64,000 bases of DNA from Pasteuria penetrans (GTDB lineage Bacteria > Bacillota > Bacilli > Thermoactinomycetales > Thermoactinomycetaceae). The stretch covers positions 1,798,001 through 1,862,000 of the forward strand of contig NZ_UZAC03000001.1 of NCBI RefSeq assembly GCF_900538055.1, in the 5' to 3' direction. Of the stretch, positions 1-64,000 are shown piece by piece (the first letter of the stretch is position 1; each line of letters starts with the position of its first letter). A program made the position numbers and the translations under genes. The notes under the pieces are model-generated. The model did not search any database and was not told where the DNA came from. It was given only the letters and a program-made list of their open reading frames with translations.

Positions 1-399
1 GACCTGGTGGGGGGGGGCCCCCTCAACAGGGTATTGCCCTTCCTTGTGAAGACACTGGAATAAACGTTGTTGGGCCTGTTGTGTATCATGGAGATTTCTG
101 GTAGCCATCCTTGCTAGTTCCACATTGCTGGCTTCCATAGATGCAATGGTATACCCATGTCCCAGATTTTTCTCTGTAAGTAAAAGATCATGCAAACAAT
201 CATGTTCCGTGAGGGTGGGTGGTGATGCGGTTTGTGTACCCGCCGAACTGACCTGGGGGGAATGCAAATGATGGGGGAGTTCTGATTGTTTTTTTGGGGG
301 GGCATCGTGGGGGAAGGGAGGTGGATTGGGTTGTGGGTACGGCATGGAGGGTTTCGGATAGCTTCGTCCTGTAGGAGGAGGGGGAAAGTAGGATTGCAT
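1..399 (-). CDS. CotF-domain spore coat protein, 3' end beyond the window
   Basis: The minus-strand frame is open from ATG 399 to base 1 (133 codons, no stop), so the C terminus lies outside the window. Residues 1 to about 55 are rich in Pro, Ser and His. The rest matches the CotF coat family: a segment LHDLLLTEK followed by a long amphipathic helix with GYTIASMEASN and QQAQQRLF, as in the paired helices of CotF-like proteins that associate with the inner spore coat. A weak GAGG lies upstream of the start. It follows another small CotF-like gene by 28 nt on the same strand, so the two are probably one sporulation operon. The function is inferred from the family; the frame itself is clear. Confidence 0.75.
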   Translation of the reverse strand, partial: MQSYFPPPPTGRSYPKPSMPYPQPNPPPFPHDAPPKKQSELPHHLHSPQVSSAGTQTASPPTLTEHDCLHDLLLTEKNLGHGYTIASMEASNVELARMATRNLHDTQQAQQRLFQCLHKEGQYPVEGAPPHQV

Positions 400-427
400 G
401 GTCACAACCTCGCTTTGAAGGGAGTTT

Positions 428-670
428 TTAGTTTAGAATACCATTGTTTCCAGGAGAAGGGGGGGCCGGCATGGTATTGGGAGCGGAATTTTGTAGGATG
501 TGTAAGATCTGTTCGCAGTGTTGTTGGTGCATTTGCCCAATTTGATGCAGCAATTGGATTACCTCGGGTTGTGTTGTGTTGTGGGCGTACTGGTAACTTT
601 TTTTTGCTGCTAGGAGTTCCCAGTGTGCTTCATCGCCCAGATAGAGCAAGTCTTTTTGTGAAAGTCGCAT
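428..670 (-). CDS. Small CotF-like spore coat protein
   Basis: An 80-residue protein. ATG 670 is chosen because GAAGGGAG lies 7 nt upstream; a TTG at 691 is in frame but has no such site. Residues 1-55 form a predicted two-helix unit (LSQKDLLYLGDEAHWELL, then VIQLLHQIGQMHQQH) like the helical half of CotF-type coat proteins. The tail is short and rich in Pro and Asn. No signal peptide or membrane segment is seen. It is the first gene of a two-gene minus-strand unit with the longer CotF-domain gene. The role as a coat component in the mother cell is inferred from family resemblance and context. Confidence 0.65.
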   Translation of the reverse strand: MRLSQKDLLYLGDEAHWELLAAKKSYQYAHNTTQPEVIQLLHQIGQMHQQHCEQILHILQNSAPNTMPAPPSPGNNGILN

Positions 671-719
671 GGAAAAACTCCCTTCTCCCAAAGGGGAATT
701 GTGTTTGAGTCTTCTAGGA

Positions 720-745
720 TTATTTATGGACCTGCGTGTGCGGGT
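720..745 (-). promoter_or_regulatory. Candidate sigma-K-type promoter for the coat gene pair
   Basis: On the minus strand CATAAATAA (728-720) matches the sigma-K -10 pattern CATAnnnTA except for one base. An AC dinucleotide (745-744) sits 15 nt before it, as in the sigma-K -35 element. It lies about 50 nt before the first coat gene. The match is short and could be chance. Confidence 0.3.
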
Positions 746-857
746 CTACAATAGGGGGGTATGGGGTTTTGAGTTGCAAGGAAAACTCTAACGTCACCCA
801 CCTGTTACCCTGTGCAAGGGATCGTTCCCGTATGCGTGTAGGATGGTGGAACCTTTC

Positions 858-1292
858 GTGTATCGAATCGATAAGCAAGCTGTTCAAGATCAATTGCAAA
901 TGTTGCATCTCTGCGCGGAGGTTCTGGAACATACTAGTGCCCCCACATTTTCGCGGGATTTGTTGTCATCCTTTGCTGTAGCCCGGGCGAGTCATATTGC
1001 TATGGAATGCATCATTGACATAGGTGTTCGATTGATTGATGCATTATGCTTACGTGATCCCGGATGTTATCGAGATGTTATTGATATCTTGGCGGAGGGT
1101 GGTTTTCTCCCCGAAGCCTTGGCTGGGCAGTTGGTTCATCAATTGGGAGCGCGGCGTCGGTTGGTGCAGGACTATGCTACCCTCTCCGTAGAGGCTATGT
1201 GGGCTTGCCATTTCCCCCCTCTCCTTTGCTGTGAAGTGGCTGGGGTTTTTACTGTCCTTTTGGAGCGATTAGGAAGAGGGGAGTACATGTAG
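858..1292 (+). CDS. YutE-like DUF86/HepT-family protein
   Basis: A 144-residue all-helical protein resembling Bacillus YutE (DUF86, HepT superfamily). GTG 858 is preferred over ATG 843 because GGATGGTGG lies about 8 nt upstream and the resulting N terminus (MYRIDKQAVQDQL) resembles the family start. Recognisable stretches are HIAMECIIDIG near residue 50 and the acidic YRDVIDILAEGG. HepT toxins carry an R-x4-H-x-Y active-site motif; here the equivalent is RRRLVQDY, with Gln where the His should be. No MNT-type antitoxin gene is adjacent. It is therefore more likely a housekeeping YutE-type protein than an active toxin. The gene stands alone, divergent from the coat genes. Confidence 0.7.
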   Translation: MYRIDKQAVQDQLQMLHLCAEVLEHTSAPTFSRDLLSSFAVARASHIAMECIIDIGVRLIDALCLRDPGCYRDVIDILAEGGFLPEALAGQLVHQLGARRRLVQDYATLSVEAMWACHFPPLLCCEVAGVFTVLLERLGRGEYM

Positions 1293-1528
1293 GGGGAGGG
1301 TCGATTTTCGATAGGATGCGATGTTCTTCTTCCTTTTATGGAACTGGCATCGCTTATCCTTTTCTATTATCTTGGATTGTTTTACCATGATTTTCCCGCT
1401 GGCCCTGGGTTTCTTGAAGGGGGATTGCCCCCCGTTCCGGTGAGGATGCGTCCTTTGGGGGCTGGGTCATCCTTACTATCTCTTGAACGGAATCTCCCCC
1501 TGATATTCTTTTGGAGGAGGTTTTTGGG

Positions 1529-1633
1529 ATGACGGAATCCCAATTCCGTGGGCGAGTAGAGCTGGGTCCTTCATTAGGCTATTGTGCCGATAGTGGAAAA
1601 AGGGAATATGTTGGTATTATCGGTCAGCCTTAA
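1529..1633 (+). CDS. Possible 34-residue protein with a strong ribosome site
   Basis: ATG 1529 follows GGAGGAGG at about 9 nt and opens a 34-codon frame ending at TAA 1631. Its start overlaps the stop of an upstream 64-codon frame (ATGA), suggesting coupling or chance. The product is polar and ends GIIGQP, with no recognisable domain. The only real support is the ribosome binding site. Confidence 0.25.
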   Translation: MTESQFRGRVELGPSLGYCADSGKREYVGIIGQP

Positions 1634-1646
1634 TTCCATCGGGGCA

Positions 1647-2054
1647 CTAGAACCTGGGGGATTCGGATCCCGCATTGCGAAGTTTGGTTTCTTCTGTGTA
1701 GTTAGAATTAAAAAAATTATTTTTACCTTGTTCCCTATGGTTACTATGATCGATGGGTACCCATTTTTGAAAGTGATTTACAAGGGTAAGGGGAAGCCAA
1801 TGTTGTTCCCCCGGTATTTTTAGGAACCCATCCCTTAGGATATGCATATCATTTTTTATGTAAATGGTATAATGGAATGGAGTGGTAGGCCCGGTGGATT
1901 CCTCCCCGTGGACATCGTAATGGAATGATGGGGAAAACAAGGGGGTTGGTAGGACTACTACTATGTCTGATCCGTAGGGTGGGGGAATTGTGGGGTACAT
2001 TCCTGGCGTCGGCGCAAAGACGGAATCCCCCCGATCCATATTTAATTGTATCAT
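1647..2054 (-). CDS. Doubtful 135-residue hypothetical protein
   Basis: An open frame of 135 codons on the minus strand with no ribosome binding site before ATG 2054. The N-terminal half is rich in Pro, Gly, Tyr and Ser, the C-terminal half in Asn, His and Lys. No family is recognised, and it may be a chance frame. Confidence 0.2.
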   Translation of the reverse strand: MIQLNMDRGDSVFAPTPGMYPTIPPPYGSDIVVVLPTPLFSPSFHYDVHGEESTGPTTPFHYTIYIKNDMHILRDGFLKIPGEQHWLPLTLVNHFQKWVPIDHSNHREQGKNNFFNSNYTEETKLRNAGSESPRF

Positions 2055-2304
2055 TTTATTTTTTAAAAATTTTTAATGGATACTCTAGAGAGTAAGAAAT
2101 GAGACGGTGACTGTTGCTGTTCTTAATGATCGATCCACACCCAAGTTACCCTTGCGTTTTTCTATATTTTTAGGGTTTTGGGGGCCTGAGGGAAAATATG
2201 GGGGGACGATGGGATCGAACGAGGGTGTTCTTCTTGTTGATGAGGGATGGAAATCTGATCCCCATTAGGCATATAGGGGGATCATAAAAGAAAAGGTGAT
2301 TCCT

Positions 2305-2541
2305 ATGCGGCCTTTACTGGAATTTTGTGTCAATAATCTGTGTCCTGATGTTCAGAGGATGAGAAAACGTTTGGAGGAAGAAGGGGAATGGGATATAGTG
2401 GAATACCCCTGTTTGGGGAATTGTGGATTGTGTGCTGCTGCTCCGTTCGTGTTATTGGAGGGGGAGGTGGTGACAGCCCGCACCGGGGAGGAGTTAGAAA
2501 AAGCGATAAGGGAAGCCATCTTGGATGGTTCAACGATTTGA
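2305..2541 (+). CDS. yuzB: YuzB family protein (DUF1450)
   Basis: A 78-residue protein matching the small cytosolic DUF1450/YuzB family of Bacilli. Family marks are the N-terminal LLEFCVNNLCPDVQRM, with two cysteines, and the central YPCLGNCGLCAAAPF cysteine cluster, followed by ALVNGE-like VLLEGEVV. The four cysteines are spaced like a metal or cluster site, but the biochemical role is unknown. ATG 2305 is chosen because AAAAGG ends 8 nt upstream; a GTG at 2296 lies inside that ribosome site. It precedes sodA by about 150 nt on the same strand. Confidence 0.85.
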   Translation: MRPLLEFCVNNLCPDVQRMRKRLEEEGEWDIVEYPCLGNCGLCAAAPFVLLEGEVVTARTGEELEKAIREAILDGSTI

Positions 2542-2696
2542 AACAGGTTGGTTGATCGTGTATAATGATTGGACGTTGGGTTTCGGGGGAGTTTTTCTTG
2601 GCGTTTGTGATGGGAGATCGAGGTTTGTTTCGTATTCGTAGAATTTCGCAAAAAATTGTCTTTCATTGAGACGAGCTGGTGGGAGGGGACGGAAGG

Positions 2697-3332
2697 TTGA
2701 TCAAAGGGGTCACAAAGTATGAGTTGCCACCTTTGCCCTACGATTTAAGGGCTTTGGAGCCGCATATCGATGCATTGACAATGGAGATCCATCATGGTCG
2801 TCATCATGCCATGTATGTGGGTAACTTGAACGCTGCTTTGGAAAAAGTCGACGTGGAGGGTAAGTCGATTGAGGAATTATTGGGTTCCCTAGATACGTTG
2901 CCTGAAAAAGTCAGGACCGCTGTGCGAAACAACGGCGGTGGGCATGCCAATCACTCATTATTTTGGCAGATTCTTAGTCCTGAGGGCGGTGGGCAACCCG
3001 GGGGTGATCTTGCTAAGGATATTGACAAGACTTTCGGTAGTTTCGATGCTTTCAAGAAGAATTTTACGGAGGCGGCTACCAAGCGCTTTGGTAGCGGCTG
3101 GACCTGGTTGGTTTGGGACGGTAAGGCCTTACAGGTGCTCAGTACCCCTAATCAGGACAGTCCTCTGATGCAAGGATTGTCCCCCATCATGGGTTTGGAT
3201 GTCTGGGAGCATTCCTACTATTTGCGTTACCAAAACAAGCGTCCTGCTTATATAGAAGCCTTTTGGAACATTGTGTACTGGCCAGAGGTAGAGAGTCGTT
3301 ATTCTAGGGTACGCAGCGGATCTCTAGCCTGA
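2697..3332 (+). CDS. sodA: Superoxide dismutase, Mn/Fe type
   Basis: A cytosolic enzyme converting superoxide to oxygen and hydrogen peroxide. The 211-residue reading has the family start YELPPLPYD near residue 8, the first metal His in MEIHHGRHH (about residue 32), the second in [13 protein letters not shown], and the last Asp and His in [11 protein letters not shown]; all four ligands are present. The GGHANH and Gly-rich context fits the manganese form, but metal choice cannot be proved here. TTG 2697 is preferred because GGGAGGGG lies 8 nt upstream and the N terminus then has normal length; an in-frame GTG occurs at 2679. A rho-independent terminator follows the stop. Confidence 0.93.
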
Positions 3333-3362
3333 TGGGGTGTGAAGGTAGTTGTGTACGGGATA

Positions 3363-3397
3363 GGGTTTCCCACAGCGATTGTGGGGTACCCTTTTTT
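3363..3397 (+). terminator. Terminator after sodA
   Basis: A hairpin with CCCACA/TGTGGG core and outer GGGT/ACCC pairs around a short loop, followed directly by six T residues. It lies about 30 nt after the sodA stop. Confidence 0.8.
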
Positions 3398-3588
3398 GTT
3401 GGCTGTGGGAGAGGTAGGGGGCAAGCATGAGCGTTCCACAAATATTGTATGATCTCATGAATTTATCATAAATAAATAATAAACTGTATACTGTTTCTGA
3501 ATTATAAAAAATAATCAGAAAATGTGGAATAGCTGCCTGTGGTTATTGGGATGAAACTTGGGTTGGCCCCATCCAAGGAGGGGTAAGG

Positions 3589-4473
3589 ATGCGTTTGGCA
3601 ACCTACATAGTGCGGTCCAAATTCTTGCGCGTTTCCACCATGCCACAACCACCCGGTCGTTTGGGATGGGTGGTTGGGGAGAGGATTGTTGATGCAGAGT
3701 TGGTATGGAACCTACCGGGATTCAGGGAGAAGTGGGCGGAAATTCTACGACCTAGCAAGCCCATCTGGCCAGCCACATTGGGGCAGTACCTGTGTTTGCC
3801 CCCCTTCATTCGTTCTACCTGGTTGTGTTTCCTAGGGGAATTCCTTACCCACCATGAGTACGGGGACGAGGTGGAGGGGGAGCCATTAGCCCTCCACCTG
3901 GAGGAAGTGGATCTGTTGCCACCTTGGCCGTTGCGTACGATAAGTTGGCATCGTGATGAGCAGGAGGGGACGGAGGGAGAACCGTTGAATTCTGTTCTTC
4001 CTCATCCTGTGTTGGTAGGTTGCTATGCTGATCTCCCCCTATCAACGGTGGATACGAAGATACAGGTGGATCTGGGAATGGCGGCCGCCGTAGCTAAGGC
4101 AGGATCCTCCTCACCGGTATCAACGCTAGGGGGGTATACACTTTGGGCGTCGCTACGGACAGAACATTCTCCGGATCATCTTTGCTTGGGTCCGTGGTTG
4201 ACTACGGATTCCTCTCTTCCCCCCACACTCGCGTGGGAAGTTTCCGTTCAGGGCAGGGAGGTAACCTCTGGGCAGAATGATTTGTTCCTCTGTTTGGATT
4301 CCCTGCAACCGGTTCGTACATCCGCCTGGGGGGCTCGTCAGGCCAATATAGGGGATGCGCTTGGGGTACGATGGGCAACGTTTTTTGTAGAACCGGGTGA
4401 GGAATGGATGTTCCGGGTGGATGGTTTGGGGATTTTGGCACCCCGTTTGGCAATTAGGATAGGGGTAGGATAG
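3589..4473 (+). CDS. Diverged FAH-fold (fumarylacetoacetate hydrolase family) protein
   Basis: A 294-residue protein whose order of weak motifs follows the FAH family: N-terminal MRLATYIV...GWVVGERIVDAELVW, a central VDLLPPWPL, a later LGGYTLWASLRTE, then GPWLTTDSSLPP, and a C-terminal EPGEEWMFRVDGLGIL. In active members the stretch after VDLLPP leads to a D/E-rich metal site (the ExE and D ligands). Those acids are not visible: the aligned stretch reads KIQVDLGMAAAVAKAG. The fold is probably kept but catalysis is doubtful. A strong AAGGAGGGG precedes ATG 3589. Its last 136 bp overlap the 3' end of the convergent YheC/D gene. The family call is moderate; the substrate is unknown. Confidence 0.6.
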   Translation: MRLATYIVRSKFLRVSTMPQPPGRLGWVVGERIVDAELVWNLPGFREKWAEILRPSKPIWPATLGQYLCLPPFIRSTWLCFLGEFLTHHEYGDEVEGEPLALHLEEVDLLPPWPLRTISWHRDEQEGTEGEPLNSVLPHPVLVGCYADLPLSTVDTKIQVDLGMAAAVAKAGSSSPVSTLGGYTLWASLRTEHSPDHLCLGPWLTTDSSLPPTLAWEVSVQGREVTSGQNDLFLCLDSLQPVRTSAWGARQANIGDALGVRWATFFVEPGEEWMFRVDGLGILAPRLAIRIGVG

Positions 4474-5222
4474 TTTTTCCGATAGTGATAGAATCGGTTC
4501 AACATACCTTTGTCGAACTCACCAAACGGGGATATATGGGGACGTGTGTTTACTTCTAGGATCCATGGATGATAGTGCCCATCCCAACCTATATCGAAGC
4601 CCAGTTCTCTGACCCGAGGATGATACTTATGGAAGGTATTTGATGCCAATTGTACGATTTTTTTGGTGGATTGGAGGATTTTTTCGTATCTTTTTGCGGT
4701 TACGCCCCTGGTCAGGAATAGGTTTTCTATGGGATGTAGGCTTCCGCCCCTGGTCTTGTTAGTGACGATCCGCCCGTCGGCAGCGACGCGACCCACCCAA
4801 CCGGTAATGTCCATGTGGCCTATAGGGTTACACTGTACCATGAAACGGCTATCGAAAGGCCGACCTTTATGGTGGAGTAGGGGAATGCCTTGTTGTATTA
4901 CGTAGCGTTTTCCCTGTGTGAAATAGCTCTTTATCCAGGTGAACAGATGATGATGGTTGGGAAAAATCTTACTCTTATGGCGGGCATAATCCACACGGTA
5001 GGTGGGATTCGTTTGGGTATTTTTCTGTTGTCGGGTGATTTTGAGAATGTTCTTTCCTCCCGTACCGTATTCCGGTTTTACATATGCGGTGGAATAGGTA
5101 TTCAAAATGGATAGGGCCTGTGTATTATGGAATGGGTGCAAGACAGGAAGAAAGGCCTGCAGGGAGGGTTCTTTAGCTAGTAGGTTTGTTTTGTACAATT
5201 TACTGGCGAGGGGTTTGTTCAT
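4338..5222 (-). CDS. YheC/YheD-type ATP-grasp protein
   Basis: A 294-residue protein of the YheC/YheD endospore-coat-associated family, which has an ATP-grasp fold. Visible marks are YVKPEYGTGGKNIL (ATP-binding loop, about residues 47-60), YVIQQGIPL, GRPFDSRFMVQ, and LGFDIGWDGHY followed by WILEVNTRP, the C-terminal metal and nucleotide acids. It lacks the N-terminal domain of the 360-450-residue members, so it is a short form. GGAGGCGG lies upstream of ATG 5222. The C terminus overlaps the FAH-fold gene antisense. In Bacillus, relatives are made in the mother cell; the substrate is not known. Confidence 0.85.
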   Translation of the reverse strand: MNKPLASKLYKTNLLAKEPSLQAFLPVLHPFHNTQALSILNTYSTAYVKPEYGTGGKNILKITRQQKNTQTNPTYRVDYARHKSKIFPNHHHLFTWIKSYFTQGKRYVIQQGIPLLHHKGRPFDSRFMVQCNPIGHMDITGWVGRVAADGRIVTNKTRGGSLHPIENLFLTRGVTAKRYEKILQSTKKIVQLASNTFHKYHPRVRELGFDIGWDGHYHPWILEVNTRPHISPFGEFDKGMLNRFYHYRKNYPTPILIAKRGAKIPKPSTRNIHSSPGSTKNVAHRTPSASPILA

Positions 5223-5696
5223 AGTTGTATTTTCCGCCTCCGTTGCTCGGGTTTTCAGGCGTTTAAGGGGATAACTTGTTCCTCCATCGTATGAGTTTGT
5301 CGAGGGGGGGGTTTGTGAGTATTCTGGAGTTGGACCCGTGCCTATAGCTCTGACCTTTTTAGATGTGCAAAAAGGGCCCCCATGCGGGCCTCCCTATTCG
5401 CTGCAAATTCTTTTTTATTATAGAAAAACAATAAAAAAATAATTTTTTATATTTATGGGCAGGGGAACTTGTTCAAAAATTATTTGGTACGGACAGGTGT
5501 TATAGAATACAACCTCCTGTGGAAATTTCTAACCCTAATTTTTGGTTCTCTGGGGGAATCATCACTCGCATTTTTGGGTATAATTTTTTGTTGATTTGTA
5601 AAGATAGAAAACTCGTTTTTTACTCATTTTTCTTAGTCAATTTTCAGTATAAATAATTACGAATGATTGTCCTAGGGCCGGTTTTTTTGCATCCCT
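5223..5696. other. AT-rich intergenic stretch
   Basis: No gene is seen. A short G/C-rich inverted repeat lies near 5378-5398, and the sequence after it is AT-rich up to the IS256-like element. Confidence 0.5.
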
Positions 5697-5995
5697 GGCA
5701 GCATCCCGTTGGGGGTGTGAATTTCTGAACAGGGCTTTTGGGGGAGGATTTCCCCCCATTTGAGGTGCTTCTCCCATGGACTACTATATAAAATAAATTT
5801 ACTATATTAAAATATAAAACGTATATTTTGGTTTTCTAGCTCTTTCCCCCCTTTTTTACCTATGTCACTATAGTACTTGACCCATCCTAATTCGTTAAAA
5901 ATGGTAATTAATTTCCATTTTCTTTTTGTTTATCTTTCTGTTATACTGTTCCGTAAAAATTGAAAATTTTATGGAATAGAGGGGGATATAGATTG

Positions 5996-7252
5996 ATGAA
6001 CCACACTACTTATACCGCCTTACCGGCCCCTATTTGTGATAAAAAAATGGAGAACGATCTCCTAGAGCGGGTACAATATTTGCAAAAATCAGGATTATCA
6101 TACGAGAAAGCCGTTCAAACTGTCGGGCATTCTATTCTGCATGATAAAAACTGGGGAAATTCCACCATTGGAAAAGCTTGGACATGGTTGGCCAACTATG
6201 AAAGAGATCAATATCTGGGGCGAAGAAAGTATCAAAGAGACAACGGAGGACGCTGTACAATCATCAGAAATGGATATAGAAAACGTGTTTTAGATACCCA
6301 TAGGGGTCCCATTACTTTTTTCATTCCACGATTACGAGACGTCAAGTTCCAGTCCGTTCTAGCCGATCCCTATTTCCGTTATGATCCCTACTTGCTGGAA
6401 AAGATCGTTTCCCTTCGAATCAGCGGTATGTCCCTGGGGGTCATCGCGGGGCAAACAAAGTGGATCTTCGGCAAGAGGATTCCCCGTTCCACCCTCTCCC
6501 AACGTCTTATTTCCCAGTATGATAGCCACCTAGACGCGTGGAATCTCCGTTCCCTACAGAACCAGTATTCCGCTCTTCAGGCCGATGCTACTTATCTCAG
6601 GATCCGGGGGGGCAAAGGGAAAAAAATAGCCATTTACATAGTAATGGGACGTAGGTGGGACGGTGTATGGGAAATTCTTTACGTTGGATACGGTCCACCT
6701 GAAACGTTGGACACCTGGAACCAGGTTTTCAAAAATCTCCGCTCGCGGGGCTTATCATCGGTTCCTTTGATCGTTACCGGCGCTCATCCTGGCCTCAAAA
6801 CGGCTGTTCGTGTCCATTACCCCGCATCGGATTGGCAACGATGTATTGCCCATTTCTTTAGAAACCTGCGGGATGCCGCTGAGGAGGACTCTTTTCCCCC
6901 AGAGATACTCTTTGATAGGATGCGCAAAGAGGTTCTGGAATCCCCGGATTGTGAAACGGCCTATGCAGTTGGCATGAGGATATGCGAGGATTATAAAGAC
7001 GTGGCCCCGAAAACGGTAAAAGTATTGCGAAAGGGCCTGCGAGATATCACCATCCACCTCGGACACGACCTTACTCATCAGAAGTCGAATCGGAGTACCA
7101 ACATCCTGGAGAATTTAAACGGGAATTTAAAACGCATTACGAACAAAGCTCGCTGCTATCCTGATGACAGGGCTGCTTATCGGATATCCACCCTCTTCTG
7201 TCTCCGTGATCACCAAAAACGGCAGGAAACAACGGACCAGAGGATAGCATGA
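5996..7252 (+). CDS. IS256 (Mutator) family transposase
   Basis: A 418-residue DDE transposase for cut-and-paste movement. The first catalytic Asp is in ALQADATYLRIR (about residue 205). The last Glu is in STNILENLNGNLKR near the C terminus. The second site, usually SDAHxGL, reads VTGAHPGLKTAV, with Gly where Asp is expected, so activity is doubtful. The Cys/His pair RCIAHFFRNL is normal. ATG 5996 is favoured because GGGGGAT lies 10 nt upstream; an ATG at 5960 is also in frame. Confidence 0.85.
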   Translation: MNHTTYTALPAPICDKKMENDLLERVQYLQKSGLSYEKAVQTVGHSILHDKNWGNSTIGKAWTWLANYERDQYLGRRKYQRDNGGRCTIIRNGYRKRVLDTHRGPITFFIPRLRDVKFQSVLADPYFRYDPYLLEKIVSLRISGMSLGVIAGQTKWIFGKRIPRSTLSQRLISQYDSHLDAWNLRSLQNQYSALQADATYLRIRGGKGKKIAIYIVMGRRWDGVWEILYVGYGPPETLDTWNQVFKNLRSRGLSSVPLIVTGAHPGLKTAVRVHYPASDWQRCIAHFFRNLRDAAEEDSFPPEILFDRMRKEVLESPDCETAYAVGMRICEDYKDVAPKTVKVLRKGLRDITIHLGHDLTHQKSNRSTNILENLNGNLKRITNKARCYPDDRAAYRISTLFCLRDHQKRQETTDQRIA

Positions 7253-7367
7253 ATCATAGGGATTGGGAAGAAAGCAGAAATAGTATGGAATCATGTGTTT
7301 TTTGCGATTTAGATTGAAAATTTGATAAAGTAAGAATCGCCTTTTTTTCCAATCCCTATAGGATTCA
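7250..7367. repeat. Inverted repeat after the IS256-like transposase
   Basis: TGAATCATAGGGATTGG (7250-7266) is matched in reverse by CCAATCCCTATAGGATTCA (7349-7367), with about 80 bp between. It spans the transposase stop codon and may form a 3' stem-loop that protects or terminates the transposase RNA. Confidence 0.6.
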
Positions 7368-7929
7368 TAATAAGAATGGACGAGAGGAGGTTGGAAGACA
7401 GGAACGAATTTTTTATCTATACAAATTAATAAGATAATTATGCTAAAAAAATACAAGAAAAGGTCACCCAAGGAGGCAAAAAAGTGGGACTAAAAATCCC
7501 CTCCGAAAAATGCACACACCCGTCCGGATGCTGCCCAATATTGTATCTTTTTATTATCTAAATAATATGGTATTATTATTAATGTATTCATTGGTAAAAT
7601 AAAAAATGACATGTTGAGGAGAGTATAGGATTCGGAAGTACCCAGCAAGGTTTCTAATTCCCCGGAAATATACTAAAAATTTTTTATTTAATATTTATAT
7701 TAAATAAAAAAGGTATCCATAAAAAATATTAGTAAACATTATGTAATCATCATTGTCATCATCATTATGATAGCAACCACAAAAACTAGGATAGGGATGC
7801 CTGAATGAACAACTAGTACTATCCATATTTTTAACCCAACATCACGAACAGTGCCCATGATCACCCCTACCACGTACACTAACACCAATATTATATAAAA
7901 TTTAATAAATTAAAAGGATGATCTACGCA

Positions 7930-8838
7930 ATGAAAAAAGAAAAAAGAATCATAACCTTATCGCTATTAGGACTGCTGGGGATTTTTTCCACGGGAACCCC
8001 CACCCACGCTATGCGAGAGAATACAACCCACGGTGGAACAGGGGAATTCAGATCTACTCCTTACGATTTCCATACTTTACAAGACAGTCTACGAGACCGT
8101 CTTGGATGGCTAGTACAGGCAGAAGGTATAGGAAGGGGGGAAGAAGCAGATAATATAAAAAAGGCGGAAAAAGAAGAAAATATAAGAAAGGAGAAAGAAA
8201 AGGAGGAAGAGATGAAAAAGATGCACAAACAATTAAAAGGAGAATCTGTGGGAAGATCCCTTTTTTTTGTAGATCATCCCCATCCCGATAACCCTAATAG
8301 CTCTACTCCCGATAATCCTAATAGCTCTACTCCCGATAATCCTAATAGCTCTACTCCCGATAACCCTAATAGATCTGTTTACACCGCTGTACGCGATTCC
8401 CAACTCAAAAAACGATTCAGTCAATCTGACATACCACCTACTTTCCCCGATCTTCTTTCCCACAGTGAGTTACACCCTACCGCATCGAAAAAACCCATGC
8501 CTCTCCCCAGAACCAAATTCCCTACCGCACCGGGAAAACCCATATCCCCTTCCCCCGATCTTCCTTCCCACAGTGAGTTACATTCTTCCTTCCCTTCCTT
8601 CCCTTCTTCCCCTGCCGTACCCATACCCCCTTCCCCCGATCTTCTTTCCCACAGTGAGTTACATTCTTCCCTCCCTACCGCATCGAAAAAACCCATGCCT
8701 CTCCCCAGAACCAAATTCTCTACCGCACCGGGAAAACCCATACCCCCTTCCCCCGATCTTCTTTCCCACAGTGAGTTACATCCTTCCCTCCCTACCGCAC
8801 AGAAAAAACCCATGCCCCTCCCCAGAACCAAATTCTAG
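7930..8838 (+). CDS. Secreted proline-rich repeat protein, copy 1
   Basis: The protein has 302 residues. ATG 7930 is chosen over 7918 because AAAGGATGAT then sits at a usual distance. A signal peptide is clear: MKKEKR, a hydrophobic core, and an AxA-like THA before residue 28. A Lys/Glu-rich segment follows, then four DNPNSSTP-like octapeptides (24-bp repeats), then three copies of a proline-rich block ending KKPMPLPRTKF. It has no membrane anchor or known domain, so it is probably exported. A paralogue at 19353 has fewer octapeptides and one more block. The function is unknown; a host-facing or spore-surface role is speculation. Confidence 0.75.
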   Translation: MKKEKRIITLSLLGLLGIFSTGTPTHAMRENTTHGGTGEFRSTPYDFHTLQDSLRDRLGWLVQAEGIGRGEEADNIKKAEKEENIRKEKEKEEEMKKMHKQLKGESVGRSLFFVDHPHPDNPNSSTPDNPNSSTPDNPNSSTPDNPNRSVYTAVRDSQLKKRFSQSDIPPTFPDLLSHSELHPTASKKPMPLPRTKFPTAPGKPISPSPDLPSHSELHSSFPSFPSSPAVPIPPSPDLLSHSELHSSLPTASKKPMPLPRTKFSTAPGKPIPPSPDLLSHSELHPSLPTAQKKPMPLPRTKF

Positions 8839-8879
8839 TTCTAGCTGGCACCTTTCGAGGAAAATCCGTCTAAGGCGCC

Positions 8880-9005
8880 GTGTGTCAAGAAGTCGTTCAA
8901 GAAATGAAGGTTGCTCGGCCCTTCGTAACCGGCTGGTAGGTAGCAGGTTACAAACCGCCTAGTGCTGTGTGTCAAGAAGTCGTTCAAGAGATGAAGGTTG
9001 CTCGG
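8880..9005 (+). mobile_element. Group II intron 5' ends, one inside another
   Basis: Bases 8880-8966 are the first 87 nt of the intron family seen at 13830 and 53375 (GTGTG start, ending AGTGCT). At exactly that point a second intron 5' end begins (8967-9005) and is cut off. This is the same internal insertion site (site A) used in the large array. Confidence 0.8.
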
Positions 9006-9140
9006 CTCGGGGACGGTCAGATCTTTCTGTACGGAACCTCTGTACGTCAAAAACCCTGCTCCAGCAAGGAGCAGGGTTTTATTTGTTTAAAAATGTTAAT
9101 TGGGAATCCAACCCGAATCCTGTATCTATCTATTCAGGAC
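9006..9140. repeat. Inverted duplicate of 18712-18870
   Basis: The stretch from GGGACGGTCAGATCTTTCTG through the hairpin terminator to AATCCTGTATCTATCT is present in reverse complement at 18712-18870 with scattered substitutions. Together with the direct duplication this shows complex rearrangement of the locus. Confidence 0.75.
9050..9080 (+). terminator. Rho-independent terminator
   Basis: AAACCCTGCTCC pairs perfectly with GGAGCAGGGTTT around AGCAA, followed by T-rich sequence. It could end transcription from the secreted-protein gene on the plus strand. The inverted copy near 18790-18822 has mismatches in the stem. Confidence 0.8.
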
Positions 9141-9507
9141 CTGTTTATAGTAATTTTATATCTATATTAAACGATGATATTGTTTGTTTGTTGTAAAAGT
9201 TCATAATTTTTTTGTATAAATAACATCGAATTACGAAAACCATAATATTCAACCCTTGTCAAGGTAGATCTTTGCAATTATCCGTGAGGCCAAATTCATA
9301 TAGAAATACGTCTTGCAAAATATAATCTTACAGTGTATATTGTAGAAAATGTTCGCTGTTATTACCGAAATGATGGTAAAGGGAATGGGAAAAAACATGG
9401 TTCGCAAGAAATCGCACACAAAAGAGTGCCCAAATACTTCACACCCTATTGTCTAAGATATTCAAACCCACCAAAGTCTAAACATACTTTCGAAAGGGGA
9501 GGAAGAA

Positions 9508-10287
9508 ATGAGCACTCCACGTCATTGTACCACAATTTCCCGAAAAGACAACCCGTCAAGCCAGCCCCTTTTTCATGTTTCACCTCTGCAGTACAGCTAT
9601 GGGGACTTCATAGCCAGCGGGGATCCAACGCAATTGAAATATATTGTTGAAGAGGCAAGAGAAATAGAGAATTCCCCGCTTACTCCTGTTGAACAAAGGG
9701 ATAGGGTTAGGAAAGTAAGAGAATCCCTCTGCGCGTTGTCAGAGGAATTCGAACGTGAGGGAGCACCCCCCTCCCGGCCCAATGATCGTAAACAGGGTTT
9801 TGAACAGCAACAGTCGAAAGAGGGGGAGGACCCTATTGCTGAAAAATGGTGTCCAAAGCCCAACAATGAGTCATTGAAAGAACAAAAGGAGGAAAACAAC
9901 GCTAAGAAGGGGGGATCCAAAGCCCAGGGGGAGAGAGCAGCGGTAATCTGGAAGAGAGACCAAAAGCTCTTAAGGATATTATCTACAGATGCAATCTACG
10001 GATCAGACGACATAACAGTGTCTAAGGAGGAACGTGAGATAGCTTCCCACCTGGCAAAAGCCGCTAAAACTTGTTTAGGGGATAACGACATGGCTGTTCG
10101 AATGCACCAGTTTATTACTACATATCCCAAACAATCAACAAGGATGTTTCTCTCTACGTTCATCAGAACCCCACTAACGAATCATAGGGTGGATGATATT
10201 GAAGAGGAGTTTTGTACAAACGGTTTAAAGCACGCTATAGAGCTAGGCGGTTCAACCCCCGGTTTTTGGTCCACCACGGTCCAATAG
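9508..10287 (+). CDS. Hypothetical protein with charged central linker
   Basis: A 259-residue protein starting at ATG 9508 after a strong GGGGAGGAAG. Residues 1-45 are polar, residues 50-80 are helical (QLKYIVEEAREIE and onward), residues 85-145 are a disordered Lys/Glu/Gln-rich linker, and residues 150-245 are a helical domain with TVSKEEREIASHLAKAAK. The last residues lie in a segment shared with 22715-22945, so the native C terminus may have been replaced. No signal peptide or known domain is recognised. Codon use looks like a real gene. Confidence 0.6.
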   Translation: MSTPRHCTTISRKDNPSSQPLFHVSPLQYSYGDFIASGDPTQLKYIVEEAREIENSPLTPVEQRDRVRKVRESLCALSEEFEREGAPPSRPNDRKQGFEQQQSKEGEDPIAEKWCPKPNNESLKEQKEENNAKKGGSKAQGERAAVIWKRDQKLLRILSTDAIYGSDDITVSKEEREIASHLAKAAKTCLGDNDMAVRMHQFITTYPKQSTRMFLSTFIRTPLTNHRVDDIEEEFCTNGLKHAIELGGSTPGFWSTTVQ

Positions 10288-10480
10288 TTCAACATCTTCC
10301 CAGTGGGGGTGCGGAACAGGATCAATCCCCATTTTTTATATAGTAACTCCTATATTTATCATTCATAACTTGTTCGTTCCCTTAGGCTCGTGATCATCCC
10401 TTTCCCACTGCCTCCAAATTCATCAACCGATGTCACAATTTCCCGCGCTCGCGGGGTGTAAGCGGCTACAACAATACCCA
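10249..10480. repeat. Repeat of 22715-22945
   Basis: About 230 bp, from GGTTCAACCCCCGG to the tract CTACAACAATACCC, is repeated with few changes at 22715-22945. On the minus strand both copies contain an open C-terminal fragment with GIVVAAYTPRA and EIVTSVDE, so they are remnants of the same unidentified gene or element. Confidence 0.75.
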
Positions 10481-10801
10481 TGGGAAAACCCATTTGGGAA
10501 TACCGGAGAACGGTTCAAGGGATTGTTTCGTCCCTGTGTCTTCTCTACCGTGCATCCCACCATCTCTACCATCCATTCTCAGACGCAGTCAACTGCCTCG
10601 CGTGGTTATCAACAAGTTGATACCACCCGAAGCCGTTAGTATGTGGGGGGATAATGAATAGAGGGGGGAAATAATGGCGAGAATGAGTTAAATAAATAAT
10701 AATTTCATTATATAATGTCTTTATTATGTTAAACATATATATTAATGATAAAAAAATATGTCTTTTTATTTTTATATTAAATATAAAGTTTAATATTGTA
10801 T
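10481..10801. other. Intergenic, AT-rich
   Basis: No gene is seen. The right half is strongly AT-rich and leads into the 3' end of an IS3 transposase fragment. Confidence 0.4.
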
Positions 10802-11310
10802 TTAGATCACTTTTACAACTCTAGATCGTTCCCCAGATGGGACTTGTTTCATAATTTTTCTGTACTCGTGGGGTGTCAGATTTCCCAGACTCCCATGACA
10901 ATATTCCTCATTGTAATGTTTTACGAATGCAGCATGTTCCTTATGAAACTCTTTGAAATCACAGAACTCAAACCTCTCAAAAAAATTGACCCTCACAAGG
11001 CTATGATAGGATTCGATGTGTGCATTGTGGTTGGGTGATTGAACAGGTATTCGTTCGTGATAGATTCCTTCTGCTTCGATAAATCCATGAAACTCATGAC
11101 TGATGAATTGCGAACCATTGTCTGTCCGTAGTACGGGCTTATCCTCTCCATTTTCAGCATATTGATCCAGGGCCGTTTGAACTGCCTTCACTACATCCCT
11201 TGATTTACAGGATAGGTAGCTTTCAGAGAAGACAACAACCCTATCAAAAACATCGAGGATGCTCAGAACGAAAACTGGAGTACCATTGGGAAGTCGCTCA
11301 TGCTGGATGC
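10802..11310 (-). pseudogene. IS3-family OrfB, C-terminal fragment
   Basis: The minus strand codes for the last ~170 residues of an IS3 OrfB: SILDVFDR, the second Asp in LRTDNGSQF, and the Glu in NAHIESYHSLV. The N-terminal half and the first catalytic Asp (in WEMD) are missing. The break is at the codon after that Asp, where the left end of another IS3 element (TATTAGGCCCCC) begins at 11311. It cannot encode an active enzyme. Confidence 0.85.
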
Positions 11311-11377
11311 TATTAGGCCCCCTGGTATAATAGACCTGGAGCGGCATAACGGGAGCATGTTCCCCATGGGGGTAAAC

Positions 11378-11683
11378 ATGAAAGCAGCTCGAAAAAAGTT
11401 CTCGTTAGAATTCAAGCAAAAGGCGGTTGATCAGGTCAAAAGTGGACAACATATTGCCCAAGTGTCTAGACAATGCGACGTTGCTATCAGTACAATCAAC
11501 AGGTGGGTTAAAGAGGAAAGAGAGGGCGTGTTGGTTGGTTCGTTTTCTTCGCCGAGGGGTCACCGCCAGATGGATTCGCCATCCCTTCGGTCTCTGCAGA
11601 AGGAGATTGATGATTTAAAGAGACTCTTAGGTAGTAAAGAATTGGAAATCAGTCGGTTGAAGGAAAGGATGGGGGGGAAATGA
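11378..11683 (+). CDS. IS3 transposase OrfA
   Basis: A 101-residue DNA-binding subunit. It has an N-terminal helix-turn-helix (FSLEFKQKAVDQV, then HIAQVSRQCDVAISTINRWV, about residues 8-45) and a C-terminal leucine-zipper-like coil (SLQKEIDDLKRLLGSKELEI). GGGGG lies before ATG 11378. The stop TGA overlaps the orfB ATG as ATGA after a run of seven G, which could allow coupling or frameshifting to a fused transposase. Confidence 0.85.
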   Translation: MKAARKKFSLEFKQKAVDQVKSGQHIAQVSRQCDVAISTINRWVKEEREGVLVGSFSSPRGHRQMDSPSLRSLQKEIDDLKRLLGSKELEISRLKERMGGK

Positions 11684-13008
11684 AGAAAAATAGCTATAAC
11701 ATGTAATTAAAGAAGAAAATAGTTAGAGAAGCTTTACATAACGGTAACGTGTCCGAGATTGCCCGTAAACACGGACTCATCCCCAGAACGGTCAGGAGTT
11801 GGGTGAAGCAGTACGGGGTGAAGGGGGATCTCTGGGAAAGAACTGAGAATGATGCAAAGAAGGTGTCCCTGAGTGAACAGGATGTTTCTCATAAAACCGT
11901 TCTCGAATTAAGGGAACAGATCTACCAGCTAAAGAAACAGTTGAAGAAACAAAAGGAGGAGGATCAGCTCAGAATCAATATTCTGGAGGACCTTGTAAAA
12001 AAGCAGAATCTCTGCCCCCAGAATCGGATTGAGGTGGCAGAGTGCTGGATGGAGAAAGGGTATTCACAGAATAAAACCCTAGACATTGTTTGCGTGTCGA
12101 AGTCTGTTTACTGGAGACAGAGGAGGAATCAGGGAGCCGCCACTCCGCAGGATAATGGGAAGGAAGTGGTTAGCATAATGCATTCTAGGAAGATAAAAGA
12201 AAGGGGGAAATTTCCAGGATATGCCCTGGATAAGCAGGGGAGAAAGATAAGTGATGAAAAAATCATGGATATTGTGTTAGCACAAATAACGGAAAATAAA
12301 TTTGATGCTTGTGGTTATCGAAAAACCGCATACAAACTTAGGAAAAAAGAGGGTATAATTGTCAATCACAAGAAAATGCATCGACTCTGTAAGGAGTCAG
12401 GAATCCTTCGCTACCGGGGAAAAAAGCGTCGATCCTCCCTACCAGCCAACAGAGCTTATGAACGGAAAATAACGGCTTCCAACCAACTTTGGGAGATGGA
12501 TATTCAGTATAAACGACTTGCGGATCATACCATGGTTCAAGTTTTTAGCATCATAGATGTTTTTGACAGAAGTATTGTCTTCTCTGATAGCTATCTGTCC
12601 TGTAAATCAAGGAATGTAGTGAAAGGGGTTCAGATGGCTCTAAACAAATATGTTGGAAAAGGGGAGAACAAGCCTGTAATACGAACAGATAATGGTTCCC
12701 AATTCATTAGTCATGAATTCTATGGTTTCGTTGGGGCGGAAGAAATCCATCATGAACGAATACCTAATAAATCACCCAACCATAATGCGCATATTGAATC
12801 CTACCATAGTATTGTAAAAAGTGATCTCTATGACAGGTTTGAGTTTCGCAATTTTGAGGAATTCCATAAGGAACATGTTGCGTTCGTAAGGCATTACAAC
12901 GAGGAGTACTGTCATGGAAGCTTGGGGTATTTGACACCACACGAATACAGGAAAATCATAAAGGACCCCCGAAACCAGGGTCTAATCGGGGCTGTTAAGG
13001 TTATATAA
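11680..13008 (+). pseudogene. IS3 transposase OrfB with early nonsense codon
   Basis: OrfB should start at ATG 11680 (MKKNSYNM), but codon 9 is TAA (11704-11706) where copy b has Lys. The frame then stays open; an internal GTG 11749 could restart at 419 residues. The rest is intact: a second helix-turn-helix (MSEIARKHGLIPRTVRSWV), a coiled coil, and the integrase core with Asp in WEMDIQY, Asp in IRTDNGSQF and Glu in AHIESYHS. A product restarted at 11749 would lack only the first ~23 residues and might still act. Confidence 0.8.
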
Positions 13009-13702
13009 ATTTATCACTCCAATTGCATAATCTACCCTAATAAGATCGAATTTTGATAAATATAATAATACATTTTTTATTATATTTTATAATGTTAGTA
13101 TACGGTGTCTTTAATTGCGTTTAAAAATCCCGATTTCAGGCCAATTTCATCTATTTTTTATAATTTACCTACTTAATTTTAGGTAATAAATGTTAATGAG
13201 ATTTGTTTTATTATTTACAATTTGTTTTTTACAACAGGTAATAAATGGGGTCATTGGTTTCGATCAAAAATTAGTGGTTGAATGATAATCCATAAATACA
13301 AGTCTGTTTCGCTCCGAAATAGGCTGCTTTTCCCAGCGGGGCCGAGGGATGTCCGTTAGGGCATCCCAGGTGAAGGACCCCCCCGGGCTTACCTAGCACC
13401 TACCCTTTGGATCGCTTTTTTCGGTTTTGGGTGTATCGAAAAGTTGGCTCGGGATGCACTATAAATTACATTTTGCCCACGGTTTCGGGGGCAATTTCCT
13501 ACTTTGGATTACTTTCAGAAAACCGGACCTGATGAGAACGAATGGAGCTAGAGTCGGGGGTTATATGAAGCAATATCATAAAAATGGTTTATAAATTCGG
13601 GAATCATTACGAAGAAAACGGGGCATCGGCTTGCTTTGTGTCGCACAAGACGGATGGTAGGGCTATTTTGCCGTGGTGGGTTGAAAATAGGGGGTTGACC
13701 CG
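13009..13702. other. Non-coding stretch with a shared repeat and a hairpin
   Basis: No gene is seen. Near 13351 GGGATGTCC and GGGCATCCC form a 9-bp hairpin. Bases 13621-13702 resemble 61955-62030 (shared core GGTAGGGCTATTTTGC-like) and may be the end of an unrecognised mobile element; they abut a broken IS3 orfB. Confidence 0.5.
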
Positions 13703-13829
13703 GATGTCCATCTCCCAAAGCTGGTTAGAAGCCGTTATGTGTCGTTCGTAGGCTCTGTGGGCAGGCGGGGAGGAACGACGCCTCCTCCCCCGATAACGGA
13801 GAAGTCCCTCCTCCTTACAGAGGCGATAC

Positions 13830-15702
13830 GTGTGTCAAGAAGTCGGTCAAGAGATGAAGGTTGCTCGGCCCTTCGTAACCGGCTGATAGGTAGCAGGTTA
13901 CAAACCGCCTAGTGCTGCTGGGGTTAAATGCCTTGGTTGTGAGCGATCTAGGAAAAGGCAGGGCATGACCCTGTCAGGTGGGAATCGGGGAGATCAGCGA
14001 AAGCGAACCGTTCGAAGACGCATCGAAAAATGTAGTCCATGTCAAAACCGATGTGGGTATCGGACGTCGGGATGAACCGTGGGGGGCGACCTATCTTCTG
14101 CCCCGGTGGCATGCGGTGTATAGGCGGGATGAACCCGATTTAGGCTCTTGATCGGAACTTGAGAGATCGTCGTACGGCGTCTGGCTGTCGCCAGATGTAA
14201 AGACCGAGGGCTAACCGAGGTTCCGTGCACGAAGTCGGATCAACCCATAGTAGTGTAGAAGCTTCTGTAATGGAAGTGGAGCGAAGGGGTTGAATTGCCT
14301 GCATGTTTCAGAGAAGTACAGCAACTTGGATGGAAATTACCGGAAGAGGAGACTGGTATGAAGCAAGCAACATCGGACCAAAATCCAGACAGATACAATA
14401 TACAGCAGAAAGAGGTACTGAAGGCGTGGCATCAGGTAATGTCTAACGATGGAGGTCCTGGAGTGGATCAGCAGACGATTACCGCATTCGCATACGATCT
14501 GAGAAGTAATTTGTATGTGATATGGAATCAACTCTGCGCAGGATCCTACTTCCCCTCCAAGGTTAGGCGTGTGTGGATTCCCAAGTCATGCGGTGGAAAA
14601 AGGCCACTTGGCATACCCACGGTAGCAGACCGGGTAGCCCAGACGGTAATAAAGAATCGGCTTGAGCCTCTCCTAGAGACCCACTTTCATGGAGATTCCT
14701 ATGGATGTCGCCCCAAGAGATCAGCGCATCAGGCGTTACGTGTAACCCGTGAGCGCTGTTGGGAGTACGACTGGGGAATCGACCTCGACATAGTGGGCTT
14801 CTTTGACAACATTCCGCATCACCTCATTTTGAGGGCCCTTGAGCACGTTGGGGCGGATAAAGTAACGTTACTCTATTGCAAGAGGTGGCTTAAGGCACCG
14901 GTATTATTACCTGATGGGACGAGCGAGGAAAGGGTTAAGGGCACGCCGCAAGGTGGAGTCGTAAGTCCCCTCCTGGCCAATCTGTTCCTGCACTACGCTT
15001 TTGATCAATGGATAGAAACGGAGCACCCCGATATACGTTTTGCGAGGTATGTAGATGATATTATCGTCCACTGCCGGAACAAAGCGCAAGCTGAACATCT
15101 TCTTTCAGAAATTCGGCAAAGATTGGCAGAGTGCGGGCTGGAACTGCATCCGGAGAAGACCAAAATCTTCTACTGTGAAGATGATAGGCGGAACGGGAAT
15201 CATGATGTTGTTGCCTTTGATTTTCTAGGGTACGCATTCAAGGCCCGTGAGGTCAGAAGTCGTCGTACAGGGGTGAGATTTGTGGGTTTCGTACCAGCCA
15301 TAAGCCAAAAATCTAAAAGCAAGATAGCTAGGCAAGTTGGGAAGCTGGGCATCCCAAGTAGAGTGGGCATAGATCTGGAGGAGATAGCAAACCTTCTCCA
15401 TGCCAAACTCATGGGATGGCTTACCTATTATGGCGCCTTCTACCCTTCGGCCATTAGGAGTTTCTTGCGTGACCACATCGACCAAGTTCTGGCTCGATGG
15501 GCCACGAAGAAATACAAAAAGCTGAACAATTGGAAAAAGGCCCTGAGATGGGTTCGATATATACGGGGAAAGTACCGAAGGCTGTTTGTACACTGGCATC
15601 TGAATAGGACAAGATCCTAATGGGGCAATAAGAGCCGTATAATGGGAGACTATTAAGTACGGTTCTGTGAGAGGGTTGGCTGAAATGCCAGCCCTACTCG
15701 AC
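13830..15702 (+). mobile_element. Full-length ORF-bearing group II intron
   Basis: A self-splicing ribozyme and retroelement of 1873 nt. It starts GTGTG and ends with domain V (15632-15665, GAGCCGTAT...GTACGGTTC with AGC triad and GAGA loop) and a domain VI hairpin ending CTACTCGAC. Both ends are fixed by the IS3 orfB reading frame, which closes exactly when they are removed. Domain IV holds the reverse transcriptase gene. Its first ~460 nt are close to the ORF-less introns at 53375-60163, so it is a possible helper for them. Confidence 0.93.
14358..15620 (+). CDS. ltrA: Group II intron reverse transcriptase/maturase
   Basis: A 420-residue protein that assists splicing of its intron and copies it into new sites. 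ATG 14358 is chosen because AGAGGAG lies 7 nt upstream and family members start at this point (MKQATSDQN); an in-frame TTG occurs at 14295. Reverse transcriptase blocks are complete: RPLGIPTVADRVAQ, IDLDIVGFFDNI, GTPQGGVVSPLLANL, and FARYVDDIIV with the YxDD active site. The maturase thumb (GIIM type) follows. The protein ends after KKYKKLNNWKKA and RRLFVHWH with no HNH endonuclease domain, so integration would use endonuclease-independent routes. Confidence 0.95.
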   Translation: MKQATSDQNPDRYNIQQKEVLKAWHQVMSNDGGPGVDQQTITAFAYDLRSNLYVIWNQLCAGSYFPSKVRRVWIPKSCGGKRPLGIPTVADRVAQTVIKNRLEPLLETHFHGDSYGCRPKRSAHQALRVTRERCWEYDWGIDLDIVGFFDNIPHHLILRALEHVGADKVTLLYCKRWLKAPVLLPDGTSEERVKGTPQGGVVSPLLANLFLHYAFDQWIETEHPDIRFARYVDDIIVHCRNKAQAEHLLSEIRQRLAECGLELHPEKTKIFYCEDDRRNGNHDVVAFDFLGYAFKAREVRSRRTGVRFVGFVPAISQKSKSKIARQVGKLGIPSRVGIDLEEIANLLHAKLMGWLTYYGAFYPSAIRSFLRDHIDQVLARWATKKYKKLNNWKKALRWVRYIRGKYRRLFVHWHLNRTRS

Positions 15703-16390
15703 ATCTTCTTGTGATTGACAATAATGTCCTCCTTTTTTCTCAGTTTGTATGCGAGTTTTCGATAACCATAGGCATCAAACTTATTTTCCTCCAGATGGGT
15801 TACTACAATATCCATGACTTGTTGATCACTTATTTTTTTCCCCTGCCCATCCAAGGCATATCCAGGGATGTTTCCTTTCTTCTTTTCTCTTTTATGATGC
15901 ATACGAACTATTTTTTTCCCATCGTTTTTCGGAATCGTTTTCTTATTCCTCCTATATTTTTGATAAACGGACTTCGATATATGGACAATATCTAAGGTCC
16001 TGTTTTGAGAATACCCCTGTCTCATCCAGCACTCTGCCACCTCAATCCGATCCTGGGGGCAGAGATCCAGCTTTTTTATAAGGTCCTCTAAGATCGCAAT
16101 CCTAAGTTGATCCCCCTCTTTTTGTTTTTTCATCTCTTTCTCCAATTGGTAAATTTTCTCCCTCAATTTCATAATTGTTTTATATGAAACATCTTGTTCG
16201 TTCGCGGAAACCCTTTTTGCACTATCCCTGGTTTTTTTCCATAGATCCTCCTTCACCTCGTACTGCTTTACCCAACCCCGAACGGTTCTAGGGGCGAGTC
16301 CGTGTTTGCGAGCAATCTCAGACATATTATCGCTACGTAGAGCTTCCTCGACTATTTTCTTCTTTAGTTTCATATCATAGCGTTTTTTCT

Positions 16391-16702
16391 TCATTTCCCT
16401 CCCATTCTCTCCCTCCATCGACTAATTTCCAATTCTTTACTGCCCAGGAGTCTCTTTAAATCATCAATCTCCTTCTGCAGAGACCGGAGGGACGAAGAAT
16501 CCATCGTACGATGACCTTTTGAGGAGGAGAATGAGCTGGCTAATACACCCTCCCTGTCCTCCTTTATCCAACGGTTAATCGTGCTAACAGCAAGATCGTG
16601 CTGTCTAGATACCTGGACAACATGTTGCCCACCCCTGACCTGTTCAATTGCCCTCTGCTTGAATTCTAACGAAAATTTTCTCCGTGCCATTTCCGTGTTC
16701 AC
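16391..16702 (-). CDS. IS3 transposase OrfA, copy b
   Basis: A 103-residue paralogue of the OrfA at 11378, with helix-turn-helix (HVVQVSRQHDLAVSTINRWI) and C-terminal coil (SLRSLQKEIDDLKRLLGS). Its stop overlaps the orfB start (ATGA). The element's left end, read on the minus strand as TATTAGGCCCCCTGG, is at 16763. The frame is intact, but its orfB partner is broken. Confidence 0.8.
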   Translation of the reverse strand: MNTEMARRKFSLEFKQRAIEQVRGGQHVVQVSRQHDLAVSTINRWIKEDREGVLASSFSSSKGHRTMDSSSLRSLQKEIDDLKRLLGSKELEISRWRERMGGK

Positions 16703-16763
16703 CCCTTACGGGGACCAGCTCCCATTATACCCACCTGGACCTATTATACCAGGGGGCCTAATA

Positions 16764-18065
16764 GTAGGTTTGTGCTTTGAGCAATGGTATAACCATGGAA
16801 TGATGCCCGGAAACTCTCGTAATGGGTTCACCCTTCGTGAACGAAACGGGTTGAAAATACGCATTCCTCAATTGCGTGAGGCCGTTACCACTCAAATGAT
16901 TGGCGATTCGGGTATTTTGGGATATCGTGATCTCAAATTAGTGGAAGGTTCTTGGATAAGAGGCATATCATTTCAGAGTATATCCGAACTCTTGTATGAG
17001 GCAAGGGGTATCGAGATCTCGCCATCCACTCTAAAATCCCATATCCAACCTCTTTATAACAGGCTAGATTCTTTTGGTAACCAGGATTTGAGCGGTTACA
17101 AATGTTTTGGCATCATGTTGGATGCCTCCTATGATCACACTGACATCATCACCCATAAGGGTAAGAGGAAAAAGAAGCGTAAACGGGGAAAACCCGTACT
17201 TACAGCCCTCGGGATCTTCATAGATGACGAGGGCATCAAGCTGGTATATTTGGGTTGTAAGAGCGTGGACAGTGAATCTACCGACAATTATGCCCTGCTT
17301 GTTGGGGAACTGGTGAAGCGGGGTTTCTCTACAAAGAATGTGGAGTTAATGTTGAGCGACCGTCATCGGTCGTTCGCCGGTTTACGAGATAAGATATTTC
17401 CGCAAGCCGAGCTGCATTACTGCGGTGTCCACCTCACTCGTAACCTAGGAAAAAAGATCCCGAAATGTTTGAAAGGACCATTGGGATCGGTGTTTTTGAA
17501 GGCAGCTTACTGGGTCTTAAAAGGCACCACCAAGGAAGAGGTTTGGGAAAGATTTGGGCTTCTCAAGTCCGCCCTCGAGTCCACCTACGGTGGTGAAATG
17601 AAAGACGCTATAGAATACTTATGTGTAAATATAGAATCACATACGAATGTTGTCAAGTTTTTTAGTAATCCAGAAATTATTAGGGTTTTATTGAATACTA
17701 ATAGGATTGAGAGTATGAATAGGCTCATAAGCCGCTGGGCTGATTGGAAAGGTGGATTTCGCAGCACAGAGGAACAAGAGAGAGCAGCCCACATAGCTGG
17801 ACTGAGGATGGAAAAATCCCCCCTTATTTTCCCATTCAAGGAAGGGTATCTAATCCTTGATGAAGAAATTTCTGATAAGGAAAAATGTTTTGGGTTTAGA
17901 ATAGGGCGTGTCGAGAAAAACTGTCGGAGTCTTATGGAGATATGTATAAAGGGATGGAAAGGAGATTGCCAAGAATTGGGGAACATCCTTGCCTCGTTGG
18001 CAAAACAAACTATTGAATGTTGCAATGGTTTATTATGGATACGGCATAATCAGCTTTTGTTATAG
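16764..18065 (+). pseudogene. IS256-family transposase, 5' truncated
   Basis: About 433 residues of a Mutator-type transposase, different from the one at 5996. The catalytic Asp is in GIMLDASYDH, the second Asp in LMLSDRHRSF followed by HYCGVHLTRNL, and the Glu in NTNRIESMNRLI. The region before 16764 belongs to the IS3 copy b end, so the native start is lost. The open frame continues upstream into IS3 sequence only by chance. The catalytic residues are complete. Confidence 0.8.
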
Positions 18066-18211
18066 AAAATGGCTACAATGGTTTGATACGTCCTGGTGGT
18101 ATCCGGCTTACCACCGTACCAGATTCCCCGGTGTCCTCTTAGCCCACATTCCTGATCCCCTCGGGGGAAGAATCTAGGGGATCCCGTAGGTGATGTACGG
18201 AATTCCTGAAT

Positions 18212-18660
18212 GTAGGTTCGATTAGATTCCGGGGGCGTCACTGTGGGTACCCCTGTTGGTCCCCCGGTTTATCAAGGTCCCATGAGTATACAAGGATCTC
18301 CGAAAACAGGTGCCACTGCCTCCCTGGGTTTCGGATTCCCCGCGCAAGGGTCTGTACAATTTAGGCCCAGTCCTGATCCGGATACCGCAGCTGTTAGCGA
18401 TTTCCCGCTGGTCTCTCCCTAGGTTCCACAAGGTCTGATACACCACCGGGGTATGATATGGGTGCCAGTGGAACTTCCCAATCCCCTGGGTCTAATGGAA
18501 GGGACGGAATTCCTAACACTGCAATGCAAGTGTGCAAGTGTTACCGGGCCTTTGGGAACCCCCCAATAAGGTTTTACAGGCCTCACAAGTACACATTATG
18601 GGGATCATCATCATCTGAATCTGACACGATAGGGGCAATCCTTGTATCATATTCATAATT
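18212..18660 (+). pseudogene. Decayed Gly/Pro/Ser-rich protein gene
   Basis: Open from 18213 with no clear start: a Gly/Pro-rich frame (VTVGTPVGPP, SIQGSPKTGATASLGFG) ends at TAG 18420. The same composition continues in the +1 frame (GYDMGASGTSQSPGSNG) to 18656. This suggests one frameshift near 18410 in a former surface- or coat-type protein. The evidence is compositional only. Confidence 0.35.
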
Positions 18661-18711
18661 ATCAAATAAAAATAATAATATAAATGCATCTATGAATATA
18701 TATTAAATCAT

Positions 18712-18869
18712 ACCCAATGAGGCCTGAAAGGTATAGAGAAAGATAGATACAAGGGTTCGGGTTGGATTCCCAATTAACATTTTTAAACAAATAAAACCCT
18801 TCTCCTTACTGGAGCGGGTTTTTTGACGTATGGAGGTTCCGTACAGAAAGATCTGACCGTCCCCCCACG
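18712..18869. repeat. Inverted duplicate of 9006-9140
   Basis: Reverse complement of the terminator-bearing stretch at 9006-9140. It lies directly before a group II intron 3' end and copy 2 of the duplicated secreted-protein locus. Confidence 0.7.
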
Positions 18870-18969
18870 AGGTAGGACCCCATAAATGGTCTGAAAATTG
18901 GGATCGAATGAGAAAGTTCGTATGACAGTTCTATGGAAGGGTTGGCTGAAATAGTCAGCCCTACTCGAC
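18870..18969 (+). mobile_element. Group II intron 3' end (domains V-VI)
   Basis: The sequence from GTAGGACCCCATAAATGGTCTGAA to GTCAGCCCTACTCGAC matches the last ~100 nt of the intron family but with a diverged domain V. No 5' part is attached. The duplicated segment begins at the next base. Confidence 0.7.
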
Positions 18970-19352
18970 ACAATATTGTATCTTTTCATTATATAAAGTA
19001 ATATGGTACAATTATTAATGTATCCATTGGAAAAATAAAGAAATGATATGTTGAGGAGGGTATAGGATTCGGAGTACCCAGCAAGGTTTCTAATTTCCTG
19101 GAAATATACTAAAAATTTTTCATTTAATATTTATATTAAATGAAAAAGGTATCCAAAAAAATATCAGTAAACATTATGTCATCATCATTATGATAGCAAC
19201 CACAAAAACTAGGATAGGGATGCCTGAATGAACAACTAGTACTATCCATATTTTTAACCCAACATCACGAACAGTGCCCATGATCACCCCTACCACGTAC
19301 ACTAACACCAATATTATATAAAATTTAATAAATTAAAAGGATGATCTACGCA

Positions 19353-20222
19353 ATGAAAAAAGAAAAAAGAATCATAACCTTATCGCTATTAGGACTGCTG
19401 GGGATTTTTTCCACGGGAACCCCCACCCACGCTATGCGAGAGAATACAACCCACGGTGGAACAGGGGAATTCAGATCTACTCCTTACGATTTCCATACTT
19501 TACAAGACCGTCTTGGATGGCTAGTACAGGCAGAAGGTATAAGAAGGAGGGAAGAGGCGCAGGCAGAACCCTATTCAGAAGGAAGATCCACTTTTTTTGT
19601 AGATTTTCCCCATCCCGATAAACCTAATAGATCTGTCTACACCGCTGCACGCGATTTCCAACTCAAAAAACGATTCAGTCAATCTGACATACCACCTACT
19701 TTCCCCGATCTTCCTTCCCACAGTGAGTCACATTCTTCCTCCCCTTCCTTCCCTTCTTCCCCTGCCGTACCCATACCCCCTTCCCCCGATCTTCTTTCCC
19801 ACAGTGAGTTACATTCTTCCCTCCCTACCGCATCGAAAAAACCCATGCCTCTCCCCAGAACCAAATTCTCTACCGCACCGGGAAAACCCATACCCCCTTC
19901 CCCCGATCTTCTTTCCCACAGTGAGTTACATTCTTCCCTCCCTACCGCATCGAAAAAACCCATGCCTCTCCCCAGAACCAAATTCTCTACCGCACCGGGA
20001 AAACCCATACCCCCTTCCCCCGATCTTCTTTCCCACAGTGAGTTACATTCTTTCCTCCCTACCGCATCGAAAAAACCCATGCCTCTCCCCAGAACCAAAT
20101 TCTCTACCGCACCGGGAAAACCCATACCCCCTTCCCCCGATCTTCTTTCCCACAGTGAGTTACATCCTTCCCTCCCTACCGCACAGAAAAAACCCATGCC
20201 CCTCCCCAGAACCAAATTCTAG
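19353..20222 (+). CDS. Secreted proline-rich repeat protein, copy 2
   Basis: A 289-residue paralogue of the protein at 7930. The signal peptide and first ~45 residues are nearly identical. The Lys/Glu-rich segment and octapeptides are mostly missing. The C-terminal half holds four blocks of 39 residues (117-bp direct repeats), each with SPDLLSHSELH and KKPMPLPRTKF, against three blocks in copy 1. ATG 19353 follows AAAGGATGAT. Blocks are nearly identical at DNA level, so copy number can change by slippage or recombination. The function is unknown; the protein is exported by inference. Confidence 0.75.
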   Translation: MKKEKRIITLSLLGLLGIFSTGTPTHAMRENTTHGGTGEFRSTPYDFHTLQDRLGWLVQAEGIRRREEAQAEPYSEGRSTFFVDFPHPDKPNRSVYTAARDFQLKKRFSQSDIPPTFPDLPSHSESHSSSPSFPSSPAVPIPPSPDLLSHSELHSSLPTASKKPMPLPRTKFSTAPGKPIPPSPDLLSHSELHSSLPTASKKPMPLPRTKFSTAPGKPIPPSPDLLSHSELHSFLPTASKKPMPLPRTKFSTAPGKPIPPSPDLLSHSELHPSLPTAQKKPMPLPRTKF

Positions 20223-20263
20223 TTCTAGCTGGCACCTTTCGAGGAAAATCCGTCTAAGGCGCC

Positions 20264-20406
20264 GTGTGTCAAGAAGTCGTTCAGAAATGAAGGTTGCTCG
20301 GCCCTTCGTAACCGGCTGGTAGGTAGCAGGTTACAAACCGCCTAGTGCTGTGTGTCAAGAAGTCGTTCAAGAGATGAAGGTTGCTCGGCCCTTCGTAACC
20401 GGCTGG
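20264..20406 (+). mobile_element. Group II intron 5' ends, one inside another (copy 2)
   Basis: 20264-20349 is an intron 5' segment of 86 nt. At its AGTGCT a second intron 5' end begins (20350-20406), which is cut by the ISL3 right end. It has the same arrangement as 8880-9005. Confidence 0.8.
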
Positions 20407-22271
20407 GGCTCTTGGCCAAACTTCGGACCCGGAATATCCTTGGGCGGTTTTTTTCTAATTCTGGATTGCAAGGATGAATTAGATGGGGCCCACTCTTCCC
20501 CATAATTAGTTTGTTTATTCAGTTTATTGTACACGAGCCCATGCCGAAGAGCATCTGTCTCTATTAATTTATAAAATAAATAAAAATAAAAGTATGTGCT
20601 TTTTTCTATTATGTATCCAAAATTATTGAATGCATTTTTATTTTATTTTATGTTTATTAAACACTATATTAATATTATGAAACATTCCGGCAATTTACCC
20701 CCTGATCGTTTTCCAAGTGGCTATTGCGACATACGATAGCAAGGTTCTCATAGTTCCTCCAAATCCGAACCCCAAAACGTTGGCGAAAGTCAAGCTTGGT
20801 GGCACAGTTCTTTCCCTCTATAAGAGCGTTGGTAGCCTTGTCTCCTCGATGGTAATTTGCAATGGACTGTTGCCCCCTCTGTAAGCTCTCTGCACCTTTT
20901 CTAATGTTCTTGTGGTCGTGCTGTAATCCTACCCCGATGAGAGCGTGCAGATTATTGTAAGCCTCGGTAAAAGTGGGATAATCGGTGTCATACCATTTTC
21001 CAACATCCTCTATAAATTCGTAGGCTTCCCCAAGTTTATGCCAATCTGCAAGATGAAATATTTTTTCCAGGAGTAGCCTCTTGGATTCGGGAAGTAATCC
21101 TCTGTGTTTTTTCTTCAGGGCGTCCTTTACGAACCCTTTGATCCTGGACAGATATTTCCAATTTTCGAGTTCCTTATACATACAGTCCACCCATTCCCGG
21201 TGCAGATGACAAGACAAATGCCAGCGGAAAACAAAGAAATCACGGGGGAAGAATTTCTCCTTTTTCTTGTAAAATGCTAACAAATCTGTAATATATTCAT
21301 ACTTATTCTTTAATTTTTCTGAACAACTAGGTAATTCATTAAGAATATTCCTCTCTTGATCGGAAAGTTCTTCTCGATAATTTTTCCATAGTAGGTCAAG
21401 TAACAATTCCTTTATGGTGGAGGCAAATCGCTTATCCCTAAGAGTGACTTTCAGAGGAGGGTGTAAGGTAAGATCCCTTATATTCTTGATGATGTGAAAG
21501 CGGTCAAACACAATAAGCGCGTTGGGGAATTCCGATAGAGCAAACTTAGTATAGGTAGGGGCTCGGTCCATGGCAATAACCGCTGGATCAAGTTCATATA
21601 GGTGGTGATTTTGCCTCTGGTAGTCCATAAGTTCCTCATATTTTCGGCCTTTTATCACAGCCAATACAGACCCAAGTTTTGTATCATAGATATAGCTTGC
21701 GTAGTTCTTACCTTTCCTTGTCGATGTATCATCTATATCGATGGTCAAACAGCGTCCCTGTTCCCTGGCCTGCCTAATGGCCTTTTCCTCGAGTTCTTTT
21801 CTCTTTCTAGGAAGAAATTCATCAAAAAATAGGGTATAACCTGTTCTCACCGGTATTCCATGTAACCTTGTTGCCTTCGCTGCTGAAGATATAACTGCCG
21901 TTGACGAGAACATTTCCCTACAAAAATCTGCATATTTTTTCCATTTCTCAACAAATGCATACACATGGTTGAATTTGTTCTCGCAGTAGGTACATCTCCA
22001 TCGTTGGGGTTTCATAACGGATTCAATTTCCCATAAGCCAAGGATGCCGTGTTTTATTTTCCGTTTCTTGTCGAATCCCGCTCTCACAAATTTTTGTCCC
22101 AAATTTCCCGAATCCTCACAGGAACACCTGATTCCCGGGGATGGACGGTTGACAATGGACTTTAGGATATAACGAATTCTCATTTTATCTGATCCTGTGG
22201 GTCCTAATTTCTCTATTTTCATGATTTTCACTTCGTCCGAAAAGGGGGGCCTTGGGAAATCTAGTTCTGTT
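20407..22271 (-). mobile_element. ISL3-family element, copy a
   Basis: The terminal repeat GGCTCTTGGCC begins at 20407 (transposase 3' side) and matches, in inverted form, the left ends of the copies at 39068 and 52434 (GGATCTTGGCC). The 5' side is cut near 22271 by a group II intron fragment, so only one terminus remains. Confidence 0.75.
20675..22231 (-). CDS. ISL3-family transposase
   Basis: A 518-residue DDE transposase, apparently intact. The N-terminal zinc-finger region has CSCEDSG and CTYCENKF (residues ~35-85). Core motifs are TIDIDDTSTRKGKNYAS (first Asp), VIAMDRAPTYTKFALSEF and LIVFDRFHIIKNI (central Asp), and DKATNALIEGKNCATKL (Glu, residue ~465). The next-to-last segment FRQRFGVRIWRNYENL is typical. 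It serves as the reference for the two broken ISL3 copies. One terminus of its element is missing, so movement is unlikely unless another copy supplies it. Confidence 0.9.
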   Translation of the reverse strand: MKIMKIEKLGPTGSDKMRIRYILKSIVNRPSPGIRCSCEDSGNLGQKFVRAGFDKKRKIKHGILGLWEIESVMKPQRWRCTYCENKFNHVYAFVEKWKKYADFCREMFSSTAVISSAAKATRLHGIPVRTGYTLFFDEFLPRKRKELEEKAIRQAREQGRCLTIDIDDTSTRKGKNYASYIYDTKLGSVLAVIKGRKYEELMDYQRQNHHLYELDPAVIAMDRAPTYTKFALSEFPNALIVFDRFHIIKNIRDLTLHPPLKVTLRDKRFASTIKELLLDLLWKNYREELSDQERNILNELPSCSEKLKNKYEYITDLLAFYKKKEKFFPRDFFVFRWHLSCHLHREWVDCMYKELENWKYLSRIKGFVKDALKKKHRGLLPESKRLLLEKIFHLADWHKLGEAYEFIEDVGKWYDTDYPTFTEAYNNLHALIGVGLQHDHKNIRKGAESLQRGQQSIANYHRGDKATNALIEGKNCATKLDFRQRFGVRIWRNYENLAIVCRNSHLENDQGVNCRNVS

Positions 22272-22714
22272 GGTTCCGTGCACGAAGTCGGATCAGCTCA
22301 TAGTAGTGTGGAAGCTTCTGTAATGGAAGTGGAGCGAAGGGGCTGACTCATCCTGAGGAGGACAGTAAAATGAAACTTTAGTGGGAGATCCGCTAGAGGA
22401 GATCACTGGAACCTCGGAGCAACATCCCTATAATCGAAGTAGGACCTAAAGGGTCTGAAGATTGGGATGGGATGAGAAGAGCTGGATGATGCGAGAGTAT
22501 CACGTCCAGTTCTGTGAGGGACTCGGCTGAAATGCCGGGTCTACTCGACGCTGGGGTCAAATGCCCTGGCTGTGAGCGATCTAGGAAAAGGCAGGGTATT
22601 TGACCCTGTCAGGTGGGAATCGGGGAGATACCGTTCGAAGACGCATCGAAAAGCGTAGTCCATGTCAAAACCGAGGTGGGGTGCTAACGTCGGGATGAAC
22701 CGTGGGGGAGCGGT
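22272..22714 (+). mobile_element. Group II intron 3' half followed by intron body resuming at site A
   Basis: 22272-22549 is the 3' half of a 667-nt type intron, ending CTACTCGAC. The next bases (22550, GCTGGGGTCAAATG) are the intron sequence that normally follows site A, and run to 22714. This is the right-hand junction of an intron once inserted at site A of another intron; the 5' parts are gone. Confidence 0.8.
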
Positions 22715-22945
22715 GGTTCATCCCCCGGTTTTTGGTCCACCACGGTCTGATAGTTAAACATCTTCCCTGTGGGGGTGCGGAGCAGGATCAATCCCCATTT
22801 TTTATATAGTAACTCCTATATTTATCATTCATAACTTGTTCGTCCCCTTAGGCCCGTGATTATCCCTTTCCCACTGCCTCCCAATTCATCAACCGATGTC
22901 ACAATCTCCTGCGCCCGCGGGGTGTAAGCGGCTACAACAATACCC
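22715..22945. repeat. Repeat of 10249-10480
   Basis: The second copy of the ~230-bp segment. Its minus-strand frame reads ...ERGIVVAAYTPRAQEIV and ends ...GRTSYE at 22825. Confidence 0.75.
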
Positions 22946-23766
22946 CTTTCGTTAGCCACCCTCAGTCTGCAAAGCCCCTTTGATCCAGACGCCCAATGTC
23001 GTATCAAGGGTAAGCAAATTGTGTAGAGGAATATGTTTGTAACCTTGTCGAGGCCCGTGATGAGGAGAAGGGAGTGAGTTTAGTCGCCCATGTAAATACC
23101 CAAGGGGCACTTCATTCCGATAAGGATTTTGGAGTTGACTATATATCCAACCATGCACCAGAGGACAACAAGACCTTGTATTTTGACGGAGGGTACAACT
23201 GCCACGAGGTAAGGGGGGCGGCTAAAGAACGTACTATCAATATACACCCAACCGATATGTTGGGAAGAAAGGAAAATCCCAGTAAAAAGAGGGTAAGTGG
23301 GTTCAAGAGGGGGAAGGATGGAAAGATCCATCGGTGTCCTGGTGGCAAGACCCCCGACTCATCCACGTACCAACCCGGAGAGAAGGGCAAGGGTAAGATA
23401 GTGGCCCGCTTCCATGAGGGAACCTGCGGGGGATGTAAATTTGCCGATCAATGCGCCGCCAAACCTCTGAAGAGGGGGGGAAGGGTCCTGCGCACCACAG
23501 ATCAGTCCTATTATTCAACGGCGGAACAACGAGACAAAATGGAGCAACCGGGATACAAAGAGAAGGGGAATCATCGTGCAGCTGTGGAAGGGGTTTGTTC
23601 TTCTATGAAGAATCGTTTTCAGGCGGCCAAAATGAAGGTGCGTGGTAAGACGAGGGTGGCACGGGCCATGATGGCAAAAGGATCTGCTTATAATTTATCC
23701 CAGGCCGTTCGTTATTTTCAAAAGAAGATCAGGAAGAGAAGGATAAGATCACCCATAACTACATAG
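22946..23766 (+). pseudogene. IS1182-type transposase, C-terminal part, frameshifted
   Basis: From LQSPFDPDA (about 22955) the coding sequence shifts frame near 22995-23010, continues VEARDEEKGVSLVAHVNTQGALHSDKDFG, and is then open to 23766. Marks are HVNTQG with later Asp, the Cys-rich CGGCKFADQC, and RAAVEGVCSSMKNRF with the last acidic residue. The N-terminal half is absent. The nearest full-length relatives are DDE transposases of the IS1182/IS4 kind. It is non-functional. Confidence 0.7.
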
Positions 23767-24568
23767 AATTTAATATATAATACTATTTAGATAAAAAAAT
23801 TCGACTTCATGTCGGTTTCTTTGGTGTGCGCAAAAGGGACGAGATAGGAACCGGTTCCTATGATCCCACGGTGATTTCGGTAGTTCAACAAAAAATAACC
23901 GATCGTACGAAATTTTCAGGTGTAATCCCCCAGAAAGGGGTACCTTTCCACCCCAAAGCACTTACGCCGGAAATACTCGAACAGACTATTTCTATACTCA
24001 TTAACAATATAAACATTTCCTAAATACATCATTTAATATACAAAAATATTCTAATAAGTTTGATATCTTTTTTCGCGGTAGCACCAGGACTAAAAATCCC
24101 CTCGAAAGATGCACACACCCATTCGGATATTGCCTTACAGAAGCAGAAATAAGCAAAAATATGTATAGGGGTAAACCCCTCAAAAAATCCCTAGGTAGAT
24201 CCTTCCGGAGAATTTACGTATGCGATTGGGATGCAACTAGAAATTGCACGGTTTCCCCTATGACTGTATAGGGGGTTATTTATACAATGTATTATGATTT
24301 TATTTATAAAAATTTAATATTGCAACTTTACAATGGAAAAATCAAAGACACAAGTGAGCCGTACCTAGGTAACGGATCAGCACTATTTATACTTTTTTGA
24401 TCCGACACCCTAAGCACTGTAAAAATGGATATATCTATTATTTTTTTTACTCAATCAAGATGAGGATAAGGTTCCAAAAACGAATACTCTGAGGGGGGGG
24501 ATTGTCAGATTATTTCCCTCCATAACAGCACCATAGGTGGGTTGTACAGGGACATAGGAGGATAGAAT
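23767..24568. other. AT-rich intergenic stretch with a solo IS end
   Basis: No convincing gene. It contains the orphan IS256-like terminal repeat listed separately and AT-rich sequence near 24290-24450. Confidence 0.5.
24090..24134 (-). repeat. Orphan IS256-like terminal repeat
   Basis: The sequence ACTAAAAATCCCCTC...TGCACACACCC...GGATATTGCC closely follows the right end of the element at 7490-7535. No transposase or opposite end is nearby. Confidence 0.65.
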
Positions 24569-25267
24569 TCATCGATCCTTTTTTGACACTTCTAAATGAT
24601 TCCCATTTTGCGAATCAGAATTTTGATCCCTGCGAACGATCATTCCCTGCAGTAGAAGATCCGCTAGGAGATCTGCCAGTTGTGCTGGATTTAGAGGTCC
24701 GTCCGCACGATACCACTGGTACGTCCAATTTCCCACGGAGAGCCATATCTTACAGACTATAGAGTTATTGGTAGGCAAAAAGATCCCTTGGGAGACGCCC
24801 TCCCTCAGTATGGACTTCCAAATTCCCTCATAGCGATTACGATATTCGCGTACGATTTGCAAATGATCGTTACGTAGCGCACGCCACTCGTGAAAGAAAA
24901 CAGTGGCAGTTTCGCGTTCTTCGGCCACGGTTGTGACATGGGTCCGTAGGAGGAGCCGAAGTTTCTTGATGGGATGGACACAAGATTGAACGATAGGATC
25001 AGCCCTGTTCAGAAAGACTTGGGCACCTTGAACGCAAATGGAAAACAATAACTCCTCTTTGCTACGAATGTGCGTGTACAGGCTCCCTGACAACAGATCG
25101 CAGGCAGCGGCGATGTCCCGGACCTTGGTACCGTGGTATCCACGCTCACTGAACAATTGGGCAGCCATGCGAACAATATCCTCTCTTCGGTTCATAGGAC
25201 GTTGGGTTGTTGGGGACGTTGCCATCTCGCGTGGAAAAGTGCTCCTCCCATTTGTTTTCAAGATCAT
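24569..25267 (-). CDS. TetR-family transcriptional regulator
   Basis: A 232-residue DNA-binding repressor. The N-terminal helix-turn-helix is clear: EDIVRMAAQLFSERGYHGTKVRDIAAACDLLSG with the characteristic LYTHIRSKEELL recognition-helix end (about residues 28-75). The C-terminal ligand domain resembles those of fatty-acid or acyl-CoA sensing members (RALRNDHLQIVREYRNRYEGIW). Starts at 25267 (AGGGG at 5 nt) or at the internal ATG 25225 (GGGAGGAG at long spacing) are both possible. It stands alone between IS remnants, so the target is unknown. Confidence 0.85.
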   Translation of the reverse strand: MILKTNGRSTFPREMATSPTTQRPMNRREDIVRMAAQLFSERGYHGTKVRDIAAACDLLSGSLYTHIRSKEELLFSICVQGAQVFLNRADPIVQSCVHPIKKLRLLLRTHVTTVAEERETATVFFHEWRALRNDHLQIVREYRNRYEGIWKSILREGVSQGIFLPTNNSIVCKIWLSVGNWTYQWYRADGPLNPAQLADLLADLLLQGMIVRRDQNSDSQNGNHLEVSKKDR

Positions 25268-25941
25268 AAACCCCTGACTCTCATAAAATCATGATGATTT
25301 TTTGCAAAAAAATATGATTGTAATCAAGATAGATCCGCAACCGATCCGGCTATCAGTGTAACAATAATGTCATGGCACAGTCAAGGGTGGGATGGTTCTG
25401 TGAACCCTTGGTTTTTTGCATTTTTACGTCCTATGGGTCAGAATAAGCGGACTCCCTGGTAGGTGGTTGGTAAGGGGGTGTGCTCTAGGGGAATTTACTC
25501 GAACGGGTCGACCACGTCAGTGATTTATAGCTGGTGTTAGTGCGGTTGACAAGGTTCACAATTGTTTCTTGAGGTTCAAATAAAAATGGAAAGTGGGATT
25601 TTGCGGATTCATAAAAATAACTACATAAAACTTTATGAAATCATACTATCCATAGAAGATCGGTTCTCCAGTTATGGTTAGGCCACCAATATTTATAATA
25701 ATATTTGGAATATATATACAAAATAGGATATGACCCTATCTTCCTTACGTATATTCGAATTTTATATAGTTATGGAATCAGGAGGACTTGGGAGGTCCCT
25801 GATTTTTTATGATTCATAGTTTTTTATGATCAGTAATAACAAAGAGTATGAAGGGGATCGAATCAGCATACACGTATTGCAATATTTTTCTTACTATAAA
25901 TTAATTTAAGGTTTAATATATTCAAGTTTGCTTATGGATCT
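25268..25941. other. Intergenic with inverted repeat partner
   Basis: No gene is seen. About 100 bp near 25525-25622 is repeated in reverse complement next to the deleted ISL3 copy near 39833-39930. The remainder is AT-rich. Confidence 0.5.
25525..25622. repeat. Inverted repeat of 39833-39930
   Basis: The core GGTTCACAATTGTTTC and AAAATGGAAAGTGGG recur in reverse complement directly after the ISL3-derived element end at 39824. It may be the flank of a former ISL3 insertion, or part of another element. Confidence 0.65.
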
Positions 25942-26505
25942 GTGCCGTGTCCTATGAGTAATAGGGGAGGGCTCCCCTGAAACCGGCAGGTGGTAAGAAG
26001 GTTTCAAACCACCCAGGGCTACTGTTGTAGAGGGCAGGGATGGTGCGTTCCGGGGAAAAGCAGGACAAAGAATTCCTGTCCGGTGTGAATCAGGGAGATT
26101 CGTAAGGCGAACCATGGGAGGAAAGCATCGAAAGGCGCAGTTGATGTCGAAACGGGGGATCTATCCTTGGAACGAAGCTATGGGGGGTGAACCCACCTAT
26201 GGTCCTGGCAGCATCCGGCGCACAGAGGGAAGGACCCTGATGTAGGCCCCTCGTAGGGAACCACGAGAGGATTGTCCGTACGGATACCGGTCCTTAGCGC
26301 CAGGTGTAAAAAAGGGCTAAGGATATACCAAGGCTTCCGTGAACAGGGGGTTGGGTCTACTTGAAACCCTTGTAATGAGGGTGGAGCGAAGGGGTTGAAG
26401 GGTCCATCCTGGATCAGCCAACGCATAATCTGAAACAAGGAGATGATCGTAAGCTGGACTAAGCAATATCGGATCGAAACCCGGATGGAACACAATGGAG
26501 TCTTA
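25942..26505 (+). mobile_element. Second, diverged group II intron, 5' half
   Basis: GTGCC start, then sequence that follows the domain I-IV order of the 13830 intron but is clearly diverged (GAAACCGGCAGGTGG, CAGGGAGATTCG, CATCGAAAGGCGCAG, GGTGGAGCGAAGGGGTTGAA). It ends in the first codons of a reverse transcriptase gene (CTAAGCAATATCGG...) at 26505, where a transposase remnant begins. Domains V and VI are lost. Confidence 0.75.
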
Positions 26506-26945
26506 CTCTTGCCATTCCCCTCGGGTTGGTACGTGATGGATGAGTCGGAGGTCTTGTTTTGCCACCAGGGCATCGATGGATCGTTCCACCCCCTCCCCTC
26601 TTACACCAGCTTACCCTTTCTTGTTGGGATTTTCCGTTCTCTCTGTTCTATTCGTTGGGTGTCGATAGTACGTTCCTTAGCCGTCTCCTTTACCTCATGA
26701 TCGTTGTACCCTCCATAGAAGTATAAGGTTTTGTCGTTCTCTAGTGCATGGTTGGATCTATAGTGGACCCCGAAATCCTTATCGGAATGAAATGCTCCTT
26801 GGGTACTTATGTGGGTGATCCTATCCAATCCCTTCCCCTCATCACGGGCCCCGACAAGGTTATCAACATACCCTTCACACAATGTCTCACCCTCGATCTT
26901 GGGCGGTTTTGGATCAAGGGGGTTTTATATGGTGTTCTTTCGCCT
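26506..26945 (-). pseudogene. IS1182-type transposase fragment
   Basis: The minus strand codes for a diverged relative of the transposase at 22946: TPLDPKPPKIEGE, GYVDNLVGARDEGKGL, THISTQGAFHSDKDFGVHY, then after a frame break the CPGG-like and DSSITYQPEG segment. Both ends are missing. Confidence 0.7.
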
Positions 26946-28185
26946 ATGATTGGTTTACCTTTTTTACCACCCCATGCATCAAAAAAGGGCCCTCACAGGG
27001 AAGTTGATCAATCGGCATGGGGATTGCTACATTTTAGAAACTCCCTAATCATGTCCATAATCAATGGGACAGGTATATATTTGCATGGCCCCCCTATGGT
27101 ATTGCGGTCATTATCATATCTCTCCATTATACAGGGGTTCATATTCAGCGAAAAACAGACCGAGAAGGGTGTAGGCCAATCCTGCATCGAAAGGGTTGTC
27201 AGGACCTACTGCGGATAACAAAGGATTTTAAGAAGAAAAAATTATTTTTTCTATCTTCCTTGTTCCGTAGGTATTCGGTATTGTGTTACAATGCTGGGGG
27301 ACCACCTGTCCTCTAATCTCCTTATATTTTTCATCTACAATAGGGAAGCAGATGGCTTTTCTAGTGTTTTTTACCGGTTTTTTAACCAACGAAATGTGAG
27401 TACAATTTAGTTTATACATAATAATCATGAATAAACTATTTATTGCAAAATATCGTGCTGATCTATTGACTAAAGGGGCATGGGATGAAAGAGCAAGTAC
27501 GATCGATCAAATAACACTACTATATTCATTAAATTTTATTATGGGTCAGGGGGGAACCAATATTTCGATCGGTAATTGTCGAATCGCTTCTTTTCGATGG
27601 TAGTACCAAGCATTACTATCCTAACCGCTGTTCACTGATATTTATATTTAATGATAATATTTATAAAAATAAAATATACATATATTTTATTGAAAGGAAC
27701 ATAACCATCCAAAACCAGGGTACTTCCCTAACAAAATCTTCCATATCCGCTCATGCTAATCACAGGATCGGGGAAAGCAACATCCTTGGTATATGAATTC
27801 ATATTTCATGTATCAAGCGAAACAAACAATATAAATATATAAAATAAATATTAAAAATTTATTCTAATAAAAATTGATCTTCCTGTCGTTGGCCACCCTC
27901 CCCTCAGAGGGCACTGAAGCATTACAGCACGGACAAGAGGGAGCTACCCTGCGTATCAACAGTTTGGGGGTCTTCGACCCTGCTCCAATGGGTGGGGTCC
28001 ATCGCCAATATTAGTGTTTGGGGAGTAGATTAGGGAATGGATCTCTACAGATGGTTCCCTCTGTAGAGATCGTGGGGGTTGAACCCGGTGCCAGGAAAGT
28101 CTACAATTGCGCCAGACGGCCCTGTATCTGAGGAACGGGTTTGGGAATGTTATGGCCCGTGATAGTTGGTGGAGGGAGGCATTGC
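26946..28185. other. Intergenic region before lepA
   Basis: More than 1 kb without a supported gene. The middle (27430-27880) is AT-rich. Near 26990-27210 are short open frames that could be further transposase debris. A perfect 12-bp hairpin lies at 28040-28071. Confidence 0.5.
28040..28071. promoter_or_regulatory. Perfect 12-bp inverted repeat upstream of lepA
   Basis: GATCTCTACAGA and TCTGTAGAGATC are separated by 8 nt, about 115 nt before lepA. There is no T tract after it, so an operator or leader-RNA structure is more likely than a terminator. Confidence 0.45.
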
Positions 28186-30003
28186 GTGAAGGATGAGAAG
28201 TCTTTATCGTTGATCCGAAATTTTTCGATCATTGCACATATCGATCATGGAAAGTCTACATTGGCCGATCGAATCTTGGAGTCCACCGGTGCCATTACGG
28301 ACCGCGAAAAGCAGGATCAGTTGTTGGATACAATGGACCTAGAGCGTGAACGGGGTATTACGATCAAACTACAGAGTGTGCGGCTCCTCTACAAGGCGCG
28401 GGATGGGAAAACTTATACTTTGCATTTGATTGATACCCCGGGCCATGTGGATTTTAGTTACGAGGTCTCACGTAGTTTGCAGGCTTGTGAGGGAGCGTTG
28501 TTGGTAGTGGATGCCGCCCAGGGTGTGGAGGCTCAAACTCTGGCAAATGTGGATCTGGCATTGGGTAGTGAGTTGGCAGTTATATCCATTATCAATAAAA
28601 TTGATCTTCCCAATGCTGATCCCGAGCGTGTGCAGTCGGAAATCGAGGAGATTGCTGGTTTATCCCCCATGACCCCCCTCCGTATATCCGCTAAGGAGGG
28701 CGTTGGTATTCGGGATGTACTAGAGAATATCGTTCATCAGATTCCCCCCCCGGAGGGGGATCCGGGGGCGCCGCTCCGCGCCTTGGTCTTCGATTCTCGT
28801 TACGATACCTACAAGGGCGTCATTGTTTCTGTGCGTGTCATCGATGGTTACATACATCCGGGTATGCAAATTCGTTGTATGGCTGCGCAAAAGGTGTTCA
28901 CAGTAACGGAGGTGGGGGTACAGACACCCCATGCGGTTTCCTTGTCCCGGTTGGGTACGGGTGAGGTGGGTTTTCTGATCGCCAATATCAAGCGTGTCAA
29001 GGATATCCGCGTGGGTGATACGATCACGGGGGAGGAAAACCCGGCGAGGGAGGCCCTACCGGGATACCGTCGTATGCCTCCCATGGTGTTTTGTGGTTTT
29101 TATCCCACTGATACGGATTCTTACGAGCTACTGCGTGAGGCGTTGGAAAAATTGGAGTTGAATGATTCCGCCCTCACCTATGAACCTGAGACATCGGTTG
29201 CCTTGGGCTTTGGTTTTCGCTGCGGTTTTTTGGGTCTTTTGCATATGGAAATCGTACAAGAACGTGTCGAGAGGGAATATAAGGTCCCCCTAATTGCCAC
29301 AGCTCCTAGTGTTGTATATAAGGTGGTTCTGAAGGATGGGGAGGAATTTTCTGTAGCCAACCCAACTGCCCTTCCACCCATGCAGAAGGTGGATCGGATC
29401 GAGGAGCCCTACGTAACTGCCTTCATACGAGTGCCCCAAGGGGGGATCGGACCCGTGCTAGAATTGTGTGAATCGCGGCGCGGTGTTTACAAGGATATCG
29501 TTTATCTCGAACGTGACCGGGTACGAATCGTTTATGAATTGCCGTTGGCGGAAATTGTTTACGATTTCTTTGATCGGCTCAAATCTCATACACGGGGGTT
29601 TGCTGTTTTTGACTATGAACCCGCGGGTTATCGTTCCTCGCAGCTTGTCAAGCTTGATATTTTGCTCAATGGCGAGTCGGTGGATGCCCTGTCCTCCATT
29701 GTGCACAGAGATCGTGCCTATGCCCGTGGTAAGGTTCTCGTGGAGCGACTGGCCCAATTGATTCCCCGACAAATGTTCGAAGTTCCTGTTCAGGCTGCCT
29801 TAGGGGGACGCGTTATAGCACGTGAAACAATTCGTGCTATGCGTAAAAATGTTTTGGCCAAGTGTTATGGTGGGGATGTTAGTAGGAAAAGGAAGTTATT
29901 GGAAAAGCAAAAGGAAGGCAAGAAACGAATGAAGGCCATCGGTAGTATTGAAATACCACAGGATGCCTTTATGGCAGTTTTGCGTCGTGGGGAGGATGAG
30001 TGA
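28186..30003 (+). CDS. lepA: Elongation factor 4 (LepA), ribosomal back-translocase
   Basis: A 605-residue translational GTPase that acts on stalled or mistranslocated ribosomes. GTG 28186 is chosen because GGAGGGAGG lies 6 nt upstream and it gives the usual N terminus [19 protein letters not shown] motifs: AHIDHGKST (P loop, about residue 15), [11 protein letters not shown] (switch), [12 protein letters not shown]. The LepA-specific C-terminal domain is complete ([46 protein letters not shown]). It heads the lepA-hemW-hrcA order conserved in Bacillales. Confidence 0.97.
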
Positions 30004-30060
30004 TTAGAGGGCTCCCTTTGTAGAATGATTTGGGTTTTTTCCGGGGACTTAGGGATATTT

Positions 30061-30192
30061 ATGAAGAGGGGACGGGTATGGGGCGTGAACGTATTGTCTA
30101 TTCCCCTTGATCTAGGGATGTGGGGGTTGTTTTTCGTTGGTCTGGTATGTGGATTTGCTGTATGTAGTAGTACGGAGGGGTGTTCACGGTAA
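30061..30192 (+). CDS. Possible 43-residue membrane peptide
   Basis: ATG 30061 follows AGGGAT at 4-5 nt. The product has one hydrophobic segment (MWGLFFVGLVCGFAVC, residues ~20-35). It is the only open frame with a ribosome site in the lepA-hemW gap. No family is recognised. Confidence 0.25.
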   Translation: MKRGRVWGVNVLSIPLDLGMWGLFFVGLVCGFAVCSSTEGCSR

Positions 30193-30342
30193 CGGGGCTT
30201 GAACCCTCATGTAGTTTCCTTTTGTCCCTTGTCTAGGATATTTTTCCATCCGTGCGTACGATGTTCCATGATCCCCATTCTACCCGTTTGGGAATTCAGG
30301 TCGAGGATTGTTTTGGATACAAGGGTTGGGGGAGTGTTTTTC

Positions 30343-31518
30343 GTGCCAGTTTCTATACCGACGCCCACGGCCCTCTATGTCCACATACCTTTCTGTCCTA
30401 AAAAATGTCATTATTGCGATTTTGTTGCTTTCCGTCCACACTCGGGTTTAGATCAGGAGGATTACGTAGAGGCACTCTTGCGGGAGGCAGCCCTCGTACG
30501 CCAGATTTGTCCCCCCCGACCTCTGAAAACCCTCTTCTTCGGGGGTGGAACGCCAACCCTATTGACACCTAAACAGCTTTTGCGTTTGGGGGAGGGTTTA
30601 TTGGGTTTCTTTCCCCTCTCAGGGGGAGATTCGGAATGGACGGTGGAGGGGAATCCTGAGACGCTTGTTACGGCGGAAGGGGGGGAACGTTTACGGATTT
30701 TGCGTTCCCTAGGTGTGAATCGTATCAGTCTGGGGGCACAGGCTTTTACAGATTCATTGTTGAAGAAGTTGGGACGCATTCACGGGGTGGAAACCATTTT
30801 ACGGGCGGTGGAGGGGGTTTGTCGTGCGGGTTTCCATAATTTTTCCCTGGATCTCATGTTTGGTTTGCCGGGACAGACTTGTGACCAGTGGAAGGACACT
30901 CTCCGTCAGGCTCTGTCCCTGGAACCTAAGCATTTCTCCTGTTATCATCTGGGTGTGGAAAAGGGGACGCGCTTTCATCATCTGCAACAACAGGGTTGTT
31001 TGTCCCTGCCGGACGATGATGATATTTATGAGATGTATCAGTTCGTGAGGAGACAGTTATCGGACCAGGGATACATACACTATGAGGTTAGTAATTTTTG
31101 TCTGCCGGGATATGAGTGCCGGCACAATGTCACTTATTGGGAAAATCGGGAATATTATGCACTAGGAACGGGTGCTGCTGGTTACGTGGGAGGGAAAAGA
31201 ACCATGAATACGGGCCAGTTACGTACCTATATCGAAAAGGTGGCAAAGGGTGCTCGTCCCCTCGTAGAGGAACGCCAGGAGCCCCTTCAGGAGACCATGG
31301 AAAATTTTTTTATTATGGGTCTACGCCTAGCACGAGGTGTGAGTATTGCTGATTTTTTCCGTCGCTATGGTCGGGATCCGGACGAGGTTTTTTCCGGTTT
31401 GCGGCAGCGACTCGTGGGGCAAGGTTTGCTTACGGTAGAGGGGGATCGGTGGCAGCTTACGGAGAAGGGTTTATTACAGGGAAATACTGTGTTTTCTGGT
31501 TTCCTGGGGGTGAGGTGA
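30343..31518 (+). CDS. hemW: Radical SAM heme chaperone HemW
   Basis: A 391-residue protein that transfers heme to target proteins; it is often misnamed coproporphyrinogen oxidase HemN. GTG 30343 has GGGGGAG 8 nt upstream and gives the typical start PTALYVHIPFC. The radical SAM motif CPKKCHYC is at about residue 18, followed by FFGGGTPTLL and the SAM-binding EGNPETL. LDLMFGLPGQT and the C-terminal HemN domain (FFIMGLRLARGVS) are complete. It lies between lepA and hrcA as in Bacillus. Confidence 0.93.
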   Translation: MPVSIPTPTALYVHIPFCPKKCHYCDFVAFRPHSGLDQEDYVEALLREAALVRQICPPRPLKTLFFGGGTPTLLTPKQLLRLGEGLLGFFPLSGGDSEWTVEGNPETLVTAEGGERLRILRSLGVNRISLGAQAFTDSLLKKLGRIHGVETILRAVEGVCRAGFHNFSLDLMFGLPGQTCDQWKDTLRQALSLEPKHFSCYHLGVEKGTRFHHLQQQGCLSLPDDDDIYEMYQFVRRQLSDQGYIHYEVSNFCLPGYECRHNVTYWENREYYALGTGAAGYVGGKRTMNTGQLRTYIEKVAKGARPLVEERQEPLQETMENFFIMGLRLARGVSIADFFRRYGRDPDEVFSGLRQRLVGQGLLTVEGDRWQLTEKGLLQGNTVFSGFLGVR

Positions 31519-31521
31519 ATA

Positions 31522-31592
31522 TTGACAGTATGCAAAAGGCTCTGGTAGCATTATAGGGGAGTTGTTTAGCACTCTCGATGGATGAGTGCCAA
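31522..31592 (+). promoter_or_regulatory. Sigma-A promoter and CIRCE operator of the hrcA operon
   Basis: TTGACA (31522-31527) and TAGCAT (31546-31551), 18 nt apart, form a housekeeping promoter. CIRCE follows: TTAGCACTC (31566-31574), 9 nt, GAGTGCCAA (31584-31592), one base off the perfect inverted repeat. HrcA bound here would block initiation, giving heat-induced expression of hrcA-grpE-dnaK-dnaJ. Confidence 0.9.
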
Positions 31593-31611
31593 CGGATGTG
31601 GGGTGAGGCGG

Positions 31612-32643
31612 ATGTTAGCAGATCGGCAGAGGCGTATCCTGTGGTCTGTTGTGGATGCCTATGTGGCATCCGCTGAGCCTGTGGGTTCGCGCGTGATAGC
31701 GGAGCATCCGGACGTGGGCGTAAGCGCAGCTACGGTACGTAATGAGATGGCCGATTTAGAAACCAAGGGTTTTTTGAAACAACCCCATGCGTCGGCGGGG
31801 CGTATTCCCTCCCAGAAGGGATATCGATTCTACGTAGATCATTTACCACGGTCCCGGTGTTGGACGCGACGTGATATTTGTGCCCTACGGGAGGAATGTT
31901 TTGCTTCTTCGCACCCTATGGAGACCGTTTTTAAGCACGCGACTTCCATCCTTTCCCGGTTGACGCAGTGTGTTACGGTTCTTCTGGGACCCGGTTACCG
32001 TGAGAGCCGCCTGTTGCATCTTCAGTTGATTCCTTTATCGGAGCAGGGGGTCCTTGCAATTCTTGTTACAGATCGGGGTCATGTTTATCGGCAGCAGGTT
32101 ATGGTTTCTGAGGATGTTGGTTTGCCGATGCTTGAGAAGTTAGTTGATTTTCTCAACGATCGCCTTCGCGGTGTATCATTGGATTCGCTCTGCCCTACGG
32201 CTGTGCAGAGGTTGGGTGAGGAGTTTACACACAAGGCGGCCCCGATGGGTCCTGTTGCTGAGTGGATGGAGAAGATTCTTAGGCTGGTGGATATGGACGG
32301 GGATCATTTGTACGCCAGCGGAACCACTCAGGTGTTGATGCAGCCAGAATTTCGCGATAGAGAGCAGGTGCGCGCCCTGTTGGATCTCATGGAGGAGGAC
32401 CGGCGGGTTGCGAAATTGTTGGCTCCCCCACAGCAGGGTGTTCACGTTCGGATTGGCTATGAAAATGAGTGGGAGGGTGTGCAGAATCTGAGCGTGATTA
32501 CCGCTTCCTACCAGGTTGGCGGTGAACCGATGGGGGTGATCGGTGTGATCGGTCCGATGCGGATGGATTACGGTCGCGTGATAGGGTTATTGGATTTTTG
32601 GGCCAAGGGTGTTTCCCACTGGTTGCATCGCTTTTATGAGTAG
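31612..32643 (+). CDS. hrcA: Heat-inducible transcription repressor HrcA
   Basis: A 343-residue repressor of class I heat-shock genes that binds CIRCE and is kept active by GroE. ATG 31612 is preferred over 31582, which lies inside the CIRCE element; GTGAGGCGG precedes it. The N-terminal winged helix reads RQRRILWSVVDAYVASAEPVGSRVIAE, then SAATVRNEMADLETKGFL and HASAGRIPSQKGYRFYVDHL (residues 5-85), typical of the family. The C-terminal GAF-like domain ends with a conserved PMGVIGVIGPMRMDYGRV. It is the first gene of the operon and so is autoregulated. Confidence 0.96.
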   Translation: MLADRQRRILWSVVDAYVASAEPVGSRVIAEHPDVGVSAATVRNEMADLETKGFLKQPHASAGRIPSQKGYRFYVDHLPRSRCWTRRDICALREECFASSHPMETVFKHATSILSRLTQCVTVLLGPGYRESRLLHLQLIPLSEQGVLAILVTDRGHVYRQQVMVSEDVGLPMLEKLVDFLNDRLRGVSLDSLCPTAVQRLGEEFTHKAAPMGPVAEWMEKILRLVDMDGDHLYASGTTQVLMQPEFRDREQVRALLDLMEEDRRVAKLLAPPQQGVHVRIGYENEWEGVQNLSVITASYQVGGEPMGVIGVIGPMRMDYGRVIGLLDFWAKGVSHWLHRFYE

Positions 32644-32654
32644 GGGGGAAGGTT

Positions 32655-33305
32655 TTGCGGGAGCGTAATCATACAAAGGATTTAGAAATGTTACAGAGAG
32701 ATGCAAGTGGGCGGGAGAAGGATCCCCGTTCCCGGTACGAGGGCCGTTCCCGGTACGAGGGTGAAGTATGTGGTGAGGGGGAACAGGGATCTTCCTCATC
32801 CGAGGATATTGAATCTGGGGAAGGTGGGGAGGGGAAAGAATCGGCGGAGGATCTCGTGGCGCTGGTGGAACGTTTCCGCGAGGAGTCGGAGAGGTGGCAT
32901 GATCGTTATGCGCGTGTTCTCGCGGATATGGAAAATGTTCGGCGTCGTGCCCGGCGTGACAATGAGGAAGCGGTCCGGATTGCTCAGCAGGAAATCATCT
33001 CGAACATGTTGCCCATTCTCGATAGTTTTGATCTCGCTTTAGGTACGCGGGGAGACAAGGGACTGCGTGAAGGGGTGGCTATGGTACAACGACAATTTTT
33101 GGATATGTTGGAGCGGGCGGGTTTAGAATCTATTCGTACGCAGGTGGGCACCGCTTTTGATCCCCATAAGCATAATGCCATAGGTCATGTGAAGGATGGC
33201 TCGGGAGAGCCTGGTACCGTAGCACGTGAGATGCAGCGAGGCTATGAATTTCGTGGGCGGGTCTTACGGCCATCCACAGTGTATCTCCACGCCGAGGAGG
33301 ATTGA
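32655..33305 (+). CDS. grpE: Nucleotide exchange factor GrpE
   Basis: A 216-residue co-chaperone that releases ADP from DnaK. The N terminus (residues 1-60) is disordered and rich in Gly, Glu and Arg, with a repeated RSRYEG. The coiled coil (LVALVERFREESERWHDRYARVLADMEN... in parts) and the conserved MLPILDSFDLAL, then FDPHKHNAIG and the final beta domain (YEFRGRVLRPSTVYL) are complete. TTG 32655 follows GGGGGGAAGG; an ATG at 32688 with AAAGGA 7 nt upstream is an equally good start. The gap to hrcA is 11 nt. Confidence 0.95.
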   Translation: MRERNHTKDLEMLQRDASGREKDPRSRYEGRSRYEGEVCGEGEQGSSSSEDIESGEGGEGKESAEDLVALVERFREESERWHDRYARVLADMENVRRRARRDNEEAVRIAQQEIISNMLPILDSFDLALGTRGDKGLREGVAMVQRQFLDMLERAGLESIRTQVGTAFDPHKHNAIGHVKDGSGEPGTVAREMQRGYEFRGRVLRPSTVYLHAEED

Positions 33306-33421
33306 GCTATCATTCATAGATTTTTCCTTGGTGAAAGGGTTGGATGTTACGTGTGGGCGTCCCGTGCATAGAAGTATTGGGTAGATGTACACACAAAGAA
33401 ATAGGGAGGTGGGGTTCTTGA

Positions 33422-35308
<1,887 letters not shown>

Positions 35309-35334
35309 TAAAAGGAAGAGGGATGGGAAGGAGT

Positions 35335-35376
35335 GGGTGTGTTTATGCCTACGCATACCCTTTCCCTTTTCTTTTT
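35335..35376 (+). terminator. Hairpin between dnaK and dnaJ
   Basis: GGGTGTGT pairs with GCATACCC (two wobbles) around an 8-nt loop, followed by a T-rich tract. It may end part of the transcription, or protect the dnaK RNA 3' end so that dnaJ is expressed at a lower level. Confidence 0.45.
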
Positions 35377-35435
35377 GGGGAATATTATAGTTGGAGGAGA
35401 GGTCCCGCAAGTAGTAGGGGGGAGAGTGAGGCGAG

Positions 35436-36578
35436 TTGGGCCAGCAACGTGACTATTATGAAATTTTAGGCGTCGGACGTGGCGCCTCAGGGGCAGAGAT
35501 CCGTAAGGCTTACCGCGAATTGGCTCGTCGCCACCATCCCGATGTCAGTTCAGATTCACAGGCGGAAGAGAAGTTCAAGGAAATTCAAGAAGCTTATGAA
35601 GTTTTGAATGATCCGCAAAAGAAGGCATATTATGACCAGCATGGACGCACAACGGGTCATGCTGCTGGTGGTGGTTCCTCTGGGTTCTCCGGTTTTGGAC
35701 AGCATCAGCAGGATTTTGGTTTTGGTGACATTTTCGACATTTTCTTCGGGGGTGCTGGTGGACGGCGTGGCGCCTCCCAGGCTCCCCACAAGGGAAATGA
35801 TTTGGAATATCGTTTGAAGATCGATTTTCGGGATGCGGTTTTTGGGAAATCTGTCGATATTTTGATTCCGCGTTCGGAGACTTGTACTACCTGCAAAGGT
35901 TCAGGTTCAGCTCCCGGTTCAAGCCCTTTGGTTTGTAAGGTATGTGAGGGCACAGGACAGGCGGAGAGTGTCCATAATACGCCCTTTGGTCGTATTGTCA
36001 ATCGACGTGTTTGTCATACTTGTGGCGGGTCCGGGAAGATGATCACTAAACCCTGCCCCACTTGTCGCGGTGATAAGATCGTGCGGCGTCGTAAAAAAAT
36101 CAATGTAAAGATTCCGGCAGGTATCCACGAGCGGGCACAGTTGCGGATTTCCAGGGAGGGAGAAGCTGGGGGTAATGGGGGTCCCCCCGGGGATCTGTAT
36201 ATTTCAGTAGAGGTTCTTCCCGATCCCTATTTCCAAAGGGATGGGGATGATATTGTTTGTGAATTACCCATTTCATTCTCGCAAGCTGCTTTGGGGGATG
36301 AGGTGACGGTCCCTACGCTGGACGGGAAAGCAAAGTTGCGTGTCCCTCCTGGTACCCAGCCTGGAACGGAGTTACGTTTGGTAGGCAAAGGCGTTCCTAG
36401 ATTGCATGGTTCGGGTTCCGGGGATATGCGGGTTAAAATGCATGTTGTGGTACCCTTGAAGTTAACCGAAGAACAGAAACAGGCGTTGCGTACTTTTCAT
36501 CAATTGTGTGGCGAAGAAGTTCAGGAGCAGCACGCTAATTTCTTCGACCGTGTGCGTCGCGCTTTTCGGGGGGAGTAG
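35436..36578 (+). CDS. dnaJ: Chaperone DnaJ (Hsp40)
   Basis: A 380-residue type I J protein that delivers substrates to DnaK and stimulates its ATPase. J domain: [13 protein letters not shown], then [10 protein letters not shown] with the HPD triad (about residues 6-70). A Gly/Phe-rich linker follows. The zinc-finger domain has all four motifs: [24 protein letters not shown] and CPTCRGDK. The C-terminal domain is complete. The start is TTG 35436 with GTGAGG upstream. Confidence 0.97.
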
Positions 36579-36586
36579 GGAGGAAA

Positions 36587-37224
36587 GTGCAGTGTTTTGT
36601 TGCTCCCTGTCCGGTACAGAATGGTTATGTCCTGATTGATGGGGCTCGTCGGCTCCATCACATAGGCACGGTGTTACGTGGGTGTTTGGGGGACCGTTTG
36701 CTTTTGTGCCCTTGGGAGGGGGGGATGGAAGCAGCGGTACAGTTTTTTTATGTGGCGCGGGGATTGTGGTCATGGACCAGCATCCCATAAAAGCTAAGAG
36801 GATTGGGCTGTGTTCTGAGCTCGAGGGGTTTAGGTCGGGGTGGAATGACCTGGTTGACGAAGCAGGTAAAGTGGAATGGATTCTACAGAAGGGGACCGAT
36901 CTGGGGTCGTCTGCTTTTTCTATGTTTCATGCGGAGGGGTGTCCCCGTGGGGGATTTACTTTCCCGGGCGGACGAATTAGGATCCGTAGGATGTTATTGG
37001 CCCATATACTGTTGGCGGGGGGGTTCCTTACAAAAGGAATCAAGAAAATCCCCTCGAGAGGGGGTCTTACTGGGGGTCCAGAGGGGGGATTTACGGAGCG
37101 TGGGAATTCGGATGGTTTCACAAATATGGATGAGGGTCGGATTGCAACTATAGGGTCCCGTGTTTTGTGTGCGGAGATAGCAGCATTGGTATTGCTTACC
37201 CTGGTTATGTATAGTAAGGGTTAG
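36587..37224 (+). pseudogene. rsmE: 16S rRNA m3U1498 methyltransferase RsmE, frameshifted
   Basis: GTG 36587, 6 nt after GGGAGG, opens the RsmE N-terminal PUA-like part (RRLHHIGTVLRGCLGDRLLL), which stops at 36790. The SPOUT domain continues in another frame: GKVEWILQKGTDLGSSAF, then GGPEGGFTERG and IGSRVLCAEIAALVLLTL, the SAM-binding knot, ending at 37224. At least one frameshift (about 36770-36830) and a poorly conserved middle make it a pseudogene, unless the base calls are wrong. The position between dnaJ and mtaB is as in Bacillus. Confidence 0.75.
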
Positions 37225-37240
37225 TTGGGGGAGATGACGG

Positions 37241-38575
37241 GTGCTCAAGATAGCCTTTCATACACTGGGTTGCAAGGTGAATTCTTACGAAACAGAGGCG
37301 ATTTGGTCCTTGTTTGCTAAAAAAGGTTACCAGCGTGTGCCTTTTTCGGAGTTGGCCGATGTTTACGTTATTCAAACTTGCACGGTTACCAATATGGGTG
37401 ATCAAAAGAGCCGACAGTCGATTCGTAAGGCCATCCGCACCAATCCAGCGGCCGTTGTGGCGGTAACGGGTTGTTATTCGCAAACATCGCCGCAGGAAGT
37501 AGCTGCTATTCCCGGTGTTGACATTGTAGTGGGTACGCAGGGTCGTGAGCGGTTGGTGGAGTTAGTGGAGAAAGTACGTGGGACGCGCGGGCAAATTGTA
37601 GAGGTGGGGAATATTCGTAAGCAGCGTTCCCTAGAGGCCTTGCCTGTGCCCACTTTTTCTGGAAAGACGCGGGCCTTTCTGAAAATCCAAGACGGTTGTG
37701 ATTTGTGTTGTACGTATTGCATTATCCCTTGGGCAAAGGGACCCTCGCGTAGCCAAGCACCAGAAAGGGTGGTGGCGGAGGCCCGAGAATTGGTGGATCA
37801 GGGGTATCGGGAAATTGTGTTGACAGGTATTCATACAGGGGGATATGGGGATGATTTGCAGGATTACGGCCTGTTCGATCTATTACGGGATTTATCCGCG
37901 TTGCGGGGGTTGGCCCGTCTGCGGGTTAGTTCGATTGAGATGAATCAGGTTACCCCCCGGATTATCGATATGTTGAAGGGGAACCGCATCTTTTGCCGGC
38001 ATTTGCATATTCCTGTCCAGTCGGGTCATGATGATATCCTGCGAAGGATGCGTCGTCGGTATACAGTGACCGCTTATCGGAAGAAGATAGAGGATTTGTA
38101 TGTGGCGATTCCCGGACTGGCCCTGACAACAGATGTCATTGTCGGTTTTCCAGGGGAAACGGATGAGCACTTTGAGGATACGTACCGTTTATTGAAGGAT
38201 TTATCTTTTACGCGTTTGCATGTTTTCCCCTATTCTATGCGTCAGAAAACGCCCGCGGCTCGCATGGATCAGCAAGTGGATAGTATGGTGAAGAGGGAAC
38301 GTGTGCAGGCGCTATTAGAACTCTCGCAGGAATTATCCCTAACCTATGCGAAACGTTGTGTTGGTGAGGTACATACGGTAATTCCTGAACAGCGACGTAA
38401 GGGTGAGCATCTGATGGGTTATACCGATACCTATTTGCAGGTGGATTTCCCAGCTCATTCTGAATTAGTGGGTCGGCTTTGTCGTGTCCGAATCGATCGG
38501 GCGGATGCTGTCTGTAGTACGGGTACCCTGGTGAGAGTGTTGGAAGATGACTGCGGTTCTCGTTCATTAGCTTGA
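37241..38575 (+). CDS. mtaB: tRNA t6A37 methylthiotransferase MtaB
   Basis: A 444-residue radical SAM enzyme that converts t6A to ms2t6A at position 37 of tRNAs reading ANN codons. The N-terminal cluster cysteines are in TLGCKVN, TCTVTN and GCYSQ. The radical SAM motif is CDLCCTYC (C-x3-C-x2-C, about residue 150), with IVLTGIHTGGYG and VGFPGETDEHF following, and a C-terminal TRAM domain. GTG 37241 has GGGGGAG 7 nt upstream. It is the last gene of the conserved block. Confidence 0.95.
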   Translation: MLKIAFHTLGCKVNSYETEAIWSLFAKKGYQRVPFSELADVYVIQTCTVTNMGDQKSRQSIRKAIRTNPAAVVAVTGCYSQTSPQEVAAIPGVDIVVGTQGRERLVELVEKVRGTRGQIVEVGNIRKQRSLEALPVPTFSGKTRAFLKIQDGCDLCCTYCIIPWAKGPSRSQAPERVVAEARELVDQGYREIVLTGIHTGGYGDDLQDYGLFDLLRDLSALRGLARLRVSSIEMNQVTPRIIDMLKGNRIFCRHLHIPVQSGHDDILRRMRRRYTVTAYRKKIEDLYVAIPGLALTTDVIVGFPGETDEHFEDTYRLLKDLSFTRLHVFPYSMRQKTPAARMDQQVDSMVKRERVQALLELSQELSLTYAKRCVGEVHTVIPEQRRKGEHLMGYTDTYLQVDFPAHSELVGRLCRVRIDRADAVCSTGTLVRVLEDDCGSRSLA

Positions 38576-39067
38576 GATCATCCAGAGGCAAATAGGCGGG
38601 ATGTAAGGGGAGCGTCCCGTTGTAGATGTGAATTTTTGGACAAGGCGGTTTTCGGGGGAGGGCTCGGTTGTATTCTGAATCTAGCGTTGCTTCCTCACGG
38701 AACCCTTTCTTGTCCCTTTTGTGGGACCTTATGGTTCATTTCAAGATGTATTCTTTTATTAGTGGTTTCACTTTGATGCGCAATAAAATATAAATTGTCC
38801 CTAGTTATCCTGTGTATCCCTTCCCCCTGTCGTTTCCCTCGGCATGGATCATTCCTTGGGGCAGGGGGACCAAGTCATCCCCCTACTTTTGTTCCACCAT
38901 GGCAAAGTGGTAGTTAAGAATAAATAAGATAATTATTTATTTATAAATAAGTGATTAAGTAATGAAAATTGTCCAATAGGACTCCAAATAGCAGCATCCT
39001 GTTGTAGGGTGGTGAATCCCCGAACAAGGTTCTCAGGGGTCTTTTCGGCGGCATCCGAACGGATGTG
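38576..39067. other. Intergenic with a diverged IS256-like end
   Basis: No gene is seen. Bases 38991-39066 (GCAGCATCCTGTTGTAGGG...CCCCGAACAAGG) resemble the left end of the element at 5697, without a transposase. Confidence 0.45.
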
Positions 39068-39824
39068 GGATCTTGGCCGCATATCGGACCTGAGGGTTCA
39101 GTCTAGGGAGTGGGGATGGGCAACTCACCCTCTATCAGTGAATAAGGGGTTGTCGATATGAAAACAAAACTAAATTTCCCGAGGCCCCCTTTTTCGGACG
39201 AAGTGAAAATCATGAAAATAGAGAAATTAGGAACCACAGAATTAGATATAAAATGAGTTATATCCTAGAGTCCATTGCCAACTGTCCATTCCCGGGGATC
39301 AGGTATTCCTGTGAGGATTCGGGAAACCTGGGACCCTCACCTAACTCATCCTTACAATCCAGAATTAGGAAAAAACCACCCAAGGATATTTCAGGTCCGA
39401 AGTTTGGCCAAGATCCGGAAAGAACTGTGCCACCAAGCTTGACTTTCGCCAACGTTTTGGGGTTAGGATTTGGAGGAACTATGAAAACCTTGCTATCGTA
39501 TGTCGCAATAGCCACCTGGAAAACGATCAGGAGGTAAATTTCCGGAATGTTTCATAAGATTAATATAGTGTTTAATAAACATAAAATAAGATAAAAATTC
39601 ATTCAATAATTTTGTATACATAATAGAAAAAAGCACATACTTTTGTTTCTATTTATTTTATAAATTAATAGAGATAGATGCTCTTCGGCATGGGCTCGTG
39701 TACAATAAACTGAATAAACAAACTAATTATGGGGAAAAGTGGGCCCCACCTAATTCATCCTTAAAATTCAGAGTAAAAAAAAACCGCCCAAGGATATTCC
39801 GGGTCCGAAGTTTGGCCAAGAGCC
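39068..39824 (+). mobile_element. Internally deleted ISL3 element (MITE-like)
   Basis: 757 bp bounded by inverted repeats GGATCTTGGCC (39068) and, on the minus strand, GGCTCTTGGCC (39824). Inside are the first ~45 codons of the ISL3 transposase (from about 39213) and its last ~35 codons (FRQRFGVRIWRNYENLAIV-like, to 39535). An extra copy of the right-end sequence lies at 39330-39412 between them. It cannot make a transposase but could be moved in trans. Confidence 0.75.
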
Positions 39825-40435
39825 GTTATTTTTATGAATTCGCAAAAGCCCACTTTCCATTTTTATTCGAACCTTAGGAAACAATTGTGAACCTTTTTAA
39901 CAGCACCAGCACCAGTTCATAGCAAAATTCCTGTATTTATTCTAAATCCAAATGGCGAAAGTATTATCAGAGGGAGACAATCTTAATGGCCCCATTCTTT
40001 TCCACCTAGTTCGTGGAAATTACCGGAAATAACCTAGGTTTGATTGATGGTTAAGATCCAAGACTCCTAAAGGGATCGTAGGACAGAAAAACTAGCTAGG
40101 CTTGAGTGGAAAAGGCCTATCGTGGGGTCAAGGAAAAAACCGGAACAGGTAGGGGGAAAATAAGTTACCTAATCACGATCCTGATTAGGCGCGATCCCAA
40201 TGGTCCATGATGGGAGAAAACAGGACCGATGGGAATGGGGGAATGGGGGTTTGTCCCCAGGCCTTTGACATTCATCATAAAAAAATGATATTTTATCCCA
40301 GGTCCTTCTGGTTCCGTAGCCACTACTACGGTCCGGAAGGGATAGTATCGGCGTGACATGTGTACTCAATATACAACGGTGGGCTGAAGGATATTTGCAT
40401 CTCCATAATTATATTGAAAGGGTGATTATAAATAA
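39825..40435. other. Intergenic with hairpins
   Basis: It begins with the inverted partner of 25525-25622. CCTAATCA/TGATTAGG form a perfect 8-bp hairpin at 40168-40189, and a longer imperfect hairpin (CCGTAG/CTACGG core) lies near 40301-40340. No gene is seen. Confidence 0.45.
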
Positions 40436-41323
40436 ATGCTTAGTATAGTAGAAGAAATGCGTAAGGGGTCTGTCCTATTTCGCTTATTGGTTGGTTGCGG
40501 CACCCCTGTGATGTATGGGAGTTTATCACTCATGGTATCCTCTTCGGTTGTTGCTTCCACAGATGGACCACAGGCGCCGTTGGATCAGGCCATCCAGAGG
40601 GAAAAGGTTGCCAGGGCGGAGGCTTGGCAGAGGGAGCAGCGACAGCAGTGTGAGGAATGGTACGGAGAAAGTAGTAGTACCGGGGAAGGAGCTTGCAGGG
40701 GGGGGCAGTATAGGGGATGTAATAGACAACAAGGGCTGGTAAATGTCAATACAGAGGACCAGTTGTTGGCTCAGGCCATCCAGAGGGAAGGAGTTGCCAT
40801 CCAGAGGGCTAAGGAGGCTCGGCAGAGGGAGCAGCGAAAGCGGTGGAAGCAACAGGACAGGGAACGTAATGCGGTACGTTATCAGTTACTCCAGGCCGTT
40901 GCTGCCGAGGATAGGAACCGTCGGAAAGAGCAGAAAAATTACAGGATACGTGATAGTTATGCAGGAACGAGTTCCCAGGGAACGACGAGCTCCCAGGAAA
41001 CGAGTTCCCAAGAAACGAGTTCCCAAGAAACGAGTTCCCAAGAAACGAGTTCCCAAGAAACGGGCTCCTCAAGGGATGGATGGCCATTACCATGGGGGAA
41101 AGAAGTCCAAACCTACGATAACCAGGAGGATATTCCTGGGAATAGGGATCTCCTGGAGCAATTCAAAGAAATAGAACGCTGTGTGAACGAGAGGACAAGA
41201 TCCGTGGGATATGGATCATCGCCACAATTATCGGGATGGAGATTAGGGGATATGACATCCGATCCGACGAATCCCTGGGTATGGTTGTGGAAAGCAGCGA
41301 AATGGGTGGGGAAAAGTATTTAG
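40436..41323 (+). CDS. Putative secreted protein with SSQET repeats
   Basis: A 295-residue protein. ATG 40436 has GAAAGGGTGAT 9 nt upstream. Residues 10-40 form a hydrophobic export signal ending SSVVAS. Two related charged helical units follow (QAIQREKVARAEAW and QAIQREGVAIQRAKEARQREQ). Then comes a run of about six SSQET pentapeptides from near-identical 15-bp repeats (about 40978-41067). The C terminus is rich in Trp and Gly (NPWVWLWKAAKWVG). No known domain. It is likely exported and variable in repeat number; the role is unknown. Confidence 0.65.
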   Translation: MLSIVEEMRKGSVLFRLLVGCGTPVMYGSLSLMVSSSVVASTDGPQAPLDQAIQREKVARAEAWQREQRQQCEEWYGESSSTGEGACRGGQYRGCNRQQGLVNVNTEDQLLAQAIQREGVAIQRAKEARQREQRKRWKQQDRERNAVRYQLLQAVAAEDRNRRKEQKNYRIRDSYAGTSSQGTTSSQETSSQETSSQETSSQETSSQETGSSRDGWPLPWGKEVQTYDNQEDIPGNRDLLEQFKEIERCVNERTRSVGYGSSPQLSGWRLGDMTSDPTNPWVWLWKAAKWVGKSI

Positions 41324-41587
41324 ATGCTGTTGCGGTAAAGGTAATTCGATGGTTCCATTTCAGGGTATTTGCTCCTAAATTCCAGCCCCCTATCTGTAAT
41401 AGAATCATATAATATTTTATAATATATTTATATTTATATTGGATAATATATTTTTTAATCAATACATTCTTAGAGGACCATGCCAGTCTTAACTCGATAT
41501 AGAATGTGGGAAAGAAGGATCGGCTGAAATGCCGGTCCCTCATTCATCAGCAGTCTAGGTACCTGTATCAGAACGCCATTTGAACAT

Positions 41588-42619
41588 CTATCCCAATATA
41601 CTTTTCAATATACTGTTGATAATATCGCGCACGGATTCTAACAGAGATACAATTATATTTTTGAATAAAGAAATTACTTTATCTAGGAGTGATTGATCGA
41701 ATGTAATTCCTGTTACTTTTTGTAAATTTTTTATATCGAAGATATCTTTTAGATTACCACCCATATTTCCAAATTGCCCCAATAGATCGGTCCAACTGAG
41801 ATCAAGGCTGGCAAAGCTCTGCGCGAAACGAGTTATTGAGTCAAGCAATTGGGGGGTTAGCGCTATGTCGAGCTTCTCAGCCACAGTTACAATGATATTT
41901 TTATAATCTTCATAGGATTCCGGTTTCCCTTCTATTATACCCTGCTTGATGAGGGTGATGAATTCGATTGTTTTGTTGGGATTATTTTTTTCGCTGATTT
42001 GCGAGATGAGTGACATTTCCTCCGCAGCCGTCTTTTTACGGGCTGGGTCCAATTGTTTCCCCCTGGCGGTTTCAAAGGCCTTGATAATTCCTGCTAGAGC
42101 ACCTGTTCCTGAGACAGGGCGTGGTGCATCCACCCAAACCCTGGCATCCCGGACACCGGCCGTTACGAGGGCTGAAGCATATGCAGGGGCTGGTATTTTA
42201 GTAATGTTTTGGCCAACCATGACCTCGTTTTTTCCTACCCCTATTTCGATTTTTGCATCGGATAGGGCCCGTTCGCCAATGAGGGAGGCGAAGTTACTTC
42301 CCAGTAGTTCCTTTTCATCGGAGTTGGCAACTAAAACCAACCGGACGTTTTTACCTGTTTTACTATCCTTCCTTTTTCCCGATGAGTCCGTAACTGTGTT
42401 GTATTTGAGGAGTTCCTGTTCCCTTTCGGGGGGTGTCTGATCTTCACCCAGTACAATGATGATTTCGTCTTCCGTATCCGCATAGGCAAGGGGGGACCAA
42501 TTCCCCTGTGTGCGAACAGGAAAGAAGAGGGAGGGGAGGGCGAGACTGATAAAAAGGATCAGAAGGGATCGTATCCAGAAATTCCATGGATTGAATTCAT
42601 TTTTCTTTTGAATAGACAA
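41588..42619 (-). CDS. DUF1002 (YpuA-like) exported protein
   Basis: A 343-residue protein of the YpuA/DUF1002 family. TTG 42619 is the start: GGGGAGG lies 9 nt upstream. A hydrophobic signal (residues 14-35) ends near PLAYAD. The family core follows: IIIVLGEDQTPPEREQELLKY (in part), then LIGERALSDAKIEIG and the alanine-rich PAPAYASALVTAGVRDARVWVDAP. The C-terminal 100 residues are helical and amphipathic. The function of the family is unknown; it is exported in Bacilli. It lies 108 nt after fumarase on the same strand. Confidence 0.85.
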   Translation of the reverse strand: MSIQKKNEFNPWNFWIRSLLILFISLALPSLFFPVRTQGNWSPLAYADTEDEIIIVLGEDQTPPEREQELLKYNTVTDSSGKRKDSKTGKNVRLVLVANSDEKELLGSNFASLIGERALSDAKIEIGVGKNEVMVGQNITKIPAPAYASALVTAGVRDARVWVDAPRPVSGTGALAGIIKAFETARGKQLDPARKKTAAEEMSLISQISEKNNPNKTIEFITLIKQGIIEGKPESYEDYKNIIVTVAEKLDIALTPQLLDSITRFAQSFASLDLSWTDLLGQFGNMGGNLKDIFDIKNLQKVTGITFDQSLLDKVISLFKNIIVSLLESVRDIINSILKSILG

Positions 42620-42727
42620 GGATGTTTTCCTCCCCTAATGAGTACCGGCGTGGGATTGATTTGGGCTGATCTGGGGCTGGGTCCTAGTATCCCCAGGTGG
42701 GGGTCCCTACCGGCTATCGTGCGTTGA

Positions 42728-44281
42728 TTACGTAAACACGGGATCAGCCAATTGTCGCAGCTTTTCCAGGGAAGATTTGTCCACTTCCTCGTGCAAACTA
42801 TTTCCGTTTGCATCCATGGTAACAATGGCCGGAAAATCTTTTACTTTTAGATGCCACATAGCTTCTGGTACACCCCACTCTAAAAAATCCACACCCACCA
42901 CTTTTTCAATACAGGTGGAGTAAAACTGTGCTGCTCCACCGATGGCGTTGAGGTAAATTGCCCCGCATTCCTGCAGGGATCGGAGTGTTTTTTGACCCAT
43001 TCCACCCTTACCTATGACAGCACGTAGACCCAATTTGGCAATGATATCCGCTTGGTAGGGTTCTTCCCGGATACTTGTTGTTGGGCCGGCCCCTTGTATT
43101 TTCCATGTGTTGGTTTTGCGGTCTTTTAGCGCCACGGGACCGCAATGGTAAAGAACGCCCCCCCGAAGGTCGTGGGGAGAGGAGTGGTTCATTAGGTATT
43201 TATGGAGTGCATCACGGCCCGTATGGAGTGATCCCGATAGAATGACTACATCGCCCACCTTCAGGGAACGAATTTCCTCTTCTCGTAGGGGTGGGCGGAG
43301 ATGGACGACCTTCCCCTGTTCATGCAAATCCCATTTCAGTGGGGATGGGGATGTAGGTCCATTGTCAGGTTTTGATAGGGTAGTCGTATTCCGGTAGAGC
43401 CACTCAAGAATTTCCCCTGTTTCAGGATTGATTCGGACCCCCTGCCGACGAAAGGCCCAACAATTATAGGCTACGGAAACAAAGAAGCTTGCCGGTATCC
43501 GGTGGCGTGTACCAATTTTGCAGCCAAGCAAGGTAACCTCTCCGCCGAAACCCATGGTGCCAATTCCCAGTGTATTGGCCTTTTCTAGGATGTAGTTTTC
43601 CAAGGTGGCCAACTGGGGATCGGGGTTGCAATCCTCCATTTCTCTGAATAGTTGTTCCTTGGCGCATTCATAGCCTGATGCGCGATCACCGCCAATGCAA
43701 ACGCCTAGGAAGCCCGAGCTACACCCCTGTCCCTGGGCCTGATACACGCTATGCAGGATACATTTCCTAACCCCATCCAAATCACGGCTGGCTCTTCCCA
43801 GTCCCTCTAGGGTGCAGGGGAGACTGTATTGGATGTTTTTATTTTCGCATCCCCCCCCCTTCAGAAGCAGACGAATCTCAATGTAGTCTCGGGCCCAAGG
43901 TTCCCAGTGGATCACGGGCATGCCTTCCCCCAGATTGTTGCCGCTATTTTTTCCAGTGAGTGGATTTACACTGTTGGGTCGTAATTTCCCTTGTTGGGTG
44001 GCCAAGGAGATGGATTCCTCGATATATGGAACGATTTCCTTCGTGTTGAACCCATAAGGAAAATGGATGAAAAAGGTGGGCATGCCCGTATCCTGACAGA
44101 GGGGACCCTGTGTCTGTTCTGCCTGTAGAATGTTGGTGTTGAGGGTAGAGAGGGCTAGTGCAGACCGGGTCCCTTGCTCCTCCCGTTGACGGGCCTTTTG
44201 AAACACATGTAGCACGTCATTGGGCAATCGGATAGAGGTTTCTGTGATTAAGGATAACATGGAAGATGGGAATTCCTTCAT
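42728..44281 (-). CDS. Fumarate hydratase, class I (iron-sulfur)
   Basis: A 517-residue oxygen-sensitive 4Fe-4S enzyme interconverting fumarate and malate. The alpha-type N-terminal domain has LCQDTGMPTFFI and LRPNSVNPLTGKNSGNN. Cluster cysteines are in LCQDTG and GCSSGFLGVCIGGDR. The beta-type domain is fused at the C terminus (LKVGDVVILSGSLHTGRD, HCGPV, GKGGMG). This single-chain form is the usual one in many bacteria. AAAGGATGA lies 9 nt before ATG 44281. It is often the only TCA enzyme kept in reduced genomes, but nothing here shows the rest of the pathway. Confidence 0.93.
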   Translation of the reverse strand: MKEFPSSMLSLITETSIRLPNDVLHVFQKARQREEQGTRSALALSTLNTNILQAEQTQGPLCQDTGMPTFFIHFPYGFNTKEIVPYIEESISLATQQGKLRPNSVNPLTGKNSGNNLGEGMPVIHWEPWARDYIEIRLLLKGGGCENKNIQYSLPCTLEGLGRASRDLDGVRKCILHSVYQAQGQGCSSGFLGVCIGGDRASGYECAKEQLFREMEDCNPDPQLATLENYILEKANTLGIGTMGFGGEVTLLGCKIGTRHRIPASFFVSVAYNCWAFRRQGVRINPETGEILEWLYRNTTTLSKPDNGPTSPSPLKWDLHEQGKVVHLRPPLREEEIRSLKVGDVVILSGSLHTGRDALHKYLMNHSSPHDLRGGVLYHCGPVALKDRKTNTWKIQGAGPTTSIREEPYQADIIAKLGLRAVIGKGGMGQKTLRSLQECGAIYLNAIGGAAQFYSTCIEKVVGVDFLEWGVPEAMWHLKVKDFPAIVTMDANGNSLHEEVDKSSLEKLRQLADPVFT

Positions 44282-44699
44282 CGTTTACATTCATCCTTTG
44301 TTGTTTTATGGGGAACCCCATATCGATCATTGTCCCTATGGGGACTTTTTTGGATCTACTGGTTTATGTCAGTGGTTGGGTCCCATAAGGGGTTGGGTTC
44401 CAATACCTAGGGGGAATTCGCTACCATCTGTGCAGTGATGGATATGGATGCAGGGATCTTTGGGATCATCCGACCGCCTATAGAAATGGGTGGCAGCTGG
44501 TACAGAGTTTGTATGGTCTAGATCTGGGGTATACCCATAACGGTGGAATAGATTTCCCATCCATTGGATGAGTTCGTGGTATTGTCTGGGTCGGAAACAT
44601 GGTTAATTCTAGAAAAATCATGCAGGAATCATGGATCCAGGGAATCTGGAACCCTTTTTGTGAATGTACTATGAATTGTATCATGAATAGGGGTTAGGA
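44282..44699. other. Region upstream of fumarase
   Basis: Short minus-strand frames (one with RPRQYHELIQWMGNLF, 44369-44593) may be part of a decayed gene. No ribosome site or domain is recognised. Confidence 0.35.
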
Positions 44700-45610
44700 A
44701 AAACGAATCAGTAATGGATTCCCAGGGGGGATATGTTCAGTTTCACTTCCTCGCCACTATGAACCCATCCGCCTTCGTGCGTAGCGCAAGTACCATGTTT
44801 TCAATGTGTGGTCTCTGCCTTGGACCGTTCCCCTCAGTAAAATGCCCTAAATCATCCATCACTTTGTGTGCACGGGTAGTCCAAGGTCCTAGTTTTTTCT
44901 ATGATCCCCTGCCTCTAACCTTGATCCTAATCGATGGCGTTCAGCTATCTGTCGCATGATAGGGTCCCCTCCGGTTCATAGGGACGATCAGATTGTGTTC
45001 ATTTTTTCTAGACCTACGTACACACCCAACGGGTATTTCTTCCCTTGACCACTCATTACCGATAGCCTCTATACCGGCGGCACGGGGTGGTTTAGAATCC
45101 TTCCCTGTCCGTGGATTCCGATGGGTTCAACACGATCGAGGTTCCTGCTCATCGTTCATACAGCCTGCGAAGCATATCGTTTGCTTTTGCGTGCAGGGGT
45201 TTCCTGTTCTTTCTCGGTGTTTGCAGATTGGCAATAATGGGTCCTACTAGGCGGGTTTGCACGGCGGATTTCCAAGTTGTACGGAAAATCCTGTGTTGAG
45301 TTTCTTTCGTCCACGGTTATGCCGCTGGATCAGTAGATAGGTACCCCCCCTGTAGCCTAGTCCAGAGGGTGGATTCGTATCCTTTGGTTTGGACATAAAC
45401 TGCCTTATTTTGATGTGTCCTTGAATGGTTCGCTCGGGTCAATTCCCTTGATACCTCCCCAATGGATGCATGTTTCGTTTTTTTTCTTAGCTGCTTACAA
45501 CCTATGTTCTCATTATTGTCCGCGTTGGGGTGGTTTGGAACCTATATCACCCATCGGTCGTTTTTTCTATCCTTTTCTGTACTTGGTTGGGCGTATGCTT
45601 TCCCAGGGTC
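44700..45610 (-). pseudogene. Relic of an unidentified gene
   Basis: Read on the minus strand, consecutive stretches stay open in shifting frames: IGEVSRELTRANHSR, then TTWKSAVQTRLVGPIIANLQ, then PPRAAGIEAIGNEWSREEI, then MRQIAERHRLGSRLEAG, then KVMDDLGHFTEGNG and PHIENMVLALRTKADGFIV, with a stop at about 44730. The chain has ordinary protein-like composition, which suggests one gene broken by four or more frameshifts. The family is not recognised. Confidence 0.35.
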
Positions 45611-45616
45611 TTTGGA

Positions 45617-46375
45617 TCATGGATTTATAGTGGCTGATTTAGGATACATGATGGGTGTCTTGGACTTTTTCAAGTGGGCAAAGTGTTCCCGAATGGTACC
45701 CTTCTTCCATCCCATGGAATGCAAAGTTAGTAAATGATCAAGGAGGAGAGGGGTCCAAGGGAGACTGAGCATGTGTTGCGTGAAAACGTGCGCGGCGATT
45801 TCGCGTCCTCGTTGGATAGGTCGTTGGCGGGAGATGGGTCCCAAGCGGCGCACCGTTGCTTTTGGGATATGTTGGGAGGTATGACCATAGTGTCTTGATT
45901 CTAGATAATGGAACCATTCATGACAGAGATGTAATGACAGAATTTCCTCTTTTCGTACAGGCAGGGAATCGATTTTAAAAAAATTGCAACATTGTTGAAT
46001 AGAAGAATTATGGACATGGATGGTGGGGGGACGGTTGATGTATTGTGCACGTATCATGGATGCAGATTCGGGGGGAGTGGACGAGTCATAGGTGGATGAT
46101 GGGATGAGAACGATCTGGATACGATGATGCAATAGCTTGTTGAGTAGGTCTTTGGGGGAGCGAATGGGATTTTGCTTCTTGGCCACCATTTGGCCAAATT
46201 GTATAGAGTGTTCAACACAACCCTCGATTTTCTCTGGTGTCAGCAGATGGTGGGCGGGATCTTGTTCTATCTCCATCCTGTACAGGAGGTCAGGGGGGAG
46301 GGAAGGCCATACTTGGGTTAGGTTTATTTTGTGTAGTTGAAGGTCGTCAGGCTTTTTGTGGTCGTCTTTTTTCAT
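45617..46375 (-). CDS. HExxH metallopeptidase-like protein
   Basis: A 252-residue soluble protein. The zinc-peptidase motif is HEWFH within LSLHLCHEWFHYLES (about residue 150). About 45 residues later comes RGREIAAHVFTQ, where Glu could be the third ligand, as in ImmA/IrrE-type peptidases. Before it are AQYINRPPTIHVHN and an N-terminal helical part. GGAG lies 7 nt before ATG 46375. No helix-turn-helix or phage genes are adjacent. The peptidase fold is likely; target and role are unknown. Confidence 0.6.
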   Translation of the reverse strand: MKKDDHKKPDDLQLHKINLTQVWPSLPPDLLYRMEIEQDPAHHLLTPEKIEGCVEHSIQFGQMVAKKQNPIRSPKDLLNKLLHHRIQIVLIPSSTYDSSTPPESASMIRAQYINRPPTIHVHNSSIQQCCNFFKIDSLPVRKEEILSLHLCHEWFHYLESRHYGHTSQHIPKATVRRLGPISRQRPIQRGREIAAHVFTQHMLSLPWTPLLLDHLLTLHSMGWKKGTIREHFAHLKKSKTPIMYPKSATINP

Positions 46376-47145
46376 CCGTTAGCTCCGTTTCCCTTTTCTC
46401 GTGGTTTATACAATTGGTGAGGTTTCTTCTGGGGAAAGTGGGGGGACTCCTATGCGCAGATTGACAACCCGAGGGGAATCAACTTTGCGGGTGATCATGC
46501 GGTTGTTACCATGGCGTGGATATTCCGGGGTGCAATGTTGGTTTTGGAAGTGGTTTGGAAATGCGTAGTAGGAAAATACGTGCTCGTGACGGTGCGCGGA
46601 TTGTTCTGGGGTAAAATGAAGCGCGACCCCTGGTGGTTGAAGGGAGAACGAATTGATCCCCATGAGGACAAATGTATGGGTTGAATTTGTTACACTCTTT
46701 TTCTCTGCTAAGGTGGAATTCCCCTTGTTTTTCTCTGCAACTGCAGGGGATTTGATGGTGTGGTATGTTCTCGCCAAGGATAGGGAAAAGGGTGGTCTGT
46801 CCAGAGAATGCACGGATGGTTAGGAAATATGGGTCTCCCTGTTCTGTTTTTTTCGCTTCATTTTTTATAAACCCCCATATGAATATGGGTAATACGGTGT
46901 GGGAATCTGTATGGGACCGTTATGGACCAGTTTGTCCCCATAGGCCCCCTCCTTTGTTTATGGGGTTTTCCAGACAGTGGGCGATAGGATGGATGAGGAT
47001 TTTTTATGTGTTTATTTTTATACACAAATTTTTATTTTTATTATTAATTTATTCATTATATTTTATACTTTTTATAAATTATATATATGACGATTCCTCA
47101 CAAGGTACCACTGTAAAATAGGCTTTTTTCTTTTTGGATTTCCAG
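46376..47145. other. Intergenic before gerE
   Basis: A minus-strand frame at 46406-46813 (135 codons, GTG start, no ribosome site) may be chance and is not listed as a gene. The right part is AT-rich. Confidence 0.4.
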
Positions 47146-47173
47146 CACCTTGTCCTGATTCCATCATATTATA
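47146..47173 (+). promoter_or_regulatory. Sigma-K-type promoter of gerE
   Basis: CATATTATA (47165-47173) fits the sigma-K -10 pattern CATAnnnTA exactly, and CACC (47146-47149) gives the AC of the -35 element 15 nt upstream. In Bacillus gerE is transcribed by sigma-K late in the mother cell, so context and sequence agree. Confidence 0.6.
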
Positions 47174-47234
47174 GGGTTAACTGGTCCCTGATCCTCAATG
47201 CTCCATGCGCTCGAGTAAGGAAGGGTGCATTTTT

Positions 47235-47453
47235 TTGAGCAATCATAGAGGCAAGCCGTTGTTGACGAATCGGGAGCGCGAAGTGTTTGAGCTTCTCGTT
47301 CAGGATAAGACAACAAAGGAAATAGCTCAAAAGTTGTTTATCAGTGAAAAAACCGTCCGTAATCACATTTCAAACGTAATGCAAAAGTTAAATGTGAAGG
47401 GTCGTTCGCAGGCTGTGGTGGAGTTGATTCGTTTAGAGGAACTAGAGATTTAG
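47235..47453 (+). CDS. gerE: Late sporulation regulator GerE
   Basis: A 72-residue LuxR-type helix-turn-helix protein, nearly the full length of Bacillus GerE. It activates or represses coat genes in the mother cell during the last stage of sporulation. Almost the whole sequence is the DNA-binding domain: LLTNREREVFELLVQDKTT, then KEIAQKLFISEKTVRNHIS and KLNVKGRSQAVVELI. TTG 47235 is chosen because AAGGAAGGG lies 9 nt upstream; an in-frame ATG at 47205 has no such site. A terminator overlaps the stop codon. Likely targets here are coat and collagen-like surface genes. Confidence 0.95.
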   Translation: MSNHRGKPLLTNREREVFELLVQDKTTKEIAQKLFISEKTVRNHISNVMQKLNVKGRSQAVVELIRLEELEI

Positions 47454-47468
47454 TTCCTCTAGTTTTTT
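47434..47468 (+). terminator. Terminator of gerE
   Basis: AGAGGAACTA pairs perfectly with TAGTTCCTCT around a 6-nt loop, followed by TTTTTT. The 5' arm lies within the last gerE codons. Confidence 0.88.
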
Positions 47469-47470
47469 AT

Positions 47471-48503
47471 GAAGGACAATGGTGCTAGAAAATTATCCTA
47501 TGGTTCATATCTTATGTGTAAACTATTTAATTCCTAAATTTTTAATTTATATTAGACAATAAATGATATCATAGGGTAAAAGATGACATGTCTGGAATGA
47601 TGGTTGCTATTGTCACCATTTTAATGTTTGTTGTGATTCACACATATATTGTGAATTTTTTTATATTATATAAAAAATTTAATTATTTTAGACATTCTAT
47701 GTTTGAACAAGAATGTTTCAAACCCATACTACAAAAATTATGTATTTTTTATAAATTTTAACAAAATGGCGTTGACATATATGGGGAAACCACCGATCGG
47801 GGATGGGGATGATGATTTTTTATCTGGGGAAACATCCGGGTGAAATTGATTAGTATTGGTTTGTAGATAACTAATTTTGTGATGTATAAGCATGGATTTT
47901 AATATTATTTCAGTAATAATTAATAAATTTAGCTATTTTATAATATATTATTAATATAGGTAACATGATATTGCAATCATTCTTAATTTTACATTTAACT
48001 TCCGTTTTTTTATATATAAATAAAAAAATAAAAAATATATGTTTTATATAGAACGGAATGTCTCATTATTATAGGATTTACTTATTTTACGGATTATTCT
48101 GGATGTTCGGGTGCCTATCGAATGAATGGGATCCTTTAGGGGGATACAGTGGGCACAGAGGGGATAAGGATATGAATAGATAACTATTTATACTTATTCG
48201 CAAAATTAATCTATTTATTTTTATTATAATATTATTTTTTATTTTCCGTCACGTTCTTATGGTTTTGCCATACTATGGTTTCAAATATTCCCTAAGTTCA
48301 TCATGATTTCTGCCCGGTATCCATCCGATTGATGTCTCTATATTATGCGAAAGAGGTTTATCACCTCCCGACCCTTCCGCTGTATTTTATACTACAATTT
48401 CAATTTATTAATAATTTGAATTTTTAAATATATAAGATATAAGTATAATAATAAGTAATTAACTCATATAACATATAGTAATTGACTATTAAATAAAATA
48501 TTA
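47471..48503. other. AT-rich kilobase upstream of the collagen-like gene
   Basis: Strongly AT-rich with no gene seen. CATATAGTA at 48472-48480 fits a sigma-K -10, but there is no AC at the right distance and it lies very close to the ATG. Confidence 0.5.
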
Positions 48504-52334
<3,831 letters not shown>

Positions 52335-53761
52335 GGAAAACTTTTCATAGAAGGTACTGTTACACTCAGTTGGATGGGTTCGTAGGAATGTCCCCGTAGG
52401 TCTACCACAGGCCGCGGGGGCATGTTTTTTGTGGATCTTGGCCGCATATTGGACCTGGGGATTCAGTCTCGGGAGTGGGGGGTTGAACCATGTTTACATC
52501 TGCCTAGATTTGAATTCTATCCCACTGTATTCCAAGGTATTCTGGAGGGAATATATAGTAGGACACATACATTATTTTTATAAAATTTAAGTTTTATATG
52601 TTATAATCATGGGCAACTCACCCTTTATCGGGGGGACTAAGGGGCTGTCGAGATGAAAACAGGACTAAATTTTCCAAGGCCCACTTTTTCGGACGAAGTG
52701 AACATCATAAAAGAAAAATTAGGAACCACAAAATCAGATGGAATGAGTTATATTCCTAGAGTCCATTGCCAACCGTTCATCCCCGGGAATCATGTGTTTC
52801 TGTGAGGATTCGGGAAACCTGGGACAAAAATTGGTGAAAGCAGGATTAGACTAAGGAACGAAAAATAAAACACGGCATCTTTGGTTTAGGGGAAGTTGAA
52901 TCCGTTATGAAAACCCAACGATGGAAATGTATCTACTGCAGGAACAAATTCAACTATGTGCATGTATTTTTTGTAAAAGTAAATAAATATACATATCTTT
53001 GTATGTAAATGTTTTCATTAACGGCAGTACTAGTCAGCAGCGAAAGCAGAAAGGTTACATGGAATATCGGTGAGAACAGGTTATATCCTATTTTTGATGA
53101 ATTTCTTTCTAAAAAGAGAGAAGATCCCGAGGAAAAGGCTATCAGGAAAGCCAAGGAACAGGGACGTTGTGGACTATCGGTATGGATGATACATCGACGA
53201 GGGGAGGTAAGGACTGCGCAAGCTATATCGTATGATATAAAACTGGGGTCCGTATTGGCTGTGATAAAGGGCCGAAACTATTAGGAACTTGATTCGTCGG
53301 TTATTGCTATGGTCCGAGCCCAAACTTATGCCAAGTTTGCTCTATCGGAATTCCCCAATGCGCTTGTTGTGTTGTGTGTCAAGAAGTCGTTCAAGAGATG
53401 AAGGTTGCTCGGCCCTTCGTAACCGGCTGATAGGTAGCAGGTTACAAACTGCCTAGTGCTGCTGGGGTAAAGTGCCCTGGTTGTGAGCGATCTAGGAAAA
53501 GGCAGGGCATGACCCTGTCAGGTGGGAATCGGGGAAATCAGCGAAAGCGAACCGTTCGAAGACGCATCGAAAGGCGTAGTCCATGTCAAAACCGAGGTGG
53601 GGCACTAACGTCGGGATAAACCGTGAGGGACGACCTATCTTCTGCCCTGGTGGCATGCGGTGTACAGGCGGGATGTGTGTCAAGAAGTCGTTCAAGAGAT
53701 GAAGGTTGCTCGGCCCTTCGTAACCGGCTGATAGGTAGCAGGTTACAAACCGCCTAGTGCT

Positions 53762-54428
53762 GTGTGTCAAGAAGTCGTTCAAGAGATGAAGGTTGCTCGG
53801 CCCTTCGTAACCGGCTGGTAGGTAGCAGGTTACAAACTGCCTAGTGCTGCTGGGGTAAAGTGCCCTGGTTGTGAGCGATCTAGGAAAAGGCAGGGCATGA
53901 CCCTGTCAGGTGGGAATCGGGGAGATCAGCGAAAGCGAACCGTTCGAAGACGCATCGAAAGGCGTAGTCCATGTCAAAACCGAGGTGGGGCACTAACGTC
54001 GGGATAAACCGTGGGGGACGACCTATCTTCTGCCCCGGTGGCATGCGGTGTACAGGCGGGATGAACCCGATTTAGGCTCTTGGTCGGAACTTGAGAGATC
54101 GTCGTACGGCGTCCGGCTGTCGCCAGATGGAAAGACCGAGGATAAACCGAGGTTCCGTGCACGAAGTCGGATCAGCTCATAGTAGTGTGGAAGCTTCTGT
54201 AATGGGAGTGGAGCGAAGGGGCTGACTCATCCTGAGGAGGACAGTAAAATGAAACTTTAGTGGGAGATCCGCTGGAGGAGATCACTGGAACCTCGGAGCA
54301 ACATCCCTATAATCGAAGTATGACCTAAAGGGTCTGAAGATTGGGATGGGATGAGAAGAGCTGGATGATGCGAGAGTATCACGTCCAGTTCTGTGAGGGA
54401 CTCGGCTGAAATGCCGGGTCTACTCGAC
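53762..54428 (+). ncRNA. Intron U3 (type A, 667 nt)
   Basis: Uninterrupted intron at site A of U2. Domain V lies at 54358-54391 (GAGCTGGATG...GTCCAGTTC). Confidence 0.9.
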
Positions 54429-55095
54429 GTGTGTCAAGAAGTCGTTCAAGAGATGAAGGTTGCTCGGCCCTTCGTAACCGGCTGGTAGGTAGCAGGTTAC
54501 AAACTGCCTAGTGCTGCTGGGGTAAAGTGCCCTGGTTGTGAGCGATCTAGGAAAAGGCAGGGCATGACCCTGTCAGGTGGGAATCGGGGAGATCAGCGAA
54601 AGCGAACCGTTCGAAGACGCATCGAAAGGCGTAGTCCATGTCAAAACCGAGGTGGGGCACTAACGTCGGGATAAACCGTGGGGGACGACCTATCTTCTGC
54701 CCCGGTGGCATGCGGTGTACAGGCGGGATGAACCCGATTTAGGCTCTTGGTCGGAACTTGAGAGATCGTCGTACGGCGTCCGGCTGTCGCCAGATGGAAA
54801 GACCGAGGATAAACCGAGGTTCCGTGCACGAAGTCGGATCAGCTCATAGTAGTGTGGAAGCTTCTGTAATGGGAGTGGAGCGAAGGGGCTGACTCATCCT
54901 GAGGAGGACAGTAAAATGAAACTTTAGTGGGAGATCCGCTGGAGGAGATCACTGGAACCTCGGAGCAACATCCCTATAATCGAAGTATGACCTAAAGGGT
55001 CTGAAGATTGGGATGGGATGAGAAGAGCTGGATGATGCGAGAGTATCACGTCCAGTTCTGTGAGGGACTCGGCTGAAATGCCGGGTCTACTCGAC
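54429..55095 (+). ncRNA. Intron U4 (type A, 667 nt)
   Basis: Follows U3 without spacer and is nearly identical to it. Confidence 0.9.
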
Positions 55096-55762
55096 GTGTG
55101 TCAAGAAGTCGTTCAAGAGATGAAGGTTGCTCGGCCCTTCGTAACCGGCTGGTAGGTAGCAGGTTACAAACTGCCTAGTGCTGCTGGGGTAAAGTGCCCT
55201 GGTTGTGAGCGATCTAGGAAAAGGCAGGGCATGACCCTGTCAGGTGGGAATCGGGGAGATCAGCGAAAGCGAACCGTTCGAAGACGCATCGAAAGGCGTA
55301 GTCCATGTCAAAACCGAGGTGGGGCACTAACGTCGGGATAAACCGTGGGGGACGACCTATCTTCTGCCCCGGTGGCATGCGGTGTACAGGCGGGATGAAC
55401 CCGATTTAGGCTCTTGGTCGGAACTTGAGAGATCGTCGTACGGCGTCCGGCTGTCGCCAGATGGAAAGACCGAGGATAAACCGAGGTTCCGTGCACGAAG
55501 TCGGATCAGCTCATAGTAGTGTGGAAGCTTCTGTAATGGGAGTGGAGCGAAGGGGCTGACTCATCCTGAGGAGGACAGTAAAATGAAACTTTAGTGGGAG
55601 ATCCGCTGGAGGAGATCACTGGAACCTCGGAGCAACATCCCTATAATCGAAGTATGACCTAAAGGGTCTGAAGATTGGGATGGGATGAGAAGAGCTGGAT
55701 GATGCGAGAGTATCACGTCCAGTTCTGTGAGGGACTCGGCTGAAATGCCGGGTCTACTCGAC
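55096..55762 (+). ncRNA. Intron U5 (type A, 667 nt)
   Basis: Third of the tandem trio. The next base resumes U2 after its site A (GCTGGTGTGG). Confidence 0.9.
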
Positions 55763-56064
55763 GCTGGTGTGGAAACACCCCGGTGGTGAGCGATCTAGGA
55801 AAAGGCAGGGCATGACCCTGTCAGGTGGGAATCGGGGAGATCAGCGAAAGCGAACCAGCCGAAGACGCATCGAAAGGTATAGTCCATGTCAAAACCGATG
55901 TGGGTCCCGAACGTCGGGATGAACCGTGGGGGATGACCTATCTACTGCCCCGGTGGCATGCGGTGTTCAGGCGGGATGTGTGTCAAGAAGTCGTTCAAGA
56001 GATGAAGGTTGCTCGGCCCTTCGTAACCGGCTGATAGGTAGCAGGTTACAAACCGCCTAGTGCT

Positions 56065-56731
56065 GTGTGTCAAGAAGTCGTTCAAGAGATGAAGGTTGCT
56101 CGGCCCTTCGTAACCGGCTGGTAGGTAGCAGGTTACAAACTGCCTAGTGCTGCTGGGGTAAAGTGCCCTGGTTGTGAGCGATCTAGGAAAAGGCAGGGCA
56201 TGACCCTGTCAGGTGGGAATCGGGGAGATCAGCGAAAGCGAACCGTTCGAAGACGCATCGAAAGGCGTAGTCCATGTCAAAACCGAGGTGGGGCACTAAC
56301 GTCGGGATAAACCGTGGGGGACGACCTATCTTCTGCCCCGGTGGCATGCGGTGTACAGGCGGGATGAACCCGATTTAGGCTCTTGGTCGGAACTTGAGAG
56401 ATCGTCGTACGGCGTCCGGCTGTCGCCAGATGGAAAGACCGAGGATAAACCGAGGTTCCGTGCACGAAGTCGGATCAGCTCATAGTAGTGTGGAAGCTTC
56501 TGTAATGGGAGTGGAGCGAAGGGGCTGACTCATCCTGAGGAGGACAGTAAAATGAAACTTTAGTGGGAGATCCGCTGGAGGAGATCACTGGAACCTCGGA
56601 GCAACATCCCTATAATCGAAGTATGACCTAAAGGGTCTGAAGATTGGGATGGGATGAGAAGAGCTGGATGATGCGAGAGTATCACGTCCAGTTCTGTGAG
56701 GGACTCGGCTGAAATGCCGGGTCTACTCGAC
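56065..56731 (+). ncRNA. Intron U7 (type A, 667 nt)
   Basis: Uninterrupted intron at site A of U6. Confidence 0.9.
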
Positions 56732-57398
56732 GTGTGTCAAGAAGTCGTTCAAGAGATGAAGGTTGCTCGGCCCTTCGTAACCGGCTGGTAGGTAGCAGGT
56801 TACAAACTGCCTAGTGCTGCTGGGGTAAAGTGCCCTGGTTGTGAGCGATCTAGGAAAAGGCAGGGCATGACCCTGTCAGGTGGGAATCGGGGAGATCAGC
56901 GAAAGCGAACCGTTCGAAGACGCATCGAAAGGCGTAGTCCATGTCAAAACCGAGGTGGGGCACTAACGTCGGGATAAACCGTGGGGGACGACCTATCTTC
57001 TGCCCCGGTGGCATGCGGTGTACAGGCGGGATGAACCCGATTTAGGCTCTTGGTCGGAACTTGAGAGATCGTCGTACGGCGTCCGGCTGTCGCCAGATGG
57101 AAAGACCGAGGATAAACCGAGGTTCCGTGCACGAAGTCGGATCAGCTCATAGTAGTGTGGAAGCTTCTGTAATGGGAGTGGAGCGAAGGGGCTGACTCAT
57201 CCTGAGGAGGACAGTAAAATGAAACTTTAGTGGGAGATCCGCTGGAGGAGATCACTGGAACCTCGGAGCAACATCCCTATAATCGAAGTATGACCTAAAG
57301 GGTCTGAAGATTGGGATGGGATGAGAAGAGCTGGATGATGCGAGAGTATCACGTCCAGTTCTGTGAGGGACTCGGCTGAAATGCCGGGTCTACTCGAC
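56732..57398 (+). ncRNA. Intron U8 (type A, 667 nt)
   Basis: Joined directly to U7. The following base resumes U6. Confidence 0.9.
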
Positions 57399-58422
57399 GC
57401 TGGTGTGGAAACACCCCGGTGGTGAGCGATCTAGGAAAAGGCAGGGCATGACCCTGTCAGGTGGGAATCGGGGAGATCAGCGAAAGCGAACCAGCCGAAG
57501 ACGCATCGAAAGGAATAGTCCATGTCAAAACCGATGTGGGTCCCGAACGTCGGGATGAACCGTGGGGGATGACCTATCTACTGCCCCGGTGGCATGCGGT
57601 GTTCAGGCGGGATGAACCCGATTTAGGCTCTTGATCGGAACTTGAGAGATCGTCGTACGGCGTCTGGCTGCCGCCAGATGGAAAGACCGAGGACAACCGA
57701 GGTCCCGTGCACGAAGTCGGATCAGCTCATAGTAGTGAGGAAGCTTCTGTAATGGAAGTGGAGCGAAGGGGCTGACTCATCCTGCGGAGGACAGTTAGAT
57801 GAGAACTTTAGCGGGAGATCCGCTGGAGGAGATCAAACGACAACTTTAGTGGAGATCCACTATAGGAGGTCACTGGAACCTCGGAGCAACATCCCCATAA
57901 TCGAAGTAGGGCCTAAAGGGTCTGAAGATTGGGATGGGATGAGAAGAGCCGGATGATGCGAGAGTATCATGTCCGGATCTGTGAGGGACTCGGCTGAAAT
58001 GCCGGGTCTACTCGACGAACCCGATTTAGGCTCTTGATCGGAACTTGAGAGATCGTCGTACGGCGTCTGGCTGTCGCCAGATGTATAAAGACCGAGGACA
58101 AACCGAGGTTCCGTGCACGAAGTCGGATCAGCTCATAGTAGTGAGGAAGCTTCTGTAATGGAAGTGGAGCGAAGGGGCTGACTCATCCTGCGGAGGACAG
58201 TTAGATGAGAACTTTAGCGGGAGATCCGCTGGAGGAGATCAAACGACAACTTTAGTGGAGATCCACTATAGGAGGTCACTGGAACCTCGGAGCAACATCC
58301 CCATAATCGAAGTAGGACCTAAAGGGTCTGAAGATTGGGATGGGATGAGAAGAGCCGGATGATGCGAGAGTATCATGTCCGGATCTGTGAGGGACTCGGC
58401 TGAAATGCCGGGTCTACTCGAC

Positions 58423-59797
58423 GTGTGTCAAGAAGTCGTTCAAGAGATGAAGGTTGCTCGGCCCTTCGTAACCGGCTGATAGGTAGCAGGTTACAAACCG
58501 CCTAGTGCTGTGTGTCAAGAAGTCGTTCAAGAGATGAAGGTTGCTCGGCCCTTCGTAACCGGCTGGTAGGTAGCAGGTTACAAACTGCCTAGTGCTGCTG
58601 GGGTAAAGTGCCCTGGTTGTGAGCGATCTAGGAAAAGGCAGGGCATGACCCTGTCAGGTGGGAATCGGGGAGATCAGCGAAAGCGAACCGTTCGAAGACG
58701 CATCGAAAGGCGTAGTCCATGTCAAAACCGAGGTGGGGCACTAACGTCGGGATAAACCGTGGGGGACGACCTATCTTCTGCCCCGGTGGCATGCGGTGTA
58801 CAGGCGGGATGAACCCGATTTAGGCTCTTGGTCGGAACTTGAGAGATCGTCGTACGGCGTCCGGCTGTCGCCAGATGGAAAGACCGAGGATAAACCGAGG
58901 TTCCGTGCACGAAGTCGGATCAGCTCATAGTAGTGTGGAAGCTTCTGTAATGGGAGTGGAGCGAAGGGGCTGACTCATCCTGAGGAGGACAGTAAAATGA
59001 AACTTTAGTGGGAGATCCGCTGGAGGAGATCACTGGAACCTCGGAGCAACATCCCTATAATCGAAGTATGACCTAAAGGGTCTGAAGATTGGGATGGGAT
59101 GAGAAGAGCTGGATGATGCGAGAGTATCACGTCCAGTTCTGTGAGGGACTCGGCTGAAATGCCGGGTCTACTCGACGCTGGTGTGGAAACACCCCGGTGG
59201 TGAGCGATCTGGGAAAAGGCAGGGCATGACCCTGTCAGGTGGGAATCGGGGAGATCAGCGAAAGCGAACCAGCCGAAGACGCATCGAAAGGTATAGTCCA
59301 TGTCAAAACCGATGTGGGTCCCGAACGTCGGGATGAACCGTGGGGGATGACCTATCTACTGCCCCGGTGGCATGCGGTGTTCAGGCGGGATGAACCCGAT
59401 GTAGGCTCTTGATCGGAACTTGAGAGATCGTCGTACGGCGTCTGGCTGTCGCCAGATGTATAAAGACCGAGGACAAACCGAGGTTCCGTGCACGAAGTCG
59501 GATCAGCTCATAGTAGTGAGGAAGCTTCTGTAATGGAAGTGGAGCGAAGGGGCTGACTCATCCTGCGGAGGACAGTTAGATGAGAACTTTAGCGGGAGAT
59601 CCGCTGGAGGAGATCAAACGACAACTTTAGTGGAGATCCACTATAGGAGGTCACTGGAACCTCGGAGCAACATCCCCATAATCGAAGTAGGACCTAAAGG
59701 GTCTGAAGATTGGGATGGGATGAGAAGAGCCGGATGATGCGAGAGTATCATGTCCGGATCTGTGAGGGACTCGGCTGAAATGCCGGGTCTACTCGAC
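58423..59797 (+). ncRNA. Intron U9 (type B, interrupted once)
   Basis: 58423-58509 and 59177-59797 (708 nt), directly after U2 inside site B of U1. Its site A holds U10. Confidence 0.88.
58510..59176 (+). ncRNA. Intron U10 (type A, 667 nt)
   Basis: Uninterrupted intron at site A of U9. Confidence 0.9.
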
Positions 59798-60619
59798 GAA
59801 CCCGATTTAGGCTCTTGGTCGGAACTTGAGAGATCGTCGTACGGCGTCTGGCTGTCGCCAGATGAAAAGACCGAGGATAAACCAAGGTTCCGTGCACGAA
59901 GTCGGATCAGCTCATAGTAGTGAGGAAGCTTCTGTAATGGAAGTGGAGCGAAGGGTCTGACTCATCCTGAGGAGGACAGTAAAATGAAACTCTAGTGGGA
60001 GATCCGCTAGAGGAGATCACTGGAACCTCGGAGCAACATCCCTATAATCGAAGTATGACCTAAAGGGTCTGAAGATTGGGATGGGATGAGAAGAGCTGGA
60101 TGATGCGAGAGTATCACGTCCAGTTCTGTGAGGGACTCGGCTGAAATGCCGGGTCTACTCGACGGACCGCTTTCACATCATCAAGAATATAAGAGATCCT
60201 ACACCCTCTTCTGAAAGTCGCTCTTAGGGATAAGCGATTCGCTTCCATTATCAAGGAATTGTTCCCCGCCCTGCTTGGAAAAATGATTGGGGGGAACCCT
60301 CCGATCGAAAGGAGAATATTATTAATGAATTACTTATTGTTTCAAAAAATTAAATAATAAGAATGAATATATTACATATTTATTAGTGTTTTATAGGAAA
60401 AAGGAGAAGTTCTTCTCCCTCGATTTTCCCCCGTGATTTCTTCGTCTTCCGCTGGTCTTTGTCTTGTTCTCTGCACTGGGAATGGGTCGATTGTATGCGT
60501 GCGTGAAGAACCCAAAAATGGGAAATACTTGTCCAGGATCAAAGGGTTCGTAAGGGACGCCCTAAAGAAAAAATACGGGGGGTTACTTCCCGAATCCAAA
60601 GGGCTATTCCTGGGGAAAA

Positions 60620-60851
60620 TGAAATAGCCAGCAAGCCCTTTCTGTCCTCCTTTACCCAACGGTTGATCGTGCTAACAGCAATGTCATACTGTCTAGATAT
60701 CTGGGCAATATGGTGTCCATTCTTGACTTTTTCAACCGCCCTTTGTTTGAATTCCAACGAAAATTTTTTTCGAACTGTTTTCATGGTGACCCCCACGGGA
60801 AAGTACTCCTGTTGTACCGATCAGGATCCATTTATACCGGGGTGCCTAATA
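60620..60851 (-). pseudogene. IS3 left end with OrfA N-terminal fragment
   Basis: The minus strand starts with the IS3 left end (TATTAGGCACCCCGG at 60851). ATG 60784 or 60796 opens OrfA (KKFSLEFKQRAVEKV, HIAQISRQYDIAVSTINRWV), which is lost after about 58 residues at the junction with the ISL3 remnant. Confidence 0.8.
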
Positions 60852-61320
60852 AAACTAGCTCTGGAAAATGGACTGTTTAGGAACAACTTGCGGGCCATAC
60901 CATGGTTCAAATTTTGATCATGATCGATGTTTTGAACAGGATTACTGTTTTTCCCATGGTTACTTTTTCTGTAAATATAGAGATGTTGTGAAAGAGGTTC
61001 AAAAAGATATGAAAAAATACATGAGAAAAGAGGTGGGGAATCCCACGATCTGAACAGATCGTGGTTTACAATGGATCGGTTATGAATTCCATGAATTCAT
61101 GAAAATCGTTGGGATTGATCACGAATGGATACCTAATCCATCACCCAACCATAACGTACATATTGAGTTTCATCATAATATTGTGAAGAGCGATTGTTTG
61201 GGTTCCGTAGTTTTGGGGAATTCCGTAAGGAACACGCCCCATTGGTAAGGCATTTCAACGTGGAATGTTGCTATGGGGGGTTTAGAGATGGTTGGCACTA
61301 TATAGAAATGTAGGGGGGTC
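60852..61320 (+). pseudogene. IS3 OrfB C-terminal half, heavily decayed
   Basis: DNA from CTCTGGAAAATGGAC onward follows the orfB of copy a (WEMD, then the ATACCATGGTTCAA tract, NAHIESYHS-like CATAACGTACATATTGAG) with many indels and stops. It abuts the IS3 left end near the first catalytic Asp codon, like the fragment at 10802-11310. Confidence 0.75.
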
Positions 61321-62549
61321 ATGAGAAACCCTTGAACACTGGATCCAATCTAGGATCGTTGAGGTCATATAAGCACCCTACCCTAAATCATGGGAATAGG
61401 AAGGCACTATTTTGTTATAATTTTATGATAGTAGTAGTGGGATGTTCTTGATTATGTTTCAAAATGCTAATTCTGGATTCTATTGGTTTATTTTTCATTA
61501 TTCAATCACTTATTTATTATTAATTACCTTCGAATATGGGATCTATTCGCTTCTGAAGGTTTTGCCTTCTTTAGTGGAGAGCCTAGAGATGCCCTACGGG
61601 ATATCCAAGGGAAAGCCGTTTCACCCAACCGATTCACTCTCCACCGGGCACCCCATCCCCTTGGATATTTTTTTCCTTTATGTAATACCGAAAAGGGTTG
61701 GCTTGGGGCGGTGCTTATAGATTAGGAATGCATTTTTCTTACAATTTTGGTAGGCAATTTCTTATTCGGATTGCCCCCGAGGACTGCAGGATCCAACGAG
61801 CGTAGGACATAAAACCGGCGGCGGGGTCCGTCCCGGGGGACCCACGCATAGACAGAATTGGCTATGACGGATCGTACTGAGATTGATGGATATGAAGAAG
61901 TAAATTGAAAAAATGAATTAAAATTTTAATTATTAATAAAAATGAGGAGTGGACCTATTTTATTTCGCACAAAGCGAGTGATAGGGCTATTTTGCACAGT
62001 GGGATAAAAATGGGGGGGTGATCCGAATCGTTATAGTATCACCATCGCCATCGGGACTTCTGTACCAACAAAACAGCCCCACCCTTTTTCCGCCCCGGCC
62101 ACTGGTGCCATGGTACCAACAACGTCCCACCGGCAGCGAATAGCGTTCGCGTCGGGGGTGGATCTATATGATGACTTCTAAATTCAGAAACGATAAATTA
62201 TAAAAACATGGTGAATGTTTACATGCTATAATAGCATGTTTATTCAATTTACCCAGAGGGGGAGTTTCTAAAAATAGAGAGAATTTTTATCTGAAAACCT
62301 TGTCAAGAAATTTATAACTGTAACGGAATATTGTCGTATAGGGTTGTGGGGCGTCGGGTGCCTATTTTTGTACATGGTCATCAGATGGTAGGTGTATTTT
62401 TGATTGCCGACGGGGCTATTCCCTCTATGTCCATCGTCGGTTTATGGTGTGGTGCATCATGGTATATGTCTGCACCTTTGTTTTCTACTCCTATCGCATG
62501 TGGGATTCCCTCTTCAGGGGGTACATCAAAAAGTTCAAAGGGGGTAAGT
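61321..62549. other. Intergenic stretch with a shared repeat
   Basis: No supported gene; short frames at 61442-61725 lack ribosome sites. Bases 61955-62030 resemble 13621-13702. A G/C-rich hairpin (GGGTCC/GGACCC) lies near 61826-61848. Confidence 0.45.
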
Positions 62550-63089
62550 ATGTATTACCTTCTGGTCGGTAACAAATGGAGTGAATGGAAACCGTATTCG
62601 GCTTTGTTTTTAGGGGGTAATGGTAGTATGCTTGTTGAGACAATGCAAAGTGATCAGGAACTGAGTCAATGGGTTTCGGCACGGTCTCCCGCTTGTTCCT
62701 CTTCTGTTCCTGCACGATGGTCTGTTTCTCTGCGGAATGCGCTTGTGGTGTTGTGGGTTCTGTTGGTATATCCACGCCTTGTTCCAGCCCTACGCAAGCA
62801 GCTTCCCCCTCAATTGACGGTAACGCGTCTGGTGAAGCAGTTGCCTGCTTATTTTGTTTCCGAGTCCGTATGTTGGTTTTTGCTACATCGTCTCATGCGT
62901 TACGATTACATACGCATGAGAGGGGATCTCATCACCTCCGGTACGAAACTTTGGACAACCCTTGATGCAAAGCGTCTCCATGCCTTCGCTACCCATTCTC
63001 CCCAAGTGGGACGTTGGTTGCATCGTATGCGCCTGGCAGAACTGCGTGAGGGACCATCCACTTCCCAGAGAGTTGCTCACCATGGTTAG
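62550..63089 (+). CDS. Hypothetical protein upstream of the SASP gene
   Basis: A 179-residue reading. ATG 62550 has AAAGGGGG 5 nt upstream; the frame extends upstream to a TTG at 62331 without a good site. Residues 70-95 are hydrophobic ([21 protein letters not shown]) and may be a membrane helix. The C-terminal third is basic and helical ([23 protein letters not shown]). No family is recognised. It ends 58 nt before the SASP gene, so co-expression in the forespore is possible but unproven. Confidence 0.45.
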
Positions 63090-63147
63090 GTATGTTGTGG
63101 GGGTCGACGGAGCAGGCTACTTAGTGTCAAGGAGGTGTGACATAAAA

Positions 63148-63420
63148 ATGTTCCAATCATCAACGAACCAACAGCAGGAGGATTCTCGTCGTAACAATTC
63201 CAACAATCTCGTGGTTCCAGGTGCCGCACAAGCCATTGATCAAATGAAGAACGAGATTGCGCAAGAATTTGGGGTTCAATTGGGTCCTGAACAATCCTCC
63301 CGTTCCAATGGTTCCGTAGGTGGGGAGATTACTAGGCGATTGGTAGCCCTGGCTCAGCAGCAAATCAATGACAGCAATTCGGGTAACAAATCAAGTAGTA
63401 GTTTCTTCCCGCCCTCGTAA
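63148..63420 (+). CDS. Small acid-soluble spore protein, alpha/beta type
   Basis: A 90-residue forespore protein that coats spore DNA and protects it from UV and heat. AAGGAGGTGTGA precedes ATG 63148. The core is typical: [20 protein letters not shown], then EFGVQLG, the GPR protease site region, and [19 protein letters not shown]. The N- and C-terminal extensions are rich in Ser, Asn and Gln and longer than in SspA/SspB. By family knowledge it is expressed from sigma-G. A strong terminator follows. Confidence 0.95.
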
Positions 63421-63511
63421 ATATTTTACTTCCAAAATATTCTATATCATAATATATCTATTCTATATACCAATATATCATGGTTTCAGGCGGATTTAGG
63501 AATACCCAGGG

Positions 63512-63548
63512 GGCAAACGTTGTTTTTAAAACGACGTTTGCCTTTTTT
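63512..63548 (+). terminator. Terminator after the SASP gene
   Basis: GGCAAACGTTGTTTT pairs with AAAACGACGTTTGCC (one wobble) around a very short loop, followed by TTTTTT. Confidence 0.92.
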
Positions 63549-63699
63549 GTTTGTGTGGGGGAATATTTACCTTGCAAGAGCTGTTCACTCTCCGGTATGC
63601 TCTTTGTAGGTCCGTGGGGAGCCCATTTTCCCCAGGAAATTATGTTGTAGTTTCCTTGTTTTGTTAGAATGATTATCGTATTTGGAGTGGATTTTCCCT

Positions 63700-64000
63700 A
63701 TGGATAAGGATACCTGTGGACTTGTTCATACTTGTTTGATTCAGGGGGATGTCATTGTCCGTGAGATTTCCCTGCCCATGCTCTTTCATCGTTTATTGGG
63801 TTTACAGGCCACTTCTCCCGTCCTGATACTTGGCACCATCGATATGGGGAAACCCCGCATAGACGTGTATGGGGAGATTCTTACCTTGGCAACAACGGGT
63901 CTTTGTGATTCTCTCTCTGTTCGCCTTCTGCAAGAACCCATAACCCGAACTATTTCCAATCCCCTGTATGATCTACATTTTTCCCAGGAAGTGGCTTTTG
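63700..64000 (+). CDS. Unidentified protein, 3' end beyond the window
   Basis: ATG 63700 has GGAGTGG about 10 nt upstream and opens a frame to the right edge (100 codons). The N terminus reads LVHTCLIQGDVIVREISL, then PVLILGTIDMGKPRIDVYGE and LCDSLSVRLLQEP, a beta-rich soluble pattern. It faintly recalls the N-terminal domains of YheC/D-type proteins, but this is not enough for a call. Confidence 0.5.
   Translation, partial: MDKDTCGLVHTCLIQGDVIVREISLPMLFHRLLGLQATSPVLILGTIDMGKPRIDVYGEILTLATTGLCDSLSVRLLQEPITRTISNPLYDLHFSQEVAF

Follow-up and report, generated by a model that had tools for sequence, protein, structure and literature searches.

A nested and tandem array of ten ORF-less group II introns inside a decayed transposase gene of Pasteuria penetrans

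The window studied here, that is, the whole stretch of 64,000 nucleotides of the Pasteuria penetrans genome that was analysed, contains group II introns placed inside and directly behind one another, which raises the question of how so many copies came to occupy a single site. The array extends from 53374 to 60163 (6,790 bp), and parsing by intron ends resolved it into ten ORF-less introns with zero bases left over, each of the ten 5' ends (GTGTGTCAAGAAGTCG...) being paired with one of the ten 3' ends (...GGGTCTACTCGAC) like opening and closing brackets. A sequence-only reading had proposed ten introns and predicted ten domains V, and the Rfam search found exactly that number (RF00029) inside the array, with scores of 56.5 to 60.3 bits against a cut-off of 40 in 10/10 units. 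All units begin with GTGTG and end with GAC, which fits the GUGYG 5' end and AY 3' end criterion, and none carries an ORF, as already stated in that reading. The Rfam D1-D4 motif was detected seven times; it covers intron positions ~27 to 150 and is missing in U2, U6, and U9 because these three are split at position 87. The array is thus confirmed as a real feature, with the following components (A and B are two subfamilies, B' a variant of B).

52853..53373, plus strand: 5' exon, decayed ISL3-family transposase (tblastn with P0006, PF01610)
53374..60163, plus strand: U1, whole extent (parse)
53374..53674, plus strand: U1 5' part, subfamily A, nt 1-301, outermost intron (parse, in-frame flanking transposase)
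53675..58422, plus strand: U2, whole extent (parse)
53675..53761, plus strand: U2 part 1, subfamily B, nt 1-87, inserted after CAGGCGGGAT of U1 (parse)
53762..54428, plus strand: U3, intact 667-nt A, inserted after CCGCCTAGTGCT of U2 (parse, Rfam)
54429..55095, plus strand: U4, intact A, abutting the 3' end of U3 (parse, junction search)
55096..55762, plus strand: U5, intact A, abutting the 3' end of U4 (parse, junction search)
55763..55977, plus strand: U2 part 2, nt 88-302 (parse)
55978..58016, plus strand: U6, whole extent (parse)
55978..56064, plus strand: U6 part 1, B', nt 1-87, EBS2 GAATA, inserted after TGTTCAGGCGGGAT of U2 (parse, EBS2 comparison)
56065..56731, plus strand: U7, intact A, inserted after CCGCCTAGTGCT of U6 (parse)
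56732..57398, plus strand: U8, intact A, abutting the 3' end of U7 (parse, junction search)
57399..58016, plus strand: U6 part 2, nt 88-705, with domain V (parse, Rfam)
58017..58422, plus strand: U2 part 3, nt 303-708, with domain V (parse, Rfam, identity to C1:434523-435230)
58423..59797, plus strand: U9, whole extent (parse)
58423..58509, plus strand: U9 part 1, B, nt 1-87, abutting U2, in the 301 site of U1 (parse, junction search)
58510..59176, plus strand: U10, intact A, inserted after CCGCCTAGTGCT of U9 (parse)
59177..59797, plus strand: U9 part 2, nt 88-708, with domain V (parse, Rfam)
59798..60163, plus strand: U1 3' part, nt 302-667, with domain V/VI (parse, Rfam)
60164..60608, plus strand: 3' exon, same ISL3 pseudogene, frame continuing as NALVVL/DRFHIIKN (junction translation, tblastn)

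U1 therefore holds U2 and U9; U2 holds U3, U4, and U5 together with U6; U6 holds U7 and U8; and U9 holds U10. Head-to-tail blocks are formed by U3-U5 (53762-55762) and U7-U8 (56065-57398). The order U1 > U2 > U6 > U7/U8 agrees with the one read earlier from the sequence, where "three deep" has to be understood as four introns on one line. The six intact units, given there as 667 nt each, are indeed of this size and 100% identical. Once joined, the four interrupted units measure 667 (U1), 708 (U2), 705 (U6), and 708 nt (U9) and align with the intact ones from end to end, gap-free at the joints. Their number and the upper end of the reported 666 to 708 nt stand, and U1 is corrected to 667 nt since the array starts at 53374 and not at 53375 (6,789 bp): joining 53373 to 60164 gives EFPNALVVL/DRFHIIKNIRD in one frame. 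The joined segment matches the ISL3-family transposase P0006 (PF01610), encoded elsewhere in the window, and the interrupted pseudogene has several other stops. The window also codes, at 48504-52334, for a collagen-like protein of 1,276 aa (PF01391) with GPVGDTGPT repeats; collagen-like proteins are typical of spore surfaces in Bacillota such as Pasteuria.

The joined U2 is letter for letter the uninterrupted intron found at C1:434523-435230, so the nesting arose, almost certainly, by insertion. Exact removal of the inner introns restores the U2 sequence and removal of U1 restores the transposase frame, which is what defines a twintron. Both insertion points recur at many loci with differing flanks, giving the parse independent support.

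What would direct the insertions appears from the comparison of the units, which fall into two subfamilies; neither these nor their target pairing had been noticed before. Type A comprises U1, U3-U5, U7, U8, and U10 (667 nt), with U1 98.2% identical to the six identical copies, and type B comprises U2, U6, and U9 (705-708 nt), which are 99% identical among themselves and 94% to A. The divergence between A and B is greatest in the exon-binding segments. EBS1 of A is GGCACTA and pairs with TAGTGCT; EBS1 of B is GTCCCG and pairs with CGGGAT. Both targets lie in D1 of the introns themselves, at intron positions 81-87 and 296-301, and are exactly the two insertion points of the array: A is inserted after TAGTGCT in D1 of B, and B after CGGGAT in D1 of A or B. 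EBS1/IBS1 pairing is 7/7 for A (U3, U7, and U10) and 6/6 for B (U2 and U6), counting one G-U in each, and these five units show strong pairing for EBS1/IBS1 and EBS2/IBS2 together. U1 pairs at 6/7 for EBS1 and weakly for EBS2. The tandem copies, now preceded by ...CTCGAC, match their present flank in EBS1 at only 2/7 (A) or 4/6 (B) positions; with the preceding copy taken out, the match is full.

EBS2 co-varies with the host intron in 15/16 B copies, the exception being the copy at C1:2104609: all copies with EBS2 GAATA (4/4) lie at host TGTTC, and 11/12 of those with GTATA lie at TGTA[C/T] (Fisher p=0.003, ignoring relatedness). For EBS3, insertions of A and B are followed by G at +1 and those of the ORF-bearing copies by A, and no column co-varied cleanly with this base. 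All 11 A-identical copies are located after CCGCCTAGTGCT inside another intron or right behind such a copy. Among the position-87 sites, CCGCC is occupied in 11/34, and CTGCC, the version carried by A itself through a C-to-T difference at position 77, in 0/19; this suggests that A avoids invading itself, a comparison confounded by the fact that 11/19 of the CTGCC sites belong to the youngest copies. Domain V differs as well, with nearly all B copies (for example, window 57944-58016, 58350-58422, and 59725-59797) having AGC/GAU, with a G-A pair, in the triad helix, and A and the ORF-bearing introns GUU, with a G-U pair. This G-A pair could weaken catalysis in B, which despite it is present in many near-identical copies.

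Full-length relatives that code for a protein are present in the same genome, one of them within the window.

13830..15702, plus strand: full-length ORF-bearing intron of the same family, 1,873 nt, one of three intact copies (Rfam, sequence comparison)
14295..15620, plus strand: intron-encoded protein, RT and maturase (domain profile searches)

The three copies are identical and share 94% identity with A over their first 464 nt. In domain profile searches the intron-encoded protein showed RVT_1 and GIIM only (TIGR04416, 385 bits), with no endonuclease domain found. It is 51% identical to a 419-aa Sinorhizobium meliloti LtrA, and the A intron is ~69% identical over 315 nt to the DNA beside that LtrA gene; by pairwise similarity, the family would be assigned to the RmInt1-like class D (IIB3). 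The ORF-bearing intron is the likely source of an RT that, by analogy with Thermosynechococcus elongatus, may act in trans on A and B (PMC2882425).

The array is part of a much larger intron population. Across the four contigs of the genome (2.52 Mb), 117 domain V matches reach E<=0.001, and 90 of these exceed the Rfam cut-off; under stricter filters the genome has 87, compared with 0 to 11 in 40 relatives. In a 2022 survey the maximum was 101, in Arthrospira platensis, with three or fewer in most genomes (PMC8919778). Within the 41 other genomes of the order that were searched, the intron has no close relative. We surveyed nesting in 40 stretches around domain V matches plus the window and found 28 occupied intron-in-intron sites, 12 at position 87 and 16 at position 301. 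One array, C1:638179-641594 (within 637.9-641.7 kb), has the form A{B{A,B'{A}}} and is bordered by the C-terminal codons of the intron-encoded protein of a further decayed intron (...NVLAWWA/GKKYK...), with a decayed domain V/VI after them; lying inside the remnants of this further intron, it brings the nesting there to five levels. At C1:1438.4-1440.1 kb there is a truncated chain of four levels. Depth alone, which had been called exceptional, does not set the window array apart, given five levels elsewhere in the genome and up to five introns in Methanosarcina acetivorans. Its distinguishing features are the number of units (ten), the spacer-less tandems, and two subfamilies that target each other's D1.

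Other arrangements of these elements occur as well. A third nesting site is used by A-like introns within the frame of the intron-encoded protein (..NVLAWWA/RKKYKK..) at C1:438620, C1:638179, and C3:97319. In the window, one intron nests in a second at position 87 (20264-22549) and in turn has an ISL3-type transposase ORF (20675-22231, minus strand) inserted in it, so that mobile elements are mutually inserted, and 8880-9010 holds a truncated twintron start, with 87 nt of one intron and the first ~45 nt of a second followed by unrelated sequence. Domain VI occurs in 36-nt head-to-tail units, each ending in ..CTACTCGAC, at locus L033 (six units; C1:1417500-1421500, minus strand, ~2640-2860 of the reverse complement) and also at L031, L041, and L053, giving multiple possible 3' splice sites. 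These resemble the repeated DV/VI of Clostridium tetani C.te.I1, except that DVI alone is repeated.

The 638-kb array shares the B{A,B'{A}} core with the window array, and its outer B is identical to U2. This would be expected if whole nested units, a B with its A and B', had been retrohomed or copied as one to several loci, an explanation that we consider very unlikely. The B' of the 638-kb array differs from U6 at nine columns and the outer B copies at none, the reverse of what joint copying would leave, and the identical B also exists uninterrupted. The shared topology points instead to separate insertions that reused the same target.

There are four spacer-less tandem junctions, all in the window array; a search that tolerated three mismatches found none in the rest of the genome. 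The reversed-pattern control gave zero matches, which excludes chance. An exact search for the junctions in viral contigs gave no match, and a literature search confined to papers available without subscription found no spacer-less tandem group II introns. Tandems occur at 3/5 occupied sites in the window array versus 0/23 elsewhere (p=0.003, post hoc), a clustering that simple serial homing would not predict and that hints either that local recombination or conversion acted too or that there is an assembly problem. If only the nesting were due to retrohoming, a single rare A-A dimer could have been spread, or extended in length, through unequal crossing-over and gene conversion inside the array, for which the A copies (100% identical) and the U2/U6 site flanks (~99%) would be ideal substrates, and the restriction of tandems to this array fits. 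We regard this as possible, in a tentative way. Exchange between non-tandem copies makes no new exact CTACTCGAC/GTGTG junction, nor does it keep the bracket balance, and so at least one A-A and at least one B-B junction still require insertion. Moreover, U9 resembles B copies elsewhere more than it does U2: the two positions at which it departs from U2 both carry variants found in B copies at other loci, so the U2-U9 tandem would derive from two sources and, on this comparison, is probably not a local duplication. The identical A copies, for their part, cannot be ranked in age by sequence. The earlier proposal of serial retrohoming, unequal recombination, or both holds up.

It is also conceivable that identical 667-nt copies were wrongly multiplied or joined during assembly, with six of them in 6.8 kb and tandem junctions in this array alone. 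We consider this unlikely, as the 2.19-Mb contig spans more than 80 related introns and three identical 1.87-kb copies, implying long reads, and as the units are all complete and bracket-balanced, with the same two interruption points at many uniquely flanked loci. Finally, the layout would force an order of splicing and might be taken for an adapted array with a host function, such as staged splicing that regulates the interrupted gene; the gene in question, a decayed IS transposase, contains several stops and has no evident product to regulate, and we give this idea almost no credence.

The array was very probably built by serial retrohoming of ORF-less RmInt1-like introns with an endonuclease-less RT provided in trans. 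An old A-type intron, U1, would have entered the ISL3 transposase gene first. A B-type intron, whose EBS1 and EBS2 fit a D1 stretch conserved in A and B, would then have retrohomed into U1, after which B', a variant with the matching EBS2 change, may have entered a B copy. A introns would have retrohomed into D1 of the B copies, the RT being supplied by the intact ORF-bearing relatives, and with every insertion the other subfamily would gain a further target. Tandem copies are possible under serial retrohoming because the 5' exon holds the recognition sequence and the first 3'-exon base, G, is also intron base 1. An occupied site (TAGTGCT/GTGTG) would still be a target for reinsertion in front of the previous copy, so that the most upstream copy of a tandem would be the youngest, and gene conversion or unequal crossing-over may then spread or lengthen tandems. 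At the RNA level, the array would be dismantled from the inside outwards, with tandem copies removed 5' to 3', since the preceding copy must be gone before U4, U5, U8, and U9 again have a 5' exon that matches. We see about an even chance for the broader idea that mutual targeting and site reuse make the array self-propagating, with a strict splicing order and with A spared by the C-to-T change at position 77.

Nested arrays in M. acetivorans were reportedly described by Dai and Zimmerly in 2003. In the available parts of two later sources, they are attributed to repeated homing and reach up to five introns (PMC4424553, PMC2882425); by comparison with what these parts describe, the present case has ten introns per array, a bacterium rather than an archaeon, two subfamilies aimed at each other's D1, EBS2-host co-variation, and spacer-less tandems. 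The TeI4/TeI3 twintrons of T. elongatus (28 copies) likewise consist of identical ORF-less inner introns in diverged outer ones with an RT in trans, and they spread through EBS divergence and insertion into other mobile elements (PMC2882425). They have a single level, however, with the inner intron between two ATGs of the DIV ORF (PMC2882425), whereas the present nests lie in D1, run to as many as four or five levels, and include tandems. Introns of the RmInt1 type (IIB3/class D) have no endonuclease and insert at replication forks, and RmInt1/RmInt2 of S. meliloti also home into IS elements; the available part of that source does not describe nested or tandem arrays for them (PMC5894124), and most of the introns described here lack an ORF. 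In the bacterium Trichodesmium, stepwise splicing of a twintron, beginning with the inner intron, has been shown in vivo; that twintron consists of two ORF-bearing introns of distant relationship, nested once within a protein gene (PMC4649490). The nesting principle is known from an archaeon; unusual here are the size of the array, targeting in both directions, and copies set head to tail.

If this reading is true, one genome reaches ~90 group II introns in 2.5 Mb by introns serving as mutual landing sites, which would be a model for how intron-rich genomes can arise without damage to host genes. EBS2 variants that occur naturally and fit the host subtype would offer a ready test of retargeting, and the tandem copies a clean test of ordered splicing and of the reuse of an occupied homing site.
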